DNA of 40,952 nt. Source: Verrucomicrobiota bacterium. Its GTDB lineage: Bacteria; Verrucomicrobiota; Verrucomicrobiia; Chthoniobacterales; UBA10450. The notes below the pieces were generated by a model that had not been told where the DNA came from, did no database searches, and saw only the letters and a list, made by a program, of their open reading frames with translations. The translations under genes and the position numbers were made by a program. Shown piece after piece: positions 1 to 40,952 of this stretch (positions within the stretch are counted from its first letter, which is position 1; each line of letters starts with the position of its first letter). The stretch spans positions 1-40,952 of the forward strand of contig QHQA01000017.1 in the NCBI GenBank assembly GCA_003219695.1, written 5' to 3'.

Positions 1-1
1 T

Positions 2-925
2 TTGCTTTACCAAAAACCCGCGTCCGACACGCACGATTTGGGCGCGATACGTAGCATCGGAATTTCAAAACGCGAGCTCCTCGAGCGCCTCGGCGGGCCG
101 AATGTTCTGCTCAATCTCGCGTATTCGATTCATCCGCCGCTGCTGTTGAAGTTTGAGCGGCGAATTTTTTGCGATCTCGATCCGAGCGAAATCTTTTATT
201 GGATGACGAAGATGGAAATGGGCCAGTCGTACCATCACGAATTCTGGACGATCGGGCTCAATGTTCGCGGAAACGATTGTCGGCTGCCGAGATCGAGGCT
301 TCCGTGGAAAACATTTTATCCGCTGGTGGACACGAGGTTGTTCCGTTCACAACCGCGGCCGCGCGCCCCGAAATTTACGACAGTCGGTCAATGGTATTGG
401 GGCGGGGCAGTAGAGGTTGCAGGCGAATTTCCCGATCTCTCCAAAAAATTTGCGTTCGAACCGTATCTCGATCTCCCTGCGCGCGTACCGGAGGCGAGGT
501 TCGAACTCGCGATGAATATAGCTGCCACGGATCCGGAGAGAGAACGACTGAGCCGGCTCGGCTGGATAGTTGTCGATCCACACCGCGTCGCGCGCACGCC
601 GAGCGCGTATCGCCGCTACTTGGCCAGCGCGCTCGCTGAATTCACGGCTATCAAAGGCGTTGACGAGGCGTGGCGCACCGGCTGGGTCAGCGATCGCGCT
701 GCAGCTTTTCTTGCGTTAGGTCGTCCCGTGATTACCAAAGACACCGGCGCGCACCGTTATCTTCCTGCAAAGAACGGATTCCGTTTTGTCCGAAATCCTG
801 CCGAGGCGGAGGACGCCGTGAGGGAAGTGCTGCGAGATTGGCCGCGGTTATCGAAGCAGGCGCGCGAGTCGGCGGTAGAAGTTTTCGATTCGGTTAAAAA
901 TCTCCGAAACATTCTAAATATTTAA
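2..925 (+). CDS. Glycosyltransferase-like protein, 5' end outside window
   Basis: The reading frame is open to the left edge, so the N-terminus is missing; the TTG at position 2 is not a credible start. The last 110 residues align by eye with the protein encoded at 9650-10819. Both share a TGW(V/F)SDR motif followed by an LGRPVIT or AAGRPVIT segment, an acidic/Thr-Gly turn and a terminal helix ending in an (I)LxxI-type pattern. This is the layout of the C-terminal sugar-nucleotide half of GT-B glycosyltransferases (glycosyltransferase family 1-like). The visible 307 residues also share an IxxDPSxxxxxx segment near residue 57 with the paralogue. The product probably transfers a sugar to a surface glycan or glycolipid, but donor and acceptor cannot be read from the sequence. 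Family call fairly secure; function inferred. Confidence 0.6.
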   Translation: MLYQKPASDTHDLGAIRSIGISKRELLERLGGPNVLLNLAYSIHPPLLLKFERRIFCDLDPSEIFYWMTKMEMGQSYHHEFWTIGLNVRGNDCRLPRSRLPWKTFYPLVDTRLFRSQPRPRAPKFTTVGQWYWGGAVEVAGEFPDLSKKFAFEPYLDLPARVPEARFELAMNIAATDPERERLSRLGWIVVDPHRVARTPSAYRRYLASALAEFTAIKGVDEAWRTGWVSDRAAAFLALGRPVITKDTGAHRYLPAKNGFRFVRNPAEAEDAVREVLRDWPRLSKQARESAVEVFDSVKNLRNILNI

Positions 926-942
926 GAATTTTTATCCCGGCA

Positions 943-993
943 GACGAGACCGTCCGCCGGCCTCACAGCCTCGCCACAGGACGAGACCGTCCG
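943..993. repeat. Short direct repeat in intergenic gap
   Basis: The 14-mer GACGAGACCGTCCG occurs at 943-956 and again at 980-993, in the 154-bp gap between the glycosyltransferase-like gene and the pterin dehydratase gene. The surrounding sequence (CACAGCC, then GGCTGTG about 40 bp later) can also pair. It looks like a degraded member of the dispersed palindromic repeats found throughout the window. Confidence 0.5.
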
Positions 994-1079
994 ACTGGCG
1001 GCCAAGATGGCTGTGCTACGAAAAAGGCGCTCGATTTGGCGTTGCAAAACGATTTTCGGGTGATACTCGTTGTCCCGTT

Positions 1080-1364
1080 ATGGCTGACTTGATCAAACAA
1101 AACGAGCTCAAGGAGCGAATGAAAAAAATCCCGGAATGGGAACTTGAGAAGAACCACATCGAACGCACTTTTGAATTCGATGATTTTGTCGATGCGATTG
1201 ATTTCGTGGACAGAGTGGCCGAGGTCGCTGAGGAAGAAGAGCATCATCCCGACATTGATATCCGTTACAACAAAGTCCGTCTGGTCCTCTCAACGCATAG
1301 CAAAGGCGGCTTGACCGAACTGGATTTTGGTTTGGCTCAACGAATCGATACTCTGGAAGAATAG
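1080..1364 (+). CDS. phhB: 4a-hydroxytetrahydrobiopterin dehydratase (pterin carbinolamine dehydratase)
   Basis: A 94-residue protein, the usual size for the PCD/DCoH family. The family signature is present: acidic EEEEHHPD at residues 51-58 with the catalytic His pair H55-H56 and P57, then the strand RYNKVRLVL, then STHSKGGLTELD with a third conserved His (H73). The enzyme dehydrates 4a-hydroxytetrahydropterin to quinonoid dihydropterin, recycling the cofactor of aromatic amino acid hydroxylases; some bacterial homologues act in molybdopterin metabolism or have unclear roles. No phenylalanine hydroxylase gene is nearby, so the physiological partner is unknown. The gene stands alone and is followed 3 bp later by a palindromic repeat. 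Confidence 0.88.
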   Translation: MADLIKQNELKERMKKIPEWELEKNHIERTFEFDDFVDAIDFVDRVAEVAEEEEHHPDIDIRYNKVRLVLSTHSKGGLTELDFGLAQRIDTLEE

Positions 1365-1367
1365 AAT

Positions 1368-1419
1368 GGTAGGGACGGCGCGCTGCGCTGTCCGGACACC
1401 GCGGCGCGGCGTCTCTACC
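1368..1419. repeat. 52-bp palindromic element, GGTAGGG/CCTACC family
   Basis: The element begins GGTAGGGACGGCGCG and ends GGCGTCTCTACC, with a CCGGAC centre, so it folds as a hairpin. It has the same 52-bp length and layout as the element at 39355-39406, which lies inside a coding sequence. It sits in the convergent gap between phhB and the DUF5069 gene and could also act as a bidirectional transcription barrier. Confidence 0.7.
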
Positions 1420-1880
1420 TAGGGGCTCGGGAGTCGGCCTTCGTCGGCGTCGATAAATTGGAACGCCGTCTGGATATCGGCGCGGTCGGACATGCCGGCC
1501 TCCCGTTTGCGGCGGTTCAAGGTTTCGGACACTTCGTCGTTCCAGCCGCGTTTGCGCATGAATTCGTTCCAGACATAAATGTCGTCCTCGGACGGTCTGC
1601 GCCCGACATCGAAGCACCATTGCAAGATCTCATCGTCAATGCCGCCCTGTTTCACGCGCTCGACTAGCTGATCGTAATTGACTCGGAGGAACTTCACGCA
1701 TTTTTCATCGAAACCCTTTCCAAGATTCGTGTGATAATCCGAAGGCAACTCGCCTTTGGCGTGCAACCGGATTTTGTCCAGCATCCGGCCAAAATAGAAA
1801 AGCCCGCCCACTTTTTCGGAAGGACTGCGAAGAGGAAACTGGGCCACAAAAAAATCTGGGCTTTTTCTCATGTCATTCAA
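1419..1880 (-). CDS. DUF5069 domain-containing protein
   Basis: A 153-residue soluble protein matching from memory the DUF5069 family common in Verrucomicrobiota and Planctomycetota. Its recognisable blocks are PLRSPSEKVGG, FGRMLDKIRLHAKGELP at about residues 30-46, LGKGFD, then WCFDVGRRPSEDDI, WNEFMRKRGW and a terminal FIDADEGR. Several charged invariant-looking residues (D/K/R in FGRMLDKIR) suggest a binding or catalytic function, but none is known to me. There is no signal peptide or membrane segment. The gene is convergent with phhB, and the 3' end touches the palindromic repeat at 1368-1419. Confidence 0.8.
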   Translation of the reverse strand: MNDMRKSPDFFVAQFPLRSPSEKVGGLFYFGRMLDKIRLHAKGELPSDYHTNLGKGFDEKCVKFLRVNYDQLVERVKQGGIDDEILQWCFDVGRRPSEDDIYVWNEFMRKRGWNDEVSETLNRRKREAGMSDRADIQTAFQFIDADEGRLPSP

Positions 1881-1936
1881 GTAGTGCGAAACAATCCCTC
1901 AACTCCATGCTCTCCCTCTGAAGAAAGCGTAGATCG

Positions 1937-2022
1937 AGCGCCGAGGGCGCTACTCAACTTTCAGCCTAGGGCATCGCCCCAGGATCCAATCGTCGACGGA
2001 CGCAGCGCTGAAAGCGCGATTC
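1937..2022. repeat. Left inverted REP block flanking the RAYT gene
   Basis: Contains a hairpin (AGCGCCGAGGGCGCT, 1937-1951), a 22-bp block at 1963-1984 beginning AGCCTAGGGC, and a 20-bp block at 2003-2022 beginning CAGCGCTGAAAG. The last two recur in inverted orientation on the other side of the transposase gene, at 2556-2577 (one mismatch) and 2514-2533 (perfect). This arrangement is typical of REP sequences bracketing a REP-associated tyrosine transposase. Confidence 0.85.
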
Positions 2023-2034
2023 AATGTCTCAATC

Positions 2035-2479
2035 TCAAACATACCGCTCGGCGAAATCGACACCGTGCCTGCGCAACAACTCACGGTATTCGTCCTGAAA
2101 TGTGCGAGTACGATGGTGTTCTGGTTGCGTCTTAACGTATTGCAGCACAGCCTCGAGTTGACTCGGGCTCACTGAAAACGCGCCATAGCCGCGCTGCCAG
2201 AAGAAGCCGCGATAGCGAGCCTCGAGCGCTTTGATCCATTTCGAGGAGGCTTTCTTTATCTGCTCGATGAGTTGAGCCTGAGAAAGAGTTCGCGGCAACG
2301 TAGTCACAATGTGAACGTGATCAGCAACACCGCCGACATGCACGAGTTCGGCGCCGAGATCGCGGCAGATCGTCGCCAGATACGCATTCATGCGTAGCCG
2401 GAGCCTGAATCGAGCCAAGGCTCGCGGTTCTTGGTGCTAAAACGATGTGAAGGATGACTTTGCTAAGCGATTGGGGCAT
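2035..2479 (-). pseudogene. REP-associated tyrosine transposase (RAYT, IS200/IS605-like), frameshifted
   Basis: The C-terminal 127 residues (2035-2418) carry the HUH motif HVHIV in GGVADHVHIVTTLP, followed by the helix KASSKWIK, YRGFFWQRGYGAFSVS, and YVKTQPEHHRTRTF with the catalytic-helix Tyr. A full-length relative would start with an MPQSL-like N-terminus. This is found at 2479 on the minus strand (MPQSLSKVILHIV), but in a different frame; FSTKNREPWLDSG is in a third frame. Two apparent single-base deletions (near 2440 and 2415) are needed to join the pieces. The final conserved W codon also seems to have become TGA at 2035-2037. The gene is bracketed by inverted REP blocks. It is probably inactive now, although a RAYT of this type could have mobilised the repeats in this genome. 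Confidence 0.85.
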
Positions 2480-2513
2480 AGCGTCAATCACGCATCGAAT
2501 TCGCCCCGAATGT

Positions 2514-2602
2514 GAATCGCGCTTTCAGCGCTGGCGGTTTTCTTCATTTCACCAGTCCTGGGGCGTTGCCCTAGGCTAGCAGTGAGAGCGCGCCTTTGGC
2601 GC
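2514..2602. repeat. Right inverted REP block flanking the RAYT gene
   Basis: Blocks at 2514-2533 (perfect inverted copy of 2003-2022) and 2556-2577 (inverted copy of 1963-1984 with one mismatch) are followed by a small hairpin, GCGCCTTTGGCGC, at 2590-2602. With the left block they delimit a RAYT-REP unit of about 670 bp. Its right end lies about 50 bp upstream of pafA, so it probably occupies the pafA upstream region. Confidence 0.85.
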
Positions 2603-2659
2603 AACACACAATGTTTTTTCGTTTAGCCAAATCGCAATTCGATGCGTTAATTGAGTGCA

Positions 2660-4096
2660 ATGGATCGCATCGTTGGCATCGAAACCGAATACGGGTGTCT
2701 TCTGAGCGAAGAAGAACCGCACGTGAACTCGGAGCTGTGGCCGGCAAAGGTCAAAAATTATCTCTTCCGCAGGGCCGACGCCGGCACGATCGATTTGCAC
2801 TACCGCGATTACGAGGAACCGCCGGGCAACGGCGGATTTCTCCTCAACGGCGGGCGTCTCTACCTCGACATGGGACACATCGAGTACGCGTCGCCGGAAT
2901 GTTTGCATCTGCACGATCTTGTGACCTATGAGCTGGCTGGGGACGACCTGCTGCAATCAGCGCTCATCGCACTCGGCGCGGAGGATCGCGTCTCGTTTAT
3001 CAAGAACAACGTGGACCATCACACGGGGGCCACCTTCGGCTGCCACGAGAATTATCTGATGAAACGCGAGGCGCAGTTTACGCCGCCGATTCTTGGAACA
3101 CTGCTGACTTTTTTAGCGACGCGCCAGATTTTTACCGGAGCGGGGCGAGTCGGGCAGTCGAATCCGCTGGCGTTCGATTTCGAGCCGCCGCAACCCGAGG
3201 GCCAGGTCAATTTCCAGCTCAGCCAGCGCGCCGATCACATCGTGAACGACATTTATCAGTGGGTGCAATTTAATCGCGCCATCATCAACGCGCGCGATGA
3301 GCCGCTGGCCGATTACCGAAAATATCGGCGGCTGCACTTGCTCATCGGCGACTCGAACATGAGCCCGTACGCCACTGCGCTGAAAATCGGGACAACCGCC
3401 TGCGTTTTGTCGTTGCTGGAGGAAGGCCGTTTGCCGCGAAACCTTGTCCTGGCCGATGCCGTGCAGAGCACGCGCGACATTTCTCGCGATTCCACTGAGC
3501 GATGGATCGTCCGGCTTGAGAACGGCAAGACCATCAACGCAATCGATGTGCAATGGGAATTTCATCACCTGGCGCAGAAGCATCTACGGAACAGCAGCGC
3601 CGAAACCAATTGGTTACTGGAGAACTGGGGATTCGTTCTTGAATCGGTCGACGACAACCGCCACGCGCTGATTGGCGGTGTTGACTGGATCACCAAGAAA
3701 TGGTTGCTGGAAACGTTTGTCGAAGCCGAAAGACTCAGCTGGGACGATCCGTGGCTGCAAAGTATTGATTTGGAATATCACAACATCGATCCGCGCCGCG
3801 GATTGTTCTTCAGCATCACACCCGGCAAAAGGATCGCCGAATGGAACAATAGCGTCCGTCGCGCCAGCGCTACGCATGTTCCTCCGGACAACACCCGCGC
3901 ATCCGGCCGCGCGCGAGCCGTTACCTTTTTCCAGAACTGTAATTTCCCTTACGTGATCAACTGGGATTCCATCGCCTGCGACAGCCGTGATTTCCTCGTC
4001 ATGGGCAACCCGTTCGAAACTTACAACGACGAAGTAGAACGTTTCCTGGCGAAGCCGCGATCGACGAACGCTGCTACCGATGCCACTGATAGTTGA
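2660..4096 (+). CDS. pafA: Pup--protein ligase PafA family protein (prokaryotic ubiquitin-like conjugation)
   Basis: A 478-residue protein collinear with mycobacterial PafA/Dop. Landmarks are RIVGIETEYG (metal-binding Glu at 8/10), NYLFRR, then FLLNGGRLYLDMGHIEYASPEC with the catalytic Asp at 70. Further on come KNNVD, GCHENYLM, TRQIFTGAGRVG, FQLSQRADHI, INARDEP, YRRLHLLIGDSNM, and a C-terminal FLVMGNPFETYNDEVERFL resembling the PafA end. There is no Dop-loop insertion after the N-terminal strand, which favours ligase (PafA) over depupylase (Dop). PafA phosphorylates the C-terminal Glu of Pup and joins it to substrate lysines. No Pup/UBact, Dop, Mpa or proteasome subunit gene lies in the window. 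A TTG at 2651 would add three residues; ATG 2660 is preferred. The 3' end overlaps the next gene by 17 bp. Confidence 0.88.
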   Translation: MDRIVGIETEYGCLLSEEEPHVNSELWPAKVKNYLFRRADAGTIDLHYRDYEEPPGNGGFLLNGGRLYLDMGHIEYASPECLHLHDLVTYELAGDDLLQSALIALGAEDRVSFIKNNVDHHTGATFGCHENYLMKREAQFTPPILGTLLTFLATRQIFTGAGRVGQSNPLAFDFEPPQPEGQVNFQLSQRADHIVNDIYQWVQFNRAIINARDEPLADYRKYRRLHLLIGDSNMSPYATALKIGTTACVLSLLEEGRLPRNLVLADAVQSTRDISRDSTERWIVRLENGKTINAIDVQWEFHHLAQKHLRNSSAETNWLLENWGFVLESVDDNRHALIGGVDWITKKWLLETFVEAERLSWDDPWLQSIDLEYHNIDPRRGLFFSITPGKRIAEWNNSVRRASATHVPPDNTRASGRARAVTFFQNCNFPYVINWDSIACDSRDFLVMGNPFETYNDEVERFLAKPRSTNAATDATDS

Positions 4097-4970
4097 AGCT
4101 CCTGTGGCCCAGCGTGACAGGCGTCTCGAGTCGCGACTGCAACCCGTGTTGTATCGAAAGGCAGTTTTGAGCGCGCTTCTGGCGTTGATCTTTCTGGCGT
4201 TTTTCGGAACGCTTGGGCTGAGTGCTCGAATGTTTCCCAAAAATTACGACTGGCGGTATCGGGTGATTTCCAATTTGCTCTCGCCGCGTGACAATCCCAG
4301 CCACTATTGGCTGCCAGCATGCGGAATCATCGTGGCCGCGGTGCTGATGCTGCCGTTTGCTGGATATTTGCGCCGCAATTTGGAGATCGCCTCGCCGCGC
4401 GCCGCCCGCGTAAGTGCCGGAGCTTTGATAGCTGGAATCGTCGCGCTGATTTGCGCCTGCCTTGTTGTGCCGCAACACGTCCACGATGTGTTTGGAATCC
4501 GGCGCCTGCATGAATTCATCGCGCGTTCAGCCGCGGGATTCATCGCGATCGGAATGTTAAATGCATGTTGGTGCGCGTGGAAAGGCTTTAGGAAAAATCT
4601 GCTTCAGGGACGCTTGTTCTGGACCTGGTCTTTAGTTACGCTGTTGCCGCTGGCCGGGATTTTCTTTAGCGAATGTTTGTTAGGCATTACGCGATTGCAC
4701 CCTGCCTGGGCGATGCCGATTCGTACTGTTCTGCGACATTCCGTCTTCTGGCATCTCGGGTTTTGGGAATGGTCGGGTTCCGCAGCAGTATTCGTATTTC
4801 TGTGCGCAGCGGTCCTTTTAATACCGGCCGCGAACGGGCTTCGAAAATCGCAGCGAGATCACTGCAATCTTGCAGCGGCTTCTGCTCAGGAACTCTCCAA
4901 GATGCGCTTGATGTCGCGCGCACCATGCAGCACGCGCACGATTTCCACGCCATCGGCCAGCTCGCGATAG
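4080..4970 (+). CDS. Six-helix integral membrane protein, unknown function
   Basis: About 296 residues. Hydrophobic segments lie near residues 27-50, 75-97, 108-130, 143-166, 180-205 and 220-248, so six membrane helices are likely. I do not recognise the family; size and spacing recall small DUF998-like membrane proteins, but no diagnostic motif is visible. The start overlaps the pafA stop by 17 bp, implying translational coupling and possibly a shared transcript; an in-frame GTG at 4147 is an alternative. The last 28 codons run antisense into the toxin gene of the downstream parDE-like module. That hydrophilic Ser/Arg-rich tail looks like read-through after loss of an earlier stop rather than conserved sequence. 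Confidence 0.65.
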   Translation: MPLIVEAPVAQRDRRLESRLQPVLYRKAVLSALLALIFLAFFGTLGLSARMFPKNYDWRYRVISNLLSPRDNPSHYWLPACGIIVAAVLMLPFAGYLRRNLEIASPRAARVSAGALIAGIVALICACLVVPQHVHDVFGIRRLHEFIARSAAGFIAIGMLNACWCAWKGFRKNLLQGRLFWTWSLVTLLPLAGIFFSECLLGITRLHPAWAMPIRTVLRHSVFWHLGFWEWSGSAAVFVFLCAAVLLIPAANGLRKSQRDHCNLAAASAQELSKMRLMSRAPCSTRTISTPSASSR

Positions 4971-5192
4971 AAGATTAAGTAGTTACGGAATGCGGGTGAC
5001 AGCCACATCCGCAACTCTTCGCGCGTTTTGATCTTCTTTACCACGCGGCCGAGTTGCGGCATGCGGGCAAGTCGTTCGAAAGAGAGCCGAAGCTGATGGA
5101 CAACTTCACCGGCCGCTACAGGATTATCTTGCGCAATAAATACGCTCTTCGAGATCAAGCCAAGCCTGTTCGCGGACCAGCAGCCGGGCCAT
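4886..5192 (-). pseudogene. RelE/ParE-family toxin, probably frameshifted
   Basis: The 90-residue open frame at 4886-5158 contains typical ParE features: IAQDNPVAA, SFERLARMPQLG, and the C-terminal FYRELADGVEIVRVLHGARDI block. Its apparent N-terminus is atypical. A better start is ATG at 5192, 8 bp after the antitoxin stop. It reads MARLLVREQAWLDLEE, which matches the family N-terminus, but it is out of frame with the rest and hits a stop at about 5124-5126. A single indel near 5150 would restore a normal ParE of about 100 residues. ParE/RelE toxins poison gyrase or cleave mRNA; this copy is probably inactive unless the short form is translated from 5158. Sequencing error is the alternative. 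Confidence 0.7.
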
Positions 5193-5200
5193 GGTCGTCG

Positions 5201-5455
5201 CTATGACGCATCCACCCGGCGTTCGATGCGCTGCCGCAATTGTTCCCAATCGGCTTCTGTCATTCCGCGCGAAGGACTATCAAGGCCAGCCTGCAGTTCC
5301 CTTTCAAGCCAGGATACATCGCGCGGCGCAGCGTTTTCCTCTGCGATTAATCGTGAAACAGCTTCTGTCACTAATTCCTCAGCAGAACGATATTTGCCGC
5401 TGGCAATTTTCCCTCTCACCGCGCGCTCGAGTTGTTGCGGTATGGCGACGTTCAC
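5201..5455 (-). CDS. ParD-like ribbon-helix-helix antitoxin
   Basis: An 84-residue protein beginning MNVAIPQQLERAVRGKIASG, then YRSAEELVTEAVSRLIAEE. This is the ribbon-helix-helix DNA-binding N-terminus of ParD/CopG-type antitoxins. A charged C-terminal tail (WLERELQAGLDS, WEQLRQRIERRVD) would wrap the toxin. It precedes the ParE-like gene by 8 bp, the normal antitoxin-toxin order. ParD proteins neutralise the toxin and repress their own promoter, which here would lie around 5456-5560, facing the gene at 5585. The frame is intact even though the toxin frame looks broken. Confidence 0.82.
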   Translation of the reverse strand: MNVAIPQQLERAVRGKIASGKYRSAEELVTEAVSRLIAEENAAPRDVSWLERELQAGLDSPSRGMTEADWEQLRQRIERRVDAS

Positions 5456-5584
5456 ATTTTGACTTTAAGCGAAAGCAGCGAATTTAACAATACCGCGCAC
5501 CGCGCGTCGTTATCATCCGTCTATGAACAGATCGTCAACGAGGCACGAGCGCGACGTTTGCAGATGGAAGTGGGTTTGAACCAG

Positions 5585-5953
5585 ATGACTAAGCCGATTA
5601 CGAGGTTGCGGAAACGCGCAAAGCACGGTGATCAGGGACTTCCAAGGGCGACTCTCGCGTTTTATGGTCCCGACGATACCAGAGCGAGCAAAGCCGTTCT
5701 CGGCATTTTCCTGCGCGATGACGGTGAACCGATCATTCATCGATATTTCAGCGACGACGCCGATGCGCGCTACAAGTTAGACGTTCAGGAAAGCATTCTT
5801 GCCAGGTTACGCGAGCATAATGTGCGTTCTCTTATCATGATGGAGGAGATTTTCGGCTGCCCGCATGAGGAGGGTATCGACTATCCAGAAGGCGAGTCGT
5901 GCCCACAGTGCCCCTTTTGGAGAGGTAGAGATCGTTTTGCTCGCGCAGATTAA
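5585..5953 (+). CDS. Conserved hypothetical protein with Cys/His C-terminal motif
   Basis: About 122 residues from ATG 5585 (MTKPITRLRKRAKHGDQG); ATG 5564 would add seven, and an upstream in-frame start at 5432 would overlap the parD-like gene. The core PRATLAFYGPDDTRASKAVLGIF looks like a conserved beta-rich domain. The C-terminus holds FGCPHEEGIDYPEGESCP then QCPFW, a Cys-x-His plus Cys-x-x-Cys arrangement that could bind a metal. I recall similar proteins annotated only as hypothetical in Verrucomicrobiota and Planctomycetota. There is no signal peptide. It is divergent from the parDE-like module and stands alone, so context gives no function. Confidence 0.7.
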   Translation: MTKPITRLRKRAKHGDQGLPRATLAFYGPDDTRASKAVLGIFLRDDGEPIIHRYFSDDADARYKLDVQESILARLREHNVRSLIMMEEIFGCPHEEGIDYPEGESCPQCPFWRGRDRFARAD

Positions 5954-5991
5954 ATCTAAGCTAATGGCGCAGCCAGCTGCTCGGCGCGATA

Positions 5992-7494
5992 TCACTGCAA
6001 TCTTTGCAGTGAGGAAATGCCGTAATTTTCCTGGAGCGCGGGCGCTTCGGCGGCGACTTGCGACGCGTCGAGCTCGATCTGCTTTGGGTCTTCTTCGGTC
6101 TCGATTTTGATGAAGCCTTCGATGGGATGTTTTACGGCTTCGGCCAGATCGTCCAGCGACTTAACTTCCTTGCCGTTTACTTTCGTCACCGTCAGATAAG
6201 CGAGGTCATCATAGCCGATGGTGCTGTTTGCCGGAAGGACCTGGCTCAGAATCACGATGCGCCGATTCCGTTCGGGAAAAAGCTCGGATTGGAAATGATC
6301 GAAATAAACCAGACGCTGGGGAGCTTCGCGTTGCCAGTTCGGTCCCCATTCCTTGAGATACTGGCGTGATAGCTCCTGAAAAATGAGGCCGCCAACGACG
6401 GAATAGCGCGGCGCCTGATCTAGATTATAGGGCGGACTCACGTAATCTTTCGCGTCGCGATGTTCCAGAGTCAGATTGAGCTGCATCGGTTTGCCGCCGC
6501 GTTGAATGTGGAACGGGACAGCGTCTCCCGCGTAGGCGTGTGCCGTCAGCAGGTTGGTGAATTCGATCTTGCCGTAAAGCGGATCCACATAGTTGCCGTT
6601 CTCGTCGAGCTCGTGATTCCCGATTCCTGTCACGATGTCACCAACCTGGAGCCCGGCTTTCATCGCCGGCGTACCCGGCTCTACATTGGTGACGTAAACG
6701 CCGCCCTTGCTTTTTTCTCCCGCGAACTCACGCAACTGCGGATCGCGCGTCGGGAAAAATGAGAAGCCGGCCGAGGGAAAACCACGGTAATCCTGGGTGT
6801 CGGCTTCCTTCAAAAAATGGGTGATGATGGGCGCCGGGATGGCGTCGAGCAGTTGCGAGCGCGAGTCGTATCGCAGCAGCAATCCTGCGAGCTTGTTGTT
6901 CTTGACCAGCGGCACGGTGTAGCTGTTCTCGCGATACTGCATCGGGATGCTGATGCGGTAGGTGAGGAACTGGCCAATGTCGATTGGGTAGGGAGTCATT
7001 TGCACCGTTGTCACCAGACCTTCCGTCGCCAATAGCGCGCCGGTCGGTTCCAATTGCCACGCCGCGAGCCGGTCGCCAACGACTGTGTCGGATGTGATTT
7101 CGAGCGGCTTAATACCGTCGAGAAAACTTTTTTCAGTTGGTTCGAGCAGCGCCAGGTTCGCTTCGTAATCGATCACACGAACGTTGGCCGCCGTTTTCTC
7201 GCCGGACTCTGCGCGTTCGAGCTCGACGTAATTTTGATTTGCAACCAAGTCGGCAGTCACCAGCACGCGGCCCTTAGGCAAAACCGCGCCGAGCGCGCGC
7301 TTCGAAAACGGTGCTTTCTTTTGCCACGGTCGAAAATAATCATACGACTGGCCGGTCACATTTACCCGCACCAGCGCCAGCTGTTTTTGTTTGGCTGCCG
7401 CAGACGGAACAGCCGGTTCCTTTTTTGCCAGCGCTCCACTGGTCGCAAGCAAAACGATACTGAAAGCAATGAAAGATTGTCTAAACATTTTCAC
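5992..7494 (-). CDS. Secreted HtrA-like pseudoprotease with PDZ domain
   Basis: 500 residues with a signal peptide (about 1-23, ending SGALA). The trypsin-like fold aligns with the upstream paralogue (7498-9111), but the catalytic positions are changed. The TNAHVV His position is Asp 82 (VTADLV), the Asp of CDLALI is Asn 113 (ANLALL), and the GNSGGP serine loop is ENSYTVPLV (residues 189-197), losing the oxyanion glycines. A PDZ domain follows at about 255-350 (GVYVTNVEPGTPAMKAGLQVGD), then a second PDZ-like C-terminal region (VTKVNGKEVKSLDDLAEAV). It starts 3 bp after the active paralogue ends, so the two are almost certainly co-transcribed. It probably acts as a non-catalytic partner, substrate receptor or chaperone in the periplasm; that role is inferred. 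Confidence 0.88.
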   Translation of the reverse strand: MKMFRQSFIAFSIVLLATSGALAKKEPAVPSAAAKQKQLALVRVNVTGQSYDYFRPWQKKAPFSKRALGAVLPKGRVLVTADLVANQNYVELERAESGEKTAANVRVIDYEANLALLEPTEKSFLDGIKPLEITSDTVVGDRLAAWQLEPTGALLATEGLVTTVQMTPYPIDIGQFLTYRISIPMQYRENSYTVPLVKNNKLAGLLLRYDSRSQLLDAIPAPIITHFLKEADTQDYRGFPSAGFSFFPTRDPQLREFAGEKSKGGVYVTNVEPGTPAMKAGLQVGDIVTGIGNHELDENGNYVDPLYGKIEFTNLLTAHAYAGDAVPFHIQRGGKPMQLNLTLEHRDAKDYVSPPYNLDQAPRYSVVGGLIFQELSRQYLKEWGPNWQREAPQRLVYFDHFQSELFPERNRRIVILSQVLPANSTIGYDDLAYLTVTKVNGKEVKSLDDLAEAVKHPIEGFIKIETEEDPKQIELDASQVAAEAPALQENYGISSLQRLQ

Positions 7495-7497
7495 ATT

Positions 7498-9111
7498 CTA
7501 TCGGCCTGTGCTGGCCAGGCCTGACGCCGGCTTTTCCTCGAGGTTTTGCTCTTGCAAGACGTTGTAACGCGTCTTGATCCGTTCGCGTGCGGCCGCCACT
7601 TTATCGCGATCGAGCACCAGCGGTGGTCCCTCGCCGATCATGCGAATGACGATGCGCTCCGGCGCCTGTGCAAAAGCCTCTGCCAATTCGTCGAGTGTCC
7701 GAATTTTTTTGCCGTTGATTTCATCCACGATCTCGCCGCGGTAGGGCGCGAGATACGAATTGATCGGGTCCGGCAAAATGTTGCTCAGCACAATGACGTC
7801 CGGATGCTGCAAATAAATTTGCTCCAAAATGAAGTATTCGAAGAAATGTCGCAGACGCAGATCCGTAAACCGGTACGCTTCCAGCATGTCCAGGTTTAAA
7901 GGTTGAAACAGCAAACCGCCGTAAAGGACGTAACGCGGTCGCACATCGTAGCTATGACCTTGAAGCGAGTACGGCCAGGGCTTGTATAACTTGATTGTCA
8001 CTGTCATCGGCTGCTTATCCCGCAAAATATCGAACTTGACCGAATCGCCCCTGAACTTGCGCTCGACGACCTCCTCGAACTGCGCTTGCTCGCCGTTCAG
8101 CTCCACGTTTGCGTCGCTGGCGATGGGATGACCGTCGACCACAAGCAGGACGTCACCCGGCCGAAGAATCCCATCCGAAGGTCCGGCCGCGATCACAGAG
8201 CTCACCAGCACGCCGCGATCGTCATCCTTTAACCCGAGGAATCTTCGCTGCGCGGGATTTTGTAATTTCGCGTAGGTAATTGCCAGATCGGGATACTCGT
8301 CATAATGCCCATTGCTGATGTCCTTCAAAAAGCGATCAATGACCGGCGTAGGAATCATGTAGGCCACGCCTTGGGCGACATCGCCGCTGTAACCTTGAAA
8401 GGCGACTCCGACGACTTTGGCGTCCTGCATGACCGGGCCGCCGCTGTTGCCCGGGTTGATCTGCGCACTGATCTGGATCGTCAGATGCTGATCGATCGAC
8501 GAATGCGTATAGAGCTGGAAATCAATTCGCGACACGATCCCGGTCGTAACTGACATTCGTTCGCCGCCAATTGGATAACCGTAGGCTGAGACGGTGGATT
8601 CCAGCGCGGGAATTCCACCGAATTTTAGTGGCACCATGTTCTTGAAAAAATCCGGAGCCGACACGGTGATAAGCGCCAGATCGCAATCATTCGCGATGAA
8701 TTGCACTTTGGCCGGGTATTTGTTGGGATCCCCGTCGCGCTCCACGGTGATATACCGACTGTTGGCCACCACATGCGCGTTTGTCATGATGCGATTGCCG
8801 TTGATGACGAACCCGGCGCCGACACCGCGCTGAAGCCCGCCTGCGTTCCACGGCGCCCTGTAATCAGGCTCCACTGACGTAGCTGTGATTCGGACAAGAC
8901 TTTTCTGGACCGGCCCATTCGGCTTTGGCGGCGCAATCGGCACCGGCACCGGAACTACTGCCTGCCCAGGCGGAGTCGATCGCGATGCGCCAGGCTGCTG
9001 TTCGGGAACTTGCGGCTCACCAGGAGGCGGGGCAGGCGTGCTTTGCTGCTGCGCGTATGCGAACGGCACAAGCAGCAAGGCAACGTAACCGATGACAAAA
9101 ATGCGCTTCAT
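7498..9111 (-). CDS. Secreted HtrA/DegP-like serine protease with PDZ domains
   Basis: 537 residues: signal peptide (1-20, ending PFAYA), a Pro/Gln-rich linker (21-65), then a trypsin-like domain with an intact triad. The triad is His 113 in TNAHVVA, Asp 144 in CDLALI and Ser 223 in NPGNSGGP. A PDZ domain spans about 295-370 (GVLVSSVIAAGPSDGILRPGD), and a second C-terminal PDZ-like domain includes GEIVDEINGKKIRTLDELAEAF. HtrA proteases degrade or refold damaged periplasmic proteins. The C-terminal half differs from E. coli DegP and is shared with the downstream pseudoprotease, so the pair forms its own subfamily. It is the first gene of the two-gene minus-strand unit; its promoter should lie in the gap at 9112 and beyond. 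Confidence 0.9.
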   Translation of the reverse strand: MKRIFVIGYVALLLVPFAYAQQQSTPAPPPGEPQVPEQQPGASRSTPPGQAVVPVPVPIAPPKPNGPVQKSLVRITATSVEPDYRAPWNAGGLQRGVGAGFVINGNRIMTNAHVVANSRYITVERDGDPNKYPAKVQFIANDCDLALITVSAPDFFKNMVPLKFGGIPALESTVSAYGYPIGGERMSVTTGIVSRIDFQLYTHSSIDQHLTIQISAQINPGNSGGPVMQDAKVVGVAFQGYSGDVAQGVAYMIPTPVIDRFLKDISNGHYDEYPDLAITYAKLQNPAQRRFLGLKDDDRGVLVSSVIAAGPSDGILRPGDVLLVVDGHPIASDANVELNGEQAQFEEVVERKFRGDSVKFDILRDKQPMTVTIKLYKPWPYSLQGHSYDVRPRYVLYGGLLFQPLNLDMLEAYRFTDLRLRHFFEYFILEQIYLQHPDVIVLSNILPDPINSYLAPYRGEIVDEINGKKIRTLDELAEAFAQAPERIVIRMIGEGPPLVLDRDKVAAARERIKTRYNVLQEQNLEEKPASGLASTGR

Positions 9112-9298
9112 TTGGCGGAAAGGCTCGAAACTTAAACAGCCTGATCGAAAATCAAGGTTCGGATTTCAATTCGCAATTGGCCTTTCCCGACATACTGACA
9201 TGCTCCACGCTCCGCGCGTTCAAATCTGCTGAGACGTCTGGCGCGTGACACAGGCATCCTGCCATAGTCTTCGGCAAGCGCAGTGCTTCGTGGAAGTT

Positions 9299-9430
9299 TA
9301 GCTCCGTAGGGAGCGAAATGTTTACAGCAGCGGGCGCAAGAAGAGGGACCAAGCTCCGTAGGAGCGGCACACGACATGTCGCTCCTACGAAGCTTTTTGA
9401 GATTTTTCGATGTATTTGCTATAAACATTT
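9299..9430. repeat. Composite palindromic repeat (TAGGAGCG type)
   Basis: An inner hairpin at 9351-9395 pairs AAGCTCCGTAGGAGCG with CGCTCCTACGAAGCTT (one mismatch). An outer pair, AAATGTTTACAGC (9316-9328) and GCTATAAACATTT (9418-9430), brackets it, and another AGCTCCGTAGGGAGCG-like copy lies at 9300-9315. The nested layout is that of a BIME or a small non-autonomous element. Confidence 0.75.
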
Positions 9431-9505
9431 TGCCCATACGGGGCTGGTTTTCATCCGAGCAAATCTGATGCCGAACACTATTGGATCCTGCTTGGTCTGC
9501 GAACG

Positions 9506-9606
9506 AGCAGGCTCGCCACGGGACGAATTCGTCCGAATAGCGAACTGGGGAAGCCTGCTCGACCTGTCAGGTTCGCCACGGCGAATCCGCTCTGTGGCGG
9601 AAGCCT
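9506..9606. repeat. Degenerate repeat with GAGCAGGCTCGCC / GCCTGCTCG arms
   Basis: Contains GAGCAGGCTCGCCACG near 9505-9520, GCCTGCTCGACC near 9553-9564, then TTCGCCACGGCG and TCTGTGGCGGAAGCC. The first two can pair as an inverted repeat (CGAGCAGGC against GCCTGCTCG), and GCCACGG with CTGTGGC gives a second stem. It lies just downstream of the 3' end of the glycosyltransferase-like gene and may terminate it. Confidence 0.5.
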
Positions 9607-9649
9607 AAGTTACTTTGGCTACAGCTTCGCTGCCTTCGGCCATCTGTGG

Positions 9650-10819
9650 TTACTCCACTCGATCAAGGATCGATTTAAGCACTTTTTCCGCTTCGAAAAC
9701 CTCGCGTGCAATAATGTGAGCAGCTCGAGAATGTTTCGCATAGTCGGCATTAATTTTTTTCACCGCGTCCGCGATTTCATCGAGTGACTCAAAGGACAAC
9801 AGTCCTGCTTTTCCGCCATAAAGCTTGGTGAATCCGGTTTCCTGGGTGATGACTGGCCGACCTGCGGCCAGGTAACACGCGCTGCGGTCGCTGAACCAGC
9901 CGGTGTTGAGTCGGACATATTGGTCTTTCGCGACGGTGTACTCGCCTTTGGAGCGCTGGATGTAATCGCGATACAGCCAGTAATCGACGCTCATTTGCAG
10001 TGGGCAGCGTAGGCACCAGCCGTTTCGCTCAAATTTTTTGCGCGTCGCGACGTGTTCAATGTTCGTCGCCATTTCGAATGTTTCGCCGGCTTTTTTCGGA
10101 GCGCCAATGAAACGCAGGAATTCGCGTGATTTGCTCCAAAGATATTTCCGTCCCCGCCAGGTGATATCTTTCAGGCCGCTCGTGGACCAGTTTGCCACTG
10201 TCGTGAACACTGCAACACGCGGCGGACAACTTTTCGTTTTCCAGAAATCGGTGACGACTGGCTGTCGCGTAGGCAGCCATTTGAATCCGTGCGTCGGCAC
10301 GGGAAAACTTTTCGTCCCCACATTTTCGCCAAATGTAAAAAGCGCGCGGTGCCGTCCGAGATATTCGATTGTCGATTTGACTCCCTTGTCGATCTTGATC
10401 TGCTCAACGCTGGGATCGCTCTCGATGTAAAGAATGCGGTCGGAAACCAGCAAATCGTCGTTGAACTCCTGCGCGCCGCAAACGTTCAGGATCGCGTCAG
10501 CCTCGCGATAGAGTTGCCGGATTTTTTTCAGGGACAGACCCGCAGTTGGATTGCCCGGCAAATAGCGCGCGCAGAACGCCCAGCGATTTTTGAAACCAAA
10601 CTCGCGCGCCAGCCGGTTAAGAACTTTCGCGGCGTAATCGAACTCGTCGGTGACTTCGAATGTTTCCGGGTTGTACGGAAGGCGGGCCGAGTCTTCGATG
10701 TAAAAAACGTCGTGCCCGAGCCGTTGCAGGCCGACGATGTAATGGATGTGCTGCCAGATCACGCCTGCGATCGGCATCGAGCCCATGAAGCCCATGACGA
10801 CAATGCGCTTGCGTTTCAT
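9650..10819 (-). CDS. Glycosyltransferase-like protein (paralogue of the gene at 2-925)
   Basis: 389 residues from MKRKRIVVMGFMGSMPIAGV. The upstream in-frame ATG at 10861 lies in a repeat and is rejected. An N-terminal Rossmann-like start (IVVMGFMGSMPIAGV, HYIVGLQRLGHDVFYIED) is followed by LYIESDPSVEQIKI near the middle. The C-terminal half has TGWFSDRSACYLAAGRPVITQETGF, where the acceptor-distal half of GT-B enzymes binds the nucleotide-sugar. There is no membrane segment. It is probably involved in surface polysaccharide or glycolipid synthesis. The upstream neighbour on the same strand is a hexapeptide acyltransferase, a typical companion of glycan genes. Substrate unknown. Confidence 0.65.
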   Translation of the reverse strand: MKRKRIVVMGFMGSMPIAGVIWQHIHYIVGLQRLGHDVFYIEDSARLPYNPETFEVTDEFDYAAKVLNRLAREFGFKNRWAFCARYLPGNPTAGLSLKKIRQLYREADAILNVCGAQEFNDDLLVSDRILYIESDPSVEQIKIDKGVKSTIEYLGRHRALFTFGENVGTKSFPVPTHGFKWLPTRQPVVTDFWKTKSCPPRVAVFTTVANWSTSGLKDITWRGRKYLWSKSREFLRFIGAPKKAGETFEMATNIEHVATRKKFERNGWCLRCPLQMSVDYWLYRDYIQRSKGEYTVAKDQYVRLNTGWFSDRSACYLAAGRPVITQETGFTKLYGGKAGLLSFESLDEIADAVKKINADYAKHSRAAHIIAREVFEAEKVLKSILDRVE

Positions 10820-10830
10820 CGAGAAGAAAA

Positions 10831-10902
10831 CGCCCAACGTCCAACACTCAACGTCCAACATCCGATTGCCTGCATTGAGCGTTGAAAGTTGAGCGTTGAG
10901 CG
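10831..10902. repeat. Imperfect inverted repeat of CAACGTCCAAC / GTTGAGCGTTGA units
   Basis: The left arm (10831-10859) repeats CAACGTCCAACACTCAACG-type units and the right arm (10874-10902) carries their complements (GAGCGTTGAAAGTTGAGCG). Most mismatches are C/T, so the RNA could pair as G-U. It fills the gap between the acyltransferase and glycosyltransferase-like genes. Confidence 0.65.
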
Positions 10903-10912
10903 TCGAAATGAA

Positions 10913-11503
10913 TCACAGCTGAAATTTCTTCACCACAACCGCTGGATTCCCAGCGACCACTGTATTCGACTCGACGCTTTTCGTAACTACTGATCCGGCG
11001 GCTACGACCGAGTTTTCGCCGATCGTGACGCCTTTCAAAATTACGGCGTTCATGCCGATCCAGACGTTGTCACAGATTTGCACGGGAGCGGTTTTCAACT
11101 TGGGACGGGCCGGGCGCTTTTCGAAATAGGGCGCCAGAGCCTGGGCGTCGATCAGTCGCTGTGCCGGCTCAAGCGGATGAAAATCAGAGTCGGCGATGCC
11201 GACATTCCATGACATGAGGCAATACGACCCGATCTCGATTTTCTCTTCAGCCATGATGAGCGCGCCATTGAGGAGTGTGAAATCACCGACCGTGCACTGG
11301 CCATTCTCGCCGATGGAAAATGAACAACCGGCGTAACACGAAACATGTTTGCCGATGACGACGGCGCGCGGCTTTTTGCTGCGAAGCTTCCGGAAAATTT
11401 GCGCGCTTTCGCAATAAAATCCCTCGCCAAACTCAACGTTCGGCGGAACGGGGTCCGGCCACCAATCGCCTTCGACATGTCGGTCTTCTCTAACGTTGCT
11501 CAT
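10913..11503 (-). CDS. Hexapeptide-repeat (left-handed beta helix) acyltransferase
   Basis: 196 residues dominated by hexapeptide repeats: AVVIGKHVSCYAGCSFSIGE, CTVGDFTLLNGALI, IEIGSYCLMSWNVGIADSD, then VQICDNVWIGMNAVILKGVT, IGENSVVAAGSVVTKSV and NTVVAGNPAVVVKKF. The late IGxNAVILKGVTIGxxSVVAAGSVVTKSV block is diagnostic of the WcaF/LacA/CysE-like acetyltransferases that use acetyl-CoA. The fold is normally trimeric, with the active His between subunits; H108 in the SDFHP segment is a candidate. It probably O- or N-acetylates a sugar in a surface glycan, in keeping with the glycosyltransferase-like gene downstream on the same strand. The exact acceptor is unknown. Confidence 0.85.
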   Translation of the reverse strand: MSNVREDRHVEGDWWPDPVPPNVEFGEGFYCESAQIFRKLRSKKPRAVVIGKHVSCYAGCSFSIGENGQCTVGDFTLLNGALIMAEEKIEIGSYCLMSWNVGIADSDFHPLEPAQRLIDAQALAPYFEKRPARPKLKTAPVQICDNVWIGMNAVILKGVTIGENSVVAAGSVVTKSVESNTVVAGNPAVVVKKFQL

Positions 11504-11533
11504 AGTAGCCCGACCGTCCCGGTTGCAAATCCC

Positions 11534-11559
11534 AGCGGCGCAAGCGAGACGCTCGCGCT
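11534..11559. repeat. Short palindrome at the end of the ABC exporter gene
   Basis: AGCGGCGCAAGCGAGACGCTCGCGCT folds through GCG-AGCG arms and overlaps the exporter stop codon (TAG at 11558-11560). It may act as a terminator-like hairpin, though no T-run follows. Confidence 0.45.
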
Positions 11560-13303
11560 ACTTTGTTGCGAATTTTCCTGATGCATAAAGCTTCGCATAG
11601 GTGCCGCCGCGCGCGACGAGCTCCGCGCCCCGGCCTTGTTCGACGATGCGTCCGTGATCCAGCACGATGATTTGATCCAGGTTATGGATGGTTCCTAGAC
11701 GATGTGTGGCGATCAAGGTTGTCCGGCCGCGCATTAATTCCTGAATCGTTTCCATGATCGCGGATTCGGTTGCTGGATCGAGTGCCGAAGTCGGTTCGTC
11801 AAGCAACAGGATGGGCGCATTTTTCAAAAACGCTCGCGCAATTCCGATGCGCTGCCGTTGGCCGACGCTCAAATGTCCGCCCCGTTCACCTACAGGGCTG
11901 GCGTATCCCTGCGGCATCTGCCGAATAAATTCGTCGGCCTGCGCACGACGCGCCGCTTCAATGATTTCTTCGTCAGTCGCATCCGGGCGGCCATAGGCAA
12001 TATTTTCGCGCACTGTTGTGGAAAAGAGCAGTGTGTCCTGCAACACGATGGCGATCTGCGCCCGCAAGGATTTTTTTGTGATCTCACGCACATCGCGGCC
12101 ATCGAGCATCACGGACCCGGTTGTCGGATCGTAAAAACGCGGCACAAGACTGAACAATGTGCTCTTACCGGCGCCGGTGCCGCCTGCCAGCCCAACGATT
12201 TGATTCGGTTCGATGCGGAGATTGACGTCCCGTAACACATATCGATCTTCCGCATAGCCGAAACTAACCGAGCGCAAATTGATCGCGCCTTTGGCCGATG
12301 AAATTGCAACGGCATTCGGAGAGTCGCGCACGTCGTCCTGCCGGTCCAAAACTTCAAAGCAGCGTTTGGCGCCTGCGGTTGCGCCTTCCATTGCCCAGGC
12401 TGTGTAGGTGAGCGACTCCAGCGGCTGATAGAGCATCAGCAGATAGGCGCTGAAGACAAGCAATGAACCGAGTGTGAGCGTGCCGGCTAGGACGTGCAAT
12501 GTTCCCACGTAATACATCGCTGCCGTGCCGAGGACCATGAGGGTGCTGATCACCAATGCGCTGTTCACATTCGTCAAGGTCAGCCGCAGATTTGCCTGCA
12601 AACTCTGACGCGCTTGCTGATGAAATTGCCGGACCTCGAAATCTTCGCGCCCGAAGGCGTGCACCATGCGGATCGAGCTCAGTCCCTCCTGCGCTTGCGC
12701 GAGCACGGCGCTTTCCTGTTCCTGAATCGAGGTCGATTCACGACGAATCCGGCGCGCGAAGAAATAAATCGCGGCGACGATCAACGGCACAATCGCCAGC
12801 GAAAGCAGCGTCAATACCCAGTCGAGCCGTACCATGACGACGAACGTGCCGAGCAGCGTGATTACAGACGCGAAGATGTTGGTGAATCCCTTGTTGTAGA
12901 TCGTTTGGATCGACTGCGAGTCGTACGCGACGCGAAAACTGGAATCGGCCGATCGCCGGGCATCGTGATACCTGAGCGAGAGTGACTGGAGGTACGCGTA
13001 GAGGTCGGTGCGCAATTTCAGCAGCGCTTGCAGCCCGATTTTTACGAACAGATAATTCGTGATCCAATTCATGATTCCCCAGAGAAATTGGAGGAGAACT
13101 AGCGCGAGACAGAGAAGAGGAACCCACATGCGCCAGTCGCCTCGCGCAGCGGGAGCCGGTCGCAGGAAATCATCCACGATGATTTTAAACGGCCACGGTT
13201 TGAGCAAGTTCAGGGCAATGGCGATGAACGATACAAACAATCCCAGAATCGTTTGTCCCCAGAACGGCTGGTAATAACGAAGGACGCGCCGGTAGATCGA
13301 CAT
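11558..13303 (-). CDS. ABC exporter, fused permease and ATPase (MsbA-like)
   Basis: 581 residues. An N-terminal six-helix transmembrane domain (about 15-310) is followed by the nucleotide-binding domain (about 340-581). Walker A is GGTGAGKST at 374-382, the Q-loop Gln is 422, the signature LSVGQRQ is at 478-484, Walker B is ILLLDE at 498-503, and the switch His is 534. The half-transporter would work as a homodimer in the inner membrane. Family members export lipids (MsbA, lipid A), peptides or drugs; the adjacent glycan-modification genes favour a lipid or glycolipid substrate, but this is inference. It is divergent from the dedA gene, with a 125-bp gap holding repeats. Confidence 0.9.
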   Translation of the reverse strand: MSIYRRVLRYYQPFWGQTILGLFVSFIAIALNLLKPWPFKIIVDDFLRPAPAARGDWRMWVPLLCLALVLLQFLWGIMNWITNYLFVKIGLQALLKLRTDLYAYLQSLSLRYHDARRSADSSFRVAYDSQSIQTIYNKGFTNIFASVITLLGTFVVMVRLDWVLTLLSLAIVPLIVAAIYFFARRIRRESTSIQEQESAVLAQAQEGLSSIRMVHAFGREDFEVRQFHQQARQSLQANLRLTLTNVNSALVISTLMVLGTAAMYYVGTLHVLAGTLTLGSLLVFSAYLLMLYQPLESLTYTAWAMEGATAGAKRCFEVLDRQDDVRDSPNAVAISSAKGAINLRSVSFGYAEDRYVLRDVNLRIEPNQIVGLAGGTGAGKSTLFSLVPRFYDPTTGSVMLDGRDVREITKKSLRAQIAIVLQDTLLFSTTVRENIAYGRPDATDEEIIEAARRAQADEFIRQMPQGYASPVGERGGHLSVGQRQRIGIARAFLKNAPILLLDEPTSALDPATESAIMETIQELMRGRTTLIATHRLGTIHNLDQIIVLDHGRIVEQGRGAELVARGGTYAKLYASGKFATK

Positions 13304-13383
13304 GTGGAATTTTTGGATTGCGGATTGCGGATTTTAGACTGAACTAGGGCGAATTCATTCGGCTCGACATCCGAAGATTCTTT

Positions 13384-13425
13384 GACGGAGCCTGGCCTGA
13401 GCGTAGTCGAAGGCCTCGGAATGAC
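13384..13425. repeat. Dispersed 42-bp repeat, copy 1
   Basis: Starts GACGGAGCCTGGCCTGAGCG and ends GGAATGAC. It matches 33688-33729 at about 38 of 42 positions by eye. This copy stops 3 bp before the dedA start codon, so it occupies the ribosome-binding region of dedA. Confidence 0.85.
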
Positions 13426-13428
13426 AAT

Positions 13429-14061
13429 ATGCATCATCTACTTGAAACGTGGTTCAATTGGGTGCTCACCGGAGGTTATGCCGGCATCGTGGTGCTGATG
13501 GCGATGGAAAGCTCGATCTTTCCCGTCCCCAGCGAGATCGTTATTCCGCCGGCGGCGTTCCTCGCCGCACAAGGCAAGCTCAATTTTTGGGGCGTGGTGC
13601 TGGCAGGCACAGTAGGATCATATCTGGGGGCGGCCATCACGTATTGGGCATCGCGATTAATTGGCCGGCCGCTGATTGTAAAGTATGGCCATTACGTGCT
13701 GTTAACTCCCAAAAAGCTGGAGGGCGCCGAACATTTTCTTGCTCGCTACGAAGCCGGCGGAGTCTTTTTTGCGCGGCTGCTGCCGATTGTCCGCCATCTG
13801 ATCTCGATTCCCGCAGGAATCGTTCGCATGAATTTCGGAGTATTCAGTGTCGTCACCATCGCCGGCTCGGGGCTCTGGTGCTGGATACTGGCCTATCTTG
13901 GCGACAAAGCATATCGCGTGGAGCCTCAACTTCTCACGAGTCCCGAAGCGCTCGAACATTTCATCCGTCAGCAATCGCGGGGGATTCTTCTTGTGATCGC
14001 GCTGTTCGCCGCGCTGTACATGTTGGCTCTGCGAATGATGAAGCCACGCTCAGGTGCATAA
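13429..14061 (+). CDS. DedA family membrane protein (VTT domain)
   Basis: 210 residues with the DedA hallmarks. A re-entrant acidic segment is ESSIFPVPSEIVIPP at 27-41, with GSYLGAAITYWASRLIGRP around 63-81. The basic/proline motif FFARLLPIVRHLISIPAGIVRM is at 113-134, and there are C-terminal helices at about 140-160 and 183-203. DedA proteins are undecaprenyl-phosphate or phospholipid translocases/scramblases needed for envelope homeostasis and proton-motive-force-linked resistance. It is divergent from the ABC exporter. No clear Shine-Dalgarno site is visible because the region just upstream of the ATG is a dispersed repeat. Confidence 0.92.
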   Translation: MHHLLETWFNWVLTGGYAGIVVLMAMESSIFPVPSEIVIPPAAFLAAQGKLNFWGVVLAGTVGSYLGAAITYWASRLIGRPLIVKYGHYVLLTPKKLEGAEHFLARYEAGGVFFARLLPIVRHLISIPAGIVRMNFGVFSVVTIAGSGLWCWILAYLGDKAYRVEPQLLTSPEALEHFIRQQSRGILLVIALFAALYMLALRMMKPRSGA

Positions 14062-14385
14062 GCGATCTGCCGAGGATGGCCAGCGCAATAAATTCGAAAT
14101 TCGAATATCGAAATCCGAAATAAGCGCGAATAAGAAAGGATCGAAGTGTCAAAAAGCTTCATTCGTGCCGGATTGTCGTGGGCTTTTGGTCTTCGTCATA
14201 GAATTTGTTTCGGGATTCGACATTCGCGCTTCGGATTTGCGCGCCTGGCTCCTCGCCTGTTTGAGGCACTGCAGCGGCTGCCCGGCGGTTCGGGTGAATC
14301 CGGTCGCCAAAGCGTGGCGCGTGGGATTGTGTTTGAAAATTGAACAAAAGTGTCGCTCAGCGGTCAGTTCTAAAGTGGATAAGGA
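14062..14385. other. 324-bp gap without a convincing gene
   Basis: Short frames in both directions here lack motifs. The left two-thirds is an imperfect inverted repeat (listed separately). The right part ends with TAAGGAG at 14380-14386, a possible ribosome-binding site for the small gene that follows. Confidence 0.55.
14091..14238. repeat. Imperfect inverted repeat rich in TTCGAAT/CGAAATCCGAA
   Basis: The left arm 14091-14120 (AATTCGAAATTCGAATATCG and AAATCCGAA) is partly complementary to 14201-14238 (GGGATTCGACATTCG, TTCGGATTT). AAATCCGAA and TTCGGATTT at 14111-14119 and 14230-14238 pair perfectly. The centre also carries AAAAAGCTTC. It looks like a degraded non-autonomous element. Confidence 0.55.
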
Positions 14386-14652
14386 GTGAATAACCAGTCT
14401 GTGATCATGGATGACATATTCACAACGACCGATGGCATTGTAGCTGCTCCGAGCAGAAACGGACGGCACATGAAAAGGAATCGTCAAATCTTAAAGCCGC
14501 GCACTCGGCTTTCGCTGGGTGACCTTATCCTTGCGGTGGGTTCCTGCACCCAAAGCAGCAGGGAAATGGTCGCAGCGGTCGCCGATCTTCTGGCCAGCGG
14601 CCAGGTGCGCGTGCAGGACAAGGGGCGTTTCTTGCGCGCCCGCGTCTGCTAA
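14386..14652 (+). CDS. Small conserved hypothetical protein
   Basis: 88 residues from GTG 14386; the conserved-looking part is MKRNRQILKPRTRLSLGDLI at residue 29 onward, then AVGSCTQSSREMVAAVADLL and ASGQVRVQ. I recall similar short proteins in Verrucomicrobiota, all unnamed. The amphipathic helical pattern (SLGDLILAVGS, REMVAAVADLLASG) resembles a small winged-helix or regulatory module, but no defining motif is visible. AAGGAG overlaps the GTG codon, so the true start could be GTG 14401, ATG 14407 or ATG 14470. It lies upstream of purB on the same strand, with a 148-bp gap. Confidence 0.55.
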   Translation: MNNQSVIMDDIFTTTDGIVAAPSRNGRHMKRNRQILKPRTRLSLGDLILAVGSCTQSSREMVAAVADLLASGQVRVQDKGRFLRARVC

Positions 14653-14800
14653 TCTTAAGACCGACTTGCTGTAGAGTCCCCTATCTCAGCGGATTCATCA
14701 CCGCGCAAATTCGCGGTGCGCACGCTACAGCGCCCCCGGGCAAAGCAGCAGGAAAGCAAAAACACTTTTCGCCTGACCCGCTCGGTTTTATCTTCCCAGC

Positions 14801-16096
14801 GTGATCGACCGTTATTCCCGGCCCGAGATGAGCAAAATCTGGTCGGACCAACGCAAATTCGAGATCTGGCTGGAAATTGAAGTGCTCGCCTGCGAGGCGA
14901 TGGCAGAACTTTGCCAGATTCCAAAGGAGGATGCTGCTGAAATTCGCAAACACGCGCGCTTTTCGATTCCAAGAATTCTGGAAATTGAAAAGCGAACGAA
15001 TCACGACGTGATCGCTTTTCTGGAAAACGTCGCCGAATCAGTCGGACCGGCGTCGCGCTGGATTCATCAAGGGTTGACCTCATCGGACATTTTAGATACG
15101 ACGCTCGCGGTCCAACTAAACGAGTCGTGTAGAATTCTGCTCGATGATCTCCAGGCGCTCCGCGAGGTGATCGCGGAGGAGGCACGCCGATACAAGATGA
15201 CGCCGATGATTGGGCGCAGCCACGGCGTGCACGCCGAGCCAATCACGTTCGGGCTAAAGCTCGCCCTCATGTATGAGGAGTTCGGGCGCGCGGAAGAACG
15301 GCTCACGCAGACGCGCGAGCGCATCCGTGTCGGCAAAATCAGCGGAGCGGTTGGCACGCACGCGCACGTCGATCCAAAAATCGAGCGCGTGGTTTGCGAG
15401 AAGCTCGGATTAAAACCGGCGACGCTCTCAACGCAGATCGTGCAGCGCGATCGGCACGCGGAATTTATGACGACTCTCGCTGTGATCGCCTCCAGCATCG
15501 ATCATTGGGCAACCGAGTTTCGGCACCTACAGCGCACCGAAGTTCTCGAAGTGGAAGAATTTTTTGGCGAAGGGCAAAAGGGCAGTTCGGCCATGCCGCA
15601 CAAGCGCAATCCAATTACCAACGAGCGCTTGAGTGGGTTGGCGCGAGTCATTCGGGGTAACGCGGTCGTTGCACTGGAGAACGTGGCGCTCTGGCACGAG
15701 CGCGACATCAGTCACTCGAGCGCCGAGCGCATCATTCTGCCAGACTCATGCATTTTGCTCGATTACATGCTGGCGAAATTGCGGGACCTCATCGAAAAGT
15801 TACAAGTCTATCCGGAGCGCATGGCGCAAAATCTCGCCCTGACGAAAGGCCTGTATTTCAGTCAATCGATCCTGCTCGCACTTACGCGCGCAGGCGCGGA
15901 GCGAAAGAGTGCGTATGAAGCGGTGCAACGCGCAGCGATGAGAACTTGGAAAGGCGAGGGGACATTCGCAGAGAACGTCAAGCGCGAACCGGGAATCACG
16001 GCAAAGCTCTCCGCAGCAGAAATCGATCGGCTTTGCTCACTCGATATTCATCTCAAACATGTCGATGCGACCTTCAAAGCGCTTGGTCTGGATTGA
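14801..16096 (+). CDS. purB: Adenylosuccinate lyase
   Basis: 431 residues, normal for bacterial PurB. The start is GTG at 14801 (MIDRYSRPEMSKIWSDQRKF, the conserved N-terminus). The fumarase/aspartase superfamily regions are complete: TSSDILDT at 93-100, the GRSHGVHAEP block with catalytic His 141, and the signature loop GSSAMPHKRNP at 261-271 with the catalytic Ser. The enzyme removes fumarate from adenylosuccinate (AMP branch) and from SAICAR (de novo purine synthesis). It is not in a purine operon here; purE lies about 7 kb away. A frameshifted NTF2-like gene begins right after it. Confidence 0.95.
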   Translation: MIDRYSRPEMSKIWSDQRKFEIWLEIEVLACEAMAELCQIPKEDAAEIRKHARFSIPRILEIEKRTNHDVIAFLENVAESVGPASRWIHQGLTSSDILDTTLAVQLNESCRILLDDLQALREVIAEEARRYKMTPMIGRSHGVHAEPITFGLKLALMYEEFGRAEERLTQTRERIRVGKISGAVGTHAHVDPKIERVVCEKLGLKPATLSTQIVQRDRHAEFMTTLAVIASSIDHWATEFRHLQRTEVLEVEEFFGEGQKGSSAMPHKRNPITNERLSGLARVIRGNAVVALENVALWHERDISHSSAERIILPDSCILLDYMLAKLRDLIEKLQVYPERMAQNLALTKGLYFSQSILLALTRAGAERKSAYEAVQRAAMRTWKGEGTFAENVKREPGITAKLSAAEIDRLCSLDIHLKHVDATFKALGLD

Positions 16097-16112
16097 CTCA
16101 GCCTCCAGAATA

Positions 16113-16545
16113 TCGTTGTGCTGCATTGTTTCGGGGCTTTGCAGCGTCTTTTGTCAGTGCACACAGAATTACGGTCAGAGGGAAGCCGAGCGCTACATTA
16201 TTGAGAGCGAGCGGCAGTGGGCTGAGTCAGTCGCCAGCGGCGACACAGCGGTGATTCAACGTATCCTTGCCGATGACTTCGTCGGCGTCGATCCCAAAGG
16301 CCGGCACTAAGTCCGAAATGATCTCCGACACGCGGAACGCTCCAAAATATTTCGCGTCGAATCGCCTCAATGACGTCAAGGTGAGGTTCTACCGCGGCAC
16401 AGCAGTTGCACAAGGAAACGAATCCTGGCAACGGCACAACGGCGAACGTGGACGATTCGTTTGGACCGATACATGGATTCGGCGTAACGGGCGCTGGCAA
16501 ATCGTGGCAGCCGAGGACCTGATCGCGCCTGAATCCGCTCGCTGA
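16113..16545 (+). pseudogene. NTF2-like / DUF4440 protein, frameshifted
   Basis: Two overlapping frames carry one SnoaL/DUF4440-type domain. Frame one ends with ERQWAESVASGDTAVIQRIL then ADDFVGVDPKGRH and a stop at 16308-16310. The following frame (open from 16267) continues with SEMISDTRNAPKYFASNRLN, VKVRFYRGTAVAQGNESW and FVWTDTWIRRNGRWQIVAAE. Joining them needs a two-base insertion or one-base deletion near 16308. The upstream end is hydrophobic and Cys-rich (CCIVSGLCSVFCQC), possibly a signal or lipoprotein peptide starting at TTG 16113. Family members are small cone-shaped proteins with diverse or unknown roles. Probably a decayed gene; sequencing error is possible. Confidence 0.7.
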
Positions 16546-16555
16546 TCAGTAATCG

Positions 16556-17809
16556 TTATTCGTATCGCAGCGCTTCGATCGGATCGAGATTGGCAGCCCG
16601 GTACGCTGGGTACAGGCCGAAACCGATACCGATAGCCGAGCAGACAAGAAGCCCGGCAATGGCCCAGCCGAATGGGAAGATAACGTCCACCTTCAGCCAA
16701 ACCGCGAGCAAGTCGCCGGCAATGATTCCAAGAACGATTCCCAGGATTCCGCCAGTCTCGGAGATAAGTACTGCTTCGGAAAGAAACTGGCGTAGAACAT
16801 CCCGACTGCGAGCGCCGATTGATTTGCGCACGCCGATTTCCTTGGTGCGCTCGGTGACGCTTACGAGCATGATGTTCATGATGCCGATGCCTGCCGCGAT
16901 CAGAGCGATCGCGCTGACGACGAACGCGCCGATTCGAACGATCCCGGCAACAGACGCGAACGCGCTCTTTAGTGAGTCGTTTGAATAGATCTCAAAATCG
17001 TTTTCCTGATCAGCGCGCACACCGCGCGCAATGCGCATGGCGCTGATGCCTTTGTCCAGCGTGCGATTGTAAGTCTCAGCGGAAAACGCTTGCGTCGCGA
17101 TATTCACGGTGCGTTTCGCTTCGCCGTAGTCCTCAAAGAACCGCGTGATCGGCATGATGCAAATGTCGTCCTGGCTTTGGCCAAAGGAGGTCCCTTTTTC
17201 CGCGAGCACGCCCACGATCGTGTAAGTGTGGCCGCTTAGTCGGATCACTTTGCCGATCGGCGTTTGGCGCGGAAACAATCGTTTCTCGATTATTTTTCCG
17301 ACGACAATCACCCGGCGCGCAAGTTCGACATCTTCATCGTTCAAGTTGCGGCCGTATCCGAGCGTGTAAGCGTTCGCGGTCAGAAAACTTCGGTTCGTCC
17401 CGACGATGAGGAGGCTTGGCGTCGTCTTCACGCCGTTGTAAACCGCCTGGCCTTTTACTTCGTAGCCAAAACTTTTGAGACAAATCTCGCGCGCTTCTCC
17501 TTCCATTAACTTGTAGTAATGCAGTGCCTCGCGATAGGTGATGTTGCGGCGGTTCTGATATTTTTTCTTGATCTCACCGCTGACGTTCACGTTGGGCGGA
17601 TATTTACCGAACTGAAAAATGTTCGCGCCGAGAAAACTGATGCCGTTTTCGATCGATGATTGCAGCGCGCCGATGGCGGTCATTACCGAGATCACCGAGA
17701 AAACACCGATGGTGATCCCAACCATTGTCAGGGCGGCGCGCAGTTTGTTCGCGCTCAGTGACGCCAGGGCCATTTTTATGATTTCAGCGAACAACATGGC
17801 TAAAGGCAA
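16556..17809 (-). CDS. MacB-like ABC transporter permease (FtsX family)
   Basis: 417 residues with the MacB/FtsX topology. One N-terminal helix (about 25-50, ALTMVGITIGVFSVISVMTA) is followed by a large periplasmic MacB_PCD domain (about 51-285), then three C-terminal helices with the conserved GIGIMNIMLVSVTERTKEIG and VRKSIGARSRDVLRQFL motifs and a terminal PAYRAANLDPIEALRYE. MacB-type permeases do mechanotransmission: they couple cytoplasmic ATP hydrolysis to periplasmic substrate expulsion via an adaptor. It is the last gene of the four-gene minus-strand efflux operon. ATG 17797 is an alternative start. Confidence 0.9.
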   Translation of the reverse strand: MPLAMLFAEIIKMALASLSANKLRAALTMVGITIGVFSVISVMTAIGALQSSIENGISFLGANIFQFGKYPPNVNVSGEIKKKYQNRRNITYREALHYYKLMEGEAREICLKSFGYEVKGQAVYNGVKTTPSLLIVGTNRSFLTANAYTLGYGRNLNDEDVELARRVIVVGKIIEKRLFPRQTPIGKVIRLSGHTYTIVGVLAEKGTSFGQSQDDICIMPITRFFEDYGEAKRTVNIATQAFSAETYNRTLDKGISAMRIARGVRADQENDFEIYSNDSLKSAFASVAGIVRIGAFVVSAIALIAAGIGIMNIMLVSVTERTKEIGVRKSIGARSRDVLRQFLSEAVLISETGGILGIVLGIIAGDLLAVWLKVDVIFPFGWAIAGLLVCSAIGIGFGLYPAYRAANLDPIEALRYE

Positions 17810-17937
17810 AATGACGAATGACGAATGACGAACGAATGACGAAGCCCGAATATTTGTAGGGTGTTTCTGCGAAACGCCACGGCGTCTGACACAGACGCCC
17901 TACAATTTCCTTGTTTGAAATCTCCTTCGTCATTTTG
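17807..17937. repeat. Inverted-repeat-bounded element between two permease genes
   Basis: The outer arms CAAAATGACGAA (17807-17818) and TTCGTCATTTTG (17926-17937) are perfect 12-bp inverted repeats. The left arm continues as about four copies of ATGACGA. Inside is a palindrome at 17854-17905, starting TTGTAGGGTGTTTC and ending GACGCCCTACAA. The element fills the entire intergenic space, and its ends reach the stop of the upstream permease gene and the start of the downstream one. Confidence 0.8.
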
Positions 17938-19188
17938 TCACTCGTAACGAAGCGCCGCTACTGGATCGAGGCGCGACGCTGTCCAGGCGGGCGCGAAGCC
18001 TGAGAACAAGCCCGTCAGGATCGAGACGGCCATGCTTACCACCACAAGGCCGAGGGAGAAATGGATCGGGAAAGATGGGAACGCCTTGCCTATGCCGGCG
18101 CACATTGCGTAGGCAAACGTCAGTCCGATGAATCCGCCGAGAAGACACAGCGCAGTGGATTCGATCAGGAATTGAAGAAGGATCGTGCGCCGGCGCGCGC
18201 CCAGCGCCTTTCGCGTCCCAATTTCACGGGTGCGCTCCTTCACGCTCACAAAGGTGATGTTCATAATACCGATCGCGCCGACGAAAAGCGAAAGCCCGGT
18301 AACGAAAAGACCGGCGATCGCGATCGAGTTCTTGATGGGGTCCAGCGTACTTTTGAGCGCCTGTTGTTCGTTGATACTGAAGTCGTCTTTTTTCTCGGGC
18401 GCCAACCCGCGGACGCGCCGCATAATTCCGGTAAGCTCGTCTCGCGCTTCGGCCAACCTGGTTTTGTCCTTCAGTTTTACCAGGATGTCCGAGTCGCTTT
18501 TGGCGCTGAAATATTTTTGAAACGCCGGCAGCGGCATTACGACAATCGAGTCGAGGCTAAACAGTCCGAGAAATGTCCCTTGCCTTGAGATCACGCCGAT
18601 CACCTTGAATGGTTGCCCGTTGATCAGCACCGATTTGTCGATCGGGCGCTCGGAAGGAAACAAGGCATCGGCCACGTCGTAACCGATCACGCAGACGTTC
18701 GCGCCCGCGCGAGATTCGAGTTCGTTGAAAAAGCGACCTTCTTGGAAATCGAACGTGGAAGTGATGATATAATCGGAGACCGTGCCTCTGATCAGGACGT
18801 TGCTGACTTCGCTGTCCGCATATTTCACGCTGCGGAGCAGGCTCGAAGTCGGCACCGCCACGACGAGATTGGAGTTCGGTGTTGCAGAGATGATGCGGTT
18901 AATCGGCTCGGCGTATTCCGTCTTGATCTTTTTGCGGTCGCGATAATTCCACCAGTCATCTACCGGTTTCCACGGCCATTGCGAAACGTAAAGCACATCG
19001 TCGCCGAAGATGGCCATGCTCTTGTCGAACCCAACCTGGATTCCGGCGATGGCGGTGCCCATGAGTGTCACGGCGACAATTCCGATGATGACTCCAAGCG
19101 CGGTGAGCGTGGAGCGCGTTTTGTTCGAACGCATCTGCGCTACCGCAATTTTCCAGCTTTCGCTTAACTCGTAGGTGAAACGTTTCAT
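17938..19188 (-). CDS. MacB-like ABC transporter permease (FtsX family)
   Basis: 416 residues from MKRFTYELSESWKIAVAQMR. An upstream in-frame ATG at 19287 lies inside a BIME-like repeat and is rejected. It has the same layout as its neighbour: first helix in TALGVIIGIVAVTLMGTAI, periplasmic domain to about residue 285, then three helices with GAIGIMNITFVSVKERTREI and TRKALGARRRTILLQFL. The terminal PAWTASRLDPVAALRYE parallels the other permease, so the two are homologous and may form a heterodimer. It has a long periplasmic loop containing WPWKPVDDWWNYRDRKKI. Co-operonic with the ATPase and MacA-like adaptor. Confidence 0.9.
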   Translation of the reverse strand: MKRFTYELSESWKIAVAQMRSNKTRSTLTALGVIIGIVAVTLMGTAIAGIQVGFDKSMAIFGDDVLYVSQWPWKPVDDWWNYRDRKKIKTEYAEPINRIISATPNSNLVVAVPTSSLLRSVKYADSEVSNVLIRGTVSDYIITSTFDFQEGRFFNELESRAGANVCVIGYDVADALFPSERPIDKSVLINGQPFKVIGVISRQGTFLGLFSLDSIVVMPLPAFQKYFSAKSDSDILVKLKDKTRLAEARDELTGIMRRVRGLAPEKKDDFSINEQQALKSTLDPIKNSIAIAGLFVTGLSLFVGAIGIMNITFVSVKERTREIGTRKALGARRRTILLQFLIESTALCLLGGFIGLTFAYAMCAGIGKAFPSFPIHFSLGLVVVSMAVSILTGLFSGFAPAWTASRLDPVAALRYE

Positions 19189-19197
19189 TCCTGGATT

Positions 19198-19334
19198 CTG
19201 GGGAGCACAGGCAGCTTGCCTGTCGTTCGCGGCAGCTTGCCGCGAACACCCACTGGGATTGCAGAAGCGCCCGACGTAAAGATGCATTCGGCAAAGCTGC
19301 CGAATGCTACAGGCTGGCAGCCTGTGCTCCCCAG
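19198..19334. repeat. BIME-like composite hairpin
   Basis: The outer arms CTGGGGAGCACAGGC (19198-19212) and GCCTGTGCTCCCCAG (19320-19334) are perfect 15-bp inverted repeats. Inside are hairpins TTCGCGGCAGCTTGCCGCGAA (19226-19246) and GCATTCGGCAAAGCTGCCGAATGC (19284-19307). Located between the ATPase and permease genes of the MacAB-like operon; the transcript would fold strongly here and could modulate the ratio of subunits. Confidence 0.88.
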
Positions 19335-19376
19335 AAAGGGAATCTCGCGTCGAAGTCTCATGATGATTCGTTGTTG

Positions 19377-20120
19377 CTAGCTCGCAGCGGCCGCTTCGAA
19401 CTCGCGTGCCACAGCGCCGTCATCGCTTTCGATGAAACCATCGCGCAGATGCACCGTGCGCCGCGCGTGACGCGCGATATCGGCTTCGTGCGTGACGAGG
19501 ATAATCGTGTGCCCGCGCCGATAGAGACTTTCGAAGAGCGCCATGATTTCCTCGCCGGTCTTGGAATCAAGATTGCCCGTCGGCTCATCGGCGAGAATGA
19601 TTGATGGATCGTTTACCAGTGCGCGCGCAATCGCCACGCGCTGGCGCTGCCCGCCGGAAAGCTCGTTTGGTTTGTGATGCAATCGGTCGCCGAGTCCCAC
19701 GTCCTGCAACACGCGTGCAGCGCGCTCCCGCCGCGTTTCCGAGTCGATCCCAGCATAAACAAGCGGAAGCTCGACGTTGCGAAGGCTGTCAGCGCGCGGA
19801 AGAAGATTAAATGTTTGAAAAACAAATCCGATCTCGCGATTACGAATCGCCGCCAGTTCATCGTCGTTCATCGCGGAAACGTCGCGACCGTTGAATTCGT
19901 AGCGTCCGGAAGTCGGCGTATCGAGGCAGCCAAGCATGTTCATCAAGGTCGATTTACCGCTTCCGCTGGGACCCATTATGGCGATGTATTCGTTGCTGCG
20001 AATTTGCAGCGACACCCCGCGCAGTGCGTGAACGATTTCTTCGCCCATCACGTAATCCTTCGTGATGTTCTCAATGTCGATTAGGATGGGACCGATTGGG
20101 CGAATCTGATTCGAGTTCAT
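19377..20120 (-). CDS. MacB-like ABC transporter ATP-binding protein
   Basis: 247 residues from [20 protein letters not shown]; a longer ORF start at 20174 runs into a repeat and is rejected. Walker A is GPSGSGKST at 50-58, the Q-loop is FQTFNLLP, the signature LSGGQRQRV is at 154-162, Walker B is [13 protein letters not shown] at 174-186, and the switch His is 211. [11 protein letters not shown] is characteristic of the MacB/LolD/FtsE type. It energises the two FtsX-like permeases downstream. The C-terminal tail (FEAAAAS) is short, so the ATPase is separate rather than fused as in E. coli MacB. Confidence 0.93.
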
Positions 20121-20137
20121 TGTGTTCGCGTTTGAGC

Positions 20138-20189
20138 TGTAGCCGCCGCCCTGTGGGCGACGCGCGCCTCGCATAGCGAGGCGGCTACA
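20138..20189. repeat. Palindromic element, TGTAGCCGC family
   Basis: TGTAGCCGCC (20138-20147) pairs with GGCGGCTACA (20180-20189), with an inner stem GCCTCGCATAGCGAGGC. It lies between the adaptor and ATPase genes. Its left half, TGTAGCCGC then GCCCTGTGGGC, is shared with the palindrome embedded in queG at 22445-22469. Confidence 0.85.
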
Positions 20190-20193
20190 GGTG

Positions 20194-21555
20194 CTACTTC
20201 GTCGCTTCCTTGTCGTAACTGACCTTCGCGCCTTCCTTTAATTTCCGGCTGATGGCGCTGTAACTGCCTGAGATCACTTCGTCGCCGGGTTGGATGCCGC
20301 TTTTGATTTCCATGTAGGAATCGTCGGCAATACCGGTCGTCACTTTCACTATGTGCGCCTTGTTGCCGTTCTTGACGAACACGACTTTGGCCAGCTTTTC
20401 GCGTTCCTCTTTCTGGGCCTGTTTTTCCAGACGCTCATTGCTAAGCTCTGCTTTGTTATCGCCTTTGTCGCGCGCCGCGACCTTTTGCTTTTGTTTTTCG
20501 ATTTCCTCCGGACTCAAGTTGCTGTCGCCGGTGCGAATGGTGACGCTTTGCATCGGCACCGCAACTGCGTCTTTGACCATATTGGTTTCGATGTCCGCTG
20601 TGCAGCTTAGCCCGGGACGGAGCGCGACATCGTGATCGTCAATGCGAATTTTGACTTCGAAATTCGTGACTTCCTCCTGCGTGCCAGCGCCCGTCGTCTT
20701 CCCGGTGTTTGCGATTTGTTGCACGACGCCTTTGAATTTGCGATCGCCGTACGCGTCGATTTTGATGTTGGCTTTGTCGCCAAGCTTCACGTTAACCACA
20801 TCGTTTTCGTTCACATCGACCACGGCCTGCATTTGAGTGAGGTCAGCCACCCGCATCACTTCGGTCCCGGCGAATTGATTGGTGGCAACGAGGCGTTCGC
20901 CCAGTTTGCTGTTCAAAATCGTGATCGTTCCGTCCATTGGCGAATAGATCGTTGTTTTGGAAAGCTGATCGCGCGCCTGGCTTGACGCGGCTTGCGCGCG
21001 TTCGATTTCGTGGAGCGAGCTTTCGTAAGTGTTCTTCGCGACGTCGGAAGCTGCTTCGGCTGCGTTGTATTCCTGCACTGAGATCAGCTTTTTGTTGAAC
21101 AAGTCCTCGGCACGATTGAAGTCTTGTTCGGTCTTCAGCATCGTCGCTTTTTGTTGAAGATTCGTGGCCTTCGCTGCGCTGATCGCAGCTTCCTGCTGTT
21201 CGAGCAGCGCCTTGTAGGAATCGGGTTTAATCTTCACCAGCAGATCGCCTTTCTTGACCCGCATTCCATCCTCAACCGGTAGCTCAATAATTTCTCCGGC
21301 GACTTCCGGTGAAATTTTGACTTCAGTTTCAGGTTGGATTTTTCCGGTGGCTGAAACGGTCTGCAGGATGGTTCTGCGAACGGCTTTCTCGGTCGTCACC
21401 GGGATTGGCTTTTCGCGCTTGCCAGCGATGATCAAGCCGACGATCAAAAGCAGCGCTGCGCCAGCGCAGCCAAAAATGATCATGCGCCTGCGACGCAGCC
21501 GTTGCTTCTTCGCGGCGTCACGGGCAAGTGGGGGAGTGGTCACGGCTTGATGCAT
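20194..21555 (-). CDS. MacA/HlyD-like periplasmic adaptor of efflux transporter
   Basis: 453 residues. One N-terminal membrane anchor (about 25-45, [20 protein letters not shown]) is followed by a biotinyl-lipoyl-like half ([39 protein letters not shown]) and an alpha-helical hairpin (about 115-195). Then come the second lipoyl half ([20 protein letters not shown]), beta-barrel and membrane-proximal domains. A charged insert ([20 protein letters not shown]) sits near 355-390. The protein bridges the inner-membrane MacB-like complex to an outer-membrane channel. It is the first gene of the efflux operon, in the order adaptor, ATPase, permease, permease, each gap holding a palindromic element. 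Substrate unknown (macrolides, lipopeptides or siderophores in known relatives). No TolC gene is nearby. Confidence 0.9.
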
Positions 21556-21658
21556 GGCATTCGCTTGGTGGGACTGAAATTAGCTCTTTTTAGACTTTCG
21601 CAAAACGCACCCGTTCATATACACCGACAATGAGATGCACCGAGCGCTGCGTTTGGAT

Positions 21659-22723
21659 TCAACAAACCTCGGCCTGCGCGTATTGGTCACGAATCCGTTG
21701 AATCGCCCACGCCGCGTGCTCCGCGATCAGCGGTTCAGGATCGGCTGAGGCGCGTTCGAGCGCGGGAATGTCGGAGATGTCGCCTGCGTTACCCAGGGCC
21801 ACACACACGTTGCGCAGAAAACCGCGGCGCTTGATCCGTTTGATCGGGGAATTTTTGAAAAGCGCGCGAAACTCTGCGTCGTTCAGCTCTAGATATTCCC
21901 GCAACGACGTCCCCATGGTTGCTCGACGGGCTGAGAAAGCCGTCTCATGGGAAACTTGAGCGAACCGGTTCCAAGGGCAGACATCCAAGCAATCATCGCA
22001 GCCGAAAATCCGATCCCCGATCAGTGGGCGAAGCTCCAGTGGAATGGAGCCTTTCAACTCGATGGTCAGATAAGAAATACAGCGGCGCGCGTCGAGCCGA
22101 TGCGGAGCTGTGATCGCGCCGGTCGGGCACGCTTTGATGCAACGCTCGCACGTGCCGCAGCGATCGGGGACTGGCTGATCCGGCGGCAATTCCAGCGTCG
22201 TCAAAACCTCGGCCAGAAAGAACCACGTCCCAAGCCGTTCATCGATTAACATGGTATTCTTGCCGTGCCACCCCGCTCCGGCCTGCGCCGCATGGTCGCG
22301 TTCCAGAATTGGTCCCGTATCGACATAACATTTTTGCTGTCCGCCGAAGTCACGAAGGAACTTGTCGATGTTCTCAAGCTTCGCCTCGACTATATCGTGA
22401 TAGTCGTCCCCCCACGCATATCGTGCGATCCGTCCCGTCTTTCCTGTAGCCGCGGCCCTGTGGGCCGCGTTCCCCTGAAAATAATTCAGCGCCAGCACAA
22501 TGATCGATCGCGTCCCTGGCAGAACCTGCTGCGGATCGCAACGCTTTTCTTCCCCGCGTCGCATATAGTGCATTTCGCCGTGCGCGCCTTCGCGCAACCA
22601 TTCGCGAAATTCGTTCGCGTGCGCGGGAGCCGTGCACGCAGCCACGCGACACGAATCGAAACCAATCTGTCGCGCAAAGGATACGAGCTGCGCCTTCAGT
22701 TCCGCTCCCGAAATCTGGGTCAT
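21659..22723 (-). CDS. queG: Epoxyqueuosine reductase
   Basis: 354 residues. The cobalamin-binding N-terminal region and catalytic Asp 135 (YVDTGPILER) are followed by two [4Fe-4S] ferredoxin-like motifs, C189-C192-C195-C199 (CGTCERCIKACPTGAI) and C242-C245-C249 (CDDCLDVCPWN), and a C-terminal HEAT-like repeat. The enzyme reduces epoxyqueuosine to queuosine in the tRNA wobble position. The segment at about residues 86-96 (AAHRAAATGKT) is encoded by a palindromic repeat inserted in frame, upstream of the conserved GRIARYAWGDDYHD. The start codon overlaps the aroK stop by 4 bp (ATGA), so the two are co-translated. No other queuosine gene is in the window. Confidence 0.95.
   Translation of the reverse strand: MTQISGAELKAQLVSFARQIGFDSCRVAACTAPAHANEFREWLREGAHGEMHYMRRGEEKRCDPQQVLPGTRSIIVLALNYFQGNAAHRAAATGKTGRIARYAWGDDYHDIVEAKLENIDKFLRDFGGQQKCYVDTGPILERDHAAQAGAGWHGKNTMLIDERLGTWFFLAEVLTTLELPPDQPVPDRCGTCERCIKACPTGAITAPHRLDARRCISYLTIELKGSIPLELRPLIGDRIFGCDDCLDVCPWNRFAQVSHETAFSARRATMGTSLREYLELNDAEFRALFKNSPIKRIKRRGFLRNVCVALGNAGDISDIPALERASADPEPLIAEHAAWAIQRIRDQYAQAEVC
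22445..22469. repeat. Palindromic element embedded in frame inside queG
   Basis: TGTAGCCGCGGCCCTGTGGG continues to a perfect stem, CGCGGCC against GGCCGCG, at 22451-22469. The same block, with one base different, is the left half of the intergenic element at 20138-20189. It encodes the Ala/Arg-rich segment before GRIARYAWGDD in QueG. Confidence 0.75.
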
Positions 22724-23280
22724 GGCGCTGTAGCCGGGATCGGCGATCCCGGTTGCGGATTAAGTCTTGCAATCTTACTCAAAATTGCCACGGCAACTTC
22801 TTCATCTGTAAGCACGGACGTATCGACGCGAAGATGCGCCATTTTCGCGTAGAGCGGCCGCCGCGCCTGTAGAATTTGCGCAAACGCTTTTCTTGGATTC
22901 TGACATTGCAACAGCGGTCGATTGCCGGAATGCAAGGCACGCTTGAAAAGCGTTTCTCGCTTCGCGTCCAGCCAAACTACCACGCCAAGGCGCTTTAAAA
23001 TGTCGATATTCTCTTCGCGCAGCACGATCCCGCCACCTGTAACAATGATTGCTTGTTCTGTTACTATCAGGCTGCGAAGTGCGTCTGTTTCCGCTTCACG
23101 GAATTTATCCTCGCCATGCTTGGCAAAAATTTGCGGAACCGGCAACCGAAGCTGCGAAACAACAATTTCGTCCGTGTCGTGTAAGGCGAGCTTTGTCCGC
23201 CGCGCAAGACAGCGACCAACGGATGATTTGCCTGCACCCGTCATCCCAATGAGAACGATCGATTTGGCGACGCTATTCAC
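22720..23280 (-). CDS. aroK: Shikimate kinase
   Basis: 186 residues. Walker A is GMTGAGKSS at 12-20, then HDTDEIV (Asp 37 for shikimate/Mg), FREAE with shikimate-binding Arg 61, TGGGIV at 81-86, and the lid region GNRPLLQ followed by RRPLYAKMAHLRVDTS. It phosphorylates shikimate at the 3-hydroxyl, the fifth step of the chorismate pathway. The frame ends in a Pro-rich tail and overlaps queG by 4 bp. It is divergent from purE, with a 76-bp shared promoter gap. No other aro gene is nearby. Confidence 0.93.
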   Translation of the reverse strand: MNSVAKSIVLIGMTGAGKSSVGRCLARRTKLALHDTDEIVVSQLRLPVPQIFAKHGEDKFREAETDALRSLIVTEQAIIVTGGGIVLREENIDILKRLGVVVWLDAKRETLFKRALHSGNRPLLQCQNPRKAFAQILQARRPLYAKMAHLRVDTSVLTDEEVAVAILSKIARLNPQPGSPIPATAP

Positions 23281-23356
23281 GTTCTAATATCTCACTAACG
23301 CCGGCTTGAGCCAGCTATGTGTTTGGCGTTTCACAGAAAATCTCTACAATTTGCCC

Positions 23357-23848
23357 ATGCCTGAATCGAGGCCTCTGGTAGCCATCATCATGGGCAGCAA
23401 ATCCGATTGGGAAACCATGCGGCACGCCGTAGAGACGCTGGACGAACTTGGTGTGCCGAATGAAGCGCGCGTCCTCTCCGCCCATCGCGCGCCCGATGCG
23501 ACCGCCGAGTTTGCGCGCGAAGCAGCCGATCGCGGGCTGCGAGTTATCATCGCCGGCGCGGGTGGGGCGGCGCATTTGGCTGGAGTCATTGCTGCTCACA
23601 CGCGGCTGCCCGTTCTCGGTGTTCCGATTCAATCGAAACTCCACGGACTCGACTCGCTTTTATCCACGGCCCAAATGCCGGGCGGGATTCCCGTTGGCAC
23701 ATTGGCGATCGGCGAAGCGGGCGCGAAAAATGCCGCGCTTCTCGCCACCGCGATCCTTGCCCTTTCGGATGAAAAGATCCGCAAAAATCTGGAAGCCTTC
23801 CGCAAGAGACAATCCGAAGCGGTGCTGGCCGTGAAGTTGCCAAAGTGA
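23357..23848 (+). CDS. purE: N5-carboxyaminoimidazole ribonucleotide mutase
   Basis: 163 residues from [20 protein letters not shown]; an in-frame upstream start at 23306 is unlikely. The GSKSDWETM phosphate loop is at 13-21, SAHRAP at 41-46 carries the catalytic His, and the [16 protein letters not shown] and LGVPIQSK blocks are typical of class I PurE. It shifts the carboxyl group of N5-CAIR to give CAIR in purine synthesis, normally with PurK, which is not in the window. The stop overlaps the GTG start of the next gene by 4 bp (GTGA), so translation of purE and the tRNA-modification gene is coupled. Confidence 0.95.
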
Positions 23849-24879
23849 AAACGGTAATTTCAACCGACCGCGGTGCGGCGGTTGAACTGCTGCGTAAGGG
23901 TGAGGTCGTCGCGTTGCCCACGGAAACTGTCTATGGGCTCGCTGCCGACGCGCTCAACGCGATCGCGGTCGCAAAAATCTTTGAAGCCAAAGAGCGTCCG
24001 CGCTTTGACCCACTGATCATCCATCTTCCGCATCGCGATTGGCTGGAAAAAGTTGTCGATCTACCGCTGCGCGATCGACAACTGATCTTAAAGCTAGCTG
24101 AGAAGTCTTGGCCTGGCCCGTTCACGATGGTTTTGCCGAAACGCAAGATCGTACCCGACATCGTGACGGCAGGCCTAGACACAGTCGCGGTTCGAATCAG
24201 CGCTCATCCGGTGTTCGCGAAAATCGTCTGTGAATTGGATCAATCGCTTGCCGCGCCAAGCGCAAACCGGTTCGGCCACGTAAGTCCAACTACAGCGCAG
24301 CATGTTCTCGACGAACTCGATGGACGAATTCCGCTGATCATCGATGCGGGACCAACGCAGCACGGGATTGAATCGACAATTGTCGTGGTGCGCGACGGCA
24401 AGATCGAAATCTTGCGTCGGGGGCCAGTCACAGCAGAGCAATTGTCCGAATTTGCCGAGATCGATGTCGCCGCGATGAGGCCAAAAATCTCTGCGCCGGG
24501 ACAATTGCCATCGCATTACGCGCCGAAGACGCCGCTACGGTTGATTGATCACGCCGAATCGTTTTCGCCAGAGAAAAGCCAGCGGGTAGGCTTGCTGGCG
24601 TGGCATTCTCTGTCAAGGCAACGCGCTCTTCGAAACGTCCGGCGACGGACCGGAGACCACCGCTCCTTGAAGTTTACCGCTGTTCGCCAACTCAGCGAAA
24701 AAAAGGACCTTCGCGAAGCAGCCGCCAATCTTTTTCGCTTTCTGCGTGAGCTAGATCGATCTGATGTCGATCTTATCGTTGCGGAACGAGTTCCCTCTCA
24801 CGGACTCGGCGCGGCGATCCTTGATCGGCTCGAGCGTGCGTCGCACGGGAAGTCTGTCGCCCCAGACACGCTTGAATGA
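23845..24879 (+). CDS. L-threonylcarbamoyladenylate synthase (Sua5 type)
   Basis: 344 residues: an N-terminal YrdC domain ([13 protein letters not shown] at 24-36, KERPRFDPL near 49-57, [13 protein letters not shown] around 136-148) and a C-terminal Sua5 domain after a linker ([13 protein letters not shown] around 217). It makes threonylcarbamoyl-AMP from Thr, bicarbonate and ATP for the t6A37 modification of ANN-decoding tRNAs. GTG start at 23845, overlapping purE by 4 bp. The 3' end overlaps the convergent pyrG gene by 107 bp. The two-domain Sua5 form is longer than TsaC of E. coli. Confidence 0.93.
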
Positions 24880-26446
24880 ATCCTTTGAAGAGCGGGTGCG
24901 GCTTGTTCGGTTTGCTTTGGAATTCGGGGTGGTACTGGCAGCCCACAAAATAGGGATGATCCCGTAGCTCGATCAGTTCGGCGAGCGTGCCATCCGGCGA
25001 TGTTCCGGAGATCAGGAAACCTTCGGCATTCATTCGGTCGCGATATTTCATGTTGAACTCGTAGCGATGCCGGTGACGCTCCGTCACCTCGATGCCGCCG
25101 TAGAGTTTTTCCGCGAGCGTGCCTTTAGCGATTTTGGTTGGCCATGTGCCGAGCCGCATGCTTCCGCCTTTGTTGCGGACGCCACGCTGCTCTTCCAACA
25201 ACGAAATCACCGGCTCGGCAACGTTCTTGTCGAACTCAGTGCTGTTTGCGTCTTTGATTCCGCAGACGTGCCTTGCGAATTCAATCGTCGCCACCTGCAT
25301 GCCGAGACAAAGGCCGAGAAATGGAATTTTGTGCTCGCGCGCGTAACGCGCCGCGTTGATTTTTCCTTCCACGCCGCGCGCGCCAAACCCGCCGGGAATC
25401 AGGACACCCGCCACATCTTGCAACTCGCCAGCGACGCCGCGCTCAAGTGATTCTGTATCGATGAGTTTCAGATCGATGCCGCAGTCTTCGCCCGCAGCGG
25501 CGTGCGTGAGCGATTCATAGATGCTTTTATAGGCGTCATGCACGTCCATATATTTGCCAACCACGGCGATCTTGATGCGTTTGCTTGGGCTGACGACGCG
25601 CTCGACAAATTTTCGCCAGTCTGCCAGATCGGGCGCAGGCGTTTCCAGATGCAAAAGATCGCACACCAGTTGGTCGAGTCCCTCGGCGTGCAATGTCAAA
25701 GGCACTTCGTAAATCGTGTGCTCGACGTCGCGCTCCTCGATCACGGCCTTTTCGGAAACGCTGCAAAACATCGACAACTTCCGGCGCACATCGCGGTCGA
25801 GCGGTTTTTCGGTGCGACAGATCAACACTTGCGGCTGCAAACCGATCTCGCGCAGCTTTGCCACGCTTTGCTGTGTCGGCTTTGTCTTTAGTTCATGCGC
25901 GGCCTTGATGTAGGGAACAAGCGTCACGTGCATGTTGAGGACGTTTTGCGGCCCGACTTCGAGAATGAATTGCCGGATGGCCTCCAGAAATGGCAGACCT
26001 TCAATGTCTCCGGTTGTGCCGCCGATCTCTGTGATCACGACGTCGTATTTGCTCTCGTCTGAAAGTTCGCGGATGCGGTCTTTGATCACATCGGTGACGT
26101 GCGGGATCACTTGCACGGTTTTGCCCAAATAATCGCCGCGCCGCTCCTTTAAAATCACAGTCTCGTAAACCTGGCCGCTGGTGAGATTGTTGTGTCGAGT
26201 AAGAACGCAGTTCGTGAATCGCTCGTAGTGCCCAAGATCCAGATCGGTCTCCGCGCCGTCGTTGAGCACATAAACTTCCCCGTGCTGGAACGGGTTCATC
26301 GTTCCCGGATCAACGTTGAGGTAAGGATCAAATTTTTGGAGAACCACGCGCAGCCGACGCGCTTCGAGCAATGTGCCCAGCGAGGCCGCAGTCAGGCCTT
26401 TGCCTAACGAACTGACTACGCCGCCCGTGACGAAAATGTATTTCAT
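24773..26446 (-). CDS. pyrG: CTP synthase
   Basis: 557 residues. The N-terminal synthetase domain starts [20 protein letters not shown], with [20 protein letters not shown] and [14 protein letters not shown]. The C-terminal class I glutaminase domain has the nucleophile Cys in FLGLCLGMQ and the His-x-Glu pair in [10 protein letters not shown]. It aminates UTP to CTP using Gln and ATP, feeding CMP-KDO synthesis by the co-transcribed kdsB. Start overlaps the kdsB stop by 4 bp (ATGA). About 30 residues beyond the usual C-terminal [10 protein letters not shown] are Arg/Ser-rich and lie antisense to the end of the Sua5 gene. Confidence 0.96.
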
Positions 26447-27198
26447 CGGGACCGAGTCCTCCCTATTGGGCGAGCGAGCTTTCGCTCCAGCGATTCTGCG
26501 TCAGCCGGCGTATCCACGCCAGGGGAACCATGTTTGGTAACGAGCACATGAACATTTACGCCATTTTCCAATGCGCGCAATTGTTCCAACGACTCTGTGC
26601 GCTCCAGCGGACCAGGCTTCCATTTAACGAACCGCAAGAGCGCGTCGCGCCGGAAGCCGTAAATGCCTTGATGGCGAAGAAACAAGGAGCGATCGCTTCT
26701 TGAAAACGGGATCGGCGCTCGAGAGAAATACAGAGCGTTACCATTAAGATCGACGACGACTTTCACCTGATGCGGCGAAAGCGCGTCCGCCGGATTTTCA
26801 AACGGGTGCGCGGCAGTGATGATGTCGATGTTGCGATCCGAGCGGAGTTTTTTCACGAACTGATCGATTAAAAGCGGATCGACCAAGGGCTCATCACCCT
26901 GGATGTTAATGACGAACGCAACCCCTTTTGTATTGCGCGTCACTTCGGCCACCCGATCAGTCCCGCTTTGATGTCTTGGCGATGTTAAAGCGACCTCGGC
27001 ACCCCAATCAAAAGCGGCTTTTGCGATCCGCATATCGTCAGTTGCGATGATAAGCGCATCCAAGTTTTTTGCGCGTTGGCAGCGTTCCCACACATGGCGC
27101 AGAAGTTGCTTTCCTGCAATGAGATGCAATGGTTTTCCAGGAAAACGCGTAGAACTCCAGCGAACTGGAATTATGGCTACGGCTCTATTCATCGGCAT
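26443..27198 (-). CDS. kdsB: 3-deoxy-manno-octulosonate cytidylyltransferase (CMP-KDO synthetase)
   Basis: 251 residues. The nucleotide-binding start [16 protein letters not shown] (9-24), [26 protein letters not shown], then [26 protein letters not shown] and the terminal GVDTPADAE block are all typical KdsB. It activates KDO with CTP for lipid A-core assembly, so the cell makes LPS. It lies between gmhB and pyrG; the order kinase, phosphatase, KdsB, CTP synthase groups inner-core precursor supply in one transcript. ATG 27192 is a possible alternative start. Confidence 0.95.
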
Positions 27199-27236
27199 GG
27201 CTGAAGCGTTGAAGCGAGTTTCGCGTTAGCAAGCTG

Positions 27237-27773
27237 TTATGATTCCGCTCCTAAAATAATTTCTGACGCTGCAGGCACATCTTCGGTGATCCAGTCTGCC
27301 GTGCTCCCAGTCATCTCGCGTTCAGGTCCAGTTTTAACACGGATGGTGCGCACGCCAGCATTGCGACCGCATTCGACGTCGATCTCCTTGTCGCCAATTA
27401 GAAAGGACCGGGTGAGATCGATTTGGTGTTGTCTCGTTGCCTCCACGATCATTCCAGGCGCAGGCTTGCGGCAACTGGAGTGCTGGCCCGGAACGTCGGG
27501 GCAAAAATACGTCGCATCGATTAAACCAGCGCCCAACTGTCGCAAGACTTCTGCTTCAACCGCGCGATATTGCTCCATTGTGATCAGCCCGCGACCGATG
27601 CCACTCTGATTTGTGATGATAACGAGTTTGAATCCCTTTGATTTCAAACGGCGCAGCGCGTTCGGCACGCCGGGAAAAATTTTCACGTCTTTCGGGTCGG
27701 AACAATAAGGGCAGTCTTCCATGATAGTGCCGTCGCGATCGACAAAGACGGCAGGCGAGAGCGCATCAGTCAT
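27237..27773 (-). CDS. gmhB: D-glycero-D-manno-heptose 1,7-bisphosphate 7-phosphatase
   Basis: 178 residues of the HAD superfamily, subfamily IIIA. DRDGT holds the nucleophile and acid Asp 12 and 14, TNQSGIGRG is at 54-62, a Zn-loop contains Cys 91, His 98 and Cys 101, Lys 103 follows, and FLIGDKEIDVECG is the C-terminal Asp motif. It removes the 7-phosphate from heptose bisphosphate in the ADP-heptose pathway. The Zn-loop appears shorter than in E. coli GmhB (one Cys-x-Cys pair reduced to a single Cys). It overlaps the upstream heptose kinase gene by 8 bp and leads into kdsB 38 bp later. Confidence 0.93.
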   Translation of the reverse strand: MTDALSPAVFVDRDGTIMEDCPYCSDPKDVKIFPGVPNALRRLKSKGFKLVIITNQSGIGRGLITMEQYRAVEAEVLRQLGAGLIDATYFCPDVPGQHSSCRKPAPGMIVEATRQHQIDLTRSFLIGDKEIDVECGRNAGVRTIRVKTGPEREMTGSTADWITEDVPAASEIILGAES

Positions 27774-28779
27774 GTTTGCTGTCTTTTCGGAAACTGGCCA
27801 CCAGTTCGTCTCGCGTCACGGTTGCGGTTCCAAGTTTGCTGACCACAACGGCGCTTCCGTAGTTGGCGATTTCTGCAGCTTCAATGGGAGTCGCTTCGCA
27901 GACGAGTCCGAGGGTAAACAGCGCTATGGCAGTGTCGCCAGCGCCGGAGACATCGAAAACCTGCCGTGCCTTGGTTGGGATGTAATGCGGCGATTCGTCC
28001 TGCTGAAAAAGCATCATTCCATGTTCGCCGAGCGTCACGAGGACATATTTCGTCTCCCATTTCTTGAGGAGCGCTTCGCCGGCGCGTCTCAGATCGGCGT
28101 CTTCTTCAGGAGCTTCATCTGGTTCGCGCCAGGGGACGCCTGAGGCGAGGAAGGCTTCAGCGCGATTTGGCTTGACCACGGTGATACCGCGCCAATCAAC
28201 CGAATGCCGCGGGTTAGGGTCTGCGGCTGTGATTTTACCGGCTGCGCGCGCCTCGTGCGCAATCCGTGAAACCAGCTCAGTCGTCAAGAAACCCTTGCCA
28301 TAATCTTCGAAGATAATTGCATCCGTTTCGCGGATACTGTTTCGGACAGCGGCGGCTACCTTTGCAATTTGCGCTGTCGATGGGCTGGCAATTTTCTCGC
28401 GATCGACACGAACCACTTGCTGATGGAGTGCGATGATGCGGGTTTTGACAATCGTGTTCCAGGTTTGATCCTCGACGGCGTTCGAGGTGTCGATGCTTTG
28501 CGCAGCTAATAATTCGCGAAGTTGGCGGCCGCTGCGATCTTTGCCGAGCATTCCGATAACAGCGACGCCCTCGATGAACTCGCGCAGGTTGCGGGCAACG
28601 TTGGCTGCGCCTCCTGGGTAAAACGATTCTCCTGTTACTTCGACAACCGGAACCGGCGCCTCCGGCGAGATACGGCCGACCTTGCCCCAGACAAATTCAT
28701 CCAGCATCAAATCGCCGATCACCGTGATCCGCTTGGAAGGCGCGCGGTCAAGGATGTGCTCCAGCCGGGTTAGATCCAT
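27766..28779 (-). CDS. hldE: D-glycero-beta-D-manno-heptose-7-phosphate kinase (HldE N-terminal type)
   Basis: 337 residues, PfkB family only: IGDLMLDEFVWGKVGRISPE near residues 21-40, PGGAANVARN at 55-64, EDYGKGFL, KPNRAEAF, and the C-terminal PfkB signature DVSGAGDTAIALFTLGLV with the catalytic Asp. It phosphorylates heptose 7-phosphate at C1, the step before GmhB. The cytidylyltransferase-like domain of bifunctional HldE (about 150 further residues) is absent, so ADP-heptose synthesis needs a separate HldC/nucleotidyltransferase that is not in the window. It is the first gene of the four-gene LPS-precursor operon. Confidence 0.9.
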   Translation of the reverse strand: MDLTRLEHILDRAPSKRITVIGDLMLDEFVWGKVGRISPEAPVPVVEVTGESFYPGGAANVARNLREFIEGVAVIGMLGKDRSGRQLRELLAAQSIDTSNAVEDQTWNTIVKTRIIALHQQVVRVDREKIASPSTAQIAKVAAAVRNSIRETDAIIFEDYGKGFLTTELVSRIAHEARAAGKITAADPNPRHSVDWRGITVVKPNRAEAFLASGVPWREPDEAPEEDADLRRAGEALLKKWETKYVLVTLGEHGMMLFQQDESPHYIPTKARQVFDVSGAGDTAIALFTLGLVCEATPIEAAEIANYGSAVVVSKLGTATVTRDELVASFRKDSKHD

Positions 28780-28898
28780 GGAAGTTTGACGTTTGAAGTT
28801 TGAAATCTGAAATCTCTTTGTGTACCGCAGCCGTTCCGGTTAAAGTTCGCTCCATTAAATCCTGAATACGAACCCGAAATCAACAGTCGAAACCGCCA

Positions 28899-29699
28899 AT
28901 GATTCCGTTTACGAAACATTTGAAGTTAAGCGTAGGCATTCTCTGTGGCCTTGCCCTGTGCGCAAATGGCGCCCAAGCCCCGCAGCGGATCAATATTAAG
29001 CAATTATCCACAACTGTGGAAGACGTTGTGGTGCCGTTGCCGAACGAAATTTTCGGGGCGCTGAACAAACTGGGCGCGGTGAACTGGAAAGAGCACGTTC
29101 GCAGCGATAAGGGATCGAATTTTACCGAGCGCCCGCGCATCGCCCTCTTGCTGGGGACAGTGATCGCCGACGGTTTTATCGCGGTGCAGGCGGAAGACGC
29201 AGAGGCGGTAAAAGAGATTGGCCAGCGTGTCCTGGCGCTGGCGAAGGGAATCGGCGTGGGCAACTCGATCACCCCACACGCGAAGGCGATCATTGAGTCG
29301 GCGGACAAGCGTAATTGGGAACACGTACGCCAGGAATTGGATCGCACCCAAAACAGCGTGCAACAGGCAATGAATGAGGTGCATGATGAAAAATTATCGC
29401 AGCTTGTCAGCCTGGGCGGATGGCTGCGCGGCACGGAAGTATTGACCTCGCTTGTGAAGGAACATTTTTCAGCGGACGGCGCCGAGTTGTTGCACCAACC
29501 CGATTTGCTTTCCTATTTTCAAACGCGCCTCCAGGCAATGCCCGAGTTTAATCTGCCAATCATCCACGAGATTCAAGATGCTCTGGTCGAAGTGAAACCT
29601 TTAATTGACGTCGGCGATCGCCACATTCCTCCCGACTCAGTGAAGAAGGTCAACGATATCACGACGCGGCTCGACCATGGCATCGTGACGAGAGACTAA
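28899..29699 (+). CDS. Secreted protein of unknown function
   Basis: 266 residues with a signal peptide (about 1-25, LSVGILCGLALCANGAQA). The mature part is soluble and mostly helical (VKEIGQRVLALAKGIGVGNS, WEHVRQELDRTQNSVQQAMN, EKLSQLVSLGGWLRGTEVLT). The segments EDVVVPLPNEIFGALNKLG and ALLLGTVIADGFIAVQAEDA look conserved. I do not recognise a named family. It is followed 8 bp later by another small secreted protein on the same strand, so the two probably form an operon. It is divergent from the LPS operon. Role presumably periplasmic, otherwise unknown. Confidence 0.75.
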   Translation: MIPFTKHLKLSVGILCGLALCANGAQAPQRINIKQLSTTVEDVVVPLPNEIFGALNKLGAVNWKEHVRSDKGSNFTERPRIALLLGTVIADGFIAVQAEDAEAVKEIGQRVLALAKGIGVGNSITPHAKAIIESADKRNWEHVRQELDRTQNSVQQAMNEVHDEKLSQLVSLGGWLRGTEVLTSLVKEHFSADGAELLHQPDLLSYFQTRLQAMPEFNLPIIHEIQDALVEVKPLIDVGDRHIPPDSVKKVNDITTRLDHGIVTRD

Positions 29700-29707
29700 G
29701 AATTTCG

Positions 29708-30157
29708 ATGAAGCGGTTAGCGCAAGTGATGTTTTGGGCGAGCTCTCTGTTGCTTGTCTTCGTGGTGCTGCGGCCTGCGGTTTTAGCTTCCGTGGATGAC
29801 GCTCAGTCGTTTGCGCTTCAGGCCGCTGAGCCGTATGTGAAACAAGGATTTCAGGTGCGCGAGGATTACTGGGGAGGCGATCTCGGTTCTGGAGAAAAAA
29901 AAGCAGTGCGGCAGCAATTGTTCAAAGGGAACGAGTATTGGTTCTGGTTGGGAACGGAAGCGGATCGGGCAAAGGTTTCCGTGCACGTTTATGATTCAGA
30001 CGGCAAGCTTGCGGAAGAACCGGACGGATGGGAGAAAGGCCACTTCGCGGCTGCGCACGTTGTTCCAAAAGCTACTGGCAGCTACTTTATTATAGTGAGC
30101 GTTGAAAAATCGCCGGAGGAACGCACACATTGGGCGCTGGTGTATGGTTTCCGGTAA
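29708..30157 (+). CDS. Small secreted protein, unknown function
   Basis: 149 residues; signal peptide about 1-27 (MFWASSLLLVFVVLRPAVLA). The mature part has a beta-rich segment (NEYWFWLGTEADRAKVSVHV, YDSDGKL, AHVVPKATGSYFIIVSVEKS, THWALVYGFR). Its D-x-D turn and Gly-x-Tyr-x-hydrophobic strand recall pre-peptidase C-terminal (PPC) or similar jelly-roll domains, but the match is only by pattern. It directly follows the other secreted gene (8 bp gap) and precedes phoH by 63 bp. Probably periplasmic. Confidence 0.7.
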   Translation: MKRLAQVMFWASSLLLVFVVLRPAVLASVDDAQSFALQAAEPYVKQGFQVREDYWGGDLGSGEKKAVRQQLFKGNEYWFWLGTEADRAKVSVHVYDSDGKLAEEPDGWEKGHFAAAHVVPKATGSYFIIVSVEKSPEERTHWALVYGFR

Positions 30158-30220
30158 GTTAGATTTCGTGGCATCGGCATCGTGCCGATGGAGCGTTGGC
30201 TGGAAGCCAATACCACGATT

Positions 30221-31195
30221 ATGACTGAGACGCGGACTTTGCAGTTTGACAGCCCACGCGCGTTGCAATCGCTCTACGCCAATGACATTAAACTTTTAAA
30301 GAACCTCGAGGACTCCCTTGGCGTGAAGGTGACCACGCGCGAAGGCTGGGTGAAACTGGAGGGCGATCCGATCGGTGTCGATAAAGCGCAGCACGTGTTC
30401 GAACAACTTGAAAAAGCGCGCCAGCAAGGCGTCGATATTCAAAGACACGAATTTAATTACGCCCTCAAGGCCGTGACCGAAGAGCGCGATGAAAATCTCA
30501 GCGACGTTGTTTCGACGAAAATCACAACGTCCCTGCGCAAGCCGCCGATTGTGGCACGAAGCGCAAACCAGCGTGCCTACGTTGAGGCAATTCAAAAGCA
30601 CGACGTGGTCTTTGGAATTGGCCCGGCCGGTACGGGCAAAACTTATCTTGGAGTCGGGATGGCGGTGGCAGCGCTGAAGAAGGAGCAAGTGGCGCGCATT
30701 ATCTTGACCCGACCAGCGGTCGAAGCCGGCGAAGCGCTGGGTTTTCTCCCGGGCGACCTCGAACAAAAGATTACTCCGTATCTGCGTCCGCTTTATGACG
30801 CTCTGCGTGAGATGTTGGAATCGGAGGAAATGGAGCGGGCGATTGCCCGGCAGACAATTGAAGTAGCGCCGCTGGCATATATGCGCGGACGGACTTTGAA
30901 TAATGCCTTTGTCATCCTCGATGAAGCCCAAAACACGACTACCGAGCAAATGTTCATGTTGCTCACGCGAATCGGTTTGAATTCTAAATGCGTGGTGACT
31001 GGCGACGTCACACAAATCGATTTGCCGGCAAACAAACGCTCCGGCGTGGTCGAAGCGTTGCAGGCATTGAAAAATGTGCCCGGAATCGCCACTGTATATT
31101 TCACCGAGCGCGACGTGGTGCGACACGAATTGGTACGCGCCATAATTGGCGCCTACCAGCAGCATCGCTCGCCCGCGCCGGCATCACGCAAATAA
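30221..31195 (+). CDS. PhoH family ATPase (YbeZ type)
   Basis: 324 residues from MTETRTLQFDSPRALQSLYA; an in-frame GTG at 30182 is less likely. An N-terminal KH-like region (10-75) is followed by the PhoH P-loop domain. Walker A is GPAGTGKT at 134-141, then LTRPAVEAGEALGFLPGDL, QKITPYLRPLYDAL, Walker B FVILDEAQN, and TGDVTQIDLP. The family is associated with ribosome maturation together with YbeY endonuclease, and may be an RNA helicase-like ATPase. It precedes the HD-domain phosphodiesterase by 8 bp, the usual phoH-pgpH order; the next gene would normally be ybeY but the strand switches here. Confidence 0.9.
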   Translation: MTETRTLQFDSPRALQSLYANDIKLLKNLEDSLGVKVTTREGWVKLEGDPIGVDKAQHVFEQLEKARQQGVDIQRHEFNYALKAVTEERDENLSDVVSTKITTSLRKPPIVARSANQRAYVEAIQKHDVVFGIGPAGTGKTYLGVGMAVAALKKEQVARIILTRPAVEAGEALGFLPGDLEQKITPYLRPLYDALREMLESEEMERAIARQTIEVAPLAYMRGRTLNNAFVILDEAQNTTTEQMFMLLTRIGLNSKCVVTGDVTQIDLPANKRSGVVEALQALKNVPGIATVYFTERDVVRHELVRAIIGAYQQHRSPAPASRK

Positions 31196-31203
31196 GGAGG
31201 GAA

Positions 31204-32844
31204 ATGTTCGATTTTCTGAAACGCGCGCGTCTCATCAAGCGCGGGCTCGCATCGCGCAAGACCAGGCGCCGCCGGTTGCGAAGCGAACTTCTGCGCAATC
31301 TCGAGTACGCGCCCTATGCAAAGTTTTTGATCTTTGCGGTGTTCGTCGGCGGCCTTGCTTTTCTTGTTTTCAGCGGCCAACAACCCGAACCGACGAAGAA
31401 TTTTGTGATCGCGCTGCTTGTTTTGGCGACAGCCATTACACAGCTCTGGATCAATCAACCTAAAAGCTTCGCGCAAAGCTCGCGGATTCTTCTCATCTTT
31501 GGCGTGATCTTGCTCCAGCTCGCGGTGACAAAACTGTTGCTCGTGGTTTGCAACAGCGGCACTTATAGCTTTTTGAAGCCTGAAATGGGCGGACTGATCA
31601 CGCCTTACGCCTTCGCGCCGCTGGTGTTGAGTGTTTTGCTGGGGCGGCATCACGGTCTTTACGCGGCGTTCTTTGTGAGTCTTTGGAGCAGCATTTTGTT
31701 TGGACCAATTGATGCGCCGCTGCTCGTAACCAGTCTGATTAGCGGATTCACCGCGGTCTCTCTTACGTTGCAGGTGCGACGGCGCAGCAAACTGATCCGC
31801 GCCGGCTTCTACGTCGGGCTCGCCATCTGGTTGTTGTCGCTGACGTTTGGTCTGATCGGGCCGATCAATTGGTTTTACCCAACGGCCAATGACTGGGGCA
31901 TGATCGGATTGCAAAGCGCGCTGGCCATCGGCAATGGGATCGTCACGGCCACAATCGTCGGCGGCGCGCTGCCGATGCTGGAGAATCTTTTTGGAATCAC
32001 AACGGACATCTCATGGCTGGAAGCGTCCGACCTAAATCATCCGTTGCTGCGCCGCATGACCATCGAAGCGCCGGGCACCTATCATCATAGCCTCGTCGTG
32101 GCCAATCTCGCTGAAGCCGCCGCGGAAGCGATCGGCGCGAACGCGACGCTCTGCCGTGTCTGCTCTTATTTCCATGACGTCGGTAAGTTGGTAAAACCGG
32201 AATACTTCACCGAGAACATGAGCTTCGAACGCAATCCGCACGATGATCTCGCCCCGACGATGAGCGCGTTGATCATTATCGCGCACGTCAAGGAAGGCGT
32301 GGACCTCGCGCTCAAGCATTGGCTAAACCAGCGCATCATCGATATTATCCAGGAACATCACGGCACATCGCTCGTCCGTTATTTTTATCAACGCGCTCTT
32401 CAGCAACATGAGGACGCTCGCGCTGGCGGCAAAATCATGAAGCTGCGCGAGGACGATATCCCAGAGGTGAAGGAAGAAAGTTTTCGTTACAGCGGACCAA
32501 AACCGCAGACGAAGGAGAGCGCGATCGTCAGTTTGGCGGACACAGTCGAAAGCGCCTCGCGCAGTCTGGAGAAGCCGACGCCGCAAAAGATCGAAACGCT
32601 CGTGAACGAACTGATCGAAGAACGCATCAGCGACCATCAGTTGGACGAATGCGATCTGACGCTCGGCGAACTGAAAGTAATCGCCGAGCGGTTCCGGTTC
32701 ACGCTGTTGATGATGTTGCACAGGCGGATCGCTTATCCAAAGCCAGGGCAGAAGCCGACGGCGCTGCGCGAGGAAACTTTACGTCCAGATGTCATGGCCG
32801 CCACGCGAAAGCCCGAAACCGCTCCGCCGGTCTCGGCTGCGTAA
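31204..32844 (+). CDS. PgpH-like 7TM HD-domain phosphodiesterase, short form
   Basis: 546 residues from MFDFLKRARLIKRGLASRKT (ATG 31204, with GGAGG 5 bp before); in-frame starts back to 30988 overlap phoH and are rejected. About seven membrane helices occupy residues 38-260. The HD domain follows: APGTYHHSLVVANLAEAA with His 294/295, then SYFHDVGKLVKPEYF with the HD pair 324-325, IIAHVKEG and IIQEHHGTSL. PgpH-type enzymes hydrolyse c-di-AMP. The large extracytoplasmic 7TMR-HDED domain of Listeria PgpH is missing here, so any external sensing must differ. It is coupled to phoH. Substrate is inferred from the family. Confidence 0.87.
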   Translation: MFDFLKRARLIKRGLASRKTRRRRLRSELLRNLEYAPYAKFLIFAVFVGGLAFLVFSGQQPEPTKNFVIALLVLATAITQLWINQPKSFAQSSRILLIFGVILLQLAVTKLLLVVCNSGTYSFLKPEMGGLITPYAFAPLVLSVLLGRHHGLYAAFFVSLWSSILFGPIDAPLLVTSLISGFTAVSLTLQVRRRSKLIRAGFYVGLAIWLLSLTFGLIGPINWFYPTANDWGMIGLQSALAIGNGIVTATIVGGALPMLENLFGITTDISWLEASDLNHPLLRRMTIEAPGTYHHSLVVANLAEAAAEAIGANATLCRVCSYFHDVGKLVKPEYFTENMSFERNPHDDLAPTMSALIIIAHVKEGVDLALKHWLNQRIIDIIQEHHGTSLVRYFYQRALQQHEDARAGGKIMKLREDDIPEVKEESFRYSGPKPQTKESAIVSLADTVESASRSLEKPTPQKIETLVNELIEERISDHQLDECDLTLGELKVIAERFRFTLLMMLHRRIAYPKPGQKPTALREETLRPDVMAATRKPETAPPVSAA

Positions 32845-32880
32845 TTGCTACGACGCGACCGCCCGGTGCGGCGGGCAATC

Positions 32881-33006
32881 TGGGTAGCGTACGCGTCTCG
32901 CGTGCTGGTTTCGGCGTCGCGCCGAAACGGTCTTTCTTGGATTTCGCTGGCAGTGGAAATGTGCCGCCAGAAAAACTTCGCGATCGCGAGACGCGTGCGC
33001 TACCCA
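32881..33006. repeat. BIME-like element, TGGGTAGCG arms
   Basis: The 22-bp left arm (32881-32902, beginning TGGGTAGCGTACGCG) is the inverted copy of 32985-33006 with one mismatch. Inside are the hairpins TTTCGGCGTCGCGCCGAAA (32919-32937) and CTGGCAGTGGAAATGTGCCG. It fills the convergent gap between the PgpH-like gene and nuoC and may terminate both. Confidence 0.85.
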
Positions 33007-33030
33007 GAAGAGGCGTCTGGCACAAACGCC

Positions 33031-33606
33031 CTACAATTCCGGAGACCTAGCGCGCGGTTCGCGGTCTTTTGAAGTCGCGGTGCTCGGCACGGTGACGAAC
33101 GGGCCGCCTTCCATCGGCGTAACTTTGGTGAAAGCGACATCAGGCATTTCGCTCGGCAATCCTTCGAGCGGGAAGTCTTTCCGGAGCGGATAGTATGGAT
33201 AGCCATCCCACATCAGAATTCGGCGCAGATCGGGGTGACCATTGAACTTGATTCCCATCATGTCGTAAGCCTCGCGTTCGTGCCAGTTCGCGGTCGGCCA
33301 GATGTCAGAGACGGTATCGACCGCGCCGACTTCTTTCGGGACTTTCAGTTTCAATCGGAGGTGGACAACGTGCGGCATCGAGTAGAGATGATAAATGATT
33401 TCGAAACGTGGCTCTTCGCCGAAATTGTCGATGCTCGTGAGGTCGAGCAAATAATCGAACGAAAGTTCGTCGCGGCAAAACTTCGCGATTTCACGGAGAT
33501 CGGTCGCTGCGATCCTAAGAGTCGTCTCGCCGCGGAACTCAGTTTTGTGCTGCAGTCTCTCGCCGAATGACTTCTCTAATGAATTGAACAGCTCCTGGGC
33601 GGTCAT
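33031..33606 (-). CDS. nuoC: NADH-quinone oxidoreductase subunit C
   Basis: 191 residues. The 30-kDa subunit signature is present: WHEREAYDMMGIKFNGHPDL, RRILMWDGYPYYPLRKDFPL, plus an N-terminal DLTSIDNFGEE segment and YHLYSMPHVVHLRLKLKVP. It is part of the peripheral hydrophilic arm of complex I and contacts NuoD and NuoB. It follows nuoB on the minus strand after 133 bp of repeat-containing sequence. The C-terminal tail (PSTATSKDREPRARSPEL) is variable. No nuoD follows; the strand turns into the convergent PgpH-like gene, so this is a truncated nuo cluster. Confidence 0.93.
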   Translation of the reverse strand: MTAQELFNSLEKSFGERLQHKTEFRGETTLRIAATDLREIAKFCRDELSFDYLLDLTSIDNFGEEPRFEIIYHLYSMPHVVHLRLKLKVPKEVGAVDTVSDIWPTANWHEREAYDMMGIKFNGHPDLRRILMWDGYPYYPLRKDFPLEGLPSEMPDVAFTKVTPMEGGPFVTVPSTATSKDREPRARSPEL

Positions 33607-33613
33607 AGCCTCG

Positions 33614-33729
33614 TGTCATTCTGAGCGCAGCGAAGCGGAGTCGAAGAATCCCAGTGAACAGTCCTGAGCAATGCCACGGGATCCCTCGACGGAGCCTGCC
33701 CTGAGCGAAGTCGAAGGGCTCGGGATGAC
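33614..33729. repeat. Dispersed repeat between nuoB and nuoC, copy 2 of the 42-bp element
   Basis: The block starts GTCATTCTGAGCGCAGCGAA and ends GGGCTCGGGATGAC, so its outer ends are imperfect inverted repeats. The right 42 bp (33688-33729) match 13384-13425 at about 38 positions. It separates nuoC from nuoB. Confidence 0.85.
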
Positions 33730-33739
33730 GATGTACCCA

Positions 33740-34273
33740 TCATCCGAGCGCTTCCTCGAATTTTTCTGCCAGCTCCGGTTTCTGATTTCGGAATGAGCGT
33801 TCTCGCGAAATTTTTTCCTGCAATTTCATCAACCCGGCGAGCAACGCTTCCGGGCGGGGCGGGCAGCCGGAGATATAAACATCAACCGGAATGAGTTGAT
33901 CAATTCCTTGTAGCGTCGCATACGAGCGATACATTCCACCGGTGGAAGCGCAGGCGCCCATCGCGATGACCCACTTCGGCTCCGGCATTTGCTCGTAAAT
34001 TCGTTTTACTGCCAGCGCCATTTTGTAGGTGACGGTGCCGGCAACAATCATCACGTCGCATTGTCGCGGCGAAAAACGCATCACTTCCGCGCCGAAGCGG
34101 GCGATATCAAAACGCGACGCAGCAGTCGCCATCAGTTCAATAGCGCAACAGGCCAACCCCATCGGCATCGGCCAAAGCGAATTCTTGCGGACCCAATTAA
34201 GCGCCGCATCAAAGCGCGTAAAAATCACGTTGCCTTCGATCTTCGAGTCGTACGCTGTGGCGCATGTTTCCAC
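33740..34273 (-). CDS. nuoB: NADH-quinone oxidoreductase subunit B
   Basis: 177 residues. The N2 cluster cysteines are Cys 42 and 43 (GLACCAIEL), Cys 108 (GACASTGG) and Cys 137 ([10 protein letters not shown]). The [19 protein letters not shown] and PKWVIAMG segments are typical. NuoB carries the terminal iron-sulphur cluster that reduces quinone in complex I. Upstream there is no nuoA frame in the 287 bp before the next gene; downstream only nuoC follows. Either the rest of complex I is elsewhere, or this pair is an extra copy. Confidence 0.95.
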
Positions 34274-34325
34274 TGTAAGAAAAGGTTAGGATGCCATGCT
34301 GACCGTGCAAGCTCGATCATAAGCT

Positions 34326-34441
34326 CCAAATCCCAACATCCAAGCTCCAGAGAAACTCCAAACATAAAGCGCCAAGACTGTATGGCGCGTTTGGCACTCC
34401 GAGAATTGGAGTTTAGGATTTGTTTGGTGCTTGGGATTTGG
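34326..34441. repeat. Hairpin element with CCAAATCCCAA ends
   Basis: CCAAATCCCAA (34326-34336) and TTGGGATTTGG (34431-34441) are perfect 11-bp terminal inverted repeats. Inside, AAACTCCAA pairs with TTGGAGTTT, and GCGCCAA roughly with GTTTGGC. About 116 bp long, lying upstream of nuoB. It looks like a miniature non-autonomous element. Confidence 0.8.
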
Positions 34442-34560
34442 TGGTTCGATGCGGTCGTTGCGAGATCACCGTGCTAATTGTATAAAAACGCTCTTAGTCG
34501 CATGATGCCACCGCACCGTTCACGTCTCGATCAACTCGAGGACGAAATTATTTTCATTTT

Positions 34561-35103
34561 TTGCGAGTGAGTAGGAGTCATCGAAGGAATGCTACTGTAG
34601 AGCCACTCTCTGCGCCGCGATCGCAGCCCCGAAAGCTTTCGGGGCTGCCACTACGGAAAAACAATTTTAGGATTCGCAATGCCAAATTGACTGACGCAGC
34701 AGAACTTGCTGCGTTAATGTCCGAGCTGGGCTACGAAACAACCACCGCCGAAATGCGTCAGCGCTTGAAAATGATTTCGCGTGACAGGCGCTACAGCACA
34801 TTTGTCGCTGAAATCGGCGGGGTGGTTTGGGGAATAATTGGCACGCTTACACACGCGAGTCCTGAGCATAATGATCCTTCTGGAAAAATTATCGCGCTGG
34901 TTGTTTCAACGAAAAAGCGGCGCAGCGGCGTCGGCCGCGCGCTCATAGCCGCAGCCGAGAAAGATCTCGCGCAGAGAAGAGTCGCGCGAGTCACTTTAAC
35001 AACGCGATTCACACGCAAAGAAGCGCATCGCTTCTACGAGGCGCTCGGTTACGAACGAAACGGATGGCGATTTGTGAAACAACTTTTGGCGGGCAATTCA
35101 TAA
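34561..35103 (+). CDS. GNAT family N-acetyltransferase
   Basis: The frame is 180 codons. The GNAT domain runs from about residue 36 (FRIRNAKLTDAAELAALMSE) through the acetyl-CoA loop KKRRSGVGRALIAAAEKDLA to HRFYEALGYERNGWRFVK. Substrate is unknown. There is no ATG start: usable codons are TTG 34561 or GTG 34567, and the first 33 codons run through a perfect 26-bp palindrome (34623-34648). The 5' end may therefore have been replaced by a repeat, or translation may start within the domain at an unusual codon. It ends 6 bp before the TonB-receptor gene. Confidence 0.75.
   Translation: MRVSRSHRRNATVEPLSAPRSQPRKLSGLPLRKNNFRIRNAKLTDAAELAALMSELGYETTTAEMRQRLKMISRDRRYSTFVAEIGGVVWGIIGTLTHASPEHNDPSGKIIALVVSTKKRRSGVGRALIAAAEKDLAQRRVARVTLTTRFTRKEAHRFYEALGYERNGWRFVKQLLAGNS
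34623..34648. repeat. Perfect 26-bp palindrome at the start of the GNAT gene
   Basis: GCAGCCCCGAAAGCTTTCGG continues to give a perfectly self-complementary 26-mer, with GTAG and CTAC-like flanks nearby. It lies in the putative 5' end of the GNAT coding sequence and may obscure the true start. Confidence 0.75.
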
Positions 35104-35109
35104 AATGCA

Positions 35110-37238
35110 ATGTGGCGAGCTTGGAGCGTTCTTTCGATCACGGCGATTGCATTGGTCGGTGTTCAAAACGCCAGACCGGCTGAAACTCCGGCTGAGTCTG
35201 CGGAAGTAGAGGAAGTCACAGTTACTGCAGGACTGACCGGTTCGCTTACGTCCGCCTCGCCAGAGGAATCTGCGAAACAGAAGACGCAGGTTACCGGCGG
35301 TTTCACACTAAGAGGCGCCGACGAAATGAAACTTGGCCGCGCGTCGAACTTCGAAGATTTGTTGCAGCGCCGGGAGTTTTTCTTCAATCGGAGAACGGCG
35401 CCAAAGTTTCCAAAATTTCGATTTGCGGGTCGGGGATCACCTCAGAAGACGAGCCGCTCGGTGTGATGTTTTTGCTGGACGGCTTGAATTACAATCAGGG
35501 CGATGGCGAAGCCATTCTGGAAGATCTTAATGTCGCTGCGCTGAGCCACGCGGAAATTTTTCGCGGTGCCGATGCATTGAAATACGGCGGGTTTACACTT
35601 GGCGGCGCAATCAATCTCGTGCCGCTCACCGGATACGATACGGCGCCATTTCAAGTCCGGCTTGAAGGAGGAAGTTACGGCTACTTCCGCGGCGAAATTA
35701 ACGGTGGCGCAGTGGAAGGACCGTTCGATCAATTCGGTTCGATTGGTTTTCGAGAGCGGGACGGCTTTCGTGAGCATAGCCGTGAAGATACAGAAATCCT
35801 TTTTGCTGATCTCGGTTACAAGCTTAGCGACCAGATCGAGAACCGATTTTATCTCACTCTCGATCGGACCGATCGCAATCTTCCTGGAGGCCTGACCAAG
35901 TCGGAAATGGAAAACGCGCCCTGGGAGGCTAATCCTCTCGCAGTGGCCCAGGATTGGAACAAAGATTGGTCGTACATCCGGCTCGCAGACAAGGTAAGTA
36001 TTCGAACCGACGAGATCCAGTTTGATGCCGGCGCGTTCTGGTTCTATCGCGACCTCGAACACCGCGGATTTTTTTCGCCAGATTTCCGGCAGGGGATTGA
36101 AATGTTTTATTCCTATAATTTCGGTGGCACCTTGAATTTCGTTACTCGCGATGAGGTGTTCAGCCGGCGAAATATTTTTACGATCGGTTTAAGCCCACAA
36201 TTCGAAGCAGAGCACACCCAAGATTACGAAAATATTTCTGGACACCCAGGTGCAACGACCGCGCGAGGCGAAGACATTTCGCTAAATGTTCCGTTCTATC
36301 TCGAGGATCAGTTTTATCTTGTGCGTCAATTGTCGATTCTCGTTGGCACGCAGGCGATTTTCGCCGAGCGGCAGTTCCGGGATCAATTCATCAGCGCCGC
36401 GGCAGGAAATCAATCGCATTGTCAGGATTTCCTTGGATTCAATCCAAAACTCGGTGCGATTTACGAAATCAATCGTGAAGCGCAGGCGTTCGTCAATTTC
36501 AGCCGCAGTTGGCAACCGCCTTCTTTCGATAATCTTGTGGAGTTTTCCGAAGGCCCGGATTCCAGCGCTGTTTACACGCCGTTGCGTCCCCAACACGCCT
36601 GGATAATCGAACTCGGAACGCGTGGGGAATATTCGCGGATAAAGTGGGAGTTATCGTTGTATCGATCGTGGCTCCGGAACGAATTGCTCGAACTCAACGA
36701 TGCCTTCGGGAACGACATCGGCGCGACAAACGTCCCTCGCTCGATTCACCAGGGAATCGAGGCAACGTTGAAAGTCGAATTGCTTCATGGAATCTTGATT
36801 GCAAAGCACGGCGATCGCGCAGGCGACTGTTTGTCGTTCGATCAGACCTACACGTTAAACGATTTCCATTTCGATGACGATCCCGTTTACGGCGACAACT
36901 GCATCGCTGGAATCCCGATTCATGCCTATGAAGCGCAACTGCTTTACGAAACGCCAGTCGGATTTTATGCCGGCCCGAACGTGCAATGCAATCTCTCACG
37001 GTATCCAGTCGATCACGCAAACACACTTTTCGCTGATGCTTACGCGCTGATTGGATTTCGCGCTGGATTTCGACAGCGCAATGGGTTCTCGGTTTTTCTG
37101 GATTGCAGGAACCTGACAAACCAGCGCTACCCTTCCGCCGTGGACGTAATCGCTGACGCGCGCACCGACATTGATCCACAGATTTTTCATCCCGGCGATG
37201 GGCGGTCGTTTTATGGCGGCGTTTCCTGGAGCTGGTGA
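35110..37238 (+). pseudogene. TonB-dependent receptor, one frameshift in the plug domain
   Basis: The first part (35110-35466) has a signal peptide (about 1-23) and an N-terminal plug start (EVEEVTVTAGLTGSLTSASP, KLGRASNFEDLLQ). The conserved continuation PGVFLQSENGAKVSKISI, then GSGITSEDEPLGVMFLLDGL, is in another frame that joins the large ORF (35463-37238). That ORF carries the barrel to a terminal aromatic residue (FYGGVSWSW). An indel near 35365-35370 explains the break. The full protein would be about 708 residues, normal for TonB-dependent siderophore or vitamin receptors. Ligand unknown; there is no TonB/ExbBD gene nearby. Possible sequencing error, but C-for-R in the GSG box suggests genuine decay. 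Confidence 0.85.
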
Positions 37239-37255
37239 ATCGATTCAAGATCCCG

Positions 37256-38620
37256 TTACGAAATCCAGATCGTTTTTGCGTTGGTAAATTCACGAACACC
37301 GGCGGCGCCAAGCTCGCGGCCAAAGCCGGAGCGCTTTACGCCGCCGAATGGGAGACGCGGATCGGACGCGACCATCGCGTTGATGAAAACCATCCCGGCA
37401 TCCAGTTCGGACCCGAAGAGTTTCTGCTCTTCGCGATTGTTGGTCCAGGCGCTGGCACCAAGACCAAAGGTCGTGTCGTTTGCCAGCTCGACGGCGTGAT
37501 CGGCATCGCGCACCCGAAAGATAGATGCCACCGGGCCGAACACTTCTTCGCGATACGCTGGCGACTCCTTTGGCACATCGACGAGAACGGTTGGCTCGTA
37601 GAAAAATCCAGGACCGTGAATGCGATTTCCGCCGGTCAATAATTTTGCGCCTGCGGCGATCGTTTTCTGGACCTGATCGTGTACGCCTCGCAGGATTTGT
37701 TCCGACGCGAGCGGACCAATCTCAGTCGCATCGCCCATGGGATCGCCAACCTTCAACGCACGCATCCGCTCGACGAACTGAATGAGGAACTTGTCGTAAA
37801 TTTCGTCCGCGATCATGAATCGCTTTGCGGCGATGCATGATTGCCCAGCGTTAATCGTGCGGGCTTTCACTGCGGTGTTCAGTGCGCGTTCGAAATCTGC
37901 GCTCGGCATCACGATGAACGCGTCGCTGCCGCCAAGTTCGAGCACACTTTTCTTAATCTCTCGCGCGGCCGTGCTCGCGACCGCGCTCCCAGCTTTTTCG
38001 GAGCCCGTCAGCGTCACCGCTTTGACACGCGGATCCGCAATCAGTTTTTCCACCTGCTCCGGCTCGATAAGCAGCGTTTGGAAAATGCCATCGTCGAATC
38101 CGGCGCGGCAAAGGATTTGTTCAATCGCAAGCGCGCATTGCGGGACATTGGATGCGTGCTTCAGCAACCCAACATTGCCCGCCATCAGCGCCGGCGCAGC
38201 GAATCGGAACACCTGCCAGAAAGGAAAATTCCACGGCATGATGGCGAGCACGGCTCCGAGCGGTCGATACTGCACGTAGCTTTCGGCGGCATCGGTCTGC
38301 GCTGCTTCGTCCTCCAGAAATCGCTCGCCATTCTCGGCGTAAAACCGACAACCGCGCGCGCATTTCTCAATTTCTGCGACCGAATCGCGGAACAGTTTCC
38401 CCATTTCGAGCGTGATGATCGCAGCAAACTTTTTCTTTTCCTGTAGCAGAAGTTCTGCTGTGGCCTCCAGCAACTCGGAGCGCGTGGTGAAAGTAGTTCG
38501 GCGATATTTCCGGAACGCCTTTTCGGCCCGCGTCAGTCGCTTCTCGATTTCTGGATCGTCGAAAGGAGAGAACTCCTTCAGCTTTTCGCCTGTTGCGGGA
38601 TTGATCGACACAATTGGCAT
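37256..38620 (-). CDS. NAD(P)-dependent aldehyde dehydrogenase, succinate-semialdehyde dehydrogenase type
   Basis: 454 residues from MPIVSINPATGEKLKEFSPF; an upstream in-frame start at 38716 passes through a repeat and is rejected. The catalytic Asn 131 (MPWNFPFWQ), general base Glu 228 (LELGGSDAF) and nucleophile Cys 262 (NAGQSCIAAKR) are all present, along with the C-terminal PFGGVKRSGFGRELG block. It resembles the GabD1/SSADH branch, which oxidises succinic semialdehyde to succinate; the exact aldehyde is not determined by sequence. It is downstream of the osmoprotectant transporter on the same strand, separated by a palindromic element. Confidence 0.9.
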   Translation of the reverse strand: MPIVSINPATGEKLKEFSPFDDPEIEKRLTRAEKAFRKYRRTTFTTRSELLEATAELLLQEKKKFAAIITLEMGKLFRDSVAEIEKCARGCRFYAENGERFLEDEAAQTDAAESYVQYRPLGAVLAIMPWNFPFWQVFRFAAPALMAGNVGLLKHASNVPQCALAIEQILCRAGFDDGIFQTLLIEPEQVEKLIADPRVKAVTLTGSEKAGSAVASTAAREIKKSVLELGGSDAFIVMPSADFERALNTAVKARTINAGQSCIAAKRFMIADEIYDKFLIQFVERMRALKVGDPMGDATEIGPLASEQILRGVHDQVQKTIAAGAKLLTGGNRIHGPGFFYEPTVLVDVPKESPAYREEVFGPVASIFRVRDADHAVELANDTTFGLGASAWTNNREEQKLFGSELDAGMVFINAMVASDPRLPFGGVKRSGFGRELGAAGVREFTNAKTIWIS

Positions 38621-38656
38621 ACTGTACCTTATATCGCTTTTGGGATTGATGAAATT

Positions 38657-38714
38657 GGTAGGGACGGATCGCCGAGCCGTCCGTATTCGGCGCGCCCGGC
38701 GGTCGCGCCCTACC
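38657..38714. repeat. 58-bp palindromic element, GGTAGGG/CCCTACC family
   Basis: Begins GGTAGGGACGGATCGCCGAG and ends GGTCGCGCCCTACC, so the ends pair, with an inner GCGCGCCCGGCGGTCGCGC stem. It lies between the aldehyde dehydrogenase and SBP-permease genes. Same family as 1368-1419 and the in-frame copy at 39355-39406. Confidence 0.8.
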
Positions 38715-38722
38715 ACGTCGCG

Positions 38723-40288
38723 CTACAACCGCAGTCCCTTTGGAATCAGAACGCGATCGAGCAGATCGAAAAACCATTGTGCCAGCAGTGCCAGGACGGC
38801 CGCCGGAATAGCGCCTTGCAAGATTGTCACGTGATCGTTCAAGTTGAGGCCGCTCAAAATCGGTTCGCCCAGACCCCCGGCGCCGATCAATGCCGCCAGT
38901 GTGGCCGTGCCGATGTTGATCACCGCGCTGGTTTTGATGCCCGACAAAATTGAGCGCGACGCCATCGGCAGATAAATTTCCACGAGTCGCGTGATCGGGC
39001 TGAGCCCCAATGCAATGGCGGATTCGCGTAATGGTCGAGGGATATCCTGCAAACCGCTTGCGGTGTTGCGCACGATTGGCAGCAAGCCGTAGAGGAAAAG
39101 TGCGGCGATGGCGGTGCGGGCGCTGATTCCGAAAAATGGAAGAGGCACAAGCAAGGCGAGCAAAGCGAGCGATGGAATTGTTTGCACTATGCCGACAAAA
39201 CCAAGAATGCCGTGACCAATCACTCCGCCGCGGCTGGCAACGATGCCAAGCGGAATCCCGAAGATCACCGATAGAAGCAGCGAAAAGCCAGCCAGCTGAA
39301 GATGGCGAAGCGTCCAGCGCGCAAGCTTGTGCGGAAAGGATTCGCCAAACTTCTGGTAGGGACGCCGCACTGCGGCGTCCGGACGGCGCAGCGCGCCGTC
39401 CCTACCTTCGAAATACAGGTTTGCTGCTCGCGTGTAATTTTTGGTGCGCTCCGCTTCTGCATTGAGTTGAATCATCCGCTTTTCATCCAGCGTTCCTTCC
39501 AAGCGACGCAATGCAGCAATCGCATCCGCGCGCATGGACGATCGGAACAAGAAGACCGCCTCATACTTTGGAAAGAAGTGAAGATCGTCTTCGAGCGCGA
39601 TCAGATCATTCTGCTCGATCTTTGCGTCTGTCGAGTAGGCGTCCTTAACGTCAATCGATCCATTGGCGAGCGCGCTGTAACCCAGCGCGTGATCGATGCC
39701 GATGACATTTTGCTGTGGAAGCGCATACCGCTCGCGCAATGGTCGCCAGCCATCCTGCCTATCTAGGAATTCATGCGTGAGCCCGACCTTGAACTCGGGG
39801 TGTTTTCGCAGATCGCTGATGGTGCGCACGCCGAGTCGTTGCGCTTCGCTGCGTCGCATCACCAACGCATAGGTATTGTTGAAGCCGAGCGGGTTCGTCA
39901 TGCCCACGTCAAGTTTCACCAGCGCATTGCGAATTTCGTCGAGCGATAATTCGTGATCTGTTTTAAAAATTTCTTGCGTGATGGTTCCCGTGTATTCGGG
40001 GTAGGCGTCGATTTGTCCGCCGCGCAGCGCTTGCCAGAGAATGATGGTACCGCCCATGCCTTCGCGATGTTCAGCGGGAATTCCGGCCTCGGTTAGTGTG
40101 CGTTTGGCAATTTCTCCGAGCACATACGATTCAGTGAACTTCTTCGAGCCGATGATGACGGGATTTGCTGATGCGCATGTGACCACGACAAAAAGAAGCG
40201 CGGGAACCAAGGAGCGGCGGCTTCCCAGCCGCCGAAGACCCGCGGCGGTTAGGAAACCGCCTCTCCTTGATTGGCGATGCAATTTCAT
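38723..40288 (-). CDS. Osmoprotectant (betaine/choline) ABC transporter, fused substrate-binding protein and permease
   Basis: 521 residues. A signal peptide region is followed by an OpuAC-like binding domain (about 43-292; IIGSKKFTESYVLGEI, MGGTIILWQALRGGQIDAYP, YALPQQNVIGIDHALGYSAL), a linker, and a binding-protein-dependent permease (about 325-521). The permease part includes IVQTIPSLALLALLVPLPFF and the EAA-type loop RESAIALGLSPITRLVEIYL. The SBP-first fusion order is opposite to BusAB of Lactococcus. Two palindromic repeats are translated: residues about 8-27 (GFLTAAGLRRLGSR) before the hydrophobic signal core, and about 295-311 (RDGALRRPDAAVRRP) in the linker. The start at 40288 overlaps the ATPase stop by 4 bp. 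It imports compatible solutes such as glycine betaine; ligand inferred from family. Confidence 0.92.
   Translation of the reverse strand: MKLHRQSRRGGFLTAAGLRRLGSRRSLVPALLFVVVTCASANPVIIGSKKFTESYVLGEIAKRTLTEAGIPAEHREGMGGTIILWQALRGGQIDAYPEYTGTITQEIFKTDHELSLDEIRNALVKLDVGMTNPLGFNNTYALVMRRSEAQRLGVRTISDLRKHPEFKVGLTHEFLDRQDGWRPLRERYALPQQNVIGIDHALGYSALANGSIDVKDAYSTDAKIEQNDLIALEDDLHFFPKYEAVFLFRSSMRADAIAALRRLEGTLDEKRMIQLNAEAERTKNYTRAANLYFEGRDGALRRPDAAVRRPYQKFGESFPHKLARWTLRHLQLAGFSLLLSVIFGIPLGIVASRGGVIGHGILGFVGIVQTIPSLALLALLVPLPFFGISARTAIAALFLYGLLPIVRNTASGLQDIPRPLRESAIALGLSPITRLVEIYLPMASRSILSGIKTSAVINIGTATLAALIGAGGLGEPILSGLNLNDHVTILQGAIPAAVLALLAQWFFDLLDRVLIPKGLRL
39355..39406. repeat. 52-bp palindromic element in frame inside the transporter linker
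   Basis: Begins GGTAGGGACGCCGCACTGCG and ends GCGCCGTCCCTACC. The intergenic copy at 1368-1419 has the same length, ends and CCGGAC centre. It encodes residues about 295-311, exactly between the binding and permease domains. Confidence 0.88.
40211..40266. repeat. 56-bp palindromic element in frame in the transporter signal-peptide region
   Basis: The left arm, starting GGAGCGGCGGCTTCCCAGCC, pairs imperfectly (about five mismatches) with the right arm ending AGGAAACCGCCTCTCC. It encodes about residues 8-27, placing a Gly/Arg-rich stretch ahead of the hydrophobic core (SLVPALLFVVVTCASA). Confidence 0.85.
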
Positions 40289-40952
40289 GTGGAAACGATC
40301 CCGCGCTGCGCGTTGATGAATTCCGACACGAAAGGATCGGCTGGTTTTTCGCGAAGATCGGTGACCGAACCTTTTTGGACGATGCGGCCTTCATTCATGA
40401 GCACGATTTCGTCACCGAAATAGATCGCCTCCGCCAAATCGTGAGTGACGAAGAGCACCGTTTGCTGCAGGTGCGCGAAAATTTCTTTGAGATCTTTTTG
40501 CAAAGAAGCGCGCACCAATGGATCAAGCGCGCCGAGCGGTTCATCAAGCAGCAGTAGCTCCGGCGAAAGCATCAAGGCGCGCATCAAGCTAACCCGCTGT
40601 CGCTGGCCGCCGGAAAGTTCGACCGGATATCGTGGCAGGAGTTGGTCCGAAAATCTTGTCAACTCGCATAATTCCGCGAGTCTGAATCGCATTTCCTCCT
40701 GCGATTTTCCAACATGGCGCGCCATCAAGAGAACATTGGCGCGCGAGGTAAGATGCGGAAACAGGCCCCCTTCCTGAATGACGTAACCAATCCGGCGCCG
40801 CAGAATGTCGATGTTATCGGGCGTTATCGGTTCGCCGTCGAACTCGATCGACCCGGAGTCCGGCTCGATCAAGCGGATGATCAGCCGGAGCAAAGTTGAT
40901 TTGCCGCAGCCGCTCGGACCGATGAGCACAGTGATCTTACCGCGATCAATTG
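40285..40952 (-). CDS. Osmoprotectant ABC transporter ATP-binding protein, N-terminus outside window
   Basis: The frame is open to the right edge, so the N-terminus is cut. Visible are Walker A GPSGCGKST, the Q-loop YVIQEGGLFPHLT, the signature LSGGQRQRV, Walker B LLLLDEPLGALD and the switch His in FVTHDLAEA. Conserved GKITVLI precedes the P-loop, showing that the GTG at 40929 is not the start. The C-terminal VTDLREKPADPFVSEFI resembles OpuCA/ProV relatives but lacks the CBS pair, at least up to the stop. It energises the fused SBP-permease, with which it overlaps by 4 bp. Confidence 0.9.
   Translation of the reverse strand, partial: IDRGKITVLIGPSGCGKSTLLRLIIRLIEPDSGSIEFDGEPITPDNIDILRRRIGYVIQEGGLFPHLTSRANVLLMARHVGKSQEEMRFRLAELCELTRFSDQLLPRYPVELSGGQRQRVSLMRALMLSPELLLLDEPLGALDPLVRASLQKDLKEIFAHLQQTVLFVTHDLAEAIYFGDEIVLMNEGRIVQKGSVTDLREKPADPFVSEFINAQRGIVST

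What the first reader, a model, noticed from the sequence alone, without database searches (positions are those of the whole stretch)
22445..22469. Palindrome shared between queG and an intergenic element
A block in queG (TGTAGCCGC, then GCCCTGTGGGC) is nearly identical to the left half of the element at 20138-20189. It encodes an Ala/Arg-rich stretch just before the conserved GRIARYAWGDDYHD segment, at a place where QueG proteins vary in length. This is a third in-frame coding insertion, from yet another repeat family.
Basis: partly seen in the sequence, partly recalled or inferred. Interest (0 to 1): 0.55.

Follow-up and report, generated by a model that had tools for sequence, protein, structure and literature searches.

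The report
Mobile palindrome translated inside queG
A 26-base palindrome of a mobile type sits in the middle of a tRNA-modification gene of a probable soil bacterium and is translated as part of a floppy loop of the enzyme, and in related bacteria different palindromes of the same general class occupy that same spot, which shows how small mobile repeats can live inside working genes.

Summary
Window 22444-22469 is a perfect GTAG-type REP (CT-GTAG-C, 8-bp stem, 3-nt loop) of a dispersed family: 64 places in this genome at <=3 mismatches, 1 in the reversed control. It is translated as residues 86-93 of a full-length QueG. The 20137-20190 element is an inverted dimer of the same family. A RAYT transposase gene flanked by these REPs exists in a relative, G034; no close homologue was found in this genome. 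The insertion reading is partly right: the loop is predicted disordered and varies in length, but this QueG's loop is not longer than usual (14 residues, median 13). The stronger result: in related Verrucomicrobia the same QueG loop carries REPs of other families, with 10 intact hairpins in 3,930 nt of loop against 3 in 75,885 nt of the rest, and 19 of 76 loops match REPs from RAYT flanks. One miaA site and three purL sites also hold different REP families in different species. Intragenic REPs are known; several families at the same coding loops is the extension. Repeated insertion or REP-for-REP exchange is unsettled.

The parts
22444..22469 (+). GTAG-type REP: CT (22444-22445), GTAG (22446-22449), C, 8-bp stem 22451-22458 / 22462-22469 with loop TGT; oriented antisense to queG, so that its stop-free strand is translated
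   Evidence: RNA fold of the queG strand (22436-22484) -21.2 kcal/mol, z -4.8, 1 of 200 shuffles folds as well
21659..22723 (-). queG, tRNA epoxyqueuosine(34) reductase, 354 aa; the REP encodes residues 86-93 (AAHRAAAT)
   Evidence: PDB relatives 5d08 and 5d6s
22436..22474 (-). variable linker of QueG (residues 84-96) between the strand at residues 73-80 and the helix at 108-124; residues 84-93 are one of two segments with pLDDT below 50
20137..20162 (+). left REP of the same family, first half of an inverted dimer (BIME-like)
20165..20190 (-). right REP of the same family, second half of the dimer, just 3' of the HlyD-type gene; the ABC-transporter frame listed from 20174 overlaps it, but a later ATG is the likelier start (inference)
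22730..22752 (+). REP of a different family (GTAGCCGGGATCGGCGATCCCGG) at the aroK 3' end, upstream of queG; the same sequence type flanks a RAYT at G000:C106

Best explanation
The block is one copy of a GTAG-type REP, a short palindrome of the class thought to be copied by RAYT (Y1/HUH) transposases. It lies in frame in a disordered linker of QueG. Steps shown here: the palindrome is a dispersed family with covarying stems and inverted dimers; a RAYT gene flanked by this REP family exists in a relative; the queG copy is translated as part of a full-length conserved enzyme; it falls in a length-variable linker that is among the least ordered parts of the model; in relatives the same linker holds REPs of other families. 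Steps inferred: single-stranded REP DNA was transferred into queG by a RAYT; it survived because the linker tolerates extra or exchanged residues and because only one of the six reading frames of this REP contains a stop (the TAG of GTAG), the antisense orientation being free of stops. The encoded peptide probably has no function of its own. Over time resident REPs decay, are lost or are overwritten by REPs of other RAYT families, so the linker acts as a recurrent landing site.
For: Dispersed family with paired stem changes; C precedes TGTAG in 34 of 45 copies examined, giving CT-GTAG. RAYT with family-A REP dimers on both sides in G034, the downstream one part-degenerate, and a 71%-identical homologue in G020 with a family-A dimer on one side. 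QueG loop enrichment: 10 GTAG/GTGG hairpins (stem >=7) in 3,930 nt of loop, in 10 of 76 genes, against 3 in 75,885 nt outside; with stem >=6, 12 against 9. Against a library of 73 hairpins taken only from the neighbourhood of RAYT genes, 19 of 76 loops score above 14, the 99th percentile of 227 control segments (control maximum 15), and 0 of 76 reversed loops do. A second family (GTAGNRGCGSCCGTGYCGGSCGC) occurs 28, 13, 8 and 14 times in the genomes of L121, L145, L150 and L151, controls 0. Sister genes on the tree, L043 and L049, have similar flanks but different loop sequence. pLDDT below 50 at residues 84-93. miaA: one site with family-A REPs in L241-L245 and GTAGCCGG-type REPs in L247, L251, L253, L254, no hairpin in the 12 more distant rows. 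purL: three sites, each with at least two REP types; site 2 has rows without insert inside and outside the genus.
Against: The window's own loop is not longer than the median, so insertion rather than substitution is not shown for this gene. No close homologue of the cognate RAYT was found in this genome (93% complete): the best are 47% (C106, one in-frame TAA, flanked by another REP family) and 46% (C58, with one family-A variant about 115 bp upstream and none seen downstream) identical. Two of the 19 loops (L055, L056) only equal the control maximum. Family V is rare in some genomes whose loop fits it or lies near it: 2 places in L125's genome. The identity of the REP between the window and L043 (28-nt run) is not exceptional in this gene, since a 29-nt identical run occurs elsewhere, and L043/L049 share 244 nt, so recombination between lineages blurs the tree. 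Transposition itself was not observed.
Confidence: 0.85

Rival explanations
1. One ancestral REP insertion, inherited vertically and diverged by point mutation; no recurrent occupation.
For: Many genus members have a loop of similar length ending in GC(G/C/T)-ACA-GG or near it; some neighbours do share related copies (L058/L063; L142/L155).
Against: Occupants fall in families dispersed in genomes; the fewest label changes on the tree are 16 over all states (A 4, V 7, F 1, Q 3, P 2 taken singly), decay to 'other' included; L043/L049 differ in the loop with similar flanks; purL site 2 has members without insert within the genus.
Confidence: 0.1
2. The REP in queG is kept for a function, for example an mRNA hairpin that tunes translation or decay, or a peptide useful to QueG.
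For: Stable hairpin in the queG strand, -21.2 kcal/mol, z -4.8, 1 of 200 shuffles as stable; retained in a conserved gene.
Against: 66 of 76 genes lack an intact hairpin there, the families and peptides differ, and the segment is predicted disordered.
Confidence: 0.08
3. Chance: an Ala/Arg-rich linker in a GC-rich gene resembles the repeat.
For: GC-rich coding DNA can make short palindromes; 3 to 9 hairpins occur elsewhere in the QueG genes.
Against: Zero matches in 100 shuffles, 64 genomic places against 1 control, 0 of 76 reversed loops above threshold.
Confidence: 0.01
4. Assembly or binning artefact joining a repeat into queG.
For: The window's genome and the other genus genomes used are drafts in about 150 or more contigs, and the titles are mostly of metagenome assemblies.
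Against: The frame is open through the REP, flanks match relatives, and assemblies from different projects by title (AV isolates, Centralia, palsa, LS_FP) show REPs at the same site.
Confidence: 0.02

Closest known systems
GTAG REPs / BIMEs with RAYT (TnpA_REP) genes, group 3-like (Stenotrophomonas maltophilia type)
   Same: GTAG head, 8-bp perfect stem with 3-nt loop, CT next to the head, inverted dimers, RAYT flanked by REPs in a relative (the S. maltophilia REP architecture and CT cleavage come from passages of PMC8266576; RAYTs flanked by two inverted REPs from passages of PMC2817692)
   Different: Another phylum; the cognate RAYT was not found in the window's own genome; the group of this RAYT was not determined
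Intragenic GTAG REPs of Opitutus terrae and others (Di Nocera et al. 2013, PMC3733652; section 15 read, otherwise passages)
   Same: REPs translated in frame inside genes of a verrucomicrobium; the paper also notes different REPs at about the same site of recB in two Xanthomonas species
   Different: Here one QueG linker holds several families across many species, and one miaA and three purL sites hold at least two each; queG and queuosine are not mentioned in the main text, its supplementary list was not open to me
Rickettsia palindromic elements (RPE)
   Same: Palindromic repeats inserted in frame in unrelated metabolic genes (passages of PMC10969869)
   Different: RPEs are put at about 150 bp in that review, and RPE-4 and RPE-6 are classed as CGTC REPs in PMC3733652; here the units are about 26 bp, or dimers of them, with a GTAG head

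Membership tests
GTAG-type REP | GT(A/G)G tetranucleotide at one end of a short palindrome | tested here: met
   GTAG at 22446-22449, perfect 8-bp stem
GTAG-type REP | Multi-copy, dispersed, stem maintained by compensatory changes | tested here: met
   64 places, control 1; stems such as TTCG/CGAA, CTCG/CGAG, GTCT/AGAC, GGCC/GGCC, CGCC/GGCG, read by eye
GTAG-type REP | Found as inverted dimers (BIME/REPIN) | tested here: met
   20137-20190 and other pairs; the queG copy is a single REP
GTAG-type REP | Mostly extragenic | tested here: inconclusive
   The queG copy is intragenic; 10 candidate frames from 8 other loci were scanned and in 5 loci the REP lies within or between domains of one conserved gene; not all copies, nor all frames listed, were classified
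RAYT-mobilised element (REPtron) | A RAYT gene flanked by inverted REPs of the same family | tested here: met
   Met in G034 (L194); one-sided in G020 (L212)
RAYT-mobilised element (REPtron) | Cognate RAYT in the same genome | tested here: inconclusive
   Best homologues in G000 are 46-47% identical; C58 has one family-A variant upstream only; assembly 93% complete
RAYT-mobilised element (REPtron) | Cleavage and strand transfer of the REP by the RAYT | not testable with these tools
   Needs biochemistry
Rickettsia palindromic element | Membership by sequence in an RPE family | not tested
   The GTAG head and short unit argue against it; no sequence comparison was made

The most novel reading that the evidence does not exclude
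Some coding loops of core enzymes (QueG, MiaA, PurL) in this group are REP docking sites in which resident REPs are exchanged for REPs of other RAYT families. The exchange would use the shared CT-GTAG end as the joint, so the reading frame and the GTAG-side junction stay fixed while the hairpin body and encoded peptide change. Hints: in queG the junction GCT-ACA-GGN followed by the K/R codon of (K/R)IARY is shared by members of families A (L043, L051), V (L054, L058) and, by peptide, F (L120) and further V (L145, L151), though the window's own copy has three more residues there; in miaA the intact REPs of both families end in ATG-V(F), except those of L243 and L245; in purL site 3 A- and V-type occupants both abut ALFNE/VLFNE. 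The junctions were read by eye and not tested statistically.
Probability: 0.3. Interest if true: 0.7.

Novelty: new variant of a known kind. Interest (0 to 1): 0.5.

Why it matters
It shows very small mobile repeats using protein-coding loops as residences, with several families at one and the same site in a group of related bacteria. That gives natural replicate experiments on which enzyme loops tolerate inserted peptides, and a series of occupied and unoccupied sites from which the little-known movement of REPs (insertion or exchange) could be worked out.

Tried and rejected
Chance resemblance: rejected by shuffles, reversed patterns and control segments. Identity of the REP between the window and L043 as proof of independent insertion: dropped, because a 29-nt identical run elsewhere in the gene is just as long, although fourfold-degenerate sites of shared residues are only 0.40 identical (n = 99). 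A target-site consensus: beyond the C next to TGTAG the strongest position is C at -14 (21 of 45) and then A at -3 and G at -2 (19 of 45 each), which I did not test and do not take as a target. Length gain in the window's own QueG: not found. Joint search of all loops in 28 genomes: only 13 candidates per genome were scored and about 150 rows listed, so one search gives lower bounds only. A close cognate RAYT in the window's genome: not found.

Rows dropped before counts: of 110 QueG loci, 8 (L161, L164, L165, L166, L167, L169, L172, L180) did not fit the motif used, 102 gave 76 non-redundant genes, and L179 was left out of the tree. QueG search: 47 of 58 genomes had a match; miaA 32 of 39; purL 34 of 39; 30 loci of each of the last two were examined, one miaA locus (L270) without the site. 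RAYT flanks: the loci only, that is 14 loci of G000 and 60 of relatives, not every RAYT listed. Family labels for the tree were set by me; 52 of 75 rows are 'other', which includes decayed repeats, and L053 was labelled V on a weak score (16).

Full report
WHAT IS THERE. The finding's two blocks are real. TGTAGCCGCNGCCCTGTGGGC is found at 20138 and 22445 and nowhere else in the window with up to 3 mismatches; none of 100 dinucleotide shuffles has one. The queG block is a complete stem-loop: CT-GTAG-C, CGCGGCCC, TGT, GGGCCGCG, at 22444-22469. The 20137-20190 element is an inverted pair of the same kind of unit. In the whole genome (G000, 224 contigs, 93% complete) there are 26 places at <=2 mismatches of the first pattern with 0 in the reversed control, and 64 places at <=3 mismatches of the generalised stem-loop with 1 in the control (a palindrome can be counted on both strands). 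The stems differ between copies by paired changes, and many copies form inverted pairs with starts about 27-60 bp apart. The window as a whole has 12 GTAG/GTGG hairpins (stem >=7) against a mean of 0.9 and a maximum of 3 in 20 Markov shuffles.

IDENTITY. GTAG head, short palindrome, dispersal and inverted dimers are the marks of GTAG REPs. C precedes TGTAG in 34 of 45 copies, so most read CT-GTAG. TnpA_REP proteins studied in vitro cut at CT (one also at CA) beside the REP, and the S. maltophilia REP is an 8-bp perfect palindrome with a 3-nt loop (passages of PMC8266576). The genome has 14 Y1_Tnp matches, 12 over the Pfam cut-off; the RAYT-type genes of L035 and L037 are flanked by matching inverted GTAG hairpins, L038 has them on both sides and L039 on one. 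For the queG family the fitting RAYT was found in the relative G034: L194 has a family-A REP dimer upstream and another, part-degenerate, downstream. A 71% identical RAYT in G020, with one in-frame TGA, has a family-A dimer on one side. In G000 itself the best homologues are 47% identical (C106, one in-frame TAA, with another REP family) and 46% (C58, one family-A variant about 115 bp upstream, none seen downstream).

QUEG. The 354-aa product is QueG (TIGR00276, 403.6 bits), with solved relatives 5d08 and 5d6s. The REP's stop-free strand is translated as A86-T93 (AAHRAAAT). In an AlphaFold2 model from 49 sequences (mean pLDDT 82.5) residues 84-93 are one of two segments below pLDDT 50, between a strand (73-80) and a helix (108-124). 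Reading the REP in six frames by hand, five are open; only the TAG of GTAG stops one.

THE SAME LOOP IN RELATIVES. QueG was found in 47 of 58 genomes searched, and 80 further loci came from the GTDB collection (a capped list), titled as Verrucomicrobia or their genera except L159 (titled Terriglobus), two of them Candidatus Udaeobacter. After removing duplicates and eight loci that did not fit the motif, 76 genes were compared. The loop runs from 9 to 38 residues; the ten genes with an intact GTAG/GTGG hairpin have a median of 24, the other 66 of 13; the window's own is 14. Intact hairpins (stem >=7) number 10 in 3,930 nt of loop and 3 in 75,885 nt of the rest; with stem >=6, 12 and 9. They belong to different types: A (window, L043), V = GTAGNRGCGSCCGTGYCGG-type (L121, L125, L145, L150, L151), F = GTAGCGGCGGTCTGCGACCGCCG (L120), Q = GTGGCATCGGC.TCC.GCCGATG (L055, L128). 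Family V occurs 28, 13, 8 and 14 times in the genomes of L121, L145, L150 and L151, but only 2 times in that of L125, 5 in L128's, 1 in L120's and 1 in L148's; controls 0. With 73 hairpins taken only from the neighbourhood of RAYT genes as a library, 19 of 76 loops score above the 99th percentile (14) of 227 same-length segments from elsewhere in the genes, whose maximum is 15; two of the 19 (L055, L056) score 15; 0 of 76 reversed loops pass. A joint search of 28 loops against 28 genomes found further copies outside queG of several loops, with only 13 candidates scored per genome.

INDEPENDENCE. On a tree of 75 QueG proteins without the loop the fewest changes of occupant are A 4, V 7, F 1, Q 3, P 2 taken singly, and 16 for all states together; losses and decay are included and the labels are mine. 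L043 and L049 are sisters with high support (100/96), and their flanks are alike while the loop differs. Against a simple reading: L043/L049 share a 244-nt identical run, so lineages may recombine, and the REP identity of the window and L043 (28 nt) is matched by a 29-nt run elsewhere.

OTHER GENES. Ten candidate frames from eight family-A loci of G000 were scanned; in five loci the REP lies within or between domains of PurL, MiaA, RNase R, a protein kinase and a DNA methylase; a sixth (L021) lies between two domains that may be two genes, L012 is N-terminal to its domain and L091 has no domain. In miaA (30 loci; 32 of 39 genomes had a match) one site carries family-A hairpins in L241-L245 and GTAGCCGG-type hairpins in L247, L251, L253 and L254; L256 has a family-A hairpin where its alignment is cut; L257 has a much shorter loop; L246, L248-L250, L252 and L255 have a loop without an intact hairpin; the 12 more distant rows L258-L269 have no hairpin. 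In purL (30 loci; 34 of 39 genomes) site 1 has A (L272; L271) and a GTAGCCGCGATCG-type hairpin (L273); site 2 has F (L274) and GTAGCCGG-type (L277, L284, L285), a GIGFQP peptide in L281, and no insert in L272, L273, L278, L280, L282, L286, L287; of the 12 distant rows L289-L300 seven also lack it and five (L294, L296-L299) have a few extra residues; site 3 has A (L273, L276) and V-like (L284, L285). Four of the 17 purL hairpins are not at these sites (L271, L283, and one each in L284 and L285).

HOW IT MOST LIKELY WORKS. A RAYT transfers single-stranded REP DNA into many places; in essential or useful genes only insertions in permissive linkers, in frame and without a stop, are kept. Such linkers are then hit, or their resident REPs exchanged, again. 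Insertion and selection by tolerance suffice; exchange at the GTAG end is possible and is the bolder reading. These steps are inferred.

PRIOR WORK. Intragenic GTAG REPs are described, with Opitutus terrae (Verrucomicrobia) having the most, and different REPs at about the same recB site in two Xanthomonas species are noted (PMC3733652, section 15 and passages). RPEs are the well-known in-frame case (PMC10969869, passages). RAYTs are described as flanked by two inverted REPs (PMC2817692, passages). Searches whose listings showed me no report of REPs in queG or of many-family occupation of one coding site: (open-licence PMC papers only; only the listed top papers were seen, supplementary files were not open).

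VERDICT. A real, new instance of a known kind of thing (an intragenic REP), in a wider pattern (same coding loops, several REP families, several species) that goes beyond what I found in print.

Noticed in passing
window 39356-39405: Inverted REP dimer of another family (GTAGGGACG...) translated in the linker between the OpuAC and permease domains of a 555-aa open frame; related copy at 1367-1420.
   Followed up: partly
window 22730-22752: REP of the GTAGCCGGGATCGG type within the last codons of aroK just upstream of queG; the same type flanks a RAYT at G000:C106.
   Followed up: partly
window 2003-2533: A Y1_Tnp (RAYT-like) gene at 2125-2403 (-) lies between perfect 21-nt inverted repeats 2003-2023 and 2513-2533.
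   Followed up: no
G000:C84:11948, G000:C82:10024, G008:C205:12662 and others: Y1_Tnp matches within very long open frames (about 850-1620 aa) in several genomes.
   Followed up: no
L043 and L049 (QueG genes of G034 and G026): 244-nt identical run at the 5' end of the open frame although the rest differs, suggesting recombination between species.
   Followed up: no
L047 (G032 QueG loop); L246, L249 (miaA): A second type of repeat (SPASAK / SASAKATADKP-like peptide) seems nested inside a REP-like loop in queG and miaA.
   Followed up: no
window 13376-13428 and 33680-33732: Two 53-nt copies, 85% alike, of another repeat (CCTGAGCG.AGTCGAAGG core).
   Followed up: no
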